In this document: piece after piece, positions 1 through 64,000 of the stretch
Layout: every line of letters begins with the position of its first letter
Numbering within the stretch: the stretch's first letter is position 1
NCBI RefSeq assembly: GCF_030817415.1
Contig: NZ_JAUSZI010000002.1
Coordinates: forward strand, 10,453,501 to 10,517,500
DNA: 64,000 nt
Source: Streptomyces umbrinus
Lineage (GTDB): Bacteria; Actinomycetota; Actinomycetes; Streptomycetales; Streptomycetaceae
Direction: 5' to 3'
Position numbers and translations under genes: made by a program
The notes under the pieces: generated by a model
What the model was told of the DNA's origin: nothing
Database searches by the model: none
The model's input: the letters and a program-made list of their open reading frames with translations, nothing else

Positions 1-33
1 AGGGGGAGCCACATATCCACGGGGAGACGGATC

Positions 34-447
34 ATGGCTGAGAACCAGGGACTTGGCTGGCTGCTGGACGACCTCACCCAGCGTGTGGAGCACGTACGAC
101 ACGCGCTGGTGCTGTCGAACGACGGCCTGGTGACCGGGGCCAGCACAGGGCTCAGGCGGGAGGACGCCGAGCATCTCGCCGCCGTCTCCTCGGGCCTGCA
201 CAGCCTCGCCAAGGGGTCGGGCCGGCACTTCGGCGCGGGCCGGGTGCGCCAGACGATGATCGAGTTCGATGACGCCGTGCTCTTCGTCACGGCGGCCGGT
301 ACCGGCAGCTGTCTGTGCGTGCTCAGCGCGGCGGAGGCCGACATCGGCCAGGTCGCGTACGAGATGACGCTGCTCGTCAACCGCGTCGGCGAACACCTCC
401 ACGTCGATGCTCGTCAGCCGGAACACTCCTCTTCGATCGACCTCTGA
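34..447 (+). CDS. Roadblock/LC7 domain protein (conservon CvnB-like)
   Basis: A 137-aa protein made almost entirely of one roadblock/LC7 domain, with the family's typical N-terminal LDDLTQRVEHVRHALVLSND stretch and the GLVTGAS strand. In Streptomyces such proteins are usually the second gene of cvn conservons, where they work beside a membrane histidine-kinase-like protein and a small Ras-like GTPase as a G-protein-like switch. The start follows GGGGAGACGG. The window begins only 33 bases upstream, so a CvnA partner could lie outside. No CvnC/CvnD genes follow; the next gene is an unrelated DUF6397-like protein, so this may be a stand-alone roadblock gene. Family assignment is firm, function is inferred. 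Confidence 0.85.
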   Translation: MAENQGLGWLLDDLTQRVEHVRHALVLSNDGLVTGASTGLRREDAEHLAAVSSGLHSLAKGSGRHFGAGRVRQTMIEFDDAVLFVTAAGTGSCLCVLSAAEADIGQVAYEMTLLVNRVGEHLHVDARQPEHSSSIDL

Positions 448-571
448 CCTGCGTAAACGCTCTGCCGCCAGAGTTATCCACAGGCTCTGCGGGAGTCGCG
501 GCGAACCGGCTACGGTTTTTCTCGAAGCAAGCGCACGCGAGTGCACACCACTGCTACGGGGGAGAACCACC

Positions 572-1708
572 ATGTCCGGCAACACCATCACGCAGTCCGT
601 CACGCCCAGCGCCAACACCGCTGCCACTCTTGTGAACGCCACCGTCGTCGGCGTGAATCCGGCCGTCGCCACGGTGCCCCGGCAGACGCTCGCACAGAGC
701 CGCGCGGCACGGGAGCTGGGGCTCAAACGAGGCGAGTTCGACCTCGCCGTGCGACTCGGTTGCATCCGAACCGTCCCGGACGAAGGCGGCGGAGGCCGTC
801 GCGTGGCCCGCGCGGAGATCGACCGGGTGATGTCCGAGGACGGGTTCCCGGACGGGTTGAGGAAACGTGTCGAGGCGGTCGGTACGTCGGAGGGCGCGGC
901 TCTCATGGATGTGACGGCGGCCCGGTTCACGAGGTTCGCGCGCCTGGGATTCGTCGTGCCCGTCAAGTTCTACTTGAACCGCTACAGGGCCGTCGTCTGG
1001 CTGTACCTGGCAGAGGAACTGCGGCAGTTCGCCGCGGCCGAGGAGAACGCTCCGCTGTTGAACGGGCGTACCCCCGAAGGGCTGCGCGACCAACTGGACG
1101 CGGGCCTGGACCTGAGGGCCCGGAACTGGCGAGGACGCCACGTGGGCTTCCTGCTGCGGCAGACCGAGGATCCCTGGGCCCGTGCCGCGGCGGTCGCCTC
1201 ACTGCTCGATCCCGCGCAGGTCGCGGAGATCGTCGCCGATCCATACGAACGCGCCTACATGAACCGCTTCGATCCGGAACGGACCACGCACGGCGCGCCC
1301 GACTCGCCCGCCGCCCACGTCGCCGCACGGATCATGACGGCGGAGGACCCTGACGAGATCAGCTGGCTCCGGTCCGACTTGGCCAACACGCTGCAAGAGG
1401 CGCGCGCACACCGTCGGGCGCCGAGGCCGACACCGAAGCCCTCGACTTCGGTCGCGAGTCGGGAACGATCAGAACTGATCGAGGAGCGGCGGCGATTGAT
1501 CGAGGAGCGGCGACGGTCCGGTGACGTGCGGCAGCCGACCGAACCCCTCCGGCCGGCCGGCGTATGGCAGCCGACAGGACTGCAGGAACACGCCGACGTA
1601 CGGCAGTTGACAGGAGTGCGCCGGGACCAGGCCGAAGCACGACCGACGATCGACGAACCGGAACGCCCTCGACGCCTCCTCGGCTGGCTGCGCCGCAGAA
1701 ACGCCTGA
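572..1708 (+). CDS. DUF6397-like conserved Streptomyces protein
   Basis: A 378-aa protein. The start chosen is the ATG after GGGGGAGAACCACC rather than an in-frame ATG 165 bases upstream that would overlap the roadblock gene. The N-terminal half resembles a helix-turn-helix/excisionase-like fold (SRAARELGLKRGEFDLAVRLG), followed by a second related segment and a middle region ending near residue 270. I believe this is the DUF6397 family, recalled from memory. The C-terminal 100 residues are basic and repetitive: the tandem (L)IEERRR is followed by imperfect repeats such as VRQPTEPLRP, VWQPTGLQE and VRQLTGVRR, which suggests a disordered tail. No signal peptide or membrane segment is seen. Function is unknown. 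Confidence 0.7.
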   Translation: MSGNTITQSVTPSANTAATLVNATVVGVNPAVATVPRQTLAQSRAARELGLKRGEFDLAVRLGCIRTVPDEGGGGRRVARAEIDRVMSEDGFPDGLRKRVEAVGTSEGAALMDVTAARFTRFARLGFVVPVKFYLNRYRAVVWLYLAEELRQFAAAEENAPLLNGRTPEGLRDQLDAGLDLRARNWRGRHVGFLLRQTEDPWARAAAVASLLDPAQVAEIVADPYERAYMNRFDPERTTHGAPDSPAAHVAARIMTAEDPDEISWLRSDLANTLQEARAHRRAPRPTPKPSTSVASRERSELIEERRRLIEERRRSGDVRQPTEPLRPAGVWQPTGLQEHADVRQLTGVRRDQAEARPTIDEPERPRRLLGWLRRRNA

Positions 1709-1719
1709 CCTCGTCGGCG

Positions 1720-2592
1720 TCAGCCCTCGAGCTTGCGGAACAGTCCCTCCTGGACGACCGAGACGAGCAGACGTCCTTCCAGGTCGTAGATCCGGCCCCG
1801 GGCCAGCCCGCGGCCGCCTGTCGCGATCGGCGACTCCTGGTCGTACAGGAACCACTCGTCGGCACGGAACGGCCGGTGGAACCACATCGCGTGGTCCAGG
1901 GACGCCATGTCGAAACCGCGCTGGCCCCAGAGGGGTTCCACCGGGATGCGGACGGCGTCCAGGAGTGTCATGTCGCTCGCGTAGGTGAGCGCGCAGGTGT
2001 GAACCAGCGGGTCGTCGCCCAGGGGACCGACAGCACGCATCCACACGGCGCTGCGCGGTTCGGCGTGCTCGATCTCCTCGGGGGTCCAGCGCAGCCGGTC
2101 CGCGTAGCGGATGTCGAAGGGCTGGCGCCTGGCCATGCGCTCCAACGTCTCGGGGAGCGCGCCCAGATGCTCCTTGATCTCCTGAGTGACGGTCGGGAGC
2201 GACTCGGGATCCGGGACCTCACGGGCCGGCGGCAGCTGGTGCTCGAAGCTCCCTTCCTCAGGCTTGTGAAAGGAGGCGGTCAGATTGAAGATCGTGCGGC
2301 CCTGCTGCACGGCGGTGACGCGACGCGTGGTGAACGACCGGCCGTCGCGGACCCGTTCGACCTGGTACACGATCGGCACGCCCGGCCGGCCCGGGCGCAG
2401 GAAGTACGCGTGCAGCGAGTGCACGGGGCGTTCGCCGTCCGTGGTGCGGCCGGCGGCGACCAGGGCCTGGCCCGCCACCTGCCCGCCGAAGACCCGCTGC
2501 AGGGACTCCTGCGGGCTCCGGCCACGAAAGATGTTTACCTCGATCTGCTCCAGGTCGAGCAGGTCGACGAGTCTCTCCGCTGGATTCGTCAT
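1720..2592 (-). CDS. tesB: Acyl-CoA thioesterase II
   Basis: A 290-aa double hot-dog thioesterase that hydrolyses acyl-CoA to free acid and CoA in the cytoplasm. Visible hallmarks are RVFGGQVAGQAL near residues 33-44, YASDMTLLD near residue 207 (the Asp of the TesB Asp/Thr/Gln catalytic set), and the C-terminal SPIATGGRGLARG plus VVQEGLFRK containing the catalytic Gln. The length matches the family. The start at 2592 follows GGAGAG and lies 19 bases after the stop of the helicase gene, so the two are probably cotranscribed. A longer frame upstream is only shadow sequence of the helicase. Confidence 0.92.
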   Translation of the reverse strand: MTNPAERLVDLLDLEQIEVNIFRGRSPQESLQRVFGGQVAGQALVAAGRTTDGERPVHSLHAYFLRPGRPGVPIVYQVERVRDGRSFTTRRVTAVQQGRTIFNLTASFHKPEEGSFEHQLPPAREVPDPESLPTVTQEIKEHLGALPETLERMARRQPFDIRYADRLRWTPEEIEHAEPRSAVWMRAVGPLGDDPLVHTCALTYASDMTLLDAVRIPVEPLWGQRGFDMASLDHAMWFHRPFRADEWFLYDQESPIATGGRGLARGRIYDLEGRLLVSVVQEGLFRKLEG

Positions 2593-2611
2593 GTGTCGCG
2601 CTCTCCTGTGC

Positions 2612-5125
2612 TCACAGCTGGCCGACGTCGGTGACCTTGACGATGGCGCGGCCCTCGGCGTCCGAGGCCGCGAGGTCGATCTCCGCGCTGATACCCCAGT
2701 CATGATCGCCGTTCGGGTCGGCGAAGGCCTGGCGAACGCGCCACAGCCCGTTCTGCGGCTCCTCCTCGATGAGCAGCAACTTGGGTCCGCGCGCGTCGGG
2801 GCCGGTACCGAGGTCGTCGTACTCGTCCCAGTACTTGTCCATCGCCTCGCCCCAGGCGTCGGCGTCCCAGCCGGACTCGCCGTCCATCTCGCCGAGTTCC
2901 CGGACATGGTCGAGGGCGGCGAGCTCGACGCGCCTGAACATGGCGTTGCGGACGAGTACGCGGAAGGCGCGGGCGTTGGCGGTGACCGGTTTGACCTGGT
3001 CTGCCCTCTCCTGGGCCTCCTCGGCCGTCATCACCTCCGGGTTGGCGAGCTGCTCCCACTCGTCGAGGAGGCTGGAGTCGACCTGACGCACCATCTCGCC
3101 GAGCCAGGCGATCAGATCCTCCAGGTCGTCCGACTTGAGGTCGTCCGGGACGGTGTGGTCGAGGGCCTTGTAGGCACTTGCCAGGTACCGGAGGACGATG
3201 CCCTCGGTGCGGGCAAGCTCGTAGTAGGACACGAACTCCGTGAAGGACATGGCCCGTTCGTACATGTCACGGATGACGGACTTCGGGGAGAGAGGATGGT
3301 CGCCCACCCACGGATGGCTCTTGCGGTAGGTGTCGTACGCGTGGAAGAGCAGCTCTTCCAGCGGCTTGGGGTACGACACGTCCTGGAGCCGCTCCATGCG
3401 GTCCTCGTACTCGACGCCGTCCGCCTTCATCGCCGCGACGGCCTCGCCGCGGGCCTTGTTCTGCTGGGCGGCGAGGATCTGCCGCGGATCGTCCAGCGTG
3501 GACTCCACGACGGACACCATGTCCAGGGCGTACGAGGGCGATTCGGGGTCCAGGAGCTCGAACGAGGCCAGCGCGAAGGTCGACAGCGGCTGGTTGAGGG
3601 CGAAGTCCTGCTGCAGGTCGACGGTGAGCCGCACGATGCGCCCCTCGGCGTCCGGCTCGTCGAGCTTCTCCACGACCCCGCCGTCGAGGAGCGAGCGGTA
3701 GATGGCGATCGCCCGCCGGATGTGCCTCAGTTGCTGCTTGCGCGGCTCGTGGTTGTCCTCCAGCAGATGCCGCATCGCGGCGAAGGCGTTGCCGGGCCGG
3801 GCGATCACCGACAGAAGCATGGTGTGAGTGACCCGGAAGCGCGAGGTCAGCGGCTCCGGATCGGACGAGATCAGTTTCGCGAACGTGTTCTCCGTCCAGG
3901 CGACGAAGCCCTCCGGCGCCTTCTTGCGCACCACCTTGCGACGCTTCTTCGGGTCGTCGCCCGCCTTGGCGAGGGCCTTCTCGTTCTCCACGACATGCTC
4001 GGGAGCCTGCGCCACGACGAAGCCGGCCGTGTCGAAGCCCGCCCGTCCGGCACGGCCCGCGATCTGGTGGAACTCACGAGCTCGCAGCGTCCGCACCCGG
4101 GTGCCGTCGTACTTCGTCAGAGCCGTGAACAGCACGGTGCGGATGGGGACGTTGACGCCGACACCCAGGGTGTCCGTGCCGCAGATGACCTTCAGCAGAC
4201 CGGCCTGCGCCAGCTTCTCCACCAGACGCCGGTACTTGGGCAGCATGCCGGCGTGGTGCACACCGATGCCGTGCCGTACGTAACGGGAGAGATTGCGGCC
4301 GAACTTGGTGGTGAAGCGGAAGTTGCCGATCAGCTCGGCGATCTGGTCCTTCTCCTCGCGCGTGCACATGTTGATGCTCATCAGCGCCTGCGCCCGCTCC
4401 ACGGCCTGCGCCTGCGTGAAGTGCACGATGTAGACGGGCGCCTGCTTGGTCTCCAGGAGCTCGGTGAGTGTCTCCGTGAGCGGCGTCAGCTTGTACTCGT
4501 AGGAGAGGGGTACGGGCCGGGTGGCCGAGCGGACGACCGAGGTGGGACGCCCGGTGCGCCGGGTCAGGTCCTCCTCGAACATCGAGACGTCGCCGAGCGT
4601 CGCCGACATCAGGATGAACTGGGCCTGCGGCAGTTCGAGGATCGGGATCTGCCACGCCCAGCCGCGGTCCCCCTCGGCGTAGAAGTGGAACTCGTCCATC
4701 ACGACCTGGCCGACATCGGCCCGCTTGCCGTCGCGCAGCGCGATGGACGCCAGGACCTCGGCGGTGCAGCAGATGACCGGCGCGTCGGAGTTCACGGACG
4801 CGTCGCCGGTCAGCATGCCGACGTTCTCGGTGCCGAACATCTTGCACAGCTCGAAGAACTTCTCCGAGACGAGCGCCTTGATCGGCGCCGTGTAGAAGGT
4901 GACCTCGTCCCGGGCGAGCGCCGCGAAGTGCGCGCCCGCGGCGATCATGCTCTTGCCGGAACCGGTGGGTGTCGAGACGATCACGTTCGCACCCGAAACC
5001 ACCTCGATCAGCGCCTCCTCCTGGTGGGGGTAGAGCGTGAGACCGCGTTCCCCGGCCCACGACTCGAAGGCTTCGTAGAGGGCGTCGGGATCTGCGGTCT
5101 TCGGCAGCTGATCGATAAGGGTCAC
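2612..5125 (-). CDS. DEAD/DEAH-box helicase with DUF3516-type C-terminus
   Basis: An 837-aa superfamily 2 (Ski2/Mtr4-like) helicase. Walker A is STPTGSGKS (about residues 51-59), Walker B is MDEFHF (about 143-148), the SAT motif is MSATLGD, and the motif VI equivalent is QIAGRAGRAGFDT. The second half matches the DUF3516 C-terminal extension of actinobacterial helicases in this group, which are thought to act on RNA. A GTG start at 5125 (VTLIDQLPK) was chosen because conservation begins there; the 121 codons upstream look non-coding. The thioesterase gene follows after 19 bases. The exact substrate cannot be read from sequence. Confidence 0.88.
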   Translation of the reverse strand: MTLIDQLPKTADPDALYEAFESWAGERGLTLYPHQEEALIEVVSGANVIVSTPTGSGKSMIAAGAHFAALARDEVTFYTAPIKALVSEKFFELCKMFGTENVGMLTGDASVNSDAPVICCTAEVLASIALRDGKRADVGQVVMDEFHFYAEGDRGWAWQIPILELPQAQFILMSATLGDVSMFEEDLTRRTGRPTSVVRSATRPVPLSYEYKLTPLTETLTELLETKQAPVYIVHFTQAQAVERAQALMSINMCTREEKDQIAELIGNFRFTTKFGRNLSRYVRHGIGVHHAGMLPKYRRLVEKLAQAGLLKVICGTDTLGVGVNVPIRTVLFTALTKYDGTRVRTLRAREFHQIAGRAGRAGFDTAGFVVAQAPEHVVENEKALAKAGDDPKKRRKVVRKKAPEGFVAWTENTFAKLISSDPEPLTSRFRVTHTMLLSVIARPGNAFAAMRHLLEDNHEPRKQQLRHIRRAIAIYRSLLDGGVVEKLDEPDAEGRIVRLTVDLQQDFALNQPLSTFALASFELLDPESPSYALDMVSVVESTLDDPRQILAAQQNKARGEAVAAMKADGVEYEDRMERLQDVSYPKPLEELLFHAYDTYRKSHPWVGDHPLSPKSVIRDMYERAMSFTEFVSYYELARTEGIVLRYLASAYKALDHTVPDDLKSDDLEDLIAWLGEMVRQVDSSLLDEWEQLANPEVMTAEEAQERADQVKPVTANARAFRVLVRNAMFRRVELAALDHVRELGEMDGESGWDADAWGEAMDKYWDEYDDLGTGPDARGPKLLLIEEEPQNGLWRVRQAFADPNGDHDWGISAEIDLAASDAEGRAIVKVTDVGQL

Positions 5126-5270
5126 GCACCCATCTTGCCTGTGAACGCCCTTGAGGGGGGAATCGGCTGTGGGGCGGAAGATCACGAACGCTACGCTGTG
5201 GCGCCGACGGAGCGTCAGCGCGCCTGGGCAACTGGCTGTCAGTACAAGTGGAATGGGGCGGGGTACGGCG

Positions 5271-6065
5271 ATGATGGGACCAGCACACTCACTGTCGGGA
5301 GCGGCGGCCTGGCTGGGCGTCGGAGCCGCGGCGGCCGCCACGGGACACACGATGCCCTGGCCGGTCCTCCTGGTCGGCGCGCTGATCTGCGCGGGCGCGG
5401 CACTCGCCCCGGATCTGGACCACAAGGCGGCCACCATCTCGCGGGCCTTCGGCCCCGTCTCGCGAGGGCTGTGCGAGATCGTCGACAAGCTCTCCTACGC
5501 CGTCTACAAGGGGACGAAGAAGGCGGGCGACCCGCGTCGCTCCGGCGGGCACCGCACCCTGACGCACACCTGGCTGTGGGCGGTGATGATCGGCGCCGGG
5601 GCCTCGGCCATCGCGATCACGGGAGGCCGCTGGGGAGTCCTGGCACTTCTCTTCGTGCACATAGTGCTCGCGATCGAGGGCCTGCTCTGGCGGGCGACGC
5701 GCGGCTCCAGCGCCGACATCCTGGTGTGGCTGCTGGCCGCGACGAGTGCCTGGATCCTCGCGGGGGTACTGGACAAGCCCGGCAACGGAGCCGACTGGCT
5801 GTTCACGGCGCCCGGCCAGGAGTACCTGTGGCTCGGACTGCCGATCCTGCTCGGCGCGCTGGTGCACGACATCGGGGACGCGTTGACGGTGTCGGGCTGC
5901 CCGATCCTGTGGCCGATCCCGGTCGGACGCAAGCGCTGGTACCCGATCGGACCGCCGAAGGCGATGCGGTTCAGGGCGGGCAGCTGGGTCGAGCTGAAGG
6001 TCCTGATGCCGGCCTTCATGCTGCTCGGCGGAGTGGGCTGCGCGGCCGCTCTCAACTTCATCTGA
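5271..6065 (+). CDS. Membrane-bound metal-dependent hydrolase (YdjM/DUF457 type)
   Basis: A 264-aa polytopic membrane protein with about six hydrophobic segments. It carries the family's metal-ligand motifs: an early histidine (GPAHSLSG), DLDHK at about residue 48, and HRTLTHT at about residue 93. LexA/SOS-linked YdjM-type proteins are the best-known relatives, but the physiological substrate is unknown. The start is one of two adjacent ATGs (5271/5274) preceded by GGGGCGGGG. An ATG 18 bases upstream is also possible. It is divergent from the helicase gene and nothing close follows on the same strand. Confidence 0.82.
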   Translation: MMGPAHSLSGAAAWLGVGAAAAATGHTMPWPVLLVGALICAGAALAPDLDHKAATISRAFGPVSRGLCEIVDKLSYAVYKGTKKAGDPRRSGGHRTLTHTWLWAVMIGAGASAIAITGGRWGVLALLFVHIVLAIEGLLWRATRGSSADILVWLLAATSAWILAGVLDKPGNGADWLFTAPGQEYLWLGLPILLGALVHDIGDALTVSGCPILWPIPVGRKRWYPIGPPKAMRFRAGSWVELKVLMPAFMLLGGVGCAAALNFI

Positions 6066-6121
6066 ACGACCGTGACCACCGGACGAGCGCCGTCCCCCGA
6101 CGGCCCGACACTCGCCCCGGA

Positions 6122-6151
6122 ACACGATCAGGCCGCACACGATCAGGCCGC
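6122..6151. repeat. Perfect 15-bp tandem duplication at the rpmE2 stop codon
   Basis: The unit ACACGATCAGGCCGC occurs twice in direct succession (6122-6136 and 6137-6151). On the minus strand the repeat spans the stop codon of the L31 gene, so a second copy of the same Ala-stop sequence lies just beyond the real stop. It looks like a recent slippage duplication and leaves the protein unchanged. Confidence 0.9.
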
Positions 6152-6424
6152 GTCGCCCCCGCCCGGCGCCTGGTCCTGGCTCCCCTTGCCGTACCGCTTC
6201 TCGAACTGGGCGACCCGGCCCTCCGTGTCCACGGTCCGGGCCTTGCCCGTGTAGAAGGGGTGGCTCTCGGAGGAGATCTCCACGTCCACGACGGGGTACG
6301 TCTCGCCGTCGTCCCAGTCGATCGTCCGGTCGCTCGTCGCGGTGGACCGGGTGAGGAAGGCGTATCCGGCGGCGCGGTCACGGAAGACCACGGGGTGGTA
6401 GTCGGGCTGCTTGTCCTGCTGCAT
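6143..6424 (-). CDS. rpmE2: 50S ribosomal protein L31 type B (zinc-independent)
   Basis: A 93-aa L31. It starts [16 protein letters not shown] and holds the [11 protein letters not shown] core. None of the four Cys residues of the zinc-binding form is present, so this is the C-minus paralogue that replaces zinc-L31 in ribosomes when zinc is scarce, freeing the metal. In streptomycetes such genes are usually repressed by Zur. No AT-rich TGAAAATGATTTTCA-like Zur box is visible in the immediate upstream region, which is GC-rich and holds only a ribosome binding site (CAAGGAGC). The C-terminal tail is longer than usual ([15 protein letters not shown]). Confidence 0.93.
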
Positions 6425-6488
6425 GAGTGCTCCTTGCCTGGGGAGAAGGTGCGCGGACAGGTCGGGGGAGACGACGGGATCAGCCCCG

Positions 6489-6959
6489 TCAGCCGTACGG
6501 GGAGTCCTCGTCGACGATGTGCATGGCGGCCTCTTCCGCCGAGGCCGCGGCGCCGTCGATCCCCACGTCGGTGGCGATCAGGCCGCTCTCCCCATCCTCG
6601 TGCGCTCCTTCGTTCGGCGCCACGAGACGGCCGGAGCGGAGGTCGCCCACCTCGTTGTCCAGGGGTTCGCCGTCCGAGTCCGGGCAGTCTCCGATGCCGT
6701 CACCGTCCGGCGCCGCGATCTCCGGGACCTCTTCCAGAAGGCGCTCGTCCAGGGTCTCGCCTCGATGCCGCTCGGCGGCGGTCACGTCGTTGCGCTCCAC
6801 CGCCCACGGTCGCTCCGGTGGTGACCAGCCCCGGTCCAGAGGATCGTCCACGCCGTCGGATTCCAAGGTGTCCTCGGCGTCGAGCAGCCCCGCGTCGTCC
6901 TGAACCTCGGATCCGTCGGGCTGGTAGACGTCGTCTCCCCAACCGTCGGCGCTGTCCAC
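6489..6959 (-). CDS. DUF5709 domain protein
   Basis: A 156-aa very acidic protein with the conserved order of DUF5709: [11 protein letters not shown] (about residues 42-52), [11 protein letters not shown] (about 67-77), and the C-terminal [16 protein letters not shown] / [17 protein letters not shown] motif. No signal peptide or membrane segment is present. It starts at a GTG preceded by a strong GGAGG. The family is widespread in actinobacteria and its function is unknown. The gene appears monocistronic. Confidence 0.85.
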
Positions 6960-7318
6960 GGGTACCTCCAGGTGGTGCGGGCCGGCCTGCTGTCACCGTG
7001 TTCGGTGGCGGGTGCGCGGGCCGCTCGGCCCAGGCCTCGCCTGTACGGCGTACGGAGCGCTCGGAACCAGGCGGTTCCCGGGCGTTCCCCGAGCCGGTGG
7101 CGACATCCACCCTTCCACCCCTCTTCGACACCGCGCAACGGCACGGGGCCCGTCGGCAGACTCCGGCCCTCTCACCAGCGGTGGGAACGGGCCGGGGCGG
7201 GGAGCACGCCGTTGCCCGACCCCGCTCCGTTCATGTGTGGACCTCGGAGCGGCCCCGGGTCGGCCCGCACGGAGGCCGACCCGGGGCAGTGCACGCGCAC
7301 ACAGGGGGCAGCGCCCGC
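6960..7318. other. 359-bp intergenic region
   Basis: This stretch lies between the DUF5709 gene, whose start faces it, and the end of the ABC exporter operon. It holds the upstream region of the DUF5709 gene, with its GGAGG site at the left edge, and one strong terminator hairpin near the right end. The open frames crossing it have no recognisable family or ribosome binding site, and I see no gene here. Confidence 0.6.
7253..7286 (-). terminator. Hairpin terminator of the ABC exporter operon
   Basis: A perfect 13-bp stem (CCCCGGGTCGGCC at 7253-7265, complement at 7274-7286) with an 8-base loop lies about 33 bases beyond the stop of the second ABC gene. There is no T-run, as is usual for GC-rich Streptomyces terminators. 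Confidence 0.75.
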
Positions 7319-9109
7319 TCACCCGTGCCAGGACCGCCACAGTGCCGCGTACGCGCCGTTCGCGGCGACCAGTTGATCATGGCTGCCCAGCTCGCTGATG
7401 CGGCCGTTCTCGACGACCGCGATGACGTCCGCGTCGTGGGCGGTGTGCAGCCGATGTGCGATGGCGACCACGGTGCGGCCGTCCAGGACGCGGGCCAGGG
7501 AGCGCTCCAGATGCCGGGCCGCGCGCGGGTCGAGGAGCGAGGTGGCCTCGTCCAGGACCAGCGTGTGCGGATCGGCGAGCACCAGCCGGGCGAGCGCGAT
7601 CTGCTGCGCCTGCGCCGGGGTGAGGGCGAGCCCGCCCGAGCCGACCTCGGTGTCCAGGCCGTCGTCCAGCGCCCGCGCCCAGCCGTTGGCGTCGACCGCG
7701 CCGAGGGCGGCCCACAGTTCGGCGTCGTCGGCCTCCGTGCGGGCGAGGAGCAGGTTGTCGCGCAGGGCGCCCACGAACACGTGGTGTTCCTGGTTGACCA
7801 GCGCCACATGGGAGCGGACCCGTTCGGCGGACATCCGGGACAGTTCGGCGCCGCCCAGGGTGATCCGGCCGGCCCGGGGTGCGTAGATCCCGGCGAGCAG
7901 CCTGCCCAGCGTGGACTTGCCCGCGCCGGACGGGCCGACCAGGGCCAGCCGGGTGCCCGGCGCGACCTCCAGGGTGACCTTGCGCAGCACGTCGACGCCC
8001 GCGCGGTAGCCGAAGTGCACCCCGTCGGCGTGCACGTCCCGTCCTTCGGGGGCCAGCGACGCGTCACCGGCGTCCGGCTCGATGTCGCGGACGCCGACCA
8101 GCCGGGCCAGCGAGACCTGGGCCACCTGGAGCTCGTCGTACCAGCGCAGGATCAGACCCACCGGGTCGACGAGCATCTGCGCGATCAGGGCGCCCGTCGT
8201 CAGCTGCCCCACCCCGATCCAGCCCTGGAGGACGAAGTACCCGCCGATCATCAGGACCGAGCCGAGGACCGTGACATGGGTGAGGTTGATGACCGGGAAG
8301 AGCACCGAGCGCAGCCACAGGGTGTAGCGCTCCCAGGCGGTCCACTCCTGGACCCGCCGGTCCGACAGCGCGATGCGGCGCTCGCTCAGGCGGTGCGCCT
8401 CGATCGTGCGGCCGGCGTCCACGGTCTCCGAGAGCACGGCGGCCACCGCGGCGTAACCGGCGGCCTCGGAGCGGTAGCCGGACGGCGCGCGCTTGAAGTA
8501 CCAGCGGCAGCCGACCACCAGGATCGGGACGGCGACCAGCACGGCAGGCGCGAGCGGCGGCGCGGTCACGGCGAGTCCGCCGAGCAGCAGCGCCACCCAC
8601 ACCACACCGATGGCCAGCTGCGGCACGGCCTCGCGCATGGCGTTGGCCAGCCGGTCGATGTCCGTGGTGATCCGGGACAGCAGATCGCCCGTCCCGGCCC
8701 GCTCCAGAACGCCCGGCGGCAGCCCCACCGACCGTACGAGGAAGTCCTCGCGCAGGTCGGCCAGCATCCGCTCGCCGAGCATCGCGCCCCGCAGCCGCAC
8801 CTGGCGTACGAACACGGCCTGGACGACGAGGGCGAGGACGAACGGCGCGGCGGTGCGCTCCATGTGCAGTTCGAGTGCCGCCGCCGTGCCGTCGGAGACG
8901 CGCTGGACGAGCGACCCCAGCAGATAGGGGCCCACCATCGAGGCGATGACGGCGACCGTGTTGACGGTGATGAGCAGCAGGAAGGCCCGGCGATGCCGTT
9001 GGAACAGTTCGGCCACGTAGGCGCGTACGGTCGCGGGGGCGCCGACGGGCAGGGTCTCTGCGGTCGTTGGGGCCGCCGGGTCGTAGGCCGGTGGCGCCAC
9101 GCCGATCAT
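7319..9109 (-). CDS. ABC exporter half-transporter, subunit with intact Walker A
   Basis: A 596-aa type IV ABC half-exporter: six-helix membrane domain (about residues 30-330) followed by an ATPase domain. Walker A (GPSGAGKST), Walker B (TLVLDEATS) and H-loop (IAHRL) are canonical, but the signature motif reads LTPAQ instead of LSGGQ. The upstream partner has the opposite defects, so the two form a heterodimer with one working and one degenerate ATP site. The ATG at 9109 overlaps the partner's stop (ATGA), showing translational coupling; a longer frame upstream lies inside the partner gene. Substrate unknown; drug or peptide export is typical for the class. Confidence 0.9.
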   Translation of the reverse strand: MIGVAPPAYDPAAPTTAETLPVGAPATVRAYVAELFQRHRRAFLLLITVNTVAVIASMVGPYLLGSLVQRVSDGTAAALELHMERTAAPFVLALVVQAVFVRQVRLRGAMLGERMLADLREDFLVRSVGLPPGVLERAGTGDLLSRITTDIDRLANAMREAVPQLAIGVVWVALLLGGLAVTAPPLAPAVLVAVPILVVGCRWYFKRAPSGYRSEAAGYAAVAAVLSETVDAGRTIEAHRLSERRIALSDRRVQEWTAWERYTLWLRSVLFPVINLTHVTVLGSVLMIGGYFVLQGWIGVGQLTTGALIAQMLVDPVGLILRWYDELQVAQVSLARLVGVRDIEPDAGDASLAPEGRDVHADGVHFGYRAGVDVLRKVTLEVAPGTRLALVGPSGAGKSTLGRLLAGIYAPRAGRITLGGAELSRMSAERVRSHVALVNQEHHVFVGALRDNLLLARTEADDAELWAALGAVDANGWARALDDGLDTEVGSGGLALTPAQAQQIALARLVLADPHTLVLDEATSLLDPRAARHLERSLARVLDGRTVVAIAHRLHTAHDADVIAVVENGRISELGSHDQLVAANGAYAALWRSWHG

Positions 9110-10905
9110 GCGGTTTCCTCGATTTCTTCCAGTTCTCGCAGGCGGCCCAGTTCGTGTGCGCCGGCCTCGTCCTCGGTCTCTCGGGTCACCACGGCCCGGT
9201 ACCGGGGCTCGCTGTGCAGCAGCTCGCGGTGCACGCCGACCGCCGCGACCTCGCCCTCGTGGACGAGTACGACCCGGTCCGCGTGGTCCAGGAGCAGCGG
9301 CGACGAGGTGAAGACCACCGTCGTACGGCCCTGGCGCAGGGAGCGGACGCCGTCGGCGATGCGTGCCTCGGTGTGCGAGTCGACCGCGGACGTCGGTTCG
9401 TCCAGGACGAGCACCTCCGGGTCCGTGATCAGGGACCGGGCCAGCGCGAGACGCTGGCGCTGGCCGCCAGACAGGGAGCGGCCGCGTTCGGTGATCCGGG
9501 CGTCCATCGGGTCGGTGGCGTCCAGCGACCCCTGGGCGAGCGCGTCCAGGACGTCGCCGCACTGCGCGGCGGCCAGTGCCTTCTCGGCACTGACGTCCCC
9601 GGAGGCGGGCACGTCGAGCAGTTCGCGCAGGGTGCCGGAGAGCAGCACCGGGTCCTTGTCCTGGACGAGGACGGCGCTGCGGGCGGAGTCGAGCGGCAGC
9701 TCGTCCAGCGGCACGCCGCCGACCAGCGCCGACGGCAGCTCCGAGGAGTCCGCCGCGTGACCGCCGAGCCGCTCGGCCAGCACACCCGCCACGTCCGGGT
9801 CACCGCACACCACCGCGGTGAGCCGTCCGGCGGGCGCGAGCAGCCCGGTCGCGGGGTCGTACAGATCACCGGCCGGTACGACGGCCCCGCGCGAGCCCTC
9901 GCCGTCCGTCGCCCGCTCCAGCGACAACACCCGGGCGGCGCGTTTCGCGGACGGCCGGGAGAAGGAGTAGGCCATCGCGATCTCCTCGAAGTGACGGAGC
10001 GGATAGGTGAGAAGCATGACGGCGCTGTACACGGTGACCAGTTCGCCGACGGTGATCCGGCCGTCGCGAGCCAGGTTCACGCCGTGCCAGACGACGACGA
10101 TCAGCAGCAGTCCGGGCAGCAGTACCTGGATCGCGGAGATCAGCGCCCACATGCGGGCGCTGCGCACGGCCGCGTGCCGGACCTCCTGCGAGGCGCGGCG
10201 GTAGCGGTCGAGGAACAGCTCCTCGCCGCCGATGCCGCGCAGCACGCGCAGACCCGCGACGGTGTCCGAGGCGAGCTCGGTGGCGTGTCCCGCCTTCTCG
10301 CGCTGGAAGTCGGCGCGCCGGGTCGCCCGGGGCAGCAGGGGCAGCACCGCGAGCGCCAGGACGGGCACACCCACGGCGACGACGACGCCGAGCGCCGGCT
10401 GGTAGACCACCAGGGCGACGCAGACGAACACGATCGTGACCGCTGCCGCGGTGAACCGCGACACGGCCTCCACGAACCAGCCGATCTTCTCCACGTCACC
10501 GGTCGAGACCGCGACGATCTCACCTGCCGCCACGCGCCGTGTCAGCGCGGAGCCCAGCAGGGCGGTCCTGCGCGCCAGGAGCTGCTGGACGCGTGCGGCC
10601 GCGGTGATCCAGTTGGTGACCGCGGCCCGGTGGAGCATGGAGTCGCCCAGCGCGATACCTACCCCGCACAGCGCCATCAGCCCGCCCGCCATGCCGAGCC
10701 GCGCACCGGAGCGCTCCACGACGGCCTGGACGGCGAAGCCCACACAGAAGGGCAGTCCGGACACGGACAGGAAGTGCATCAGCCCCCAGGCCAGGGCCTT
10801 CGCCTGTCCGCCGAGCTGATTCCGGCCGAGCCACACCAGGAACCGGGGCCCCGAGCGTGCGTCGGGCACACCCGGGTCGGGATACGGAAGGTCTTGAATC
10901 TGCAT
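9106..10905 (-). CDS. ABC exporter half-transporter, subunit with lost Walker A
   Basis: A 599-aa half-exporter, first gene of the pair. The membrane domain spans about residues 30-320. In the ATPase domain the phosphate-binding loop is replaced by CGDPDVAGV, with no GKS/T, and the H-loop is FTSSPL with no His. The signature (RSLSGGQRQR) and Walker B (VLVLDEPTS) are perfect. It can therefore supply the signature half of the active site to its partner's Walker A, but cannot itself bind ATP normally. This fits asymmetric heterodimeric exporters such as TM287/288 and TAP, taken to an extreme. It starts at ATG 10905 after CCTGGGACGTC. Confidence 0.9.
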   Translation of the reverse strand: MQIQDLPYPDPGVPDARSGPRFLVWLGRNQLGGQAKALAWGLMHFLSVSGLPFCVGFAVQAVVERSGARLGMAGGLMALCGVGIALGDSMLHRAAVTNWITAAARVQQLLARRTALLGSALTRRVAAGEIVAVSTGDVEKIGWFVEAVSRFTAAAVTIVFVCVALVVYQPALGVVVAVGVPVLALAVLPLLPRATRRADFQREKAGHATELASDTVAGLRVLRGIGGEELFLDRYRRASQEVRHAAVRSARMWALISAIQVLLPGLLLIVVVWHGVNLARDGRITVGELVTVYSAVMLLTYPLRHFEEIAMAYSFSRPSAKRAARVLSLERATDGEGSRGAVVPAGDLYDPATGLLAPAGRLTAVVCGDPDVAGVLAERLGGHAADSSELPSALVGGVPLDELPLDSARSAVLVQDKDPVLLSGTLRELLDVPASGDVSAEKALAAAQCGDVLDALAQGSLDATDPMDARITERGRSLSGGQRQRLALARSLITDPEVLVLDEPTSAVDSHTEARIADGVRSLRQGRTTVVFTSSPLLLDHADRVVLVHEGEVAAVGVHRELLHSEPRYRAVVTRETEDEAGAHELGRLRELEEIEETA

Positions 10906-11091
10906 GACGTCCCAGGGGGGTCGTTGAACGGAGTGGGGGAGGCAACAAACCGTGAAAGGTTCGCGTCACAGCGTGTCCGCAGGCAAACGGTTTTCCGCCG
11001 CGAGGCAAAGATTCGGCCCGGACCGCCCGCATATCGCCCGGAAGCCGGGGGGCCGGACGCAATCGTCCGGATCGTGGTGCGACGATGGACC

Positions 11092-11127
11092 GATGCGAAT
11101 AGGCGGTGCGACGCGAACAGGCGGTGC
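11092..11127 (+). repeat. 18-bp tandem duplication over the L,D-transpeptidase start
   Basis: Two consecutive 18-base units (GATGCGAATAGGCGGTGC and GACGCGAACAGGCGGTGC) precede a third partial GATGCG that carries the chosen start. The first unit has an in-frame ATG at 11093, and in the second the ATG has become ACG. The duplication keeps frame, so it only lengthens a possible N-terminus. Confidence 0.8.
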
Positions 11128-11128
11128 G

Positions 11129-11857
11129 ATGCGTACGACGGCCGCGGCCGCGGTGTCCGGTGCCCTTCTGATGTCCCTGGCGGCCTGCGGCGGTTCGGAC
11201 GGCGGGAGCGGGAAGAAGAGCGACGGACAGGCCGGCGACGGGACCGGGACCGGGCAGGCGCGCACCGTCGACCTCAAGGCCATCCCCGACATCGGCGACA
11301 AGCTGCAGAAGCAGATCCCCTCGGGTTCCCGCCAGGTCGTGGCCGTCTATGGAGAGGGCGAGAACTCGGCGGACTCCACGATCGTCCTCTACACCAAGTC
11401 CGGCTCCACCTGGGACAAGACCCGCAGTTGGAAGGGCCACAACGGCAAGAAGGGCTGGACGACCAACCACCGCGAGAACGACAAGCGCAGCCCCGTCGGG
11501 GTCTTCACGCTCAGCGACGCGGGCGGCGTCCTCACCGACCCCGGTGCCAAGCTTCCGTACACCGAGTCGGCGGGCTTCCAGGCCCCGCACTACTGGGCCA
11601 AGTCGCACTGGAACGACTTCGACTACGTCATCGCCATCGACTACAACCGCGTCAAGGGCACTTCACCGAACGACCCGACCCGCCCCCAGGGCCAGTCCAA
11701 GGGCGGCAGCATCTGGCTGCACATGGACCACGGCAGCGGTACGTCGGCCTGTGTGAGCCTGCCCAAGTCCGGCATGGAGTACCTGCTGCGCACCCTCGAC
11801 CCGGACCAGAAACCGGTCGTGGTGATGGGCGACAAGGCCAACCTCAAGGCCGCCTGA
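11129..11857 (+). CDS. L,D-transpeptidase (YkuD-like) lipoprotein
   Basis: A 242-aa predicted lipoprotein. A short n-region and hydrophobic stretch end in LMSLAAC, a lipobox at about residue 20, followed by a Gly/Ser/Lys linker. The C-terminal domain (about 80-240) carries IWLHMDHGSGTSACVSLP, which matches the YkuD catalytic pattern with His and nucleophilic Cys (SACVSLP). Such enzymes make 3-3 peptidoglycan cross-links or attach proteins at the cell surface. The start at 11129 is preceded by AGGCGG and gives a compact signal peptide; ATG 11093 would add 12 residues coded by the tandem repeat. It is divergent from the ABC exporter. Confidence 0.82.
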   Translation: MRTTAAAAVSGALLMSLAACGGSDGGSGKKSDGQAGDGTGTGQARTVDLKAIPDIGDKLQKQIPSGSRQVVAVYGEGENSADSTIVLYTKSGSTWDKTRSWKGHNGKKGWTTNHRENDKRSPVGVFTLSDAGGVLTDPGAKLPYTESAGFQAPHYWAKSHWNDFDYVIAIDYNRVKGTSPNDPTRPQGQSKGGSIWLHMDHGSGTSACVSLPKSGMEYLLRTLDPDQKPVVVMGDKANLKAA

Positions 11858-11943
11858 CCGCCCGTCACCGGCCACCGCGCCCTCAGCAGTACCACCTGCC
11901 CCCAGCCGTACCAACACGTCCTCAGCCGTACCACCGTGGCCGC

Positions 11944-13440
11944 TCAGTAGTAGTGGCGAAGCGACGGCCACAGGCGTGACCACGGCTGCGTCGTCCCAGA
12001 GCACAACACCACGGCCGCGCCCTGCTCCTCGTTCTCCACGCCGTGCCCGTTGTCCACGCGCGCGACGCGACGGCAGTCGGTGAAGTACCGCTCGATGCCG
12101 TCCGCGTCCTCCTGCCGGACGACGAGCACCGGTCCGTCGGCCGAGTCCTGCGGAGGGCCCCAGTCGGCGTAGCTCATATGGCCGGAGTAGGGCCGAGGCA
12201 GCCCGCGCGCGGGGCCGTAGCGATCCAGGGCGCCGGCCTCTCCGTAGTTCTGCGTGAAGACCACGGCGCGCGCCCGCTCACCCGCGGGAATCGCGGCCCA
12301 GCCTTCCGCGGCCGCGTCGGCGAGCGCGGGCCAGCCCATCTGCTCGCCCTGCTCCTTGTTGAGCGCCATCGGCACGGCGAGCGAACTCGGCGGCAGCACG
12401 GGCAGGGTGACCATCGCGTTGACCGCGACGGTCACCAGCACGGCCACCACGGGCCACGTACGGCCGTGCCGCCGCGTCCAGGCCAGAGCCGGCTCGCAGC
12501 CCGCCACGAGCAGCACGATCAGCAGTGGAACGACGTAGTACCCCTTGCCGCCCAGCGCCACGACCAGCACGCACAGCAGGGGGTACGCGACCGCTGCCGG
12601 ACGAGCCCAGCGCAGGGCCGGATCGCGCCACAGCCGCAGCCAGCCCGCGACCCACACCGGCACGAACAGCGGGGACAGATAGATGAGTTGCTCGGGCACG
12701 AACAGGATCCGGTTCTCGGTCCCGTCGTCCGTGCCATTCCCCTCCGCGACCGTCAGTTGAGGCCAGTCGTGATCCGCCTGCCACCACAGATTGGGCGCGG
12801 CCACCGCGAGAGCCACGGCAGCGCCGGCGAGCAGCCACGGTCTGCGCAGCACCCGCCGCGGCCCCACGGCGAGCACGCCCGCGAGCAGCGCGACGACCAG
12901 GAGCGCCACGAGGTACTTGTTCAGCAGACCGACCCCGACGCACAGGCCGATCGCGAGCCACCACCGCCCGTCGCCGGTGCGCAGCAGGCGCAGTACCAGC
13001 CAGCAGATCAGCAGCCAGGCCAGCAGGTCGAAGGTCGCGGTCGACATCATGTGCCCGACGCCCAACGGCTGCGCGGACACGCCCGCGAGCCCCGCCGCGA
13101 CCACCTGCGTCCTGCGGTCTCCGCCCAACTCCCGTGCGACGAGGGCGACCACGAAGACGGCGCCCACGAACGCGAACGTTGCCGGGACCCGCAGCGCGAC
13201 GGTGGAATCCCCGAACAGCGCAGTGGCCGCCCGCGCGAGGAACGGCGTCAGCGGCGGCTGGTCGACATACCCCCAAGCCGGATGATCGCCCGCCGCGAGG
13301 AAGTACAACTCGTCGCGGTGGTACCCGTATCGGCCCGACAGCGCGGTCAGTACGGCGGCGAGAACGGCCGCCAGAGCCGCCACGGGACCGAGGGTGAAAC
13401 GAGGTAACTCGCATGGCGCGTCGTCCTGTTCCCGATCCAT
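11944..13440 (-). CDS. GT-C family (ArnT/PMT-like, GT39) membrane glycosyltransferase
   Basis: A 498-aa membrane protein with about ten hydrophobic segments. Near the N-terminus it has YGYHRDELYFLAAG and WGYVDQPPLTP, the first external loop with acidic residues typical of lipid-linked-sugar transferases (ArnT/PMT fold). Such enzymes move a sugar from a polyprenyl phosphate donor to an extracytoplasmic acceptor, unknown here. The soluble C-terminal region (about 380-498) contains VVFTQNYGEAGALDRYG, common in these actinobacterial proteins. The start at 13440 follows GGGGGGA. It is divergent from the PNGase-like gene with 119 bases between starts. Confidence 0.82.
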   Translation of the reverse strand: MDREQDDAPCELPRFTLGPVAALAAVLAAVLTALSGRYGYHRDELYFLAAGDHPAWGYVDQPPLTPFLARAATALFGDSTVALRVPATFAFVGAVFVVALVARELGGDRRTQVVAAGLAGVSAQPLGVGHMMSTATFDLLAWLLICWLVLRLLRTGDGRWWLAIGLCVGVGLLNKYLVALLVVALLAGVLAVGPRRVLRRPWLLAGAAVALAVAAPNLWWQADHDWPQLTVAEGNGTDDGTENRILFVPEQLIYLSPLFVPVWVAGWLRLWRDPALRWARPAAVAYPLLCVLVVALGGKGYYVVPLLIVLLVAGCEPALAWTRRHGRTWPVVAVLVTVAVNAMVTLPVLPPSSLAVPMALNKEQGEQMGWPALADAAAEGWAAIPAGERARAVVFTQNYGEAGALDRYGPARGLPRPYSGHMSYADWGPPQDSADGPVLVVRQEDADGIERYFTDCRRVARVDNGHGVENEEQGAAVVLCSGTTQPWSRLWPSLRHYY

Positions 13441-13559
13441 AGCGTCCCCCCGCCAACCGGTGGCATCACCGTACTGAGGGGGACCGATCCGGTCGAGGGG
13501 GCCCGTCATGACCCGAGGACGCATTGCGGCCCGGGCCAACTCCCCGTAGAACACCGCCC

Positions 13560-15179
13560 ATGAGAAGACGGATCATCATGTCCATGCTCGCCGGGGTGAC
13601 CCTCGTGGCGGGAGCCCTCCTCGGGGCGGCCCCGGCGCAATCGGCCGACGTGCCTGCCGAGTTCGGCGCCGACTGGCACGACCCGGTCACCGCCGCCCCA
13701 CCGGTCACCCGACCGGACACCAAGTCCTGCGACGTCACCGTCGCCGAGGCACAGTTCCGCGACTTCACGCCCTACAAGGGCACGTACGCACCCCCGCGCG
13801 GCTGCGGCGACCGCTGGAACAAGGTTGTCCTGCGCCTCGACGGCAAGGTCAAGGGACGGCAGTTCGACCGGCTCGGCTATCTGCACATCGGCGGAGTCGA
13901 GGTCTTCCGTACGTCCACGCCGCAGCCCTCGCCCGACGGCATCGAGTGGTCGGTGGAGAAGGACGTCACGCGCTACAGCGACACGTTGCGCGAGGACCAG
14001 GATGTCGAGATGCTCATCGGGAACGTCGTCGACGACACCTACACGGGCATCATCGACGTCAAGGTCACACTCACCTTCTACGCGGGCGAGCCCGCCGCCA
14101 CGATCAACGCGGGCGAGACCGCCGTGAAGACCCCCGACCGCGTCCTCACCCTCCAGGACGGCACCCTCACCACGCCCCGGAACAGTGAACGCATCGTCGC
14201 CGAGGTATACGCCACAGGGTCGGGCGGCGGCTGCGAGGAGTACTGGTATCTGACGGTGCCCGACGTCGCGCCGTACTCCTGCAAGGCCGGCGACGGCCCC
14301 TACCGCGAGGTGCAGGTCAAGGTCGACGGCCGGCTCGCGGGCATCGCGGCGCCGTTCCCGACCGTCTGGACCGGAGGCTGGTCCAACCCCTTCCTCTGGT
14401 ACGTGATTCCGGGCCCGCGCGCCTTCGACATCAAGCCCGTCGAGTACGACCTGACACCGTTCGCCGGGCTCCTCAACGACGGCCGACCGCACCGGATCGA
14501 CGTCTCCGTAGTGGGCGTTCCCGAGGGGCAGGCCGGCTGGAGCACCCCGGTGAACGTCCTCGTCTGGCAGGACGCGAAGAGCAAGCACGTCACCGGGAAG
14601 CTCACCGCGCACAGGGCGGGAGACCTCGACAACTCCTCTGCGTACACGCCGGGTTCGGAGCACCGTCTCGACACAGAGGCCGGGCATCGGCTGACCGTGG
14701 CCGGGTACGTCGACACCTCGCACGGCCGCGTGAAGACCACCGTCGATCGCAGGCTGGCCAACACCTCCGTGCACCGCTGGACCGACGGCGAGAACACCGA
14801 CGCGCTGAAGGGGACCTGGACCGACGACGAGACGGTCACCGTGGACGGTCGCGGGCCCGCCAAGTCGACCCGGACGCACCGCACCTACACCATGGACGGC
14901 ACCACGACACTCGGCGCGGGCGACCGGCTGCGGACGGTGCTGTCGCTGGGGGACCGGGCCGCGGTCGAGGAGACGCGAGGCGGCCGGCGCACGGCGTGGT
15001 CCCGGCTCGACGACAGTTACGCGGGTGACGCCACGTATACGGCGAACGTGCCGCGCGACCAGCGGCACGCGGTCGGTACGACCAGTGAGCGCTACCGGTT
15101 GTACGGAACGGGCGGTTGTCACGACCGGACGCTGGTGACCGTGCAGGGGACGCTCACCGAGGACCGCGCGGCCTGCTGA
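13560..15179 (+). CDS. Secreted PNGase A-like (peptide N-glycanase) protein
   Basis: A 539-aa secreted protein with an n-region MRRRIIMSM, a hydrophobic core and a likely AQSA cleavage near residue 28. The body follows the peptide-N4-(N-acetyl-beta-glucosaminyl) asparagine amidase A family: CGDRWNKVVLRLDGKVKGRQFDRLGYLHIGG-type beta-sandwich strands, followed by GIEWSVEKDVTRY and LIGNVVDDTYTG. Members remove N-linked glycans from glycoproteins. The ATG at 13560 was chosen over one 36 bases upstream because the positively charged signal-peptide start fits better. The enzyme assignment rests on overall similarity; I could not verify catalytic residues. Confidence 0.75.
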   Translation: MRRRIIMSMLAGVTLVAGALLGAAPAQSADVPAEFGADWHDPVTAAPPVTRPDTKSCDVTVAEAQFRDFTPYKGTYAPPRGCGDRWNKVVLRLDGKVKGRQFDRLGYLHIGGVEVFRTSTPQPSPDGIEWSVEKDVTRYSDTLREDQDVEMLIGNVVDDTYTGIIDVKVTLTFYAGEPAATINAGETAVKTPDRVLTLQDGTLTTPRNSERIVAEVYATGSGGGCEEYWYLTVPDVAPYSCKAGDGPYREVQVKVDGRLAGIAAPFPTVWTGGWSNPFLWYVIPGPRAFDIKPVEYDLTPFAGLLNDGRPHRIDVSVVGVPEGQAGWSTPVNVLVWQDAKSKHVTGKLTAHRAGDLDNSSAYTPGSEHRLDTEAGHRLTVAGYVDTSHGRVKTTVDRRLANTSVHRWTDGENTDALKGTWTDDETVTVDGRGPAKSTRTHRTYTMDGTTTLGAGDRLRTVLSLGDRAAVEETRGGRRTAWSRLDDSYAGDATYTANVPRDQRHAVGTTSERYRLYGTGGCHDRTLVTVQGTLTEDRAAC

Positions 15180-15322
15180 ACGGTCCGGTGTGGGACGTGC
15201 CACATCCCTCGATGATTTACATGCCTGTCACATCGAGGTCTCCGGCGGTAGCAAACTCCCCCGATAGTGATCACCGCGGAATCCGCTTTCCGCATCCCAG
15301 AAGTCCCCCTGGAGGAGTGCCC

Positions 15323-16810
15323 GTGCCGCCGTCTGTACCGTCCCCGCGACGCGTCGCACGCATCTTGCGTACCTCACTGTTCGCGCAGGTCGCCTGCGCG
15401 CTCGTACTCGGAATCGTCGTCGGAAGGTTGTGGCCGGACACGGCCACGACCTTCCAGCCGCTCGGCGACGGCTTCGTGCGCCTCATCAAGACGGTGATCT
15501 CGCCGCTCGTGTTCTGCGTGGTCGTCGTCGGCATCGCCAAGGCCGGCAACCTGAAGGCCTTCGGACGGATCGGCCTCAAGGCCCTGATCTGGTTCGAGAT
15601 AGCCTCCACGGCCGCGCTGCTCATCGGCCTGATCGCCGCCAACGTCTTCGCCCCCGGGTCGGGCATGAACGTCGACCCGTCGAAGCTCGACGCCTCGGCG
15701 GTCGACGACAAGACCGCCGGTGGCGCGCTGCCGTCGACCACCGAGTTCGTCCTCAACGCGCTGCCGCAGAGCGCGGTCGGCGCCTTCGCCGAGAATTCAC
15801 TGCTGCAGGTCCTGGTGCTGGCCTGCCTCACGGGTGCTGCGCTGCTCCACCTCGGCCACACCAAGGTGCCCGCGATCCTGCCCGCCATCGAGCAGGCGCA
15901 GGAGATCATCTTCGCGATCGTCGGCTTCGTCATGAAGCTGGCCCCGCTCGCCGTCTTCGGCGCGATGGTCCACCTGGTGGGGGAGTACGGCCTCGGGGTC
16001 ATGAAGACGTACGGCAAGCTCATCGTTCTCTGCTACGCCGTGGCGGTGCTCTTCCTCGTGCTGCTCGCGGTCGCGTTGAAGCTGGTCACCGGGCTGAGCC
16101 TGTGGAAGTTCGTCCGCTACACGCGCGCGGAGTTGCTGCTCGCGCTCGGCACCGCGTCCAGCGAGACGGTCATGCCGCGCATGATGCAGAAGCTGCGGCA
16201 GGCGGGTGCCCGTGACGACGCGGTGGGTCTGGTGCTGCCGACGGGATACTCCTTCAACCTCGACGGCGCCTCGATCTATCTCTCCATCGGCACGCTGTTC
16301 ATCGCGCAGGCCGTGGGTGTCGACCTCAGCCTGAGCCAGCAGGTCACCGTGATCCTGGTGCTCATGCTGACCAGCAAGGGAATGGCCGGCATCCCCGGTT
16401 CGGCCTTCCTCGCCCTGTCGGCGACCGCCTCCTCGCTCGGCGCCATCCCCGCCGGGGCCGTCGCCCTGCTGCTCGGCGTCGACCGCATCATGGACTCGAT
16501 GCGCGTCGTCACCAACCTGCTCGGCAACTGCGTCGCCGTCTTCGCGGTCTCCCGCTGGGAGGGCGCCCTGGACATGGACCGGGCGAAGAAGATGCTCGAC
16601 GGCGAGATCGCCTTCGTGGAGGAGGACGTGACGCCCGCCGGCAGCGACCCGACGGCGGAAGTGCCCTCGCAGACCGCCAAGACCGCCAAGACCGCCCAGA
16701 CCGCGCCGGCGGACGCTCCGGACGCGGGCGAGGAGCCTGCGGACACGGCGGAGGATCCCGCGGGGCCCAAGGCCTCGTTGGCCAAGGAGCCTGCGGGCGA
16801 GGTGAGTTGA
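15323..16810 (+). CDS. Dicarboxylate/amino acid:cation symporter (DAACS, DctA/GltP-like)
   Basis: A 495-aa transporter with about eight membrane helices and the family's re-entrant loops. The serine-rich loop is SSETVMPRMMQKLR, followed by PTGYSFNLDGASIYLS (the NMDGT-like motif) and SKGMAGIPGSAF in the second hairpin. Members import C4-dicarboxylates or glutamate/aspartate with protons or sodium. The tail beyond about residue 440 is low-complexity Ala/Pro/Glu (QTAKTAKTAQTAP), which is unusual. A GTG start seven bases after GGAGG was chosen; an in-frame GTG six bases earlier is possible. Confidence 0.9.
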   Translation: MPPSVPSPRRVARILRTSLFAQVACALVLGIVVGRLWPDTATTFQPLGDGFVRLIKTVISPLVFCVVVVGIAKAGNLKAFGRIGLKALIWFEIASTAALLIGLIAANVFAPGSGMNVDPSKLDASAVDDKTAGGALPSTTEFVLNALPQSAVGAFAENSLLQVLVLACLTGAALLHLGHTKVPAILPAIEQAQEIIFAIVGFVMKLAPLAVFGAMVHLVGEYGLGVMKTYGKLIVLCYAVAVLFLVLLAVALKLVTGLSLWKFVRYTRAELLLALGTASSETVMPRMMQKLRQAGARDDAVGLVLPTGYSFNLDGASIYLSIGTLFIAQAVGVDLSLSQQVTVILVLMLTSKGMAGIPGSAFLALSATASSLGAIPAGAVALLLGVDRIMDSMRVVTNLLGNCVAVFAVSRWEGALDMDRAKKMLDGEIAFVEEDVTPAGSDPTAEVPSQTAKTAKTAQTAPADAPDAGEEPADTAEDPAGPKASLAKEPAGEVS

Positions 16811-16815
16811 GCGCC

Positions 16816-16848
16816 GGGGCCCGGCGCATCCGCTCGACGCCGGGCCCC
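16816..16848 (+). terminator. Terminator after the symporter gene
   Basis: A perfect 11-bp stem GGGGCCCGGCG (16816-16826) pairs with 16838-16848 across an 11-base loop, starting 6 bases after the symporter stop codon. It may also serve as a terminator for the convergent GH109-like gene. Confidence 0.7.
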
Positions 16849-16937
16849 ACGCTTCCCATCCCCGAAGGCCCCTGAAGGCCTCGGAGGACTCCCGAAGGAC
16901 TCCAGGAGGACCCGCACCGGAGGTCACTCCCGCCCGG

Positions 16938-18395
16938 TCACCCCTGCGGCTTCTCCGAGTCCACCCCCGACCGCTCCTTCTTCCACAGTCCGCGCGTGAA
17001 GTCCGGGATCGCCTGCGGTGCCCCGTGCGCCTTGATCGAGGCATGGCTCAGCGGCACCGGCGCGGTCCAGGTGGCGGCGTCGTACACGTCGAAGTCCGGT
17101 ACGAGCCCGAGCCGCATGCACTGCATCAGCCGGAACAGCATGATGTAGTCCATCCCGCCGTGTCCGCCGGGAGGGTTGGAGTGCTCCTTCCACAGCCAGT
17201 GATCCCAGTCGGCGTACGCCCCGAAGTCGCCCCAGGCGTCATCTGTGTGGTCGGGCTCTAGGTAAATCCGCTCCGGGTAGTCCTCGAAGACACCCTTCGT
17301 GCCGCCGAGACTGTTGATCCGCGAGTAGGGATGTGGCGTCGACACATCGTGTTCGAGCCGGATCACCCGCCCTTTCGCCGTCTGTACGAGGCTGATGGTC
17401 CGGTCGCTCTCGATGTACGTCTCCTTCCAGCTCGGGTCGCCCGGCGGCATGTTCGCGGCGCGGTACTCGGCCAGTCCGAGCGAGGGCGTGCCGAAGCTGG
17501 AGACGTGGGTGACACGGTCACCGCGATTGACGTCCATGTAGTTGGCGACGGGCCCGAAACCGTGGTTCGGGTAGAGGTCGCCGCGCAGCCGGGTGTGCCA
17601 GAGCCGCCGCCAGGGGCCCTCGTAGTAGTCCGGGTCGAACATCAGGCCCCGCAGATCGTGGTTGTAGGCGCCCGCGCCGTGCAGCAGCCGGCCGAACTTC
17701 CCGGCGTGCGCCATGCGCAGGACCCGCATCTCGTTCCTGCCGTAGCAGCAGTTCTCCAGCTGCATGCAGTGTCTGCGGGTGCGCTCGGAGAGGTCGACCA
17801 GCTCCCAGAGCTGGTCGAGGCGCATCGCGATCGGACACTCCACGCCGACGTGCTTGCCGCTGAGCATCGCCGTCTTCGCCATCTCGAAGTGCCAGTCCCA
17901 GGGCGTCGCCACGTACACGAAGTCGAGGTCGCCGCGCTCGCACAGACCGACGAAGTCGTGATCGCCCTTCGTGTACGTCGCCGGGGCGGGCTGTCCCGCG
18001 GCCACCACTTTGGCCGCGGCGCTCGCGGTCTTGTCCTTGACCGGGTCGCACAGCGCGACGACGCGGACTCCGTCGAGGGCGAGGAACAGGTCGATCATGC
18101 CGTTGCCACGGTTGCCGAGCCCGATGATCCCCACCCGTACCGTGCCGCGCCCCTCGAAGGGCACGCCGATCATGGTTCTGCCCTTCGCGGCGGGCATGGC
18201 GGACTCGGCTTCCGCCGCGGCCCCGGGTGCGGCCTCCGCCGCCGCCCCGGGCTCGGCCGCGTGAGCCGTGCCCCCACCCGCGAGCGCGCCGATCCCCAGA
18301 CCCGCTCCGGCGGCTCCGGCAGTGCGCAGGACCGAGCGTCGGGAGTAGCCCTTGGGGTTCTCGTCAGGTTCCGGTGTCGCGTGCTCGTCGTGCAT
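16938..18395 (-). CDS. Tat-exported GH109-like NAD-dependent glycosidase (Gfo/Idh/MocA fold)
   Basis: A 485-aa protein with a twin-arginine signal ([11 protein letters not shown], residues 17-27) and a hydrophobic Ala/Gly region. It then has a Rossmann domain ([13 protein letters not shown], about residue 88) and the Gfo/Idh/MocA C-terminal domain. Segments [37 protein letters not shown] and [20 protein letters not shown] closely resemble GH109 alpha-N-acetylgalactosaminidases, which use a tightly bound NAD for a redox elimination mechanism. Tat export of a folded, cofactor-loaded enzyme fits this. The start follows GAGGAGG. The exact sugar specificity is inferred from family resemblance. Confidence 0.82.
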
Positions 18396-18666
18396 CGGAC
18401 CTCCTCGGTGGGTGAGCGCGGGTTCGGCGCGCTGTCACCCTCCTAGGGGGCCGACCGGGTCGCAAGGGGCCGAAGTGGCCAGGGAGTTGGACTTCCGGGG
18501 CTGGGTCTTTGGACTTCTGTGCGCGGGTGAGAGTGGGCGGCGCGGAGCCATCGCCAGCCCGGCCCGGTGGTGGAGCGGGGCATGCGTCGGCCCGTGGTCC
18601 GCAGTGGGAGCGGGCCCCTCACCCTGTCGGCGCGCCTTCCGGCGGCCCCCGTCGGCACCACCCCGT

Positions 18667-19131
18667 TCAGCAGTCGCGCTTGGGCGCCTCCACCGCGCCC
18701 ATTCCGTCCACCAGCGTGTCCAGCAGCCCCCCAAGGACCTTGCGCTGGTCGTCCGAGAGCGGTGCCAGGATGTCCTCCGCCGCGGTCCGCCGCGCGGCGC
18801 GCAGCTCGCGCAGGGCCCCGCGGCCGTCGTCCGTGAGCTCGATGCGGATCACCCGGCGGTTGGTGGGGTCCGGTACGCGACGCACCTTGCCGCTCGCCTC
18901 CAGACCGTCGACCAGCGTCGTCACGGCCCGGGGCACCACCTCCAGCCGCTCGGCCAGGTCGGCCATGCGCGGCGGCGAGCCGTAGTGCGCGAGGGTGCGC
19001 AGGAGCCGGGACTGGGCCGGAGTGATGCCGAGCCCGCGCTTCTCCAGCTGACGCTTCTGGATGCGGTGCACACGGCGGGTCAACCGCAGCAGCTGCTCGG
19101 CGAGCAGACCGTCGGCGTCGGGGGTGTCCAT
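18667..19131 (-). CDS. MarR-family transcriptional regulator
   Basis: A 154-aa winged-helix regulator. The recognition region includes GITPAQSRLLRTLAHYGSPP and MADLAERLEVVPRAVTTLVD, and the wing is RRVPDPTNRRVIRIELTDDG. It is divergently arranged with an ABC exporter across 95 bases containing a perfect inverted repeat, so it probably represses both itself and the exporter. The ligand is unknown. Confidence 0.9.
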   Translation of the reverse strand: MDTPDADGLLAEQLLRLTRRVHRIQKRQLEKRGLGITPAQSRLLRTLAHYGSPPRMADLAERLEVVPRAVTTLVDGLEASGKVRRVPDPTNRRVIRIELTDDGRGALRELRAARRTAAEDILAPLSDDQRKVLGGLLDTLVDGMGAVEAPKRDC

Positions 19132-19156
19132 GACGGGAACAATATCAGGACCTCGT

Positions 19157-19181
19157 TCATTGTGAGTATAGGTAACAATGA
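19157..19181. promoter_or_regulatory. Likely MarR operator between regulator and ABC exporter
   Basis: TCATTGT (19157-19163) and ACAATGA (19175-19181) form a perfect 7-bp inverted repeat with an 11-base spacer, in an AT-rich pocket of the divergent promoter region. MarR dimers typically bind such elements. This is an inference from position and symmetry. Confidence 0.65.
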
Positions 19182-19226
19182 GCTATGCTCCGTCAGTCAT
19201 CGTTCTCTCACCCTCCGTAGGAGCCC

Positions 19227-21026
19227 ATGCCCCGCGACGACATCAACTGGACACCGCCACCTGTCGAGGACGGACAGCCCCGGCAGGTGCGCCGCATTCT
19301 CAAGCTCTTCCGTCCCTACCGCGGCCGACTGGCCGTAGTAGGCCTCCTCGTGGGCGCCGCGTCCCTGGTCTCGGTCGCCACGCCCTTCCTGCTCAAGGAG
19401 ATCCTCGACACCGCGATCCCGCAGGGCCGCACCGGCCTGCTGAGCCTGCTCGCGCTCGGCATGATTCTCAGTGCCGTCCTCGGCGGTGTCTTCGGAGTCC
19501 TGCAGACCCTCATCTCCACGACGGTCGGCCAGCGCGTCATGCACGACCTGCGCACCGCCGTCTACGGCCGGCTGCAGCGCATGTCGCTCGCCTTCTTCAC
19601 CAGGACCCGCACCGGCGAGGTCCAGTCGCGCATCGCGAACGACATCGGCGGTATGCAGGCCACGGTCACCTCGACCGCCACCTCGCTCGTCTCGAACCTC
19701 ACCAGCGTCATCGCCACGATCGTCGCGATGGTCGCCCTGGACTGGCGGCTGACCGTCGTCTCGCTGCTCCTGCTGCCGGCGTTCGTGTGGATCAGCCGCC
19801 GCGTCGGCAACGAACGCAAGAAGATCACCACCGAGCGCCAGAAGCAGATGGCCGCCATGGCCGCCACCGTCACCGAGTCGCTCTCCGTCAGCGGCATCCT
19901 GCTCGGCCGCACGATGGGCCGCTCGGACTCGCTCACCCGCTCCTTCGCCGACGAGTCCGAGGGCCTCGTCGACCTGGAGGTCCGGTCGAACATGGCGGGC
20001 CGCTGGCGGATGGCCGTCATCGGGATCGTCATGGCCGCCATGCCGGCCGTCATCTACTGGACCGCGGGCATGGCCCTCCAGTTCGGCGGACCCGCCATCT
20101 CCATCGGCACGCTCGTCGCCTTCGTCTCGCTCCAGCAGGGCCTCTTCCGGCCGACCGTGAGTCTGCTGTCCACCGGCGTCCAGATCCAGACCTCGCTCGC
20201 CCTGTTCCAGCGCATCTTCGAGTACCTCGACCTGCCCATCGACATCACCGAGCCCGAGGATCCGATCCACCTCGACCAGGTCAAGGGAGACGTGCGCTTC
20301 GAGGGCGTGGAGTTCCGCTACGACGACAAGAGCGGCCCCGTCCTCGACGGCATCGACATCACCGTGCCCGCCGGCGGCAGCCTCGCCGTCGTCGGCGCCA
20401 CCGGCGCGGGCAAGTCCACGCTCAGCTACCTGGTGCCGCGTCTGTACGACGTCACGGGCGGCCGTGTCACGCTCGACGGGGTGGACGTGCGCGACCTCGA
20501 CTTCGACACCCTCGCCCGCGGGATCGGCGTCGTCTCCCAGGAGACGTACCTCTTCCACGCCACGGTCGCCGAGAACCTGCGGTTCGCCAAGCCGGACGCC
20601 ACCGACGAGCAGCTGTACGAGGCCGCGAAGGCCGCGCAGATCCACGACCACATCGCGTCGCTGCCCGACGGGTACGACACGGTGGTGGGGGAGCGCGGAC
20701 ACCGGTTCTCCGGCGGCGAGAAGCAGCGCCTGGCCATCGCCCGGACGATTCTGAGGGACCCGCCGGTCCTGATCCTCGACGAGGCGACCAGCGCCCTGGA
20801 CACCCGCACCGAGCGAGCCGTTCAGGAGGCCATCGACGCCCTGTCGGCCAACCGGACCACCCTCACCATCGCGCACCGGCTGTCCACCATTCGGGGCGCC
20901 GACCAGATCGTGGTCCTGGACGGTGGCCGACCGGCGGAACGGGGCACGCACGAGGAGCTGTTGGAGCGCGAGGGCCGCTACGCCGCACTGGTCCGCAGAG
21001 ACGCCCAACTGGAGCCAACAAGATGA
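19227..21026 (+). CDS. ABC exporter (type IV, homodimer-type)
   Basis: A 599-aa half-transporter with membrane domain (about 35-330) and ATPase domain (about 350-590). All motifs are intact: Walker A GATGAGKST, Q-loop VVSQETYLF, signature RFSGGEKQR, Walker B VLILDEATS and H-loop IAHRL. It can therefore work as a homodimer, unlike the exporter at 7-11 kb. The start follows GTAGGAG. The divergent MarR gene suggests control by a toxic or signalling compound that it exports. Confidence 0.92.
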   Translation: MPRDDINWTPPPVEDGQPRQVRRILKLFRPYRGRLAVVGLLVGAASLVSVATPFLLKEILDTAIPQGRTGLLSLLALGMILSAVLGGVFGVLQTLISTTVGQRVMHDLRTAVYGRLQRMSLAFFTRTRTGEVQSRIANDIGGMQATVTSTATSLVSNLTSVIATIVAMVALDWRLTVVSLLLLPAFVWISRRVGNERKKITTERQKQMAAMAATVTESLSVSGILLGRTMGRSDSLTRSFADESEGLVDLEVRSNMAGRWRMAVIGIVMAAMPAVIYWTAGMALQFGGPAISIGTLVAFVSLQQGLFRPTVSLLSTGVQIQTSLALFQRIFEYLDLPIDITEPEDPIHLDQVKGDVRFEGVEFRYDDKSGPVLDGIDITVPAGGSLAVVGATGAGKSTLSYLVPRLYDVTGGRVTLDGVDVRDLDFDTLARGIGVVSQETYLFHATVAENLRFAKPDATDEQLYEAAKAAQIHDHIASLPDGYDTVVGERGHRFSGGEKQRLAIARTILRDPPVLILDEATSALDTRTERAVQEAIDALSANRTTLTIAHRLSTIRGADQIVVLDGGRPAERGTHEELLEREGRYAALVRRDAQLEPTR

Positions 21027-21069
21027 ATATATGTCGAGATTATGGCGATATGCGGGTTACCGTGCCCGC

Positions 21070-21915
21070 ATGCAGATCTACACGCCGCCCAGTCGGCCAC
21101 GGAGAACGATTCGACTGACGAGCCGGGGCCGGACCGCCCTCATCGTGACCGGCGCCGTCGTGGCGGCCACCGCCGTGGCGGTGCCGCTGCTGAGCACGGA
21201 CGAGAAGAAGGAGCCGCTCGCCCTGGTGGTCCCGGAGGGCTGGCGCGCCGGCCAGGTCTACGAGGCCGTCGACAAGGTCCTCGCCCTGCCCGGGGGCACC
21301 ACGAAGAAGTCCCTGGAGAAGGCGAACCTCAAGCTTCCGAACGACGCGAGCGGCAACCCCGAGGGGTATCTGTTCCCGGCCACGTATCCCATCGACAAGA
21401 AGTCGACCCCGGTGTCCCTGCTGACGTACATGGTCGATACGGCGAACAAGAGGTTCGGCGGCGGGACGGTCACGGCCGGGGCCGAGCGGAACGCGATGAA
21501 CGTCTATCAGACCGTCACCGTGGCGAGCATGGTCCAGGCCGAGGCGGCCACCAAGAAGGACATGGGCAGGGTGGCCCGCGTGATCTACAACCGGCTCGAC
21601 CGGGGCATGCCGCTGCAGATGGACTCCACGATCAACTACGCGCTGAACCGCAACACCCTCCGCACCAGTGAGAACGACACGCGGCTCAACAGCCCGTACA
21701 ACACGTACGTGCGGATGGGGCTGCCGCCGTCGCCTATCGCCAACCCCGGTGAGGAGGCGATGCGTGCCGCGGTCGCTCCGCCGCAGGGCGACTGGCTCTA
21801 CTTCGTCACCGTCAAGCCCGGTGACACACGTTTCACCGCCGACTACGAGGAGCACCGGAGGAACGTCGCGGAGTTCAACCGCACCAACAAGAGCGCGTCG
21901 CCGAAGTCCGGCTGA
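21070..21915 (+). CDS. mltG: Short endolytic transglycosylase MltG
   Basis: A 281-aa single-pass membrane protein: basic N-terminus, membrane helix at about residues 22-42, then the YceG/MltG domain. The active-site region ASMVQAEA (the final Glu aligns with the E. coli catalytic Glu), NRLDRGMPLQMDSTINYAL and the terminal GLPPSPIANPG are conserved. MltG cuts nascent glycan strands near the membrane. The housekeeping mltG of streptomycetes is longer and, from memory, sits near aroE, so this is probably a paralogue. The start is uncertain (ATG 21070 or 21031). The upstream AT-rich stretch AATATATGTCGAGATTAT may contain a promoter. Confidence 0.82.
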   Translation: MQIYTPPSRPRRTIRLTSRGRTALIVTGAVVAATAVAVPLLSTDEKKEPLALVVPEGWRAGQVYEAVDKVLALPGGTTKKSLEKANLKLPNDASGNPEGYLFPATYPIDKKSTPVSLLTYMVDTANKRFGGGTVTAGAERNAMNVYQTVTVASMVQAEAATKKDMGRVARVIYNRLDRGMPLQMDSTINYALNRNTLRTSENDTRLNSPYNTYVRMGLPPSPIANPGEEAMRAAVAPPQGDWLYFVTVKPGDTRFTADYEEHRRNVAEFNRTNKSASPKSG

Positions 21916-21917
21916 GC

Positions 21918-23048
21918 TCATCCCACCGGCGCAACCTTCGTCGCAGCCCTCGGGGCGGTGTCCGGGGCGACCGCCGGCAGCCGCCTGATGTCCCGCACCG
22001 CCGAGCGCCCGGCGCGGTTGGCTCCTATCGTGCTGGCCGACGGCCCGTACCCGACCAGATGGATCCGCGGATCGGCGACCGCGCGGGTCCCCTCGACACG
22101 GATGCCGCCGCCGGGCTCACGCAGCCGCAGTGGTGCCAGATGGTCGATCGCGGCGCGGAAACCGGTCGCCCACAGAATGACGTCGGCGGCCACGCGACGC
22201 CCGTCGTCCCACTCCACGCCGTCCGGAGTGATCCGGTCGAACATCGGCAGCCGGTCCAGGACACCGTCCTCGATGCCCTGCCGGATCGCGTCGTTGAGCG
22301 GCAGCCCGGTCACCGACACGACACTCTTCGGCGGCAGCCCCTGACGGACCCGCTCCTCCACCAGCGCGACCACTTCCCGGCCCACGTCCTCGGTGAACGG
22401 ACCCTCGCGGAACACCGGCGGCCGCCGCGTCACCCAGGTGGTCCCGGCCGCGTACGGCGCTATCTCCAGCAGATGCTGCGTGCCGGACGCGCCCCCGCCG
22501 ACCACGACGACCCGCTGGCCGGCGAACTCCTCGGGACCCGGGTACTGGGCCGTGTGCAACTGCCGCCCCCGGAAGGTCTCCTGCCCCGGGTAGCGCGGCC
22601 AGAACGGCCGGTCCCAGGTGCCCGTCGCGTTGATCAGCGCCCGCGTCGTCCACGTACCGTCGGAGGTCTCGACGAGCAGCCGGCCTCCATCGCCCTCGCG
22701 CACGGCCTTCACGTCGACCGGCCGCCGCACCCGCAGATCGAAGGTGCGCTCGTAGGTGTCGAAGTACTCCGCGATGACCTCGGAGGACGGCCGCGCCGGA
22801 TCCGCGTCCGTCAGCTCCATGCCCGGCAGGGCGTGCATGCCGTGCACCTTGCCGTACGTGAGGGACCGCCACCGGAACTGCCACGCCCCGCCCGCCCGCG
22901 GAGCGTGGTCCAGGACCACGAAGTCCCGCTCCGGCTCGAAGCCCGTGCGCCGCAGGTGATAGGCGCTGGACAGTCCGGCCTGCCCGGCGCCGATCACGAC
23001 GACATCGATTTCCCGCACTGCCCCCGCCTGCGCTCCGGTGTTGTTCAC
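21918..23048 (-). CDS. Flavin-containing monooxygenase-like NAD(P)/FAD oxidoreductase
   Basis: A 376-aa flavoprotein with two dinucleotide-binding motifs: VVIGAGQAGLSSAYHL (FAD, about residue 17) and VVVVGGGASGTQHLLE (NADPH, about residue 175), and ATGFR near residue 310. This fits CzcO/YhiN-type or class B monooxygenases. It lies at the 3-prime end of the sulfonate operon on the same strand, 118 bases after the SsuD-like gene, separated by a hairpin repeat, so a role in oxidising organosulfur compounds is possible but unproven. Its stop is only two bases from the convergent mltG stop. Confidence 0.82.
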   Translation of the reverse strand: MNNTGAQAGAVREIDVVVIGAGQAGLSSAYHLRRTGFEPERDFVVLDHAPRAGGAWQFRWRSLTYGKVHGMHALPGMELTDADPARPSSEVIAEYFDTYERTFDLRVRRPVDVKAVREGDGGRLLVETSDGTWTTRALINATGTWDRPFWPRYPGQETFRGRQLHTAQYPGPEEFAGQRVVVVGGGASGTQHLLEIAPYAAGTTWVTRRPPVFREGPFTEDVGREVVALVEERVRQGLPPKSVVSVTGLPLNDAIRQGIEDGVLDRLPMFDRITPDGVEWDDGRRVAADVILWATGFRAAIDHLAPLRLREPGGGIRVEGTRAVADPRIHLVGYGPSASTIGANRAGRSAVRDIRRLPAVAPDTAPRAATKVAPVG

Positions 23049-23081
23049 GCTTCTACCAACCCCGCCGATGGCAAGGATCTT

Positions 23082-23105
23082 CCCGCGCCCCTTCAGGGGC
23101 GCGGG
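23082..23105. repeat. Streptomyces GC-rich intergenic hairpin repeat
   Basis: CCCGCGCCCC-TTCA-GGGGCGCGGG is a perfect 10-bp stem with a tetraloop, followed by GAACCGCGCGATCAGCCACGG and GGCCCGCAGATGGCG. From memory this composite is a very common dispersed intergenic sequence in Streptomyces genomes. It sits between the SsuD-like and monooxygenase genes and could act as a partial terminator or mRNA stabiliser. Confidence 0.7.
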
Positions 23106-23165
23106 GAACCGCGCGATCAGCCACGGACGGCCCGCAGATGGCGAACGGTGCTACCAGCCGATCGC

Positions 23166-24317
23166 TCAGCGACCGCCGGCGACCAGAATCGGCGCCCCGG
23201 AGGCAGGAACACGCGACAACAGCCCCCGCACGGCCAGCTCGGGAATGACCCCCTCCCCGAACCAGTACGCCTCCTCCAGATGCGGATACCCGGACAGCAC
23301 GAAGTGCTCGACGCCCAACGCGTGGTACTCCTCGATCCGGTCGGCGACCTCGGCATGGCTGCCGACGAGCGCCGTACCGGCGCCACCACGCACGAGACCC
23401 ACGCCCGCCCACAGATTCGGGGAGATCTCCAGCCGGTCGGACGAACCGCCGTGCAGCGCGAGCATGCGCTGCTGGCCGACGGACTCGCTGCGGCCGAGCG
23501 CCGCCTGCGCGGCGGCGATGGACTCCGGGTCGAGGTCGTCGAGCAGACGACCCGCCGTCCGCCACGCCTCGGCCGACGAGTCCCGCGAGATCGTGTGCAG
23601 CCGGATGCCGAAGCGGACCGTACGCCCCTCGCGCTCGGCGAGCGAGCGGATCCAGTCGATCTTCTCCTTGACCTGCGCCGGCGGCTCGCCCCAGGTCAGA
23701 TACACATCCGCGTGCCGCGCCGCGACCGGCCCCGCGGCCGCCGAGGAACCGCCGAAGAAGATCTCCGGCAGCGGATCCGGTGGCAGCGCGGTCAGCCCGC
23801 CCTCGACCTGGTAGTGCGCCCCGTCGAAGTCGTACGGCTGCCCGCTCCACACCCCGCGCACGACGGACAGGAACTCGTCCGTGCGCGCGTACCGCTGGTC
23901 GTGGCCGAGTCGGTCGCCGAAGCGGCGCTGCTCGGTGGAGTCGCCGCCGGTGACGACGTTCAGGAGCAGCCGGCCCCGGGTGATGCGCTGGTATGTGGCA
24001 GCCATCTGAGCGGCGAGCGTCGGCGAGATGACTCCGGGCCGGAACGCGACCAGGAACTTCAGCCGCTCGGTGTGCTGGGCCAGCGCCACCGTCGTCAGCC
24101 AGGCGTCCTCGCACCACGTACCGGTAGGTGTGAGCACCGCCTCGAAGCCCAACTGCTCAGCCGCCTTGGCGATTTGGGCCAGATACTCGATGTCGGGCGG
24201 GCGCACCCCACTGACCGGCCGGGTGCGGTCGACGGGGTTGGCCGCGTAGGCGTGCCGGTCCACGAGGGTGCGGCCGTCGCCGCCCGTCGGCAGGAACCAG
24301 TGCAGATGTACGGTCAT
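23166..24317 (-). CDS. ssuD: FMNH2-dependent alkanesulfonate monooxygenase (SsuD-like, LLM class)
   Basis: A 383-aa luciferase-like monooxygenase that splits C-S bonds of alkanesulfonates using reduced FMN, releasing sulfite. SsuD features are HWFLPTGGDGR at the N-terminus, WCEDAWLTTVALAQHT (with the family's active-site Cys), VAFRPGVISPTLAAQMAAT, RLLLNVVTGGD and the SGYPHLEEAYWFGEGV C-terminus. Length matches SsuD. It begins four bases after the binding-protein stop, so the two are translationally close. A dedicated FMN reductase (SsuE) is not in the operon. Confidence 0.93.
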   Translation of the reverse strand: MTVHLHWFLPTGGDGRTLVDRHAYAANPVDRTRPVSGVRPPDIEYLAQIAKAAEQLGFEAVLTPTGTWCEDAWLTTVALAQHTERLKFLVAFRPGVISPTLAAQMAATYQRITRGRLLLNVVTGGDSTEQRRFGDRLGHDQRYARTDEFLSVVRGVWSGQPYDFDGAHYQVEGGLTALPPDPLPEIFFGGSSAAAGPVAARHADVYLTWGEPPAQVKEKIDWIRSLAEREGRTVRFGIRLHTISRDSSAEAWRTAGRLLDDLDPESIAAAQAALGRSESVGQQRMLALHGGSSDRLEISPNLWAGVGLVRGGAGTALVGSHAEVADRIEEYHALGVEHFVLSGYPHLEEAYWFGEGVIPELAVRGLLSRVPASGAPILVAGGR

Positions 24318-24321
24318 GACG

Positions 24322-25353
24322 TCACGACTCCTTCGAGGGGCGAGGAGTGGTGGTGGACGGCGGCAGGTCGCCGTTGAAGCGGGTGTCCACGAAGTCGCCG
24401 AAGTCGACCTTGCGGGGGATGAGCTTCAGGTCGGTGAACGTGTCCGCGATCTCCTGCTCGGAGGCGATGAGCGGCTTGTCGATGGCCACCGGAACCCTGG
24501 TCGCGTTGGTCCGCTTCACCGAGGCCAGCGCCACCTCGTAGGGCAGCCCGGTGTCCTTCGCCCAGACCTTGGCCCACTCCTCGGGGTGCTCGTAGACCCA
24601 GTCCTGCGCCCGCCGCAGCCGGTCCAGGTAGTCGCGGATCGCCGCGGCCTTCTTCTTGTCCTTGAGCGCTCCGGGCGCCGCCACCTGGAAGGTGAGCCCG
24701 TTGACCACGTCGTCGCCGTCCGTCAGGACCCTGCCCTGCTTGGCCTGCAGCACCTGGGAGGTGTACGGATCCCAGACCGCCCACGCGTCGACCTTGCCGG
24801 AGGTGAACGCGGCCAGCGCGTCGGCGGGCTGGAGGTACTTCACCTTGACGTCGCCCAGCGTCAGCCCGGCCGCCTTGAGCGACGCGACCAACTGGTAGTG
24901 CGCGGACGAACCCTGCGCCACCGCGACCGACTTGCCCTTCAGCTCCTCGGCCTTCTTCAGCTTCGAGTCCTCGGGAACGAGGATCGCGTCGCCCTTGGAC
25001 CTGCCCCGGTAGGCCGCGACGGCTGTGATCTTGGAGTCGGCGCCGGCCGCGAAGACCGGCGGGGTGTTGCCGACGCCGCCGATGTCGACGGCCTTGGCGT
25101 TGACCGCCTCCAGGAGGGGCGGGCCGGATGTGAACGTCGACCACTTGATCTTGTAGTCGAGGTTCTTGAGTTCTCCGGCGGCCCGCAGTACCGCTTCCGA
25201 ACCGCCCTTCTGGTCACCGACGTTGAGGATGAGCGATCCCTTCCCGTCGGTTCCGTCGCCCGTCGAGGTGCTGGCCGACGAGTTCCCGCCGCAGGCCGAG
25301 GCCAGCAGGGCCAGGGGGAGGAGCAGGGCGGCGGGGACGAGGTGTCGTCGCAT
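24322..25353 (-). CDS. ssuA: Sulfonate-type ABC transporter substrate-binding lipoprotein
   Basis: A 343-aa lipoprotein with a basic start, a leucine-rich core and lipobox LLASAC at about residue 19. The body is a periplasmic-binding fold of the SsuA/NrtA/TauA group: LNVGDQKGGSEAVLRAAGEL, GGVGNTPPVFAA and DAWAVWDPYTS. It captures aliphatic sulfonates outside the membrane and hands them to the permease encoded upstream. The ATG at 25353 gives a proper signal peptide; 97 codons of open frame upstream lie in the ATPase gene and spacer. The exact substrate is inferred from the SsuD neighbour. Confidence 0.9.
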   Translation of the reverse strand: MRRHLVPAALLLPLALLASACGGNSSASTSTGDGTDGKGSLILNVGDQKGGSEAVLRAAGELKNLDYKIKWSTFTSGPPLLEAVNAKAVDIGGVGNTPPVFAAGADSKITAVAAYRGRSKGDAILVPEDSKLKKAEELKGKSVAVAQGSSAHYQLVASLKAAGLTLGDVKVKYLQPADALAAFTSGKVDAWAVWDPYTSQVLQAKQGRVLTDGDDVVNGLTFQVAAPGALKDKKKAAAIRDYLDRLRRAQDWVYEHPEEWAKVWAKDTGLPYEVALASVKRTNATRVPVAIDKPLIASEQEIADTFTDLKLIPRKVDFGDFVDTRFNGDLPPSTTTPRPSKES

Positions 25354-25424
25354 GAGGATTCCGTTCGGTGGGTGTTCAGAGGGGGGGGAGGGGGCGGCGT
25401 AACTGAGCTGTCTGTAGGGGAGGT

Positions 25425-26201
25425 TCAGGCGGCTTCGGCGGCGGTGTCGACGCCCAGCCGTTCCAGCAGCCCGGCGCGCAGCTCGGCGAACCGCGGGTCG
25501 GTGATGTCCCGCGGACGGTCCAGCTCGACCTCGGTCTCGTGCGCGATCACGCCGTCGTCCATCACGAGGACGCGGTCGGCCAGCAGTACCGCCTCCTCCA
25601 CGTCGTGCGTGACCAGGAGGACGGCGCAGCCCCGCCGTTGCCACAGCTCGCCGACGAGCCGCTGGGCCTTGATCCGGGTCAGCGCGTCCAGCGCGCCGAA
25701 CGGCTCGTCGAGCAGCAGCAGATCAGGTTCGCGCACCAACGCGCGGGCCAGCGAGGCGCGTTGGGCCTCTCCGCCGGAGAGGGTCTTGGGCCAGGCGTCG
25801 GCGCGGTCGGCGAGGCCCACCTCGGTCAACGCCTGCTCGGCGACGGCGCGTTCGGGCTTTCCGGGCAGCCCGAGCAGGACGTTGCGCCACACCTTCTTCC
25901 ACGGCATCAGCCGGGGTGCCTGGAAGGCGACGGCCTTGCGGCGCGGCACGAGGACGGTGCCCTCGATGTCGCGGTCGAGCCCGGCGAGGATGCGCAGGAG
26001 GGTGGACTTGCCGCAGCCGCTGCGACCGAGGAGGGCCACGAACTCGCCCGGCCTCACGTCGAGTCGGAGGTTGTCGATGACGGCGCGGCCGTCGAAGGAG
26101 CGGGTCAGGCCGTCGACGCGTACCACCGAGGAGGGGGCGGGTGCGGCGGGAACGGTCGTGACCTTCTCGGTGGTCACCGGCCGGTGAACGTCGGTCGCCA
26201 T
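25425..26201 (-). CDS. ssuB: Sulfonate-type ABC transporter ATPase
   Basis: A 258-aa importer ATPase: Walker A GRSGCGKST (about residue 63), FQAPRLMPWKKV Q-loop region, signature LSGGEAQR, Walker B LLLLDEPFGALD and VTHDVEEAVLLADR H-loop, all typical of SsuB/TauB/NrtD. The start at 26201 lies inside the end of the permease gene (28-base overlap), and a 72-base gap separates it from the binding-protein gene. Confidence 0.93.
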   Translation of the reverse strand: MATDVHRPVTTEKVTTVPAAPAPSSVVRVDGLTRSFDGRAVIDNLRLDVRPGEFVALLGRSGCGKSTLLRILAGLDRDIEGTVLVPRRKAVAFQAPRLMPWKKVWRNVLLGLPGKPERAVAEQALTEVGLADRADAWPKTLSGGEAQRASLARALVREPDLLLLDEPFGALDALTRIKAQRLVGELWQRRGCAVLLVTHDVEEAVLLADRVLVMDDGVIAHETEVELDRPRDITDPRFAELRAGLLERLGVDTAAEAA

Positions 26202-27100
26202 TGCAGCAGCAGCCTTTCGAGGGAGCGGACGATGAAGTCGGCGAGCAGGCCGAGGAAGGCGTAGACGATCAGGCAGACCACGATCACGTCCGTACGCAGG
26301 AAGTCGCGCGCCTGGACCATCAGGAAGCCGATGCCGGCGTCCGCGTTGATCTGCTCGGCGAAGACGAGCGCCAGCCAGGCGATGCCCAGCGAGTAGCGCA
26401 GACCGGTCATGGCACCGGGGAGGGCGCCCGGCAGAACGACATGCCGTACGAGTCCCCAGCGGGACAGGCCCAGTGACTCGCCGGCCTCGATCAGCTGGGA
26501 GTCGACGCCGCGGATACCCGCGTACACGTTGAGGTAGAGAGGGAAGGACACGCCCAGCGTGATGATCGCGACCTTCGGGGCCTCGCCGATGCCGAACCAG
26601 ATGATGAACAGCGGGATCAGGCCGACGAACGGCACGGTCCGCAGCATCTGGACGCTCGCGTCGACGAGGTCCTCGCCGATCCTGAACAGGCCCGAGACCA
26701 GGGCGAGTCCGGTACCGACGACGGTGCCGAGCAGGAGCCCCACCGCGACGCGCTGGAGCGAGACACCCATCGCGTTCGTCAGTGACCCGTCGGAGACCAG
26801 ATCGCCGGCCACCCGCGCGATGGTGCCGGGCGAGGCCAGCACATCGGCCGTCAACACGCCCGTACTGCTGAGGACTTGCCACAGGACGAGCAGCAGTACG
26901 GGGCCGGAGGTGCGGCGCAGCCAACGGGGGACGCGGGTGCGGCGGGTCGAGGCGGGGACGATGGGTTCGAGCTCGGGAAGGGCGTGGTCGGCGGACGTGG
27001 TGTCGCCGGGCCTTGGGCCACTGGACTTGGGGTCAGCGAACTCTGATATTCCCGAAATATCGGGTCCATGAGAGTCCGGCGGGGCATGGCTGATGCTCAT
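26174..27100 (-). CDS. ssuC: Sulfonate-type ABC transporter permease
   Basis: A 308-aa permease with five to six membrane helices and the BPD-transporter EAA loop, EAGESLGLSRWGLVRHVVLPGA. The N-terminal 55 residues are hydrophilic, rich in Pro/Ser/Gly, and longer than in E. coli SsuC. First structural gene of the operon, 170 bases downstream of the leader peptide gene. Gene order permease-ATPase-binding protein-monooxygenase supports sulfonate use. Confidence 0.92.
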   Translation of the reverse strand: MSISHAPPDSHGPDISGISEFADPKSSGPRPGDTTSADHALPELEPIVPASTRRTRVPRWLRRTSGPVLLLVLWQVLSSTGVLTADVLASPGTIARVAGDLVSDGSLTNAMGVSLQRVAVGLLLGTVVGTGLALVSGLFRIGEDLVDASVQMLRTVPFVGLIPLFIIWFGIGEAPKVAIITLGVSFPLYLNVYAGIRGVDSQLIEAGESLGLSRWGLVRHVVLPGALPGAMTGLRYSLGIAWLALVFAEQINADAGIGFLMVQARDFLRTDVIVVCLIVYAFLGLLADFIVRSLERLLLQWRPTFTGR

Positions 27101-27195
27101 GAGGGCTCCACGGCAGGAGAGCGACGGAGGGCACGCGCAGGGGAGATGCGGGGTGCAGGGGGTGTGCGAGGGGCGGGGCGCGCGTCAGCGTCCCG

Positions 27196-27225
27196 GCGTC
27201 CGGCTCAGATCAGACGTGCGGACGC
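27196..27225 (-). promoter_or_regulatory. Hairpin between leader peptide and permease gene
   Basis: GCGTCCG (27196-27202) pairs perfectly with CGGACGC (27219-27225) across a 16-base loop, in the untranslated leader of the sulfonate operon, 46 bases past the leader-peptide stop. It could be one of several alternative structures in an attenuator. Only one hairpin is clear by eye, so this is weak evidence. Confidence 0.4.
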
Positions 27226-27270
27226 AGAGGTGTGCTGAGGCGCAGGAGAGGTGAAGCGGGTGAAAAGGCG

Positions 27271-27339
27271 TCAGTGTCCGCGGCGACACGCGGCGGAGGC
27301 CACCCGCAGCAGGTCGATGTGACCGCGCGTGGTGAGCAT
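27271..27339 (-). CDS. Leader peptide of the sulfonate operon
   Basis: A 22-codon reading frame starting MLTTRG and containing HIDLLRVASAACRRGH, then TGA. It matches, from memory, the HIDLLRVxSAxCRR-type putative leader peptides found upstream of sulfur-acquisition genes in streptomycetes. The single Cys codon three residues before the penultimate Gly suggests that ribosome stalling under cysteine shortage controls downstream structure. An in-frame ATG 15 bases upstream (27354) would give 27 aa; neither start has a clear ribosome binding site. The permease gene follows after 170 bases. Confidence 0.8.
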   Translation of the reverse strand: MLTTRGHIDLLRVASAACRRGH

Positions 27340-27590
27340 GACTGAACGCAACATGCGGCTGAAAGTAGCCAGCTGGGCCGCGTACGGTCAATGGCGTCTC
27401 GCGGAGTGGACCTCGGGTATCACGGGTCGGGCGAGTGGGGTGCCCTGGTGGGCCGGGGAGCGGCCGGTACTGCTGGACGGGGGAGTTGCCGGGACTGATG
27501 AGGAGCGGCCGGGCCCGCGGAACCCAAGCCGTATTGGGCGTGGGATCCGACAGCGGGTGCGGAATCCGGGGGATCGGCGAGGATTGGCCC

Positions 27591-28013
27591 ATGTCCGATG
27601 CCTTCACCAGCCGTGTACTGAACATCGCCTCCGGATCCAGGGAGAGGGTCGTCGACCTCACCCGTGAATGCGAGGCCTTCCTCCGCGAGGTCGCGGGCGA
27701 TCGTGACGGCCTGCTCAACGTCTTCGTGCCCCACGCGACAGCCGGAGTAGCCCTGATCGAAACGGGTTCCGGCAGCGACGACGACCTGCTCGCCGCCCTC
27801 CACACTCTCCTCCCCTCGGACGACCGCTGGCAGCACCGCCACGGCAGCCCCGGCCACGGCCGCGACCACGTCCTCCCGGCGATCGTGCCCCCGCACGCCA
27901 CGCTGCCGGTACTGGGAGGCCGCCTGGAACTGGGGACGTGGCAGTCGGTGTGCCTGGTCGACACCAACATCTCCAATACCGACCGTCACGTGCGGTTGAG
28001 CTTCCTGGGATGA
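27591..28013 (+). CDS. YjbQ family protein (UPF0047)
   Basis: A 140-aa single-domain protein with the YjbQ signature set: VFVPHATAGVALIETG (His and acidic site), WQHRHGSPGHGRDHVLPAIV, and LELGTWQSVCLVDTN. Members have weak thiamine-phosphate-synthase activity in vitro, but their physiological role is unresolved. The start at 27591 is where family similarity begins; the frame is open 156 bases upstream without family similarity. Divergent from the sulfonate leader peptide; a strong hairpin follows. Confidence 0.88.
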   Translation: MSDAFTSRVLNIASGSRERVVDLTRECEAFLREVAGDRDGLLNVFVPHATAGVALIETGSGSDDDLLAALHTLLPSDDRWQHRHGSPGHGRDHVLPAIVPPHATLPVLGGRLELGTWQSVCLVDTNISNTDRHVRLSFLG

Positions 28014-28029
28014 GCGAGATCGTCCTCAC

Positions 28030-28064
28030 CGCTGCCGAGGCGGCCGGTGGCCGCCTCGGCAGCG
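28030..28064 (+). terminator. Terminator after yjbQ-like gene
   Basis: CGCTGCCGAGGCGG (28030-28043) pairs perfectly over 14 bp with 28051-28064 across a 7-base loop, 17 bases after the stop codon. Confidence 0.8.
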
Positions 28065-28178
28065 GGTCGGGCCGATGAGTTTGCCGGTTGTCCGAAGTCT
28101 CCCTTGTGACACTCCCGCCCCGTCGGCGGATCGGGAAACGCCGGATCCCGGTGTCATGGAGGAGAGACGGAGGCCAGG

Positions 28179-28763
28179 ATGAAGAGTCCGATTCGGCTGT
28201 ACATGTCGATGTCGCTCGACGGCTATGTCGCCGGCCCGGACGATCGGCCCGGGCAGGAGCTCGGGCGCGACGGTGGGCGGCTCTTCAACTGGCTCGACGA
28301 CCGGGAGTCCGACGGTCCGAGCGGCCAGGTCTACCGCGAGGCGCTGGCGACCGGCGCGGTGATCTCCGGCCGACGGACCTTCGAACTCGCCGGGCGCTGG
28401 CAGGGCGACCACCACGACGGCGTGCCGATCCTCGTCCTCACCCACCAGGTGGACGACGGGGACGTGCCACCCGGCCACGCGCGTTTCGTCACCGATGTCG
28501 AGGACTGCGCCCGTCAGGCTCGCGCAGCCGCAGGGGACCGGCCGGTCATGGTCCATGGGGCGGGGGCTGCGCAAGCGCTTCTCCGGGCCGGGCAGGTCGA
28601 CGAGATGGAGATCCACCTGATTCCGGTCCTCCTCGGGGAGGGCCGACGGCTGTTCGACCACTTGGGTAGTGATCACATCGAACTCGACCTGGTCCGACGG
28701 CTCGAGGATCGAGACGTCACGCACCTCCGCTACCGGGTGCGTCGGTCCGGGGAGGCCGCGTGA
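28179..28763 (+). CDS. DHFR/RibD-C domain reductase-like protein
   Basis: A 194-aa protein of the dihydrofolate reductase-like RibD C-terminal family: LYMSMSLDGYVAGPDD at the start, AVISGRRTFE, VMVHGAGAAQALLRAG (NADPH-binding turn) and the terminal DEMEIHLIPVLLGEG with RRLF. Family members are NADPH reductases of mostly unknown substrate. The start follows GGAGGCCAGG. The stop overlaps the GTG of the VOC gene, so the two are coupled. Confidence 0.85.
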   Translation: MKSPIRLYMSMSLDGYVAGPDDRPGQELGRDGGRLFNWLDDRESDGPSGQVYREALATGAVISGRRTFELAGRWQGDHHDGVPILVLTHQVDDGDVPPGHARFVTDVEDCARQARAAAGDRPVMVHGAGAAQALLRAGQVDEMEIHLIPVLLGEGRRLFDHLGSDHIELDLVRRLEDRDVTHLRYRVRRSGEAA

Positions 28764-29173
28764 AGACGCTCTTCGTCTCCTACCGCGTCACCGACCTGGA
28801 CCGCTCGCTCGGTTTCTACACCGCCCTGGGCTACGTCGAACTGGGCAGGGTCGAGGGCGGCGACGGGGCTCACCTCGTGATCCTCAAGTTCCCCGACGAG
28901 CCGGCGGCCTCGCTCGAACTGGTCCACCGCCCCGGCGACGGACCGGTCGACGTGGGCAGCGGGTTCGACCACCTCGCGATCCAGGTGGAAACGCTAGCCA
29001 CCACCCTGGAGACGCTGACCGAAGCCGGCCTTGGGCCCGAACCCCTCCAGTACCCGGGTGGCCCTCACGGCCCGAGGACGTCGTGGCTCACGGACCCGGA
29101 CGGCTACCGGATCGAGCTGGTCGAGTGGCCGTCCGGACATCCCGACGGCATCACCGCAGCGGACTTCGCCTGA
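28760..29173 (+). CDS. VOC-family protein (glyoxalase-like)
   Basis: A 137-aa vicinal oxygen chelate protein with two beta-alpha-beta-beta-beta modules: SYRVTDLDRSLGFYTALGY, SLELVHRP, then FDHLAIQVETL and WLTDPDGYRIELVEWP. Metal ligand positions (His in FDHLAIQV, Glu in RIELVEW) match lactoylglutathione lyase-type enzymes. It starts at a GTG overlapping the stop of the DHFR-like gene. Substrate unknown. Confidence 0.85.
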   Translation: MKTLFVSYRVTDLDRSLGFYTALGYVELGRVEGGDGAHLVILKFPDEPAASLELVHRPGDGPVDVGSGFDHLAIQVETLATTLETLTEAGLGPEPLQYPGGPHGPRTSWLTDPDGYRIELVEWPSGHPDGITAADFA

Positions 29174-29242
29174 GGCGGCCACGGTCTGTGGAGTGACCCG
29201 CCGGTTGGCCAAGAGCTCCAGACGAATGATCTCCGAGGTGGT

Positions 29243-29307
29243 CGGATCACTCCAGGACCGGTGATCCGGAGGCGCGGGCTTCCCGCAGCTGAAGCCGTGG
29301 GAAGCCC
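29243..29307. repeat. Two adjacent hairpins between convergent genes
   Basis: CGGATCAC/GTGATCCG (29243-29250, 29261-29268) is followed by GGGCTTCCC/GGGAAGCCC (29276-29284, 29299-29307). They lie between the VOC gene and the convergent oxidoreductase gene and could terminate both. The second hairpin with its AGCTGAAGCCGT loop recalls the right-end hairpins of IS200/IS605-type elements, but no transposase fragment is nearby, so I only note the resemblance. Confidence 0.5.
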
Positions 29308-29334
29308 CGAACGGGGACAAGCAGTGGGACAAGC

Positions 29335-30240
29335 TCAGATGCAGACCACGATCTTCCCTCGGGTGTGTCCGCGCTCGGCGTATGCGTGCGCTTCCGCGAT
29401 CCGTTCGAGCGGGTAGGCCCGCTCGACGCGCGGTGTGTAGCGGCCTTGCCGGCCGAGTTCGCCCGCTTCGGCGAGGAGCGTGGAGTCGTTCTCCGCGTTG
29501 GCTATGTGCACACCCAGGCGATGCGCGTTGGTGTGGTCGGCGATCGTCGACACGCGAGCAGGGTCGCCCACGATCGCGACGACATCGGCCAGGGATCCGG
29601 AGGCCGCGGTGTCGAGCGCGATGTCGACACCGTCCGGAGCCAGGGTGGCGAGGCGCTCCGCGAGGCCGGTGCCGTAGGTGGTGGGGACGGCTCCGAGAGA
29701 GGTGAGGAACTCGTGGTTGCGCTCACTGGCCGTCCCGATCACGGTGGCGCCCTGAGCCACCGCGATCTCGACCGCGGCGCTGCCCACGCCGCCGGCGGCG
29801 CCCTCGACGAGAAGGGTGCGCCCCCGCAGGGGACCGAGCGCCTTCAGTCCGCCCATCGCGGTCACGGATGCCAGACCGGCGCCGGCGGCCTCCTCGTCGG
29901 TCCACGTGGTGGGCGCGTGGGCCCAGGCCGAGAGCACGGCCAGCTCCGCTGTCGCGCCGGTGACGCCACCCAGCCCGAAGACACGGTCGCCGATGCTCAC
30001 CCCCTGCACGCCCTCGCCGGTCTCGTCGACCACGCCGACGGCTTCACGCCCAGGAATCGCGGGCAGGTCCACGGGGAGCACCTCGTGCACCGCACCGGAA
30101 CGCACCTTCCAGTCGACGGGATTGACGCCGGCCGCCGCGACGCGGACGCGGATCTCGCCGGGCCCGGGATGCGGGTCCGGCACCTGCTCGACCACCAGGG
30201 TCTCCACACTGCCGTACTCGTGATAGCGGACTGCGCGCAT
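29335..30240 (-). CDS. MDR-family NADP-dependent quinone-oxidoreductase-like protein
   Basis: A 301-aa medium-chain dehydrogenase/reductase of the zinc-free quinone reductase type. GroES-like part: AAGVNPVDWKVRSG and PAIPGREAVGVV. Rossmann part: LLVEGAAGGVGSAAVEIAVAQ. C-terminus: ERAYPLERIAEAHAYAERGHTRGKIVV. It reduces quinones or reactive alkenals with NADPH. The start at 30240 (MRAVRYHEYG) is preceded by a region carrying a MerR-type operator, and a MerR remnant lies divergently, so it was probably once MerR-controlled. Confidence 0.88.
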   Translation of the reverse strand: MRAVRYHEYGSVETLVVEQVPDPHPGPGEIRVRVAAAGVNPVDWKVRSGAVHEVLPVDLPAIPGREAVGVVDETGEGVQGVSIGDRVFGLGGVTGATAELAVLSAWAHAPTTWTDEEAAGAGLASVTAMGGLKALGPLRGRTLLVEGAAGGVGSAAVEIAVAQGATVIGTASERNHEFLTSLGAVPTTYGTGLAERLATLAPDGVDIALDTAASGSLADVVAIVGDPARVSTIADHTNAHRLGVHIANAENDSTLLAEAGELGRQGRYTPRVERAYPLERIAEAHAYAERGHTRGKIVVCI

Positions 30241-30330
30241 GACGTTCTGCCTTTCCACGCGGCCTGAACCGGCCGTTCGCGAAACCAGTGGGGTGAATGC
30301 TCGGCGAGCGCCGACGCCCACTACGCTAAA

Positions 30331-30350
30331 ACCTGACGTTGATGTCAGGT
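30331..30350. promoter_or_regulatory. MerR-type operator
   Basis: ACCTGAC-GTTGAT-GTCAGGT is a perfect 7-bp inverted repeat with a 6-base spacer, the 20-base layout seen between stretched -35 and -10 elements controlled by MerR proteins. It lies between the oxidoreductase start (90 bases left) and the MerR remnant (33 bases right). Confidence 0.7.
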
Positions 30351-30383
30351 GCAAATCGAACCTGCCGGACGAGGCGAAGACCC

Positions 30384-30899
30384 GTACGTATTGGTCAGGT
30401 CGCCGAGAAGGCGGGAGTGAGCGTCCGCGCGCTGCGCCACTACGAGCTGTTGCGCGGTATGCGCACCCTGCCGCTGCGGGTGCCGCGGCACAACGCCAAC
30501 GGCTTGGCGCTCGCCGAGGCGCTGAACGAGCATCCGGTGGTGGCGAAGGTGCACTATCCCGGTCTGGCGACCCACCCCCAACACAACCTGGCCGTCGACC
30601 AGATGAGCGGTTTCGGCGGGGTGCTCGGTATCGAGTTCGCCGGTGGGTTCGAGATGGCAGACGCCTTCCTCGGCCGGCTGCGCCATCCCCGCCGGTCGGC
30701 CGGCCTCGGCGGTGTGGAATCGCTGGCCGTGCATCCGGCGTCGATGTGGCGCGGAATGCTCAGCGAGGAACAGCTCGCGGAGTCCGTTCCGCCCGGCCTG
30801 GTCCGGCTGGCCGCGAGCACGGAGGACACGGCCGACCTGGTCGCCGACGCGCTCGAAGCGGCGGATGCGGGGCTCGCCGGAAACGCTGCGCAGACCTGA
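30384..30899 (+). pseudogene. Chimera: MerR N-terminus fused to C-terminus of a Cys/Met PLP enzyme
   Basis: The frame reads VRIGQVAEKAGVSVRALRHYE, a classic MerR helix-turn-helix start. At about 30447 it switches without stop to LLRGMRTLPLRVPRHNANGL, and then VHYPGL, QMSGFGGVLGIEF and GLGGVESLAVHP. These are the C-terminal third of a trans-sulfuration PLP enzyme (cystathionine gamma-synthase/lyase type), including its substrate-binding SLGGVES-like motif. The PLP lysine and N-terminal two thirds are absent. The MerR start codon position is GTA, not a start. A deletion between two genes, keeping frame, explains this. An artificial start upstream (30339) lies inside the operator. Probably non-functional. 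Confidence 0.8.
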
Positions 30900-30979
30900 T
30901 CTTCAACCACCCGAAAGCGCCCGTGCGCGACCGTGAGCGCCCGTGAGCGCCCGTGCGTGACTGTGAAGGAGTGCATCCG

Positions 30980-32273
30980 ATGACGAAGAAGACCCTGCTC
31001 ACCGGCGGCACCGTGGTCAGCATGGACCCGGCCGTCGGCGATCTCGACCGCGGTGACGTCCTGATCGAGGACGGTGTGATCGTCGAGGTGGCCGAGCGCG
31101 TCGACGCGCCCGACGCCGAGGTGATCGACGCGACCGACCGGATCGTCATGCCCGGTTTCGTCGACAACCACCGCCACTCCTGGCAGACAGCCTTCCGAGG
31201 CGTCGGCGCGGACTGGACGTTCCCCGAGTGGGCGCTGGCCATGCACCGCACGGTCAAACCCCACTACCAACCCGAGGACGTCTACGCGGGCACCCTCCTC
31301 GGCCGCCTGGAGGCCCTGCACTCCGGCGTGACCACGATGCTGGACTGGTACGTCGCGCAGAGCCACGAGCACGAGGACGCCGCCGTCGCCGCGCTGCGGG
31401 ACGCGCCGGGACGGTCGATCTTCTGCCTCGGCGCCGGCTGGAGCACCGCCGACCTCCTCGGCGCCGACATCCGCCGCGTCCGGTCCGACCTGGCCGGCGA
31501 CGGCCTGGTCACCATGGCACTGGGGCTGCGCGGGACCCGAGGCCACCGGTATGGACACCGTCGCCCGCGAACTGAAGCTGGCGGCCGAACTCGGCCTGCA
31601 CACCAGCCTGCACATCGAAGCGAGCGGTACGGTCACCGACCTGCGCGAGCACGGTCTCCTGCGGGACACCACCACGTTCGTGCACGCCAACGGGATCAGC
31701 GACGAAGAGCTGCGGATGCTCGCCGACGCGGGCAGCTCGCTGTCGATCAGCCCGGACGTCGAGCTGAAGATGGGGTTCGGATCGCCGGTCACCGGCCGGG
31801 CGTTGGCCGCCGGCCTGCGCCCGACGCTGTCCATCGACGACGTCCCGTCGGTCGGCGGGGACATGTTCTCCACTATGCGTACCGCCTTCGCCGTGCAACG
31901 CGGCCCGGACGGCGGCCTGCGCTCCCGGGACCTGCTGGAGTTCGCCACCATTGATGCCGCCCAGTCGTGCGGGCTCGACGCCCGAACGGGCAGCCTCACG
32001 CCCGGCAAGGACGCCGACATCATCCTTCTGCGCGCCGACGACCTGACCGTGTTCCCGGTCACCGACCCGGTCGCCACCGTCGTCAGCGCCGGCCATCCCG
32101 GCCTGGTGGACACCGTCCCAGTCGCCGGCCGCGTCGTGAAACGCGACGGCGTGCTGGTGGGCGTGGACTTGCCGGCGCTGAGGACCCGACTGCTCGAATC
32201 ACGCAACCGGATCGCGGCGGCCGCCGGCATTCCGCTCGACGGCACGTGGCGCCCGCAGCCGGAATCGAAGTAA
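30980..32273 (+). pseudogene. Amidohydrolase/deaminase, interrupted by a +1 frameshift
   Basis: Without the frameshift this would be a 430-aa metal-dependent amidohydrolase of the SsnA/AtzA-TrzN/cytosine-deaminase-like group. The first part (to about 31534) has the metal motif GFVDNHRHSWQTAFRG. The second part, in another frame, has TSLHIEASG, TFVHANGISDEEL and PTLSIDDVPSVGGDM plus the closing GKDADIILL strand. Removing one G from the GGG at 31532-31534 restores LRGPEATGMD and one continuous protein, so nothing else is missing. Either a recent mutation or a sequencing error. The start follows AAGGAG. It lies downstream of the PLP-enzyme tail, likely an old operon. Confidence 0.85.
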
Positions 32274-32320
32274 CCGCGCTCAACGGCTGCACACCGCACG
32301 TAGCGTGCATCACCGTTCCC

Positions 32321-32398
32321 GCAGCCGCAGCCGCAGCCGCAGCCGCAGCCGCAGCCGCAGCCGCAGCCGCAGCCGCAGCCGCAGCCGCAGCCGCAGCC
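32321..32398. repeat. Hexanucleotide tandem repeat, 13 perfect copies of GCAGCC
   Basis: Seventy-eight bases of uninterrupted GCAGCC units lie between the amidohydrolase remnant and the convergent phosphoglucomutase gene, 47 bases after the former's stop. Six-base units cannot shift a frame, and it lies outside the recognised genes. Perfect identity means recent or active slippage expansion. Confidence 0.97.
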
Positions 32399-32447
32399 GT
32401 CAAGCGTCATGCTGCAAGAGCGGTTGAGATACGGCTTCTCGTTCGCG

Positions 32448-34085
32448 TCAGGCGTTCAGCGCCGCCAGCACCACGGACCTGGCCTCCTCCTGGACCTGGC
32501 GCAGGTGGTCCGGGCCGAGGAAGGACTCTCCGTAGATCTTGTAGACGTCCTCGGTGCCCGAAGGGCGGGCCGCGAACCAGGCGTTGGCGGTGGCGACCTT
32601 GATGCCGCCCAGGGCCGCACCGTTGCCGGGAGCCTCGGTGAGCACCGTGGTGACCGGCTCGCCGGCGAGGGTGTCGGCGGTGACCTGGCGCGGGGACAGC
32701 TTGGCGAGCAGGGCCTTCTCCTCGCGGGAGGCAGGTGCGTCGACGCGCGCGTAGGCGGGGGCGCCGAAGCGGTCGGTGAGCCGGGCATAGTGCTGCGACG
32801 GGGTCTTGCCCGTGACCGCCGTGATCTCGGAGGCGAGCAGGGCCAGGATGATGCCGTCCTTGTCGGTGGTCCACACCGAGCCGTCGCGCCGCAGGAAGGA
32901 CGCGCCCGCCGACTCCTCGCCGCCGAAGCCGAGCGTGCCGTCGGACAGGCCGTCCACGAACCACTTGAAGCCGACGGGAACTTCGACCAGCGGACGGCCG
33001 ACGTCCGCCGCGACCCGGTCGATCATGCTCGACGACACCAGGGTCTTGCCGATCCCGGCGCCCGCGGGCCACTGCTCCCGGTGCGAGAACAGGTAGGAGA
33101 TCGCCACGGCCAGATAGTGGTTGGGGTTCATCAGACCGTCCGGCGTGACGATGCCGTGCCGGTCGGCGTCGGCGTCGTTGCCGGTGGCGATGTCGAACCG
33201 GTCGCGCTGCTCGATGAGCGAGGCCATGGCGTACGGCGAGGAGCAGTCCATGCGGATCTTGCCGTCCCAGTCCAGCGTCATGAAGCGCCAGGTGGGGTCG
33301 GTGAGCGGGTTCACGACAGTGAGGTCGAGCCGGTGCTCGTCGGCGATCCGGCCCCAGTAGGCCACGGAAGCCCCGCCCAGCGGATCGGCGCCGATGCGCA
33401 CTCCGGCGGACCGGATCGCCTCCAGGTCCAGCACGTTCGGCAGGTCGGCCACATAGGTGCCGAGGAAGTCGTGGCGGCCGGTCCCGGGTGCGGCCAGGGC
33501 GCGGGTGTAGGGGATGCGCCGTACGTCCTTCAGGCCGCCGGTGATGATCTCGTTGGCGCGGTCCTGGATCCAGGAGGTCGCCTCGGATCCTGCGGGGCCG
33601 CCGTTCGGCGGGTTGTACTTGAAGCCGCCGTCGGCGGGCGGGTTGTGCGAGGGAGTGACCACCACGCCGTCGGCGAGGCCGGAGGAGCGGTTGCGGTTGT
33701 GGGTGAGGATGGCGTGCGAGACGGCCGGGGTGGGCGTGTAGCCGTCGGTCTGGTCGATGAGGACGGTGACGTCGTTGGCCGCGAAGACCTCGAGCGCCGT
33801 GATTCTCGCGGGCTCCGACAGGGCGTGGGTGTCGGCGCCGAGGAAGAGGGGGCCGTCGGTGCCCTGGGCGGCGCGGTACTCGCAGATGGCCTGGCTGGTG
33901 GCCGCGATGTGGTCCTCGTTGAACGCCGCCACGAGGGACGAGCCGCGGTGTCCCGAGGTGCCGAACGCCACCCGCTGCCCGGGCTCGGCCGGGTCGGGAT
34001 GCAGCGCGTAGTACGCCGTGACCAGGCGGGCCACATCGATGAGGTCCTCGGGCCCGGCGACCTGCCCCGCTCGCGCATTCTGCAT
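32448..34085 (-). CDS. pgm: Phosphoglucomutase (alpha-D-glucose phosphate-specific)
   Basis: A 545-aa phosphohexomutase interconverting glucose-1-phosphate and glucose-6-phosphate. Domain order is normal: [13 protein letters not shown] near residue 39, the phosphoserine loop [14 protein letters not shown] (about 140), the magnesium loop [10 protein letters not shown] (about 300), the sugar loop [12 protein letters not shown], and the phosphate-binding RPSGTED near the C-terminus. All key residues are present. The start at 34085 follows GGAGGAGC; similarity stops there although the frame is open for 75 more codons. It is intact between two decayed regions. Confidence 0.96.
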
Positions 34086-34407
34086 GTGCCCGCTCCTCCG
34101 CAAGGGTCGACCGTTGGGTACGGCCCTCATTCTCCCCTGCCCGGCCCACCATGACGCGCACCGGGCGCCACGGTGGCACGCGTTCGGCGGGCACGACGAC
34201 GTAGGTCCCCGCGACAAGCTGGGCACGGCTGGTCCATCGCGTACTGAGGGACGATCTGATGGAGGATGGAGCACATCACCCGCGAAAACGCCCACGAGCA
34301 GAGCGCCCACGAGCAGTTGGGCACGACGAATGCCTCGTCGAGCATCTCACCCGTGATTCCCGCACGCCGGCGCCCCGGGCGGTGCCTCGTTCTCGTCGCC
34401 GCGCCGC
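34086..34407. other. 322-bp region without a recognisable gene
   Basis: This lies upstream of pgm on one side and of the CU044_5270-like remnant on the other. It should contain the pgm promoter. A 13-base direct repeat, CGCCCACGAGCAG, occurs at 34289-34301 and 34304-34316. One short frame starting at 34266 has no family resemblance and no proper ribosome binding site; it may be the decayed N-terminus of the remnant. Confidence 0.5.
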
Positions 34408-35110
34408 TTGCGCCTTGCCGCAGTCGTCGGACTGGGCGTGGTGGCGGCCGACCGCCCCGCGGTCACGGTGCGCGACGACCAGTACGTCTACACCAAGTCG
34501 CAGGGGTCGTCAGACGAGTTGGGCCGGCCCGCGATGCCCCCGAAGGACGCCAAGGGGCTCGTCACGCCCGTCCCGGTGGCGTACGAGGGAACCGTCCGGC
34601 GAGAGCAGTGGGATTCGGTGGACGGCGAGCGGGACGGTGCGGAAGTCCGGCGGGCTGTCCTCGACGGGCGAACCCGACCTTGCCCACAAGGACGTGATGA
34701 CCATGAGCGGCGCCGGATACCTGGGCTTCCGGCAGCTTCAGGCGCTGCCCACCGATCCCGGCGCGCTGCTGAAGAAGCTCTCCGGCGACGCCAGGAATGT
34801 GGCAGCGAGCCGCCGCACGGAGGTCGTCGTCGAGAGCCTCCGAGCCGGCATCGACGACGCCACCCTGCTGCCCGACCTCGGCGCCGCGATCTACCGCGCC
34901 ATGGCCGAGCTCCCTGGCGTACGCGTCGTGGACCACATCAAGGATGCCGCGGGACGGGCGGGCGTCGGTCTTACATTCGAGGGTGCCCCAAAGGGCTACG
35001 GCCGGGTCTTCGACTCGTCCAGCCTCGTCTGCCTCGGAACAACCGATGCGGCGCTCATGGAGGTTGGCGTCGCGGACAGAACGGGTGAGGTGCCGGCCGG
35101 CTCATCCTGA
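34408..35110 (+). pseudogene. CU044_5270-family membrane protein, decayed
   Basis: Two frames carry parts of one protein. The first (34408 to about 34640) has LAAVVGLGVVAADRPAVTVR and DDQYVYTKSQ. The second (from about 34640 to 35110) has LPTDPGALLKKLSGDA, LLPDLGAAIYRAMAELPGVR and AGRAGVGLTFEG, ending TGEVPAGSS. These correspond in order to actinobacterial CU044_5270 proteins, usually encoded after an ECF sigma factor. Here there is a frameshift near 34640, internal shortening, and no proper N-terminus or sigma gene. Function of the family is unknown. Confidence 0.7.
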
Positions 35111-35120
35111 GAAGGCCAGC

Positions 35121-35158
35121 CGCCAGAGGGCGTCCGCCGCGGCGGACGCCCTCTGGCG
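35121..35158. terminator. 38-base perfect palindrome, bidirectional terminator
   Basis: Positions 35121-35158 are a perfect palindrome with 19-base arms (starting CGCCAGAGGGCGTCCGCC), followed on the plus strand by TGCTGTTT. It lies 68 bases beyond the rpoA stop on the minus strand and 11 bases after the CU044_5270-like remnant on the plus strand, so it can terminate from both sides. In a normal rpoA-rplQ operon transcription would continue here. Confidence 0.85.
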
Positions 35159-35225
35159 TGCTGTTTCCGCTTCACCGGCTCCACTGTTGTCCCGGGTCCC
35201 CCGTGACCCGGTCGTGGCGCACGGA

Positions 35226-36248
35226 TCAGTACTGCTCGGTCTCCACGAAGCCCGCGTCCGCGTCGTCGTCCGCGCCGAAGGCGTCGGCGGCGGCGGTGGG
35301 GTCGAATCCGGGAGGGCTGTCCTTGAGGCCCAGGCCCATGCCGGCCAGCTTCGCCTTGACCTCGTCGATCGACTTCGCACCGAAGTTGCGGATGTCGAGC
35401 AGGTCCGCCTCGGACCGGGCCACGAGCTCACCCACGGAGTGGACGCCCTCGCGCTTGAGGCAGTTGTAGGAGCGGACGGTGAGGTCGAGCTCCTCGATCG
35501 GCAGCACCAGGTCGGCGGCGAGCGCGGCGTCCGTCGGGGACGGGCCCATGTCGATGCCCTCGGCGTCGATGTTGAGCTCGCGGGCCAGACCGAACAGCTC
35601 GACCAGGGTCTTGCCGGCCGACGCCATGGCGTCACGCGGAAGCATGGCCTGCTTGGTCTCGACGTCGACGATCAGCTTGTCGAAGTCGGTGCGCTGCTCG
35701 ACACGGGTCGCCTCGACCTTGTAGGTGACCTTGAGGACCGGCGAGTAGATCGAGTCGATCGGGATGCGCCCGATCTCCTGGCCGACCTGCTTGTTCTGCA
35801 CGGCGGAGACGTAACCGCGACCGCGCTCGACGGTCAGCTCCATCTCCAGCTTGCCCTTGCCGTTGAGCGTGGCGAGGACGAGGTCGGGGTTGTGGACCTC
35901 GACACCGGCCGGGGGCGCGATGTCGGCGGCGGTGACCAGACCCGGACCCTGCTTGCGCAGGTACATCACGACCGGCTCGTCGTGCTCCGAGGAGACGACC
36001 AGCTGCTTGATGTTGAGGATCAGGTCGGTGACGTCCTCCTTGACGCCCGGCACGGTGGTGAACTCGTGCAGGACACCGTCGATGCGGAGGCTGGTGACAG
36101 CAGCGCCGGGGATCGACGAGAGGAGCGTGCGGCGGAGCGAGTTGCCGAGGGTGTAGCCGAAGCCCGGCTCCAGCGGCTCGATCACGAACCTGGAGCGGAA
36201 CTCGTCGACGACCTCTTCGGTCAGGGACGGACGCTGAGCAATGAGCAC
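35226..36248 (-). CDS. rpoA: RNA polymerase alpha subunit, stand-alone copy
   Basis: A full-length 340-aa alpha subunit. The N-terminal dimerisation domain ([20 protein letters not shown], about residues 29-48), the linker, and the C-terminal domain with [15 protein letters not shown] and [19 protein letters not shown] are all intact, as is the actinobacterial acidic tail ending FVETEQY. It starts at a GTG nine bases after GGAGG. Unusually, there is no rpsK-rpsD upstream and no rplQ downstream; the neighbours are a methyltransferase gene, a strong palindromic terminator and a pseudogene. From memory it differs from the housekeeping Streptomyces RpoA at a few sites (for example AMLPRD for AMRPRD). 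It is most likely a second copy. Confidence 0.95.
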
Positions 36249-36564
36249 GAGGTGTTGCCTCCAGTAGTTTGGCGCCCGCTATGTGACGCCGTAGACACCT
36301 CGAAGGGTACGGGCGATCCGGGCGTTACGGTCTCACCGGAGGCCGAACCGCCGTCTCCGACCCGGCGAGGAGGCTTCCGGACTTCCCTCCGCCGCCAAGA
36401 AGGACTCGGCTCCGGTCAGCTCGTACGACCAGCTCGTACGGCAGCCGGTTCCGGCAGGAAGCGCAGCTCCTTGGGGGAGCGGACTCGAACCTACGGTGAA
36501 CCGGGACAATGTTAGTCGTCGGGTTCGCCCGTCGTTTCCCGGGTGGCCCCGGTGCGGGCCCGTT
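36249..36564. other. 316-bp region upstream of rpoA
   Basis: It separates rpoA from the methyltransferase gene on the same strand and should hold the rpoA promoter. No rpsD remnant is visible in any frame. A 10-base direct repeat, CAGCTCGTAC, occurs at 36418-36427 and 36431-36440. On the minus strand CCAAACTACTGGAGG gives the ribosome binding site. No clear -35/-10 pair could be chosen by eye. Confidence 0.5.
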
Positions 36565-37305
36565 TCAGGCCGGTTTGCGCCAGACCGAGATGTGCTTCGC
36601 GGAGTTCTCGGTGAAGGGCTCGCCGGACCAGTCCGCGACACGCCGTTCCAGTTCGAGCCCCGCGAGCCGGGCCATCAGGTCGAGCTCCGCCGGCCATGCG
36701 TAGCGGTGCCGTGAACTGTCGCGGCGGTAGCGGTCGTCGTCGCCGTCGCGGGTGAAGTGGTGCGAGACAAGCATCTGCTCGACGAGGTCGAAGGTGTCGA
36801 AGCCGAGATGCCGCTCGGACACGTCGAACGGCACCGCCACCTGCCCGGGCGGCAGGAACCGCAGCGGCGGCACGCCCAACTCGATGACGAATCGGCCGCC
36901 GGGTGTCAGGTGGCGCGCGGCGTTGCGGAAGCACTCGACCTGCTCGTCCTGCGTGAGCAGATTCGTGATGGTGTTGTAGACGAGGTAGACCAGCGTGAAA
37001 TCGCCGGGCACGACGGTCGTGGCCATGTCCCCGATGGTGACCGGGAGCGTGTCCTCGTCGATCTTGCGTCGCAGGACCGCCGCCATGTGTTCGGACAGCT
37101 CGATGCCCGCCACCGGCACGCCGTGTTCCCGGAGCGGGAGGCCCACCCGACCCGTTCCGATCGCGAATTCCAGCGCCCGGCCGTCTCCCGCGAGGTCGGC
37201 GAGGAATGCGAGGGCCGGTCCCAGAAAGGCAGCCGAGGACCTCTCGCTCTCCTCGGCGTCGTAGCGGTCGGCGGTCGCTCGGGTCCACAGCTCACTGCTC
37301 GTCAC
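36565..37305 (-). CDS. Class I SAM-dependent methyltransferase
   Basis: A 246-aa methyltransferase. The SAM-binding glycine loop appears as ALEFAIGTGRVGLPL (motif I, about residue 46), motif II is VAGIELSEHM, and GDFTLVYLVYNTITNL follows as motif III/IV. Length and layout match the small-molecule methyltransferases common in actinomycetes. The start is a GTG at 37305. It could be cotranscribed with rpoA, but the 316-base gap makes that doubtful. Substrate unknown. Confidence 0.82.
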   Translation of the reverse strand: MTSSELWTRATADRYDAEESERSSAAFLGPALAFLADLAGDGRALEFAIGTGRVGLPLREHGVPVAGIELSEHMAAVLRRKIDEDTLPVTIGDMATTVVPGDFTLVYLVYNTITNLLTQDEQVECFRNAARHLTPGGRFVIELGVPPLRFLPPGQVAVPFDVSERHLGFDTFDLVEQMLVSHHFTRDGDDDRYRRDSSRHRYAWPAELDLMARLAGLELERRVADWSGEPFTENSAKHISVWRKPA

Positions 37306-37543
37306 GACCGGTCACTCTGCCGGGCCCGGCGAGGCGGTGTCGACGCATTTTCCGTCCGGCGCGGAATCGGGTCGGATCTGATTCGGTTCGGTTCGAGTGA
37401 TTGACCGTGTTCCGTCAGATGGTGATGCTGGAGCAGAGGACTGAACGCGAAGCACTCTTATGAACGCCGTGTCCAGTCTGTCCAGGTACACCAGTAATGA
37501 TCTGTTCGATCCTGAACCCCCACGCAGGAAGGCAGGAACAGAC

Positions 37544-37702
37544 ATGCAGGAGATCCGGGAGCCCCAGGAGATCAGCAGGACCCAGGAGACGCCGGACCGG
37601 TCCGGAGCCACCTTCACCGGTGGGACGGGCTGGCAGTCACCCGAGTACGAGGTCGTCGACACCGCGCTCGAAGTGACGGCGTACGCACTGGTCACGCGGT
37701 AA
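37544..37702 (+). CDS. pqqA: PQQ precursor peptide PqqA
   Basis: A 52-aa peptide starting MQEIREPQEI. Near the C-terminus it has PEYEVVDTALEVTAYAL; the EVTAY (Glu43, Tyr47) matches the conserved E-V-T-x-Y of PqqA, whose Glu and Tyr side chains are joined to become the PQQ skeleton. It is longer than the 22-29 aa proteobacterial peptides because of an N-terminal leader extension. The ATG at 37544 follows GCAGGAACAGAC; an in-frame upstream ATG at 37460 is less likely. pqqB follows after 10 bases. A possible promoter, TTGACC (37401-37406)-N17-GATGCT, lies upstream. Confidence 0.88.
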   Translation: MQEIREPQEISRTQETPDRSGATFTGGTGWQSPEYEVVDTALEVTAYALVTR

Positions 37703-37712
37703 CCCCGCCGCT

Positions 37713-38603
37713 GTGCTGCTGCAGGTGCTCGGCACCGCGGCGGGCGGCGGACTGCCCCAGTGGAACTGCGCGTGTCCCGGCTGTGCCGGGGCACGCGCCC
37801 ATCCGGAGCGGCGCCGCCGCCACGCGTCCCTCGCCGTGCGAGCGGACGCCGGTCGCTGGTACATCGTCAACGCCACCCCCGACATCGGGGACCAGATCGA
37901 GGACACCCCCGCACTGCACCCCGGCCCCGGTGCCCGGCAGACGCCGGTCGCGGGCGTCGTCCTCACCGACGCCGAACTCGACCACACCCTCGGCGTCGCG
38001 CGGCTGCGCGAGGCGGACGGCGTGGAACTGGTCGCCACCGCCCCGGTGCGCGAGGCACTGCTCGCGGGCCCGCGCCTCGGAGCCGTGCTCGGACCGTACA
38101 CAGAGCTGCTCTGGCGGGAGTTGGGCACGGCTCCGCTGCCGCTCGGCCCGGAACTGGAGGCCGTCGCCGTGCCCATCGCCGCCAAACGCCCCCGGTACGC
38201 GGTAGGAACGGGCGACGACGACCCGCGCTGGGTGGTCGCCCTCGTGCTCCGCGAACCGTCCACGGGGAAGACCCTCGTCTACGGCCCCGCCCTCGCCGCC
38301 TGGCCCCAGGCGCTGCAGGAGGCCGCCGAAACCGCCGACTGCGTCATCGTCGACGGCACGTTCTGGGACGAGGACGAGCCCGTGCGCACCGGCATCTCCA
38401 CCAGGACCGCGAGCGGCATGGGACATCTGCCGATCGACGGCCCCGCCGGCACCGCGCACCGGCTGACCGGGCTGCGCGCCCGCTGTCTGTACACGCATCT
38501 CAACAACACCAACCCCCTGACCGACCCGGACGACGACCGGCACAAACAACTGGCCGACCGGGGACTAGAGGTCGCCGCCGACGGAATGGTCATCGAGCTG
38601 TGA
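37713..38603 (+). CDS. pqqB: PQQ biosynthesis protein PqqB (metallo-beta-lactamase fold)
   Basis: A 296-aa protein starting at GTG with LQVLGTAAGGGLPQWNCACPGC, the PqqB N-terminus with its Cys-rich zinc site. It continues with VLTDAELDHTLGV, the MBL-fold D-x-E-x-D-H motif variant, and ends TNPLTDPDDD. PqqB is thought to hydroxylate the tyrosine of the cross-linked Glu-Tyr intermediate. Its last bases overlap the GTG of pqqC (GTGA), indicating coupling. Confidence 0.93.
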   Translation: MLLQVLGTAAGGGLPQWNCACPGCAGARAHPERRRRHASLAVRADAGRWYIVNATPDIGDQIEDTPALHPGPGARQTPVAGVVLTDAELDHTLGVARLREADGVELVATAPVREALLAGPRLGAVLGPYTELLWRELGTAPLPLGPELEAVAVPIAAKRPRYAVGTGDDDPRWVVALVLREPSTGKTLVYGPALAAWPQALQEAAETADCVIVDGTFWDEDEPVRTGISTRTASGMGHLPIDGPAGTAHRLTGLRARCLYTHLNNTNPLTDPDDDRHKQLADRGLEVAADGMVIEL

Positions 38604-39334
38604 CGACAACACCTGTACGGGACACGACCGCCCAGGACCGGCAGAACCCCTGGAGCCGCCCGGAGTTCGAAGAGCGACTGCGCGACATCGCCACCACCCG
38701 CTACCACGACCGCCACGCCTTCAACGTACGGATGCACGAGGGCGCTCTGACCCCGGCCGAGCTGCGCCGTTGGATCGCCAACCGCTTCCACTACCAGCGG
38801 CACATCCCCGTCAAGGACGCCCTGATCCTCGCCAAGTTCGAGGACCCGGCGCTGCGCCGCATGTGGCTGCGCAGGATCGTCGACCACGACGGTGTACGGG
38901 AAGGGGAAGGCGGCATCGAGCGCTGGCTGCGGCTCGGCGAGGCGGCCGGGCTCGACCGGGAACGGCTGTGGTCGGCCGAGGATGTACTGCCCGGGGTGCG
39001 GCTGGCCGTCGACGGATACGTCAACTTCTGCCGGCTCAGGTCCCCGCTGGAAGCCGTCGCCGCCTCCCTCACCGAGTTGTCCGCTCCCGGCATCATGCGC
39101 ACCCGCATCGCCGCCTTCGAACTCCACTACCCCTGGATCGAGGCCGAGGGGCTCGCCTACTTCCGGACCCGCGTCGAGCAGGGCAGCCGGGACAGCGCCG
39201 AGGCGCTCGCACTGGTCGAACGGTGGGCGCTCACCCGCGAGGAACAGGAACGGGCCGTCGCCGCGCTCGCCTTCAAGTGCGATGTGCTGTGGTCGCTGCT
39301 CGACGCCGTGGACGGGGCGGGGGAGGGGCCATGA
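38600..39334 (+). CDS. pqqC: Pyrroloquinoline-quinone synthase PqqC
   Basis: A 244-aa all-helical oxidase that carries out the last step, ring closure and eight-electron oxidation to PQQ. Hallmarks are FHYQRHIPVKDALILAKF, RIVDHDG, and the C-terminal FKCDVLWSLLDAVD. The His/Tyr/Arg-rich core is intact. It starts at a GTG overlapping the pqqB stop, and its own stop overlaps the ATG of pqqD (ATGA). Confidence 0.94.
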   Translation: MTTTPVRDTTAQDRQNPWSRPEFEERLRDIATTRYHDRHAFNVRMHEGALTPAELRRWIANRFHYQRHIPVKDALILAKFEDPALRRMWLRRIVDHDGVREGEGGIERWLRLGEAAGLDRERLWSAEDVLPGVRLAVDGYVNFCRLRSPLEAVAASLTELSAPGIMRTRIAAFELHYPWIEAEGLAYFRTRVEQGSRDSAEALALVERWALTREEQERAVAALAFKCDVLWSLLDAVDGAGEGP

Positions 39335-39693
39335 AACCCCTGAGGGAGGCGCCTCCCGGCGGTCGCGCCTCGCCCGCGAACGAGGACGCCATCACGGACA
39401 CGGGCGCGGAGGCGGGTGAAGGCACCGTTGCGGACGCCGGGCACTGGACTCCGGCGCTGAGCCGGTCCGTCATGCTCCGGCACGACCGGGTGCGCGGCAC
39501 CGACCTGTTGCTCATGCCGGAACGGGTGGTCGTGCTGCGGGGCAGCGCGGGTGCCGTCCTGAGGCTCTGCGACGGCCGACGCCAAGTCGCGGCGATCGTC
39601 GCCGAGTTGGCCGAGCGCTTTCCCGACGCGTCGGTCGCCACGGAGGTTCCGGAGTTCCTCGGGCGGATGCGTGAGGAGGGCTGGATTCGATGA
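39331..39693 (+). CDS. pqqD: PqqD peptide chaperone
   Basis: A 120-aa RRE-fold protein that binds the PqqA peptide and presents it to PqqE. The core begins at about residue 38 (WTPALSRSVMLRHD) and includes GSAGAVLRLCDGRRQVAAIV and the C-terminal FLGRMREEGWIR. A 35-residue acidic N-terminal extension precedes it, making it longer than typical PqqD (about 90 aa). Both ends overlap neighbouring genes by four bases. Confidence 0.93.
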   Translation: MKPLREAPPGGRASPANEDAITDTGAEAGEGTVADAGHWTPALSRSVMLRHDRVRGTDLLLMPERVVVLRGSAGAVLRLCDGRRQVAAIVAELAERFPDASVATEVPEFLGRMREEGWIR

Positions 39694-40820
39694 CCGAGGT
39701 CTCCGCCGCGCCCGTCGCCCCTCCCTGGGCGCTGCTCGCGGAACTCACGCACGGCTGCCCGCTGCACTGCGCCTACTGCTCCAACCCCTTGGAGCTGGTC
39801 CGCAGATCCGCGGAACTCCGTACCGACGAGTGGGCCGACGTCATGCGCCAGGCCGGGGAGTTGGGCGTCGTCCACACCCACCTCTCCGGCGGTGAACCGC
39901 TGCTGAGGCGCGACCTGCCCGAGATCGTCGAGGCGGCCGACGCGGCAGGCATCTACACCCAGTTGGTCACCAGCGGCGTCGGCCTGACCCGGGAGCGGCT
40001 GACCGCCCTCATCGACCGCGGGCTGCGCAGTGTCCAACTCTCCGTGCAGCACGCCGAATCCGCCGCCTCCGACCGGATCGCCGGGACCCGCTCCTTCGCC
40101 GCCAAGCGGAAGGCCGCGGCCCTGGTCCGGGAGGCGGGACTGCCGTTGGGCCTGAACGTCGTACTCCACCGGGACAACCTGGACGCGATCGGCGCCCTCC
40201 TGGATCTCGCCCTGGACTGGGACGCCGAGCGGATCGAGCTGGCGAACACCCAGTTCTACGGCTGGGCGTTGGTCAACCGGGACCGCCTGCTGCCCGGTCG
40301 GGAGCAGATCGACCGGGCGCGGGCCGTCGTAGAGGCCCGGCGGGAGCAACTGGCCGGTCGGGTGGACGTGGTGTGGGTGGTGCCCGACTACATCGACGGG
40401 ATCGCCAAGCCCTGTATGGGCGGCTGGGGTGCCGTCTCGCTGACCGTGGCCCCCGACGGCACGGTGCTGCCCTGCCCGGCCGCCGCCACACTGCCGGGGC
40501 TCGACGCCCCGAACGTCAAGGACCGTTCCCTGGAGTGGAGTTGGCGCCACTCGCCCGCGTTCCACCGCTACCGGGGCACCGACTGGATGGCCGCACCCTG
40601 CCGCTCCTGCCCCGAGCGGGAAACGGATCTCGGCGGCTGCCGCTGCCAGGCGTACGCGCTCACCGGCGACGCCTCCCGCACCGATCCCGTGTGCCGGCTG
40701 TCCCCCGACCACGGTCTGGTACGGACACTCGTCGACGCGCCCGTATCGCGGGCCGCCCCGCCGACGGTCCCCCGTTCCCATCCCCCGCGAGGCGCCCCGC
40801 AGGGCCCTCGGAGGGTGTGA
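39690..40820 (+). CDS. pqqE: PqqA peptide cyclase PqqE (radical SAM/SPASM)
   Basis: A 376-aa radical SAM enzyme that forms the C-C bond between Glu and Tyr of PqqA. The cluster motif CPLHCAYC has Cys23, Cys27 and Cys30; HLSGGEPLLRRDL is the SAM-binding GGE motif. The C-terminal SPASM region has KPCMGGWG, LPCPAAATLPG, PCRSCPERETDLGGCRCQA and a final PVCRLSPDH. The 30-residue Pro/Arg-rich tail is extra. The start overlaps the pqqD stop. Confidence 0.95.
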   Translation: MTEVSAAPVAPPWALLAELTHGCPLHCAYCSNPLELVRRSAELRTDEWADVMRQAGELGVVHTHLSGGEPLLRRDLPEIVEAADAAGIYTQLVTSGVGLTRERLTALIDRGLRSVQLSVQHAESAASDRIAGTRSFAAKRKAAALVREAGLPLGLNVVLHRDNLDAIGALLDLALDWDAERIELANTQFYGWALVNRDRLLPGREQIDRARAVVEARREQLAGRVDVVWVVPDYIDGIAKPCMGGWGAVSLTVAPDGTVLPCPAAATLPGLDAPNVKDRSLEWSWRHSPAFHRYRGTDWMAAPCRSCPERETDLGGCRCQAYALTGDASRTDPVCRLSPDHGLVRTLVDAPVSRAAPPTVPRSHPPRGAPQGPRRV

Positions 40821-40860
40821 CCCACCACCAGAACCCTTCCAACCCCCACTTGGAGGACCG

Positions 40861-41988
40861 ATGCGAACGACCAGCAGGCGCATGACCCGTAGAGCACTGA
40901 CCGCGGGCGCGGCCCTGTTCCTGACCGGGCTGCTGCTCACGGGAGTCCCCGGACTCGGCACGGCCCGGGCCGACACCGCCGGCACCACCGCCCCGGCGGC
41001 AGTCGCCGGCGTACCGACAGGCGTCACCCCCATCACCACCGGGCTGACCGTCCCCTGGGGCGTCGGCTGGCTGCCCGACGGCTCCCACTCCCTGGTCACC
41101 GAGCGCGACGACTTCCGGGTCTGGAAGGTCACCCCCGACGGCGCGAAGACCCAGGTCGGGACCGTCCCCAACAGCCAGACCACCAACGGCGAGGGCGGAC
41201 TCATGGGGGTGGCCGTCGACCCCGGCTGGGCCACCAACCGCTACGTGTACTTCATGCACACCGCCGCCGAGGGCAACCGCATCGCCCGCATGACGTACAA
41301 CGGCACCTCGCTCACCGGCTACACGGTGATCCTCCAGGGCATCAGCAAGGCCCGGTACCACAACGGCGGACGGCTCGCCTTCGGCCCCGACGGTTATCTG
41401 TACGCCACGACCGGCGACGCCCAGAACACGGCTCTCGCCCAGGACCGGAACTCCCTCAACGGCAAGATCCTGCGCCTGACCACCTCCGGGCAGCCCGCCC
41501 CCGGCAATCCCTTCGGGAACCATGTCTACAGCCTCGGCCACCGCAATCCGCAGGGACTCGCCTTCGACCGCAACGGGCGGCTGTGGGAGGCCGAGTTCGG
41601 CAACACCCGGTTCGACGAGCTGAACCTGATCAAGCCCGGCGCCAACTACGGCTGGCCCACCTGCGAGGGCACCTGCTCGACCGCCGGGATGACCAACCCG
41701 AAGAAGACCTGGACCACCGGCGAGGCCTCGCCCAGCGCCATCGCCATCGCCGACAACGTCGTCTACATGGCCGCACTGCGCGGGGAACGCCTCTGGCGCA
41801 TCCCCATCGACGGCGACACCGAGAACGTGGGCACGGCGACGGCGTACTACATCGGCACGTACGGCCGGCTCCGTACGGTCGTCAAGGTGCCAGGCCGCGA
41901 ACAGCTGTGGCTGGCGACCACCAACGCCGACGCCAACGGAGGCGAGCCGGACGGCGCGGACCGCGTCCTGCGGGTGACTCTGGGCTGA
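40861..41988 (+). CDS. Secreted PQQ-dependent sugar dehydrogenase
   Basis: A 375-aa secreted six-bladed beta-propeller of the soluble aldose sugar dehydrogenase type (GdhB/YliI family). A basic twin-Arg-like start and hydrophobic core end near ARADT (about residue 38). Hallmarks are ITTGLTVPWGVGWLPDG, GGLMGVAVDPGW, the catalytic-His segment KARYHNGGRLAFGPDGYLY, NSLNGKILRL and SLGHRNPQGLAFD...EFG. It starts 40 bases after pqqE with LEDR-coding sequence GGAGGACCG as ribosome binding site. Cofactor genes and apo-enzyme in one operon give strong support for a PQQ-dependent extracytoplasmic oxidation of sugars. Confidence 0.92.
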   Translation: MRTTSRRMTRRALTAGAALFLTGLLLTGVPGLGTARADTAGTTAPAAVAGVPTGVTPITTGLTVPWGVGWLPDGSHSLVTERDDFRVWKVTPDGAKTQVGTVPNSQTTNGEGGLMGVAVDPGWATNRYVYFMHTAAEGNRIARMTYNGTSLTGYTVILQGISKARYHNGGRLAFGPDGYLYATTGDAQNTALAQDRNSLNGKILRLTTSGQPAPGNPFGNHVYSLGHRNPQGLAFDRNGRLWEAEFGNTRFDELNLIKPGANYGWPTCEGTCSTAGMTNPKKTWTTGEASPSAIAIADNVVYMAALRGERLWRIPIDGDTENVGTATAYYIGTYGRLRTVVKVPGREQLWLATTNADANGGEPDGADRVLRVTLG

Positions 41989-42095
41989 CCGCCGAGGCCG
42001 GTCCGGAGAGGTGACGGCTCCTCGGACCGGTCCGGTCGGCCGGTCAGTCCGGCGCGTGCGATTCGGGTGGGCCCGCCGGGCGCGCGATCAGTCGT

Positions 42096-42959
42096 TCAGC
42101 GGACGCGGCTCTCGAAGCACTCCTTCTTGCCGTCCGCACTGCCGTCCGGCGCCGGACGGAAGCAGGCCCGTACGACCTGGCCGGAGCGGGCGGTGGTCAT
42201 CGGGGTGTAGACGTACGCTTCCGCGTCGGCCTCGTCCTCGACCTCGGCGGAACGGGGGCGGCCGTCCGCGGTCACCTCCAGCCGGTCGCCGATCCGCGTC
42301 CCCCACATCCGGGCCCAACTGGTCCCGCACGGCTGGCTGTGGCGCAGTTCCAGCATCGCTCCCGAGGCGGTGCGGTGCGAGGCGAGGGTCTGCGGCCCGA
42401 CCCCGCACTTCATGTCCATCGGGTTCCTGCCCTCGCACGCCGCTCCCCGGCAGCGTGGCCCGGTGGCTGACGGGGAGGCGGAGGGGGACGGGTATGGCGC
42501 GTCCTTGCCCAGGACGAGGAAGAGAGTGATCGCCACACCGCCGACGACCACGGCACACACCGACGCGAGCACCGCCACGGCCGCGCCCCTGTGCCCTGAG
42601 CGCGTGTCATCCCGCGCGGCCGGAGCGGACGCCTCGGACGGGACCGGTTCCGGAGCTGTCGACGGCGTCTCCGCAGGCGCATCCGTACGCCGTGCCTGTG
42701 CCGCGCGCCCGCTCCACTCCGACTCCGCGATCTCCCACAGCGCCAGACATCGCCCCTCCGGTTCGGAGGCGAGCCGGCACAGTTCCCGCACCGCGTCGCG
42801 CGGCGGCACGCTCTTGCCGTTGAGATAGCGCTCCCAGGACGACTTGCTGAACGCGGTCCGTTCCGCCAGGCCCGCCATGCTCAGACCGGTACGTGTCCGC
42901 AGGTCCCGCAGCGCTGCCGCCAGTCGTGCACGTTCCGGCGACGGCGTCGTGCGCGTCAT
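42096..42959 (-). CDS. Membrane-anchored HTH protein with DUF2690 domain
   Basis: A 287-aa protein: XRE-type helix-turn-helix at residues 12-67 (TGLSMAGLAERTAFSKSSWE), acidic linker, one membrane helix at about 127-150 (AVAVLASVCAVVVGGVAITL), and an external DUF2690 domain with paired cysteines (CRGAACEGRNPMDMKCG, CGTSWARMW, CF). The DNA-binding part faces the cytoplasm and the Cys-rich domain faces outside, suggesting a one-component transmembrane sensor. Its ATG overlaps the stop of the preceding, similarly built gene. Confidence 0.85.
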   Translation of the reverse strand: MTRTTPSPERARLAAALRDLRTRTGLSMAGLAERTAFSKSSWERYLNGKSVPPRDAVRELCRLASEPEGRCLALWEIAESEWSGRAAQARRTDAPAETPSTAPEPVPSEASAPAARDDTRSGHRGAAVAVLASVCAVVVGGVAITLFLVLGKDAPYPSPSASPSATGPRCRGAACEGRNPMDMKCGVGPQTLASHRTASGAMLELRHSQPCGTSWARMWGTRIGDRLEVTADGRPRSAEVEDEADAEAYVYTPMTTARSGQVVRACFRPAPDGSADGKKECFESRVR

Positions 42960-43825
42960 CGCCGTAGCGCTCCCCAGGTGTGCCGGCCGATGATGCCGTC
43001 CACGACGAGGCCCGCCTGCTTCTGCAACTGCTCGACCGCGCTCTTGGTGTGCGGACCGAAGATCCCGTCCACGACCCCCGGGGCGAAGCCCGCCCTGCGC
43101 AGCAGACACTGCGCCTCGGCCACCTCAGGACCGGCGAGGCCCTCCGCCAGGACGGCGTCCCGGGTACGGCTGTTGCCCGCGTACCAGCGGCCGTCGATCC
43201 GTTCCACCTCGCAGGCGTACGTACGTGGCCCCGACGGCGACGGTGACGCCGACACGGACGAGCCGGCCGAGCCGAGAGGAGTGGCCGACGCCCTGCTGTC
43301 GCCGTCCGAGAGCCGTACGGCCAGCAGGACCGCCGAGGAGACGGCCAGCACCAGCGCCACGGACCCCGCCACCAGCGCGACGCGCAGCGAACGGCCGTGC
43401 CGCGTCTCCTCGTCGGGGGCCGACAGGTTGTACGGCCCGGTGTCATCGGCTCCGGCTGCCTGAAGCGCCCCAGCAACGTCAACCGTGTGAGCCGCACCAG
43501 CCGTGCCAGTTGCTTCGGATGCTTCCGGCGCTTCCGGTGCCGGCGTGCCCGTGCGTCCGTCTCCCCAGGCCTCGGCGGCGACCTCGTGCAACGCGAGCAG
43601 CCGGGTCGGATCGTCACCGCCGATCCGGGCCATCGCCTCGACGGCCTCCCGGGGCGGCAGCGACCGCCCGCCCAGGTACCGCTCCCACGACGACGCGCTG
43701 TACCCCGTCTTCGCCGCCAACTGCCGCAGGCTCAGACCGCTGTGGTCCTTGAGCCGGCGTAGACGCACCACCAACTGCCGTACACGCGGATCCAGTTCTC
43801 CGGGCAGCACTTTCCAACGCGACAT
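42956..43825 (-). CDS. Membrane-anchored HTH protein with peptidoglycan-binding domain
   Basis: A 289-aa protein: XRE-type HTH (SGLSLRQLAAKTGYSASSWE, residues 29-48), linker, membrane helix at about 147-170 (VALVAGSVALVLAVSSAVLL), and a C-terminal PG_binding_1 domain (EAQCLLRRAGFAPGVVDGIFGPHTKSAVEQLQ-type, about 235-289). The HTH resembles that of the next gene (SSWERYL-G-S-PPR in both), so the pair arose by duplication with different sensor domains. It probably reports on the cell wall. Divergent across 335 bases from a secreted peptidoglycan-binding protein. Confidence 0.87.
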   Translation of the reverse strand: MSRWKVLPGELDPRVRQLVVRLRRLKDHSGLSLRQLAAKTGYSASSWERYLGGRSLPPREAVEAMARIGGDDPTRLLALHEVAAEAWGDGRTGTPAPEAPEASEATGTAGAAHTVDVAGALQAAGADDTGPYNLSAPDEETRHGRSLRVALVAGSVALVLAVSSAVLLAVRLSDGDSRASATPLGSAGSSVSASPSPSGPRTYACEVERIDGRWYAGNSRTRDAVLAEGLAGPEVAEAQCLLRRAGFAPGVVDGIFGPHTKSAVEQLQKQAGLVVDGIIGRHTWGALRR

Positions 43826-44160
43826 GTTCCCCCCACTCGCGTTCGCGGACCGAGGTCAGCGGTCCGATTTTCCCGCGCATTCTGCATCAGCTTTCACGAT
43901 GTGCCCCATACACCGGTTCCGCCTCCGTACCGAATCGGCCATCGTCCGCCACGGCGGCCCGGCCGGAACCGTCCCGCGGGTTCGTTCCAGTGAATGAGGT
44001 CCTCGCAGGTCAGCGGGTGGGACGTCCCGCGATGACGTCACTTTCCCGGCGGTCGTGGCGCGGCACACCGCCCGCCACACAGTCTGATTGCCGAGCCGAC
44101 CACACGGTTGGCCCCGCCCACCGAGGGCACAGAGGGAACCGAAGCATCGGAGGGGAAAGT
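43826..44160. promoter_or_regulatory. 335-bp divergent region between HTH pair and secreted PG-binding gene
   Basis: It should hold promoters for both directions. Two short perfect palindromes lie close together, GGGACGTCCC (44019-44028) and TGACGTCA (44033-44040), about 125 bases before the plus-strand start. They may be regulator sites but are too short to be sure. No further gene is seen. Confidence 0.45.
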
Positions 44161-44628
44161 ATGCGAGCTCTGACGAGGACGATCGTCAGTGTCACCGCCG
44201 CAGTCGGGATCGCCGCGGGCGGCCTGGCGGGCTCGGGCGCCGCCTTCGCGGACTCCGCACCGGCCGCGAAGCCGGCGGTGAGCGCCCAGGACGTCACCGT
44301 CCTCGCGACGAACAACCTCGGCCTGAGCACTCAGCAGGCCAAGAACATGCAGTGCTTCCTGAGGAACGCTCCGGCGAGCTACACCGGCGCCATCGACGGA
44401 CTGCTGGGCACCAACAGCTGGAAGGCGTACCAGCGCTGGCTCAAGGAGTACTGGGGCTACACCGGTGCCATCGACGGCATCGTCGGCCCCAACACGATCA
44501 AGGCGCTGCAGCGCAAGCTGGCCTTCAACTGGGGCTACACGGGCGCCATCGACGGGATCGCAGGATCGGGTACCAAGGCCGCGTTCAAGCGGCTCGCCAA
44601 CGACAACAGCGTCTTCTTCCCCTGCTGA
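44161..44628 (+). CDS. Secreted peptidoglycan-binding protein with three YTGAIDG repeats
   Basis: A 155-aa exported protein: signal peptide with cleavage near GAAFA-DS (residue 31), then a compact peptidoglycan-binding domain containing SYTGAIDGLLGTNSW, GYTGAIDGIVGPNT and GYTGAIDGIAGSGT at about 37-residue spacing. Each repeat follows the PG_binding_1 helix-loop pattern. No catalytic domain is present. The start follows GGAGGGGAAAGT. Its position opposite a peptidoglycan-sensing HTH protein suggests a shared cell-wall function. Confidence 0.85.
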   Translation: MRALTRTIVSVTAAVGIAAGGLAGSGAAFADSAPAAKPAVSAQDVTVLATNNLGLSTQQAKNMQCFLRNAPASYTGAIDGLLGTNSWKAYQRWLKEYWGYTGAIDGIVGPNTIKALQRKLAFNWGYTGAIDGIAGSGTKAAFKRLANDNSVFFPC

Positions 44629-44689
44629 CGTCGAAGACGACACCAAAGGGGACGCCGAGTCGGATCGTCGCCCTTTGAGGTGAGGAACC

Positions 44690-44725
44690 GCGGTCTGTCC
44701 TCTCACGGGGGAGGGGACAGGCCGC
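44690..44725 (+). terminator. Terminator after the PG-binding protein gene
   Basis: GCGGTCTGTCC (44690-44700) pairs with GGACAGGCCGC (44715-44725) with one mismatch across a 14-base loop, followed by TTCTCGTT. Confidence 0.75.
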
Positions 44726-44785
44726 TTCTCGTTGCTCCCGCACTCAGCGGCTAGCATTGGCTATGATCGGTTTCTCTGCACACGG

Positions 44786-44815
44786 CCGGAGTACGCGATG
44801 CCGGAGTACGCGATG
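44786..44815 (+). repeat. 15-bp tandem duplication at the P450 start
   Basis: CCGGAGTACGCGATG occurs twice in a row (44786-44800, 44801-44815). Each unit contains a GGAG ribosome-binding core and an ATG, so the gene has two equivalent, in-frame translation starts giving N-termini MPEYAMSVV or MSVV. Confidence 0.92.
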
Positions 44816-45988
44816 AGCGTCGTCGACTCCTTCCCGCTCGGGGCCGCGACCACGCTCACCGAGCTCGCCCGGGATCCGCATCCGCGACTGGCACAGCTGC
44901 GTGAGCGGGAGCCCGTCTCGTGGCTGCCCGAGCTGGACGGCTGGCTGGTGACCCGGCGGGACCTCGCGCTGCGTGTGATGCGGGACGCGGCGACCTTCAC
45001 GGTCGACGACCCCCGGTTCTCCACCGCTCAGGTCGTCGGGCCGAGCATGCTGTCGCTGGACGGTGACGAGCACACCCGCCACCGCGAGCCCTTCAACCAG
45101 CCCTTCCGCCCGCGCGAGGTCCGTGACGGCTTCGCCTCGTTCATCGAGCGGGAGACCAAGCGGCTCATCACCGAACTGGAACCGGCCGGCGCCGTCGACC
45201 TGCGACGCGCCTTCGCCGGACCGCTCGCGGTCGCCGTCGTGACCGAGGCGCTCGGGCTGGTGGGCACCGACGCGGAGACCGTGCTCTCCTGGTACGACAC
45301 CATCGTGCGGTCGGTCTCCGACATCACCGCCGGACATGAGGCGGCGCCCGCCGGCGCCGCTGCGTATGCGCAACTACGGGCCGCCGTGGAAGCCACCCTC
45401 GCGGACCGGGGCACGTCGTCGCTCCTCGTCTCCGCCGCCGGACGGCTGGCGGTGCCCGAAGTGGCTTCCAACGCGGCGGTCCTGATGTTCGGAGGCATCG
45501 AGACCACCGAGGGGATGATCACCAACGCGCTGCTGCATCTGCTTCATCATCCCGACCAACTCGCCCTGGTCCGGGGCGACTTCGGCCTCCTGGACGGCGC
45601 GATCGAGGAATCGCTGCGCCTCGAACCCGGGGCCGCGGTCGTGGACCGCTACGCCACCTGTGACACCGTCCTCGGCCCGGCCTCGATACGCAAGGGCGAC
45701 CTGGTCACCGTCTCCCTGACGGGCGCCAACCGCGACCCGGCCGTCTTCCCCGACCCCGACCGCTTCGACGTGCGCCGCGAGAACGCGCGCCTCCAACTGG
45801 CCTTCGCCCACGGCCCCCACTACTGCCTCGCCGCACACCTCGCCCGCCTGGAGACCCGGATCGCGCTCCAGCAGCTGCTCGAACGCCTCCCCGCCCTGCG
45901 CCTCGACCCGGAGCACCCCACCACTCCGTACGGTCTGGTCTTCCGCAAGCCGCTCACCCTGCACGTGCTGTGGGACAGGCCCGCCTGA
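44813..45988 (+). CDS. Cytochrome P450
   Basis: A 391-aa soluble P450. The I-helix reads LMFGGIETTEG (oxygen-activation site, with Glu-Thr as in the AGxxT motif), the K-helix ExxR is ESLRLEP, the heme-binding loop is FAHGPHYCLAAHLARLE with the Cys ligand. The start is placed at the second of two duplicated ATGs; the first (44798) adds five residues. No ferredoxin or reductase gene is adjacent, so redox partners come from elsewhere. Substrate unknown; the KDPG aldolase gene converges on it. Confidence 0.9.
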   Translation: MSVVDSFPLGAATTLTELARDPHPRLAQLREREPVSWLPELDGWLVTRRDLALRVMRDAATFTVDDPRFSTAQVVGPSMLSLDGDEHTRHREPFNQPFRPREVRDGFASFIERETKRLITELEPAGAVDLRRAFAGPLAVAVVTEALGLVGTDAETVLSWYDTIVRSVSDITAGHEAAPAGAAAYAQLRAAVEATLADRGTSSLLVSAAGRLAVPEVASNAAVLMFGGIETTEGMITNALLHLLHHPDQLALVRGDFGLLDGAIEESLRLEPGAAVVDRYATCDTVLGPASIRKGDLVTVSLTGANRDPAVFPDPDRFDVRRENARLQLAFAHGPHYCLAAHLARLETRIALQQLLERLPALRLDPEHPTTPYGLVFRKPLTLHVLWDRPA

Positions 45989-46011
45989 GGCTGCCCCCGG
46001 CCGTCATCGAC

Positions 46012-46635
46012 TCATCGACAGGAGTCCGTGAAGGCACGGGCCCGTCGGGTGATCTCCGGCCAGTCCCCGGCGGCCACCAGGGAGGGCGGTACGACGTTCG
46101 AACCGGCGCACACCGCACGTGCCCCGGTGGCGAGGAAGGCGGCCGCGTTGTCCTCGTCGACGCCGCCCGAGGCCACCAGCGGCACGTCCGGGAACGGGCC
46201 GGCCAGATCCCGGAGGTAGCCGGGGCCGAAGGCGCGCGCGGGGAAGATCTTCACCGCGTCGGCGCCGAGGTCGAGCGCCAGCCCGACCTCCGTCGGGGAG
46301 AGGGCACCGAGCACGACCGGCACTCCGGCCGCCGACGCCGCCTTCGCCACGTCCGGGCGGCAGCCGGGGGTGACGAGGTACCTGGCTCCCGCGTCGATCA
46401 GCTCCTCGGCCTGTTCGCCGGTCATCACCGTGCCCGCGCCGATGCCGTCCCCGTCCTCGGCCACCGCCCGTCGCAGGTGCGCGGCGAGTCCGGGGGTGGT
46501 GCGGGTGAACTCGATCCAGCGGATGCCGCCGGCGCGCAGGGCCGCGCACAACGCCGCCGCGTCGGGTATCTCCGGTGCGCGGACGACGGCGATCACGCGG
46601 TCCTTCGACAGCTGGGAGAGGAAGTCGGCGGTCAT
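46012..46635 (-). CDS. eda: KDPG aldolase
   Basis: A 207-aa class I aldolase that splits 2-keto-3-deoxy-6-phosphogluconate into pyruvate and glyceraldehyde-3-phosphate. Family features are RVIAVVRAPE, GIRWIEFTRTTPG (Glu base), GAGTVMTGEQAEE, FLVTPG-like YLVTPGCRPDV, and the Schiff-base Lys in DAVKIFPA. It is the last gene of the hexuronate cluster and performs its final step. Confidence 0.92.
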   Translation of the reverse strand: MTADFLSQLSKDRVIAVVRAPEIPDAAALCAALRAGGIRWIEFTRTTPGLAAHLRRAVAEDGDGIGAGTVMTGEQAEELIDAGARYLVTPGCRPDVAKAASAAGVPVVLGALSPTEVGLALDLGADAVKIFPARAFGPGYLRDLAGPFPDVPLVASGGVDEDNAAAFLATGARAVCAGSNVVPPSLVAAGDWPEITRRARAFTDSCR

Positions 46636-46651
46636 GGGCGGGAGTTCTCCT

Positions 46652-46695
46652 TCGGTGGGCCCGATTCGGTGGGGCCTGGCTCGGTGGGGCCCGGC
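46652..46695. repeat. Three tandem 14-15-bp repeats between eda and kdgK
   Basis: TCGGTGGGCCCGAT, TCGGTGGGGCCTGGC and TCGGTGGGGCCCGGC follow one another immediately upstream of the eda start (17 bases). They sit in the 84-base gap between kdgK and eda and could affect translation of eda. Confidence 0.8.
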
Positions 46696-46719
46696 TCGGG
46701 CTGTTGCACGGCGTTTTCC

Positions 46720-47733
46720 TCAGCGTGGTGCCGGGGCGGCCCACGCGTCGTCGTCCAGGGCGAGGCACCGGTCGGTCTCCGTCCGCGGCGGCATGACGGG
46801 AACGTCGTCCCGGGTCCGCAGCGCGGCGGCGGCCGCCAGATGACCGAGGCGCAGCCGTGACCGTTCGTCGCGGTCCTCCAGGACGCCGGCCAGATAGCCG
46901 GCCGCGAACGCGTCCCCCGCGCCGACCGGTTCGACCACCTTGGTGGGCAGCGAGGGCACGAACGTCCGCACCCCGTCGGCGTACGAGGTCGCTCCGTGCT
47001 CGGCGTCCTTGACGATTACGACGGGTGCGGGAGCGAGCAGGGCCGCGATGTCGTCAGGACGGGCGGTGCCCCACAACTCCTCGGCCTCGTCCCGTCCCAC
47101 GAACACGATGTCCGCGGCGCGGGCGAGCGCCAGCAGGTTTCGCGCGGCGTCCGCATCGCCGCCGCGCCAGAGGGCGGGACGGTGGTTCACGTCGAAGGAG
47201 ACGACCGGACCACGCCCGGCGCGGCCCTCCCGGCCCAGGAGCAGCGCCTCCAACAGGCGGGCACAGCTGTCGGAGACGGCCGCGGCCACGCCCGACAGGT
47301 GCACGATGCGAGCCCGGCGGAGTGCGGGCCGTCCGGCCAGCTCCGGCCCCATCCGGGACGCGGCCGATCCGCCGCGGTAGTAGTGCGTCCGGGTGCGGTC
47401 CGGACCCGGGTCCTTGAAGTAGACGCCGGTCGGCCGCTCAGGATCGGTCTCGACGGCGCTCACGTCCACGCCGCGCGCGGTGAGTTCGGCCAGGATGCGA
47501 CGGGCGAAGGGATCGTCACCGAGTCGGCTCAGCCAGGCGGCGCGGTGCCCGAGTCCGGCCAGTCCGCAGGCGACGTTGGACTCGGCGCCGCCGATGGCCA
47601 TGCTGAGCACGGCCTGCTCGGCGAGGGGGCGGGCGTCCGGCGGACTGAGCACGGCCATCGTCTCGCCGACGCACACGACGTCGGCCACCGGTTCCTGGCT
47701 GTCGGCGGCGAGGGGAGGGTACGGCAGGGACAC
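46720..47733 (-). CDS. kdgK: 2-keto-3-deoxygluconate kinase (PfkB/ribokinase family)
   Basis: A 337-aa sugar kinase. It begins with CVGETMAVLSPPDA, the ribokinase-family glycine pair appears as GGAESNVACGLAGLG, and the catalytic signature near the C-terminus is VEPVGAGDAFAAGYLAG (Asp base). The substrate loop THYYRGGSAAS is typical of KDG kinases. It phosphorylates KDG to KDPG for Eda, encoded next. The GTG at 47733 follows AGGAGA and similarity begins just after it. Confidence 0.9.
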   Translation of the reverse strand: MSLPYPPLAADSQEPVADVVCVGETMAVLSPPDARPLAEQAVLSMAIGGAESNVACGLAGLGHRAAWLSRLGDDPFARRILAELTARGVDVSAVETDPERPTGVYFKDPGPDRTRTHYYRGGSAASRMGPELAGRPALRRARIVHLSGVAAAVSDSCARLLEALLLGREGRAGRGPVVSFDVNHRPALWRGGDADAARNLLALARAADIVFVGRDEAEELWGTARPDDIAALLAPAPVVIVKDAEHGATSYADGVRTFVPSLPTKVVEPVGAGDAFAAGYLAGVLEDRDERSRLRLGHLAAAAALRTRDDVPVMPPRTETDRCLALDDDAWAAPAPR

Positions 47734-47824
47734 GGGATTCTCCTGGCGGACGGGGCGGGACGGGAGTGCGGACTCAATGGCGAGGCGGCGTGGTGGGCGG
47801 GCCCGGGCACAAGGACCCGCCGCG

Positions 47825-48913
47825 TCACAACCCGACGGCTGCGGCGGCTGCGGTGACGTCGGACGTATCGGGTGCATCGGGTATATCTGCCCCAAGTCGC
47901 AACATCACCTTGCTGCTCCCGCTCCCCGGGTCCGCGGCGACGGCGAGCGCCTCCTCGGCCTGGTCCAGCGGGAAGCGGTGGGTGATCAGCGGGGTCACGT
48001 CCAGGCCGTCCCGGAGCGCGAGCAGCGCCTCGTCGATCTCCTCGACGAAACGGTACGAGCCGATCCAGGTGATCTCCCGGGTCACCAGGTCGCCGAGCGC
48101 GGCGGCCACGGCCGTACCGGGCAGGTTGCCCACCTGGACGAGGGTGCCTCCGCGGGCCGTGGCCCGCAGTACGGGACCGAGCGCGGCCGGGGCGCCGGAC
48201 GCCTCGAAGACCACGTCCACGTCCTCGGGCAGCGCGTCACCGGCGGAGAGGTCGCACGTCTCGTCGGCGCCCATGGCGCGGGCGACGGCGAGGGACGACG
48301 AGGCCAGATCGGCGGCGACCACCCGGCCCGCTCCGCGATAGCGCGCGGCGGCGACGACCAGGGAACCGATTGGGCCACAGCCGTTGACCAGGACCGTACG
48401 GCCGCTCAGCTCGGGGGCCCGGCCGACGGCGTGCAGGGCGACGGCCAACGGCTCGGCGAGGGCGCCCTGTTCGGTGCCGACACCGTCCGGCAGCGGCCGG
48501 ACCTGGGCCGCGGGGACCGCCCGGTACTCGCTGAACCCGCCGTCGGTGTGCGGGTCGAAGGCCGCCGAGCCGAAGTAGCGGACGCGCGGGTAGAGGTTGG
48601 TCCGTCCGGCGATCCGCTCGGGAAGGACGCCGTCGCCGACCAGTTGGGCCGGGTGCACGGTGACCGGCTGCCCTTCCCGGAGGCCGGTGACCCCGTTGCC
48701 GAGCGCGGCGACCCGGCCCGCGAACTCGTGCCCGAGCACCAGCGGGTGAGCGAGCGCGGCCGTGCCGGACGCGCCCTTCTTCCAGTACGCGATGTCGGAT
48801 CCGCAGATCCCGCCCCACTCCAGGGCCAGTAGCACCTCGCCCGCGCCCGGTACCGGCCGGGCCCGCTCGTCGACGCGTACGTCGCCGGGACCGTGCACCA
48901 CAACCGCCCTCAT
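47825..48913 (-). CDS. L-idonate-5-dehydrogenase-type MDR dehydrogenase
   Basis: A 362-aa medium-chain dehydrogenase. The catalytic zinc site is present (GGICGSDIAYW, GHEFAGRVAALG), and the Rossmann motif is VLVNGCGPIGSLVVA. The structural-zinc lobe, normally four Cys, is replaced by QLVGDGVLPERIAGRTNLYP; the adjoining RYFGSAAFDPHTDGGF matches L-idonate 5-dehydrogenases. It likely oxidises an aldonate or hexuronate-related substrate feeding the KDG pathway. The ATG overlaps the stop of the MFS gene (ATGA). Confidence 0.85.
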   Translation of the reverse strand: MRAVVVHGPGDVRVDERARPVPGAGEVLLALEWGGICGSDIAYWKKGASGTAALAHPLVLGHEFAGRVAALGNGVTGLREGQPVTVHPAQLVGDGVLPERIAGRTNLYPRVRYFGSAAFDPHTDGGFSEYRAVPAAQVRPLPDGVGTEQGALAEPLAVALHAVGRAPELSGRTVLVNGCGPIGSLVVAAARYRGAGRVVAADLASSSLAVARAMGADETCDLSAGDALPEDVDVVFEASGAPAALGPVLRATARGGTLVQVGNLPGTAVAAALGDLVTREITWIGSYRFVEEIDEALLALRDGLDVTPLITHRFPLDQAEEALAVAADPGSGSSKVMLRLGADIPDAPDTSDVTAAAAAVGL

Positions 48914-50316
48914 ACGGCGTCCTCCAGCCGGACCAGATCGCGTCCGCGTGTCTCGGGCGCGAGGAACGCGCTGACGAAGGTGATGAGTGAGTAGACGACG
49001 AGCATCGCCGCGATGGGCCACCAGCTGCCGGTGACGGCCGTGAGCGTGGCCGCGAGGACCGGTCCGATCGCCGTGGCGAGGATGCCGCCGATCTCCTTGG
49101 CGAGCGCGAGCTGGGTGAACCGGGTGCGGGAGCCGAAGAGTTCGGCCATCGTGACGCTCTCCAGCGAGAACAGCCCGAGGACGCCGACGTTCAGGCCGAG
49201 GACCATGCCGAGCATGATGCCCGGGGTCGAGCCGGAGGTGATGAGGAGCATCACCGGGAAGGCGAGGACGACGGTCAGAGCCGAGAGCGCGAGGTAGATC
49301 ACGCGGCGTCCGAAGCGGTCGCCCAGCAGACCGATCACGGGCACGGTGGCGAAGCCCACCAGCGAGCCGTACACGATCGCGTCCGTCGGTACGGACCGGC
49401 CGACCGCGAGGTTGGTGGCGATGTAGCCGACCAGGAACGTCTGCATCAGTCCGGAGTTGCCCGCTTGGCCGAAGCGCAGCCCCAGCGCGAGGAAGAACGC
49501 CTTGCCCTTGCGCTGGCGGATGCCCGCCGCCAGGACGCTGCCCTTGTGTTCGTCCGACGTGGCGATCACGGACTCGACCTCGTCACGGGCCAGCGCCACA
49601 CCGTCGACCACGTCGGGGCGCTCCTCGAAGACCGGGCTCTCCTTGAGACTGCGGCGGATCCAGACCGCGAAGATCATCAACCCGAAGCTCAGCAGGAAGG
49701 GCAACCTCCAGCCCCAGGACAGCAGTTGGTCCTCGCTGAGCACGGCGAGCAGGATGGCCCACAGACCGGAGGCGGCGAGCGTCCCGGAGTTCGTGCCGAG
49801 CGACACCAGCGAGGAGATCAGCCCGCGCTTCTTCACGGGCGCGTACTCGGCCAGCATCACGGTCGCTCCGGCGATCTCGGCCCCCGCGCCGAAACCCTGC
49901 ACCAGGCGCAGCACGACGAGCAGGATCGGCGCGAGGATGCCGATGGTGGCGTAGGTGGGCAGGGCGCCGATCAGGGTGGTTGAGGCGCCCATCAGCAGGA
50001 TCGTGAGGAACAGGACCTTCTTGCGGCCGATCCGGTCGCCCATCCGCCCGAAGTAGACGGCGCCGGCGAGCCGGGCGACGTATCCGACGCCGTAGGTGGC
50101 CATCGCGGCGATGAGCCCGATGGCGGGGCTGACGTCCGGGAAGAAGATCTTGTTGAAGACGATCGCGGCGGCCAGCGAGTAGAGCTGGAAGTCCATGAAC
50201 TCCATGGCCGTGCCGAGCCAGCCCGAGACGGCGGCCCGGGTCAGATCGCGGGTGCTGCGCTGAGCGGATGGCGTCTGCTGAGCGGCTATGACGCTGTCCT
50301 TCATCGTGAACTCCAT
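48910..50316 (-). CDS. MFS transporter (metabolite:H+ symporter type)
   Basis: A 468-aa twelve-helix transporter. The MFS signature after helix 2 is GRMGDRIGRKKVLFLT and its repeat in the second half is GLLGDRFGRRVIYL. WLGTAMEFMDFQLYS near the N-terminus and a charged central loop place it in the metabolite:H+ symporter subgroup. Its place between dehydrogenase genes of the hexuronate pathway suggests import of a sugar acid. Start at 50316 or the in-frame ATG 50304. Confidence 0.9.
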   Translation of the reverse strand: MEFTMKDSVIAAQQTPSAQRSTRDLTRAAVSGWLGTAMEFMDFQLYSLAAAIVFNKIFFPDVSPAIGLIAAMATYGVGYVARLAGAVYFGRMGDRIGRKKVLFLTILLMGASTTLIGALPTYATIGILAPILLVVLRLVQGFGAGAEIAGATVMLAEYAPVKKRGLISSLVSLGTNSGTLAASGLWAILLAVLSEDQLLSWGWRLPFLLSFGLMIFAVWIRRSLKESPVFEERPDVVDGVALARDEVESVIATSDEHKGSVLAAGIRQRKGKAFFLALGLRFGQAGNSGLMQTFLVGYIATNLAVGRSVPTDAIVYGSLVGFATVPVIGLLGDRFGRRVIYLALSALTVVLAFPVMLLITSGSTPGIMLGMVLGLNVGVLGLFSLESVTMAELFGSRTRFTQLALAKEIGGILATAIGPVLAATLTAVTGSWWPIAAMLVVYSLITFVSAFLAPETRGRDLVRLEDAV

Positions 50317-50391
50317 TGTTCGGCGAACGATGTTCGGGGACGGGGGGAAGCAGCGGGGAGGGACTGGGGAAGCTGAGGGAACGGACCTGGA

Positions 50392-51837
50392 TCAGAGCTC
50401 GACGCGGCCGGCCCGCAGCGCGGGGAGCCGGTCCGCGACGGCGCCGGTGAGCGCTTCGTCGTCCGCCAGGTCCGCCGCGCCGAGCACGCGCAGCAGCGCG
50501 CGTACGGTCTCGGCGGGACGGGTCGCGGGCTCCCAGCAGGCGGTGAGCGCCTCGGCGGCGGGATCGGTGGGTGCGTCGGCCCGGCGGGTGCTGTCCGCCC
50601 AGGCGGCGAGGGCGAGTTCGAGGACCGAGGTGCTCGCGCCGCGGGCCCGCAGTTCGCGCAGGGCCGGCAGCCAGCGTTCCGTGATCTTCAGTGATCCGTC
50701 GGAGCCGATCTGCCGCAGCAGGTGGTGCATGGCGGGATTGCGGAAACGTACGACGAGATCGTCGGCGTACGCGACCGGATCGGGGCCGTCGGCCGGGAGG
50801 GTGGGGTCTACCTCCGCGCACAGCGCCAGTACGAGGCGCTCGCCCCAGTCCGCCGCCATGGTCTCGGCGATCGTGGTGAGCCCCGCGGCGCTGCCGAGGT
50901 AGGCGAGGGCGGAGTGGGAGCCGTTGAGCAGCCGCAGCTTGGTGAGCTGGTAGGGCGCGACGTCCGGCACGAACAGGGCGCCGTCGAGCTCCCAGGGCGG
51001 CCGGGGCGCGGCGAAGGAGTCCTCCAGCACCCACTGCCGGTACGGCTCGCCCGTCACGGGGAGGGTGTCGCGCACCCCGAGCGCGACGACGGCCGCCGCC
51101 CGGTCGGCCTCGCTCGTGGCGGGCACGATCCGGTCCACGACGGTCGCGGGGAAGGCGACGGCCTCGGCCATCCGGTCCAGGATCTCCGCACGGTCCGGCC
51201 AGGCCGACGCACGGATGTAGTCGTGGATCACACGGCTCAGCGCTGCGCCGTTGTCGGCCATGTTGTCGCAGGACACGACATTGACCGGGGGAGCGCCCGC
51301 CCGCATCCGCGCGGCCAGCCCGGCGGCCAGCCGTCCGACCACCGTGGTGAGTGGCCCGTCGGGGCCCGCGGCGAGGTCGGCGGCTACCGGTCCGGCCGCG
51401 GTGTCGAGGCCGCCCGTCGACGGGGAACGGTGATAGCCCTTCTCCGTCACGGTCAACGTCACCACCGTCACCTCGGGGTCGGCGAGCAGGGCGTCGACGG
51501 TCCTGGCATCGGGGCCCATGGCCAGCGCACCGACGACCGAGCCCACGACACGCGTGCGGTGCCCGTCCGGACGGCGTTCGGTGAGCGAGTACAGACAGTC
51601 CTGGTCCCGCAGGGCGCGCACGGTCGCGGCCGACCGGGGCGCGACCGCGGTGATGCCCCAGGGCTCGCCCGAGCGCGCGGCGGCCTGCTCGGTGAACACG
51701 GCCTGGTGCGCCCGGTGGAAGGCCCCGAGCCCGAAGTGGACGACACGGGTGCGCAGTTCGGCCGGATCGACGGCGGGCCGCTGCTCGGGTGGGAGCCGGA
51801 GGAGGGCCTCACGGCTCAACAGGTCGTCGGCGCTCAC
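50392..51837 (-). CDS. Mannitol dehydrogenase-family protein, likely fructuronate reductase
   Basis: A 481-aa long-chain polyol dehydrogenase. [18 protein letters not shown] is the NAD-binding start; [15 protein letters not shown] and DRIVPAT precede the catalytic segment [17 protein letters not shown] (Lys, Asn, His). Members are mannitol dehydrogenase, fructuronate reductase (UxuB) and tagaturonate reductase; adjacency to ManD favours reduction of D-fructuronate to D-mannonate. The GTG start overlaps the ManD stop. Confidence 0.87.
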
Positions 51838-53042
51838 CAGTCGTGCACCGACCCGTCGAGACGGCGGGCGACCGGGAGGTAGCGCCGCTGGTAGGGGAAG
51901 CGCTCGGCGGCCTTCTCGTCGTACTCGACGCCGAGGCCCGGCTCCTCGGAGGGGTGCAGCATGCCGTCGGCGAAGGTCACCCCCGTACGGAACACCTCGG
52001 CGGTCTCGTCGGGGTGGCCCATGTGCTCCTGGATACCGAAGTTCGGCACGGTGATGTCGACGTGCACGGCGGCCGCCATGCTGACGGGGGAGAGGTCGGT
52101 CGCCCCATGGGATCCGGTCCGCACCTGGTAGAGCGCGGCGAGGTCGAAGATCCGCCGCAGGTGGGTGATCCCGCCGGCGTGGACGACGGTGGTGCGTACG
52201 TAGTCGATGAGCTGCTCGGTGATCAGGTGCTGGACGTCCCAGATCGAGTTCATCACCTCGCCGACCGCGATCGGCGTCGTGGTGTGCTGCCGGATGAGCC
52301 GGAATGACTCCTGGTTCTCGGCCGGGGTCGGGTCCTCCATCCAGAACAGCCGGCACCCCTCCACGCTCTTGCCGAACCGGGCCGCCTCGATCGGGGTCAG
52401 CCGGTGATGGACGTCGTGCAGCAGGTGGAAGCCGAAACCGAAGCGCTCCCGCACCGCTTCCAGATAGGTGGGTGCGAAGCCGAGATAGGCCTCGGTGTCC
52501 CAGGGCTGCTCGTCGGGCAGCTCGGTCGCGGCCGGCTCGTAGACCTTGCCCTTGCGCACGCCGTACGTGCCGCCGACCTCGGGCACGGCGGCCTGCGCCC
52601 GTACGGCCTTGTAGCCCAGCTCCAGATAGCGCTCGACGTCGTCCAGCAGTGAGGGTGTGTCGGTGCCGCTGGCGTGCGAGTAGACCAGCACGCCGTCGCG
52701 GGACCGGCCGCCGAGGAGCTGGTAGACGGGCAGCCCGGCGGTCTTGCCCTTGATGTCCCACAGGGCGGTGTCGACGGCGGCGATCGCGGTCATGGTGACC
52801 GGCCCGCGCCGCCAGTAGGCACCCTTGTAGAGGTACTGCCACATGTCCTCGATGCGGGCGGGGTCCTTGCCGATCAGCAGGGGAACCACGTGGTCGCGCA
52901 GATAGCTCGCCACGGACAGTTCACGACCGTTGAGCGTGGCGTCACCGAGCCCGGTCACCCCGTCCGTGGTGGTGATGCGCAGTGTGACGAAGGTACGGCC
53001 GGGGGAGGCGACGAACACCTCGACGCGTTCGATCTTGCTCAC
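51834..53042 (-). CDS. manD: D-mannonate dehydratase (enolase superfamily, ManD/RspA type)
   Basis: A 402-aa enolase-superfamily enzyme that removes water from D-mannonate to give 2-keto-3-deoxygluconate. The capping domain runs to about residue 115; the barrel has metal ligands in [15 protein letters not shown] (Asp), [12 protein letters not shown] (Glu) and [10 protein letters not shown] (Glu), and the catalytic His in [12 protein letters not shown]. Sequence and length fit ManD. The start is a GTG at 53042; the divergent GntR gene and its palindrome lie directly upstream. First gene of the pathway operon. Confidence 0.9.
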
Positions 53043-53063
53043 AGGTACTCCTTGGTCGCGAAG

Positions 53064-53079
53064 TGCTTGTATACAAGCA
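53064..53079. promoter_or_regulatory. GntR operator palindrome
   Basis: TGCTTGTATACAAGCA is a perfect 16-bp palindrome, 22 bases upstream of the manD start and 54 bases upstream of the divergent gntR start. GntR/FadR-type regulators bind this kind of compact symmetric site. A related half site, ATACTTGTGCC, follows at about 53099-53109. Confidence 0.8.
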
Positions 53080-53132
53080 TCTGTCGCGCAGCAAGGCAAT
53101 ACTTGTGCCGCAGCCCTACGTACGATGTGCAC

Positions 53133-53843
53133 ATGGCTCAAACGAACGGGCGGACGAGTCGGCGCGATATCTATCTGAAATTGCGTCAGTTGGTCCTGAC
53201 CCTCGAACTTCCCCCGGGCGCGGCCCTCTCGGAGAACGAACTCGCCGCGTCGCTGGGCGTCAGCCGCACGCCCGTGCGGGAGAGCCTGATCCTGCTCGCC
53301 CAGGAGGGCCTGGTGCAGGTCTTCCCGAAGATCGGGTCGTTCGTGTCGCGGGTGGATCCGGCGCAGGTCGCCGACGCGCAGTTCCTCCGGGAGGCGGTGG
53401 AGCTGGCATCGCTCGACGATCTTCCGGAGCGGCTCGACCCCGCGGTCGTCGAGGAGCTGCGGGGCAACCTGAACCGCCAGCGGCGCGCGGACCTCGACCT
53501 GGAGGAGTTCTTCGATCTGGACGAGGCGTTCCACCAGGGCCTGATGCGCCTGAGCGGTCACGGCAACGTGTGGACCACCGTCGCCGCGGCGAAGGGCCAC
53601 CTGGACCGGGCCCGGCGCCTCGGCCTGCACGAGAACGTGTCCCCGGCCGTCTTCGCCGCCCAGCACCACGAGATCTTCGAGGCGATCGTCGGCGGGAACG
53701 TCCCGCTCGCCCGCACGGCCATGCGTACGCACCTGCGGGCCGTCTTCAGCGACATCGAACGCATCCGCGCGCACTCGCCGGAACTGTTCGCCACCGACGC
53801 CTCGACGGTGCCCGTGCGACGCAACGTCGTCGTCTGGGAGTGA
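53133..53843 (+). CDS. GntR/FCD-family regulator of the hexuronate cluster
   Basis: A 236-aa regulator: GntR winged helix ([30 protein letters not shown], about residues 31-60) and a helical FCD ligand domain with metal-binding pattern [18 protein letters not shown] and RTHLRAVF. UxuR and ExuR belong to the same group and respond to hexuronates. It faces the manD operon across 90 bases containing a perfect palindrome, so it most likely represses the pathway until a uronate intermediate binds. Confidence 0.92.
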
Positions 53844-53957
53844 CCCCGCCGAGTCCCTCGCCCCTCGCCCCGGCCTCGGAAAATGCTTCCCGTCTGCAAC
53901 CAATACACTGCGGCGACGCGTCCGTCACTTCAGCCGCGAATCGGGGGAGCCGCAGAG

Positions 53958-54923
53958 ATGAACGCCTGGAACCCGCAGGGGCCGCCGCCGTACGACCCGC
54001 ACGGTGGCAATATGCCCCCGCAGCCCCAGGGTCCGTACCCGTACAACACCGCACCGCCGCCCGGCGGTTACCCGCCCAACGCCCCGTATCCCAATGCCCC
54101 GTATCCCAGCGGCCCGTATCCCTATCCTCCGCAGCCCGGCCCGCCGTACCCGGGGCCGCTGCCCCCGCGTCGCGTGGGACCGCTCGGGCGGCTCTGGCGC
54201 ACAGCGGGGCCCATCGCGATCGGGCGCAAGGTCTTCACGCCGTCGCGGCCGGGCCGGGTGGACGACGAGGTGGTCGCCCGCATCCAGAAGATTCGCACCA
54301 TCGTCGGCCTGTGTGCCGTTGTGTGGGTGACGATCTCCTACAAACTTGCCGAGTCCGCTGGGGACATCGCGAGCGACCGCGGAAACCAGGCCTGGAACAA
54401 CGTACTTGTGCTCGCGGTGACCTTCCCGGTGGCCGTCGGTGTGCTGATCGCCGCGGCCCGGCCGCCGGCCCGTCAGGAGTTGCTGCGCCGCACCGCGAAG
54501 CCCTTCGGTTCGATCCTGGCCATCATGGGCGCCATGTTCGTGTTCCCCGCGGGCGTGCTCACGGGTTTCGTCAGCGGGAGGTTCGCCACCAATCCCGCGA
54601 TGACGGTGGTCACGGTGGTCGTCATACTGCTCACGATCGTCTGGGTCCTCCCGTTCGTCTTCTACGGCATCGGCGTGTCCCTCGTCCATGTCTTCCGCAC
54701 CGCGGACATCCATGAGACGGTGCCGCCGCTGCTGGCCATCACGCTCGTGTGGGAGATGGCATTGGTGGACATGTTCACAGGGGCCTACGACACCCTGCCG
54801 GGGCCCGTCCGGATCGTTGTCACGCTCGGCGCGCCGCTGTCGGTCACCGCGGTGGGCCTCTGGGAACTGCGCCGCCTGCGTACCAACTACGGCCTCACAC
54901 TGCGCGGCGCGCTCATGCGCTGA
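53958..54923 (+). CDS. Membrane protein with Pro/Tyr-rich N-terminus
   Basis: A 321-aa protein. The first 75 residues are low-complexity Pro/Tyr/Gly repeats (PNAPYPNAPYPSGPYPYPP), followed by a basic patch and about five membrane helices between residues 110 and 300. The ATG at 53958 follows GGGGGAGCCGCAGAG. Proline-rich cytoplasmic tails like this are common in Streptomyces membrane proteins and often mediate protein interactions. I do not recognise the membrane domain. Confidence 0.75.
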   Translation: MNAWNPQGPPPYDPHGGNMPPQPQGPYPYNTAPPPGGYPPNAPYPNAPYPSGPYPYPPQPGPPYPGPLPPRRVGPLGRLWRTAGPIAIGRKVFTPSRPGRVDDEVVARIQKIRTIVGLCAVVWVTISYKLAESAGDIASDRGNQAWNNVLVLAVTFPVAVGVLIAAARPPARQELLRRTAKPFGSILAIMGAMFVFPAGVLTGFVSGRFATNPAMTVVTVVVILLTIVWVLPFVFYGIGVSLVHVFRTADIHETVPPLLAITLVWEMALVDMFTGAYDTLPGPVRIVVTLGAPLSVTAVGLWELRRLRTNYGLTLRGALMR

Positions 54924-55008
54924 GTGCGCAGATCCCCGGGAGGGGTCCCGGGGGCGGGGCCGCACCATGCCGACATCGAGACTCGTTCTGCGACCGGGGG
55001 AGACCAGG

Positions 55009-56448
55009 ATGAACGAACCGACGCATGCCCTGCCCGAGGTGCCGGAGCCCACGCCTATCGAGAGCCGGGCGCACGACCCGCTGGCCGTCGCCCTCGGCAA
55101 CGCTTCCCTTCTCGGCGTCGGTTACCTGATGCTGCGGCGGCGCAGACTCGCCGTCGCCGCAGCGGTCGTCACCGTCGTGCTCGTCTCCCGGCTCGTCTCG
55201 ACCGCCCGGCCGGCGTACGAGATCGCCGTGCTCGTGTGGTGGGTCGCGGTCGTCGCCCACGGGTGGTTCCTGGCGCGCAGAAGCGGCAGCGGGGTCGCCT
55301 TGCGCGGCCGGCGCGTGGTCGCACTCTGCATCACGCTGTCGGTGGTGCTGGCCGTGACACTGCTGCGATTCGACGCGTCCAGGATCGAGGAGAGCGTCAC
55401 CGAGGCCCGCGAAAGCGGCGACTGCGCGGGGGTGTTGAGTGCCCAGGACAGGGTGTGGTTCGGGCATCGCGTCGCCGACGCCCCGCTGTCCGCCCGCGGC
55501 GACGAGAGCGTAGAGGCATGCGACCGGCTGCGGTCGGCCCGGACCGAACTGAACACCGCGCTGACCGGGAACACCGATGCCCTGGACGAGGGCTTCGGCA
55601 CACTCGCCTCCGTCCTCGCCGAACCCGGCAACGAGAAGACGGTCGAGACGACCCTGACCGGCTTCCTCGGGGGCCTGCCCGCCAAGGACCCCTGCACCAC
55701 CGTCACCGTCACCGAATGGCTCCGCGACCGCAAGCGCAGCCACGACGTACTGGACCGGTCCGCCGGCACGGCCCGGCGGACCGCACCCGCCGCGCTCGTC
55801 GGATGCGGTGACGAGCTGATGGCGGACAGCAGTTGGCAGAACGCCCTGACGCACTACGAGCAGCTGCTGGACCGCTACCCCGGCGACGACCTCGCGGACA
55901 AGGCCAGGAAGGGAGCCCGGAAGGCCACCCAGAGCATCGAGCTGGCCAACGTGCGCAGCCTGCTCACACCGGGCACCGGTGCCCAGCCCGAGTACTGCTC
56001 CCGCCCCGCGAAGTACAGCGGCGCCAAGCCCATGGGCAAGGGCACCAACCGCGCGCTGTTCTACACCGGCAGCACATACGGCGACGACTACTCCGACAAG
56101 CTCCCCGGCTCCTGGAAGGCGGCCGACGCGGCCGACGCCGTCCTGGTGGTCTGCATGGGCGAGGACACCTTCGGCTCGTCCGTCCGGACCTGCCCGTACC
56201 AGGGCCGGTCCTCCGGCTCCACCACGTACGTGACCTTCCACAAGATCGCGATCCCGGTGAAGGTCTACGAGGTACGCACCGGCAAACTCGTCGCCAAGCG
56301 CAAGATCCAGATCAACGGGTCGAGTTGCCCCTCCCTCATCACGTACTTCACCTCCAGCGACTCCGACTCGGGCCCGCCGTCGACCAGGTACGTCAGCGAG
56401 TCCAAGTCCGACGTGCGCTCCGCGTTCCGACCGTTGGTCGTGCGCTGA
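55009..56448 (+). CDS. Uncharacterised membrane protein with large external domain
   Basis: A 479-aa protein with three hydrophobic segments near the N-terminus (about residues 32-46, 50-65 and 72-85) and another at about 103-118 (VVALCITLSVVLAVTLL). A long extracytoplasmic part follows, containing a TPR-like stretch (DSSWQNALTHYEQLLDRYPG) and several cysteines. The C-terminal part reads SCPSLITYFTSSDSDSG. The start follows GGGGGAGACCAGG. It may share a transcript with the preceding membrane protein gene (85-base gap). No function can be assigned. Confidence 0.78.
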   Translation: MNEPTHALPEVPEPTPIESRAHDPLAVALGNASLLGVGYLMLRRRRLAVAAAVVTVVLVSRLVSTARPAYEIAVLVWWVAVVAHGWFLARRSGSGVALRGRRVVALCITLSVVLAVTLLRFDASRIEESVTEARESGDCAGVLSAQDRVWFGHRVADAPLSARGDESVEACDRLRSARTELNTALTGNTDALDEGFGTLASVLAEPGNEKTVETTLTGFLGGLPAKDPCTTVTVTEWLRDRKRSHDVLDRSAGTARRTAPAALVGCGDELMADSSWQNALTHYEQLLDRYPGDDLADKARKGARKATQSIELANVRSLLTPGTGAQPEYCSRPAKYSGAKPMGKGTNRALFYTGSTYGDDYSDKLPGSWKAADAADAVLVVCMGEDTFGSSVRTCPYQGRSSGSTTYVTFHKIAIPVKVYEVRTGKLVAKRKIQINGSSCPSLITYFTSSDSDSGPPSTRYVSESKSDVRSAFRPLVVR

Positions 56449-56474
56449 GGGGCCGGGTGAGGGAGCGCGAATAT

Positions 56475-56515
56475 CCGTGAAGGGGCCGTACGAGGTTCGT
56501 ATGGCCCCTTCACGG
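56475..56515 (+). terminator. Strong terminator with 19-bp stem
   Basis: Positions 56475-56493 pair with 56497-56515 over 19 bp (one G-T pair), with a three-base loop; the core is GTGAAGGGGCC/GGCCCCTTCAC. It begins 26 bases after the stop of the membrane-protein gene and faces the convergent lipoprotein gene. Confidence 0.85.
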
Positions 56516-56550
56516 GTGGTGCCGGGCGACCGATCACCCCCGGCCGGGAG

Positions 56551-57060
56551 TCAGTCCTTGGGGAAGAACTCCAGCACCGCGCTGCCGCCCTTCAGGGACT
56601 TCACGCGGAAGCCCAGGCTGTTCAGCCCGCCGGTGCCGCCCTCGCCGACCGACGTGCTCAGGAACACGCCGGAGCCGGAGGACTGGAGCATGACGGCATC
56701 CTCCGTGACCTTCGTGACCCGGAGGTTGCTGACGCCGAACCGGCTGTCGACCTTGATGGTCATGGGCTTCGGCACGGTGATCTCGCACCGCCCGTCGAAG
56801 CAGGCGTCGGCATCGGTGCCGCCGCCGGTGCGGTCGTCGGGGGAGTCCGACGTGCCCGGTCCACTCGCGGACGGAGAGGTGGACGGCGACGCCGCCTGCG
56901 AGGACGGCCGCGCCGACTCCGACGGTGTACGCGTGGAAGACGACTCCGCCCCCTCCCCGGAGCCGTCGTCCCGGCCGCCGCCACCCCCTCCGCAGCCGCT
57001 GAGGACCACCATCAGGGTCAGCGCCCCCGCCACGCCGACCCGGCCCCTGCCCGTGCTCAT
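56551..57060 (-). CDS. Hypothetical lipoprotein
   Basis: A 169-aa exported lipoprotein: signal peptide with lipobox LSGC at about residue 23, a run of glycines, a Ser/Thr/Pro-rich linker to about residue 80, and a small C-terminal domain with a Cys pair (DACFDGRCEITVPKPM) and beta-rich sequence ending VLEFFPKD. The family is not recognised. It appears monocistronic. Confidence 0.75.
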   Translation of the reverse strand: MSTGRGRVGVAGALTLMVVLSGCGGGGGGRDDGSGEGAESSSTRTPSESARPSSQAASPSTSPSASGPGTSDSPDDRTGGGTDADACFDGRCEITVPKPMTIKVDSRFGVSNLRVTKVTEDAVMLQSSGSGVFLSTSVGEGGTGGLNSLGFRVKSLKGGSAVLEFFPKD

Positions 57061-57185
57061 CCGCTCACCCTTCGACGCGTGTCAACTCGTACGCCTGCTA
57101 CCGCCGTTGAGCTCCGAGCTCTGGGCGAGGGGACATCCCCCTCCCACTTATACGGACCCGTTCGGGGAGGGGTCCCGGAACGAGA

Positions 57186-57221
57186 ACGTCCGGGCCGGCC
57201 TGTGCAGGCCGGCCCGGACGT
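57186..57221 (-). terminator. Terminator of furA-katG
   Basis: A perfect 15-bp stem, ACGTCCGGGCCGGCC (57186-57200) with 57207-57221, and a 6-base loop lies 14 bases past the katG stop on the minus strand. Confidence 0.8.
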
Positions 57222-57234
57222 CAGGATGAACTGA

Positions 57235-59481
<2,247 letters not shown>

Positions 59482-59490
59482 TCACGGTGC

Positions 59491-59928
59491 TCAGGAACTG
59501 CTGCTGGTGGAACAGGCGGGGCACAGGCCCCAGTAGATGACCTCGGCCTCGTCGATCGCGAAACCACGGTCGTCGGACGCGGTCAGGCAGGGGGCGTGGC
59601 CGACCGCGCAGTCGACGTCGACGACGACACCGCACGTACGGCACACGAGGTGGTGGTGGTTGTCTCCGACGCGTCCCTCGAACCGGGCCGGGCTGCCGGG
59701 CGGTTCGAGGCGGCGTATGAGCCCTGCCGCGGTGAGTGCGTGGAGGGCCTCGTACACGGCTTGGAGGGAGATGTGGCCCACGCGGTCGCGTACCCCGGAG
59801 GCGATCGCCTCGACTCCGAGGTGGTCGCCTCCGCGGACGGTCTCGAGCAGCGCGACGCGGGCGGCCGTCACCCGCAGGCCGACACCGCGCAGCTCCTCTG
59901 CGGTGGTCGGAGTACGGGGTGTGGTCAT
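59491..59928 (-). CDS. furA: Fur-family peroxide-responsive repressor FurA
   Basis: A 145-aa Fur-family regulator: winged helix (ISLQAVYEALHALTAAGLI), metal site HHHLVCRTCG and a C-terminal CPAC pair. It autoregulates and represses katG using a metal as peroxide sensor. There is no ribosome binding site before ATG 59928, and the predicted promoter places transcription start at or next to the A of ATG, so the mRNA is probably leaderless. Confidence 0.94.
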   Translation of the reverse strand: MTTPRTPTTAEELRGVGLRVTAARVALLETVRGGDHLGVEAIASGVRDRVGHISLQAVYEALHALTAAGLIRRLEPPGSPARFEGRVGDNHHHLVCRTCGVVVDVDCAVGHAPCLTASDDRGFAIDEAEVIYWGLCPACSTSSSS

Positions 59929-59935
59929 GGCGCCA

Positions 59936-59965
59936 AACCTAGCGTCCTAAACACGAACAGTTCAA
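59936..59965 (-). promoter_or_regulatory. furA-katG promoter, probably leaderless
   Basis: On the minus strand TTGAAC (59965-59960), an 18-base spacer and TAGGTT (59941-59936) form a good vegetative promoter. The expected start site is about 59929, next to the furA ATG at 59928. The spacer region, with TGTTCGTGTTTAGGAC, is where a FurA site would be expected. Confidence 0.65.
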
Positions 59966-60073
59966 GAAAGCGAAGGTTCCAAGTTTGGTAAGTCCTGCCG
60001 AACAGATCGTCGCCGCGGGCGTCCGGGCTGCCGTTTCCGGCCGCGGTGGGGCTTCTGACGGGGATCACCGGTG

Positions 60074-60135
60074 CGTCACCACCTTGACAGGTGACGAAAG
60101 CCGCTGCGATCATCATCACCTGTTTCGCAGGTGAC
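60074..60135. promoter_or_regulatory. Paired operator TCACC-N9-GGTGA upstream of the 58-aa gene
   Basis: Two interrupted palindromes: CGTCACC at 60074-60080 with GGTGACG at 60090-60096, and TCACC at 60116-60120 with GGTGA at 60130-60134. Both have 9-base spacers and their centres (60085, 60125) are 40 bases apart. A possible promoter, TTGACA (60084-60089)-N18-GATCAT (60108-60113), has its -35 inside the first site. The same pair architecture lies on the CGNR promoter. Confidence 0.75.
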
Positions 60136-60199
60136 GCGAGCGAGTCGGGTGACGCCGCCTTCGCCACGATCGGACCCGGACCGAACTCAGGAGGACGAG

Positions 60200-60376
60200 A
60201 TGACGCATCAGGAGAACGTTCCGGACGCCGCCCAGGCCGCACGCCGTACGCGATTCGGCACGTTGCCGGAGCGCATCGGCCTGGCGGACATGGTCGAGGA
60301 GAGGCCGGCGACCGTGCCCGACCCGGCGAGGGACACGTACAACTCCGACGAGTGGCTCGTCCGTACGTGCCTGTGA
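60200..60376 (+). CDS. Small 58-aa protein of unknown function
   Basis: A 58-aa hydrophilic protein starting MTHQENVPDAAQ, with central FGTLPERIGLADMVEE and a C-terminal YNSDEWLVRTCL. It has one cysteine at the penultimate residue. The start is well supported by AGGAGGACGAG, and codon bias is typical. No family is recognised. It lies 65 bases after a paired operator shared with the CGNR regulator gene, and 73 bases before the GPP34 gene, with which it may be cotranscribed. The C-terminal conserved-looking segment could make it a precursor peptide, but no modifying enzyme is adjacent. Confidence 0.7.
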   Translation: MTHQENVPDAAQAARRTRFGTLPERIGLADMVEERPATVPDPARDTYNSDEWLVRTCL

Positions 60377-60449
60377 GTCCGGTCGACCGGACGGCGGGCC
60401 TCGACGGCGGCGACGTAGGCTTGCTCATACCTTCGAGGGGAACCGGATC

Positions 60450-61085
60450 ATGACCACACCGCGGGACCTGTTGATCGTTGCCATGGATGTGGAGTCCGGC
60501 CGCCCTGCGGACCGCGGCAGCCTGTCCCTGGCGCTCGCCGGGGCCGAGGTCATCGACCTCCTCGGTGCCCGAGCGGTCGAGCTGGACGGCGATCGCATCG
60601 TCCCCGGCGGCCGGCCCTCCCTGGACGACCCCCTGCTGCGCGAGGCCGAGTCGGCGCTGACCCGCCAGGAGCCGTACGAGTCGGTCGAGGACTGGCTGTG
60701 GCGCCGAGGCCGTGACTTGTCCTCGGTGTATCTGGCCGCGTTCGAGACCGAGGGCCGGCTCACCCGGCAGCGCCGCCGCCTGATGTCCTTCCGGGCCGGT
60801 GACGTGGCACTCGTCGATTCCCCGGCCCGCCGCGGAGCGGTCGACCGCTGGGAATCCCACGAGCCCGTGCTGGTCGCCCTCGTGACGGCTGCCGCGCTGC
60901 ACGGCGAGCCTCTCGACGAGGACGCCGAGGAATCCCCGAAGCCTCCCGACGTCCCGGACATCACTGACGACGCGGTGGCGACGGTACTGGCCGCGGTCAA
61001 CGACGCGGTGATGGAACTGGAGGCCGTGCGCCAGCGCCGATCCATCGAGGACGCGGCCTTCGACAACATCTGGCGCGGATTCTGA
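60450..61085 (+). CDS. GPP34 (Golgi phosphoprotein 3-like) family protein
   Basis: A 211-aa protein with the GOLPH3/GPP34 layout: TTPRDLLIVAMDVE start, LSLALAGAEVIDLLGARAVEL, and the middle RRLMSFRAGDVALVDSPARRG. Actinobacterial members often sit in conservon-type or regulatory loci and may bind membrane phosphoinositides or proteins, but their role is not established. The start follows GAGGGGAACC. Confidence 0.87.
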   Translation: MTTPRDLLIVAMDVESGRPADRGSLSLALAGAEVIDLLGARAVELDGDRIVPGGRPSLDDPLLREAESALTRQEPYESVEDWLWRRGRDLSSVYLAAFETEGRLTRQRRRLMSFRAGDVALVDSPARRGAVDRWESHEPVLVALVTAAALHGEPLDEDAEESPKPPDVPDITDDAVATVLAAVNDAVMELEAVRQRRSIEDAAFDNIWRGF

Positions 61086-61148
61086 CCCGAACCCGCGCCG
61101 GAACACCGACGGGTGACCGGATCCCACGGGTGATTGGCCCGCGGGGTA

Positions 61149-61170
61149 AATAGTCGATCGGTCGTATATT
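61149..61170. promoter_or_regulatory. Likely TetR operator
   Basis: A 22-base imperfect palindrome (AATA..CGA.CG.TCG..TATT, 16 of 22 positions symmetric) lies 6 bases upstream of the tetR start. The stretch also contains direct repeats GGTCGTAT. Placement implies autoregulation. Confidence 0.6.
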
Positions 61171-61176
61171 GGTCGT

Positions 61177-61779
61177 ATGGGACGGACCAGCAACGCCAGG
61201 GAGAAGATCCTCACCGCCGCGCAGTCACTCATCGGGCAGCGAGGCTACTCGGCCCTCGGCACCGCCGAGATCTGCAAGGTCGCGGGCGTGCCGAAGGGCA
61301 GCTTCTACTACTTCTTCGAGACCAAGGAAGCGCTCGCCCTGGCTGTTCTCGACGAGCGCTGGGAGACCCAGCGCGGTGACTGGAGCCGCATCCTGCGCGG
61401 CGACGGTGAACCGCTCCAGCGGCTGCGCCGGCTGTTCGAGGAGACCGAGGCGGGCCAGCGCGCCGGACAGCAGAGCTGCGGCACGGTCTCAGGGTGCCTG
61501 TTCGGGAATCTGACCCTGGAACTGAGCAACCAGACCGAGGCCGTTCGTTCGCGCCTGCAAGGAATCTTCGACGCGCAGGTCGGCATGGTCGAGGAGGTCG
61601 TCGCCGAGGCCGCGGAGCGGAGAGAGATCGCCGTCGGCGACCACCGCGAGGCCGCCCGGTCCGTCGTCGCGCAACTCGAGGGCCAGGTGCTCTTCGCCAA
61701 GCTCTACAACGACCCCGAGCGCCTCGACGTCCTCTGGAGGAACTGCCTCGCCATCCTCGGGGCCCGGCTGCCGGCGTAG
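61177..61779 (+). CDS. TetR/AcrR-family regulator (YxaF/LmrA-like)
   Basis: A 200-aa repressor: helix-turn-helix in LGTAEICKVAGVPKGSFYYFFETKE-type sequence (residues 27-51), and a C-terminal ligand domain with CGTVSGCLFGNLTLELS, the Cys-x-G-C-L motif of the YxaF/LmrA branch. The start is leaderless or nearly so, as no ribosome binding site precedes ATG 61177. No adjacent efflux gene is present, so the target is not evident. Confidence 0.88.
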   Translation: MGRTSNAREKILTAAQSLIGQRGYSALGTAEICKVAGVPKGSFYYFFETKEALALAVLDERWETQRGDWSRILRGDGEPLQRLRRLFEETEAGQRAGQQSCGTVSGCLFGNLTLELSNQTEAVRSRLQGIFDAQVGMVEEVVAEAAERREIAVGDHREAARSVVAQLEGQVLFAKLYNDPERLDVLWRNCLAILGARLPA

Positions 61780-61825
61780 GCCGCGGATGCTTACCGTGGC
61801 TCGGGAACCTTGAGATCCCCGTGCG

Positions 61826-62389
61826 TCAGTGCGCTGCGGTTGTCTGCGCCTGCTTCTTGCGAGCCCGGTAGGCCGCGGCCTTGACCTTGTTTCCGCACGA
61901 CTCCATGCCGCACCACTGCCGGCGCACACCGCGCGACCGGTCGATGTAGACGCGGGTGCATTCGGGATTGCCGCATTCCTTCAGCAGCGGAACGTCGGGT
62001 CCGCTGAGGACTTCGACGGCCTGGCGTGCCACGGTGGCCAGTGCCTCTTCGGGCGTCGCGGCCGTCCATCGCCCCGTCGCGGTGAGCTGAGGCGTCGCCG
62101 AGGGCCTGCGGGCCGCGCCGTTCACCGCGGCGAGCGCCTCCTCGTCGTAGGCCGCGCCGAACCGCCGGGCGGTGATCAGGTCGTAGACGGCCTCCCGGAC
62201 GACGATCGCCTGCTCGACGTCGGCCTCCCGGCTGGGGGATACGGCGTCGACGACTCCGGACTCGACGTACCAGGCGTCCAGCCGGTCCGGCGACACGAGC
62301 GTCTCGAACCGGAGCGTGCGGCGCGCGCGGAGCGTGGCCGCGAAGTCGAGCGCGGGGTTCCCGCAGAAGAAGGCATGATCCAGATTCAC
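61826..62389 (-). CDS. CGNR zinc-finger (ABATE) transcription regulator
   Basis: A 187-aa protein: an N-terminal ABATE-type domain (FFCGNPALDFAATLRAR, then VREAVYDLITARRFG) and a C-terminal CGNR zinc finger with LKECGNPECTRVYIDRS and CGMESCGNKVKAAAYRARK, the DNA-binding part. The GTG at 62389 was chosen because a promoter TTGCAT-N17-CAGGAT places transcription start on it, making the mRNA leaderless; an upstream ATG at 62434 lies inside the operators. It probably controls itself through the paired sites directly upstream. Confidence 0.85.
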   Translation of the reverse strand: MNLDHAFFCGNPALDFAATLRARRTLRFETLVSPDRLDAWYVESGVVDAVSPSREADVEQAIVVREAVYDLITARRFGAAYDEEALAAVNGAARRPSATPQLTATGRWTAATPEEALATVARQAVEVLSGPDVPLLKECGNPECTRVYIDRSRGVRRQWCGMESCGNKVKAAAYRARKKQAQTTAAH

Positions 62390-62450
62390 GTCACCATCCT
62401 GACGGGTGACATCAGGGCATGCAAGGGTCATCACCGGTCAGGCTGGTGAC
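62389..62450 (-). promoter_or_regulatory. CGNR promoter with paired TCACC-N9-GGTGA operators
   Basis: Sites are TCACC 62391-62395 with GGTGA 62405-62409, and TCACC 62431-62435 with GGTGA 62445-62449; spacers are 9 bases and centres 40 apart. The minus-strand promoter TTGCAT (62424-62419), 17-base spacer, CAGGAT (62401-62396) predicts a start at 62389, the GTG codon. One site covers the -10 and the other lies just upstream of the -35, a classic repression layout. Confidence 0.8.
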
Positions 62451-62461
62451 GGCTGGGGTGG

Positions 62462-64000
62462 CTACTCCTTCGGCTTCTTCGGGATCTGCTGCTCGAACCA
62501 GACGACCTTGCCCGTGCTGAGCCTCGTCGCTCCCCAGCGTTGCGCGAGCTGATCCACGAGGAAGAGGCCTCGGCCGCCCTCGTCGCCCGGCTGGGCCTGC
62601 CGCATCCGGGGCACCTGGGAGGAGTCGTCGGTCACCTCGCAGCGGAGGATGTCGGTGCGCAGCAGCCGTAGTGCGATGGGCCGTGAGGCGAAACGGACGG
62701 CGTTCGTCACGACCTCGCTGACCATGAGTTCCGTCGAGTCGAGCATGGATTCCAGGTCCCAGCGGCGAAGTGCCCTGCGGGTCAGGCGGCGGGCCTGTCC
62801 GGCGGTCAGCGGGTGGGGGTCCAGGTGCCAGTACCCCACGCTGTCCGGGGGGAAGCCCTCGAACCGGGCGGTGAGCAAAGCGATGTCGTCGTCCCGGGAG
62901 CCGGGGACCATGACGCCCAGGATGTGGTCGCAGAGCAGTTCGAGCGAGGGGGCGGAGTGTCCGCTCGCCACGGTTCGGAGGCTGGTGCGCAGGGCCTCGA
63001 CGCCTGTTCCCACGTCCGTCTCGCGCGATTCGACGAGGCCGTCGGTGTAGAGCAGCAGGGTCGCTCCGGTGGGGGCGTGCATCTCCACGGACTCGAAGTC
63101 GACCCCGCCGACACCGATGGGGGCGGCCGGTGGGACGCGGAGCACCTCGCCGTGGCCGTCCGGGTGCAGGAGCACCGCGGGCGGGTGGCCGGCGTTCGCG
63201 ATGAGCAGCCGGTGCGAGATCGGGTCGTAGATCGCGTAGAGGCAGGTCGCGATGTGGTCGCTGCCGAGGCGCTGGGCCTGCTCGTCCAGGTGGTGCAGGA
63301 CCTCGTCCGGAGGCAGGTCGAGCCCGGCGAGGGTCTGCACGATGGTGCGCAGCTGGCCCATGATCGCGGCGGAGGTCATGGAATGCCCCATGACGTCTCC
63401 GACGATCAGCGCGACGCGGTTGCCGGGCAGCGGGATCGCGTCGTACCAGTCGCCCCCGACCTGGGCGGTCTTCGAGGCGGGCAGATAGCGGCTGGCCAGC
63501 CGGATCCCGGTGGGCTCGGGCAGTGACGACGGCAGCATGGTGTGCTGCAGCGTGTCCGCGACGGAGGCCTCATGCCCGTACATCACCGCCTTCTGTACGC
63601 CGATGGCGGTGTGCGTCGCGAGCTGTGAGGCGACGAGCAGGTCGTCGCGGGTGAAGGGGGTCCGGTCGGGCCGGCGCAGGAGGACGACCGTTCCCATGAC
63701 GTGCCTGCGGCCGTGCAGCGGGGCGATGATCAGCCGGCGCCCCGGCGGAATCGCCTCCGGCACACTCGCCAGTGGTCCGAGCAGTTCGGCAACCGCGGGT
63801 GCGATCCCGGGCGCGTCACCGAAGGCGGGCCGTCCGGCCAGCAGCAGTTTCGAGAGCCGTCCGGCGACGTCCGGCCGTACGAGCTCGGCGATGTCCGAGT
63901 GCAGGGGATGGGTCTTGAACAGCGGCGATCGGGAGGCCTGGGGAGCCTGCGGCTTCCTGCTGACGCTGTGCAGCTGAAGGACGACGGGTGCAGCCGACTT
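62462..64000 (-). CDS. SpoIIE-type protein phosphatase with anti-sigma kinase domain (5-prime end outside window)
   Basis: At least 512 residues; the frame is open to the window edge, so the N-terminus is missing. Order: a GAF-like sensor domain (ending TRDDLLVASQLATHTAIGVQ), a PP2C/SpoIIE phosphatase with metal Asp residues in VGGDWYDAIPL and LIVGDVMGHS and the distal SRDDDIALL, and a C-terminal HATPase (RsbW-like) domain with VSEVVTNAVRFA and GGRGLFLVDQL. Such proteins dephosphorylate anti-sigma antagonists and link signals to sigma-factor activity. It ends 12 bases from a CGNR operator. Confidence 0.92.
   Translation of the reverse strand, partial: KSAAPVVLQLHSVSRKPQAPQASRSPLFKTHPLHSDIAELVRPDVAGRLSKLLLAGRPAFGDAPGIAPAVAELLGPLASVPEAIPPGRRLIIAPLHGRRHVMGTVVLLRRPDRTPFTRDDLLVASQLATHTAIGVQKAVMYGHEASVADTLQHTMLPSSLPEPTGIRLASRYLPASKTAQVGGDWYDAIPLPGNRVALIVGDVMGHSMTSAAIMGQLRTIVQTLAGLDLPPDEVLHHLDEQAQRLGSDHIATCLYAIYDPISHRLLIANAGHPPAVLLHPDGHGEVLRVPPAAPIGVGGVDFESVEMHAPTGATLLLYTDGLVESRETDVGTGVEALRTSLRTVASGHSAPSLELLCDHILGVMVPGSRDDDIALLTARFEGFPPDSVGYWHLDPHPLTAGQARRLTRRALRRWDLESMLDSTELMVSEVVTNAVRFASRPIALRLLRTDILRCEVTDDSSQVPRMRQAQPGDEGGRGLFLVDQLAQRWGATRLSTGKVVWFEQQIPKKPKE

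Follow-up and report, generated by a model that had tools for sequence, protein, structure and literature searches.

The genome of Streptomyces umbrinus carries a second gene for the alpha subunit of RNA polymerase, here called rpoA2. It sits on the chromosome arm, inside the 64,000-nucleotide stretch of DNA that was analysed (the window), and is confirmed as a true second alpha gene outside the ribosomal-protein operon. We consider it reasonably probable that rpoA2 is functional and that it belongs to a set of genes copied from canonical rpoA, dispersed and partly converted, with alpha supply as the main effect. The features of the locus are as follows.

35226..36248, minus strand: rpoA2, second RNA polymerase alpha-subunit gene (340 aa, GTG start, intact frame).
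36258..36262, minus strand: ribosome binding site GGAGG, 9 bases before the GTG.
36304..36309, minus strand: putative -10 element TACCCT of rpoA2's own promoter, assigned from the motif.
36320..36352, no strand: decayed inverted repeat just upstream of the putative -10, a likely relic of the canonical rpoA hairpin.
36249..36395, minus strand: upstream segment in common with second copies of other genomes, about 147 bp, the longest match among 60 copies.
35121..35158, no strand: 38-base perfect palindrome, probable rpoA2 terminator judged from its fold.
36565..37305, minus strand: methyltransferase gene, upstream neighbour of rpoA2 (Pfam PF13649, Methyltransf_25).
34259..35110, plus strand: gene remnant downstream of rpoA2, a local neighbour (283-aa ORF, no Pfam match).

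A preliminary description of the window had reported a complete, intact 340-aa alpha gene with its own ribosome binding site, beside a methyltransferase gene and a 38-base palindrome, and all of these are present. The rpoA2 product scores above the Pfam cut-offs for RNA_pol_A_bac, RNA_pol_L and RNA_pol_A_CTD, and it reaches 653 bits against the NCBIfam equivalog NF003514, whose cut-off is 434. Both the N-terminal dimerisation and insert domains and the C-terminal domain (alpha-CTD) thus exceed curated cut-offs, the frame is intact, and the DNA- and activator-contact residues of the alpha-CTD are as in the canonical protein at 11 of 11 positions. As the product is 98% identical to the alpha subunit in S. 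coelicolor polymerase structures (7vpd, 7x75 and others), it should fold as alpha. Downstream of the gene, a 71-nt stretch containing the palindrome folds with -50.9 kcal/mol (z -6.2), and none of 200 dinucleotide shuffles folds as well.

The S. umbrinus genome (12.44 Mb, three contigs) holds one other rpoA match, next to rplQ, where the preliminary description had suggested looking for it; its concern that there might be no other rpoA in the genome is thereby removed.

G000:C2:7047368-7048387: canonical rpoA, within rpsM-rpsK-rpoA-rplQ-truA, 3.4 Mb from the window copy.

The expected gene order rpsM-rpsK-rpsD-rpoA-rplQ was borne out for rpsM, rpsK and rplQ and failed for rpsD, as rpoA directly follows rpsK after 148 bp. 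The window copy has neither rpsK upstream nor rplQ downstream, as had been stated, and it is the other copy that occupies the canonical locus. The two proteins are 98% identical and differ at seven residues (I54L, V164I, R203L, A248V, E255D, I269V and A307G), the first three being the only changes in residues 2-235. The motif AMLPRD, which had been singled out as odd, does stand out: residue 203 is R in 70/70 canonical copies and in 59/60 second copies compared. The start codon differs too, GTG in rpoA2 versus ATG in the canonical gene. At the DNA level there are 76 base differences, 62 of them at third positions, and the homology (91.5%) takes in the coding sequence plus some 50 bp upstream of it. 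For rpoB, the genome has one full match and one weak partial match (29.6 bits, above the family cut-off); the latter, an RNA_pol_Rpb2_6 match at G000:C2:10102580-10102822, lies outside the window in a long open frame.

The methyltransferase is a local neighbour and stands outside the rpoA2 family: when 19 of its relatives from other genomes were compared together with flanks of about 1.5 kb, the matches to the window fell on the methyltransferase gene and none on rpoA2. Adjoining it, at 37460-39693 on the plus strand, is a pyrroloquinoline quinone-like gene set with a beta-lactamase-fold match by Pfam. Its members are presumably a small PqqA-like peptide, a PqqB-like beta-lactamase-fold protein and PqqC/PqqD-like ORFs. 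On the other side of rpoA2, the remnant gene is about 0.9 kb shorter in the window (34235-34439) than its longer version in Streptomyces phaeochromogenes NRRL B-1248, the interval between flanking matches being about 1.1 kb in the latter versus 0.2 kb in the window.

Second rpoA genes were found in at least 78 of 392 Streptomyces genomes, a sample of the genus in which 390 gave an rpoA match. Two groups of genomes were followed for this count. Among 66 for which at least two matches were listed, 65 have two or more rpoA loci; among 14 whose matches were oddly broken, 13 do. G115 and G075, the exceptions, hold pieces of one rpoA each, and three genomes with two weak matches each (G001, G197 and G374) are outside the 78. 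Among 15 order-mates from outside the genus, 14 of them with a match and one with two adjacent pieces, none had two full rpoA loci. Matches were also obtained in 23 of 72,556 plasmid records: 21 from Streptomyces, one from Tsukamurella and one named Nonomuraea gerenzanensis, which at 11.85 Mb is chromosome-sized. A phage origin was rejected, since the 23 matching records among 50,697 phage records are all below 60% identity.

Second copies tend to lie towards the ends of replicons. On contigs, 22/37 second-copy rows versus 7/37 canonical rows fall within 20% of an end, those seven canonical rows being on contigs that are probably rotated, so that the chromosome ends are unclear for them. The best match lies within 100 kb of the record end in 17/21 Streptomyces plasmid records. 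A link to telomeres was discarded, as several of the plasmid-bearing strains seem related to one another and, of five records inspected for topology, two are circular. One linear plasmid (NZ_CP108499.1, 7859-8866 of 129,922) has its rpoA 8 kb from the end and one gene away from an annotated terminal protein gene. In genome G253, second rpoA genes are found near both chromosome ends (G253:C1:608773 and 10931041, about 609 kb each) in 12 kb of identical sequence, which points to very long terminal inverted repeats.

We compared 60 second copies, window included, with 70 canonical copies. Sixty second loci were fetched, mostly from full-length matches, about a dozen further ones lying outside the set; the canonical copies comprise 40 partner loci, 29 rows from the genus search and the window genome's own gene. 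One locus, L046 of genome G141, was dropped from all counts because it contains one N. GTG is the start codon in 51/60 second copies, and ATG in 70/70 canonical copies. The second-copy leader consists of TACCCT, then ...GTGTCTACGGCGTCACATAGCGGGCGCC...CTGGAGGCAACACCTC, before the GTG start, or close variants, and the window copy has this shared leader and GTG start outside the operon. Its GTACCCT motif starts 62 bases upstream of the start codon; the same motif is found in 52/60 second copies, the commonest distances being 62, 61 and 60. As a genus-wide marker the exact promoter consensus proved too strict, detecting 9/392 genomes. In a tree of the leader (last 60 bp plus start codon), 57/60 second copies form one clade with a single canonical row, L020, the support for this clade being modest (0.77). 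By position L020 (also L170, genome G157) is a canonical rpoA, with rpsK on its upstream and rplQ on its downstream side, and only its leader falls among the second copies. It may be similar to the lineage that donated rpoA2, or conversion may have run in the reverse direction here.

Directly before TACCCT, canonical rpoA has a strong hairpin (mean z -5.36, 69 rows), which is decayed in the second copies (mean z -1.35, 52 rows; single-base shuffles in both cases); 1/70 canonical and 8/60 second copies had no usable -10 motif for this comparison. The inverted repeat of the window gives z -1.12 by the same shuffles. We had considered it as an operator for a shared regulator and rejected this, since the same repeat forms a stronger hairpin before canonical rpoA and is decayed in the second copies, which makes a relic of the operon terminator the simpler reading. 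These features fit a single origin by copying of hairpin, promoter, leader and gene together, the role of the hairpin having presumably been lost later.

Beyond this module, the second copies have little in common with one another. Upstream homology is present in 2786 of 3540 ordered pairs and in these has a median length of 72 bp (L095 and L100 omitted), and downstream homology was found for only 248/3540 ordered pairs (L100 omitted). The S. phaeochromogenes orthologue matches the upstream region of the window beyond the 147 bp. When ORFs within about 6 kb were clustered, rpoA was the only family to occur in more than 9/61 second loci. The commonest neighbour is a 73-aa stand-alone Tudor domain like the UvrD1 C-terminus, found within 4 kb in 13/61 loci (L083, L094 and 11 others, about 0.2-3.9 kb upstream). 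Tudor domains of this type bind RNA polymerase. As a functional partner of rpoA2 this gene was nevertheless rejected, because it is a general Streptomyces gene (104/131 sampled genomes), and its neighbourhood is better regarded as the settled site of one rpoA2 sub-lineage. The window rpoA2 is not beside it; the Tudor gene of S. umbrinus is at C2:7194864.

A whole-gene tree does not unite the second copies: they are spread over it, and in many cases the partner is the canonical gene from the same genome. The own canonical gene was strictly the closest of 41 canonicals for 25 of the 43 second copies with a partner (28 with ties), and 2000 shuffles of the genome labels gave a mean own-closest count of 1.1 and a maximum of 6. 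Identical runs between second and canonical copies of one genome reach 814 bp; among 2417 cross-genome pairs, the longest such run is at most 397, and its 95% quantile is 161. The proximity varies along the gene. With ties shared, the own canonical was nearest for 2/43 copies in the leader and 2.6/43 in the tail, and for 16.8, 9.7, 22.75, 18.2, 22 and 7.25 of 43 in successive 150-column blocks, with the highest values in columns 300-450 and 600-750. Many second copies appear to be partly overwritten by the resident rpoA, that is, to have undergone gene conversion, with the middle replaced and both ends spared. Recombination is indicated rather than independent fresh duplication, because fresh duplicates would not carry the shared leader.

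Conversion is common and not universal in the family, and the window copy shows no sign of a recent event, so the conversion story rests on its relatives. It is 92.6% identical to its own canonical gene, with a longest identical run of 155 bp (95% quantile 161), and that gene ranks 61st of 70 for it, the best being the canonical gene of another genome at 96.1%. The window copy thus probably came from another lineage and has apparently stayed unconverted since. An unusual arrangement was seen in L046 (G141:C73, 5500-8171), where an rpoA2-type promoter and GTG start are joined to rpoA-rplQ-truA; it is either an rpoA2/rpoA crossover or an assembly mis-join in this draft genome, which has at least three rpoA loci.

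A scan of 84,980 species genomes for DNA coding an 11-residue stretch (with CTN leucine and CGN arginine) returned one record, S. phaeochromogenes NRRL B-1248, the window's own record being possibly absent from that collection. The locus is syntenic with the window and about 94% identical across the region. The rpoA2 orthologues differ at 20 bases, all third-position, with 0 amino-acid changes; the canonical genes of the same two genomes differ at 36 bases, likewise with 0 amino-acid changes. If all single changes were equally likely (74.6% nonsynonymous), the chance of 0 nonsynonymous changes in 20 would be about 1e-12, indicating that the rpoA2 protein has been held constant since the two lineages split. 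The dN/dS analysis proposed earlier gave, as counting estimates, 0.052 for the window copy versus its own canonical gene, and averages of 0.105 among second copies and 0.026 among canonical copies (300 random pairs each, L100 excluded). Judged from these substitutions, rpoA2 is under purifying selection and appears to be selectively maintained. The suggestion of a recent dispensable copy is contradicted by the conserved orthologue, by the dN/dS of the window pair and by the occurrence of second copies in a fifth of the sample. By the same estimates, second copies are less constrained than canonical copies, most of all in the C-terminal domain (dN/dS 0.100 versus 0.006) and the tail (0.296 versus 0.041), a pattern that agrees with a changed function or a partial loss of constraint no less than with a pure dosage role.

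Eleven alpha-CTD residues were checked across the family, five of which we take to be DNA contacts by reference to E. coli alpha. The other six, E252, R259, K265, R266, R287 and K292, form the interface of S. coelicolor alpha-CTD with the SARP regulator AfsR (PMC10936776). All 11 are unchanged in 60/60 second copies, and the changes in the C-terminal domain of the window copy are conservative and miss every one of them. This favours a supply of extra or differently timed working alpha. The dose of alpha can matter, since its overproduction in Bordetella is reported to have global effects on expression (PMC7742992).

On the reading that we prefer, rpoA2 would descend from a canonical rpoA copied with its hairpin, promoter and leader, and would now be a free-standing transcription unit. 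Such units would have been dispersed to unrelated positions in Streptomyces genomes and on plasmids, their coding sequence being partly overwritten in many hosts by the resident rpoA. Transcription of rpoA2 would start at a promoter of its own and be independent of the ribosomal-protein operon. The resulting alpha would pair either with itself or with the canonical subunit and be built into RNA polymerase. Mainly this would provide more alpha, or alpha at other times, while contacts of the C-terminal domain would change mildly if at all.

It is rather unlikely that rpoA2 encodes a specialised alpha giving RNA polymerase another activator, UP-element or sigma preference under specific conditions such as development, antibiotic production or plasmid maintenance. 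This explanation, which takes up the change in promoter or activator preference raised in the preliminary description, keeps its interest because the C-terminal domain and tail are relaxed in the second copies, and C-terminal-domain changes recur among the 60: I269V in 50, A307G in 30, V276L in 28, A248V and M304L in 20 each, and E255D in 16. Differences in promoter and tail would also persist, since leader and tail escape conversion. However, the substitutions are conservative, the AfsR-interface and DNA-contact residues are invariant, and the ORF clusters, in which most members are unnamed, revealed no regulator or sigma gene as a recurring neighbour.

We regard it as unlikely, and somewhat more so, that the gene is a passenger hitch-hiking on chromosome arms and plasmids without benefit, selection merely purging alleles that poison RNA polymerase, with the help of conversion. 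Patchy presence, unrelated sites, plasmid carriage, the bias towards arms and a dN/dS higher than canonical agree with this explanation, and it owes its survival to a few broken copies. One copy has an early stop (L100; G241), and matches in G190 and G381 extend only to residues 326 and 319. G412 has, besides two full loci, a decayed rpoA fragment (G412:C1:2112978-2113142, about residues 19-74, 86% identical). Yet stops and frameshifts poison nothing and should be common in passengers, whereas 59/60 compared copies have a full-length frame, a figure that underestimates breakage because the set was picked mostly from full-length matches. In the lineage of the window, moreover, the protein has remained unchanged over 20 substitutions without recent conversion.

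An origin of the extra rpoA in assembly error or contamination is most improbable: rpoA repeats do upset assemblers, since 13/14 genomes with oddly broken matches hold pieces of two rpoA copies and the one-contig genome G349 has rpoA in four pieces without N, but the window lies within a 12.29-Mb contig, the separate S. phaeochromogenes record has the same locus with the same private changes, and many second copies are in single-contig genomes. The pieces in G349 (G349:C1, 11 Mb; L166-L169), two N-terminal and two C-terminal and all without about residues 118-179, are probably contigs joined around a collapsed rpoA repeat.

A broader proposition, which we put forward tentatively, is that streptomycetes keep a genus-wide pool of roaming, horizontally shared and conditionally expressed spare alpha genes, the core of which is matched to each host by conversion. 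It is equally tentative that promoter, start and tail of these genes form a separate lineage, and that a spare alpha changes transcription at certain life stages or replaces an alpha under attack.

Known cases of duplicated polymerase genes differ from this one. Francisella has alpha1 and alpha2, which according to PMC3294249 evolved fast, associate mainly with each other and are found in every sequenced member of the genus. Streptomyces resembles it in having two intact rpoA genes in one genome by lineage-specific duplication; in contrast to Francisella, its alphas are 98% identical, their presence is patchy, the sites are unrelated and conversion occurred in many relatives. Duplicated rpoB of Nonomuraea and other actinomycetes (PMC5431353; also PMC13118837) provides another second core subunit gene in actinomycetes, although for a different subunit, and nothing at rpoA2 points to drug resistance. 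A study of divergent plastid rpoA uses the term gene conversion (PMC4834550), whereas rpoA2 and its partners are intact paralogues at separate bacterial loci and on plasmids. Among the open-access matches listed, covered by titles and the beginnings of abstracts, there was no report of a second or duplicated rpoA in Streptomyces, and none is present in the rpoA-bearing passages of PMC13118837 and PMC9739823.

With a second alpha gene in about a fifth of sampled Streptomyces, plasmid-borne and recombining, RNA polymerases of mixed composition may operate in many producers. It is customary to regard the core subunits of this enzyme as single-copy and vertically inherited, and to use rpoA as a marker gene; a Streptomyces pan-proteome paper from 2026 (PMC13118837) places rpoA among genes of this kind. 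Trees of rpoA could thus mix loci, and draft assemblies would break at this gene. That alpha dose or alpha variants might steer antibiotic production and development becomes directly testable.
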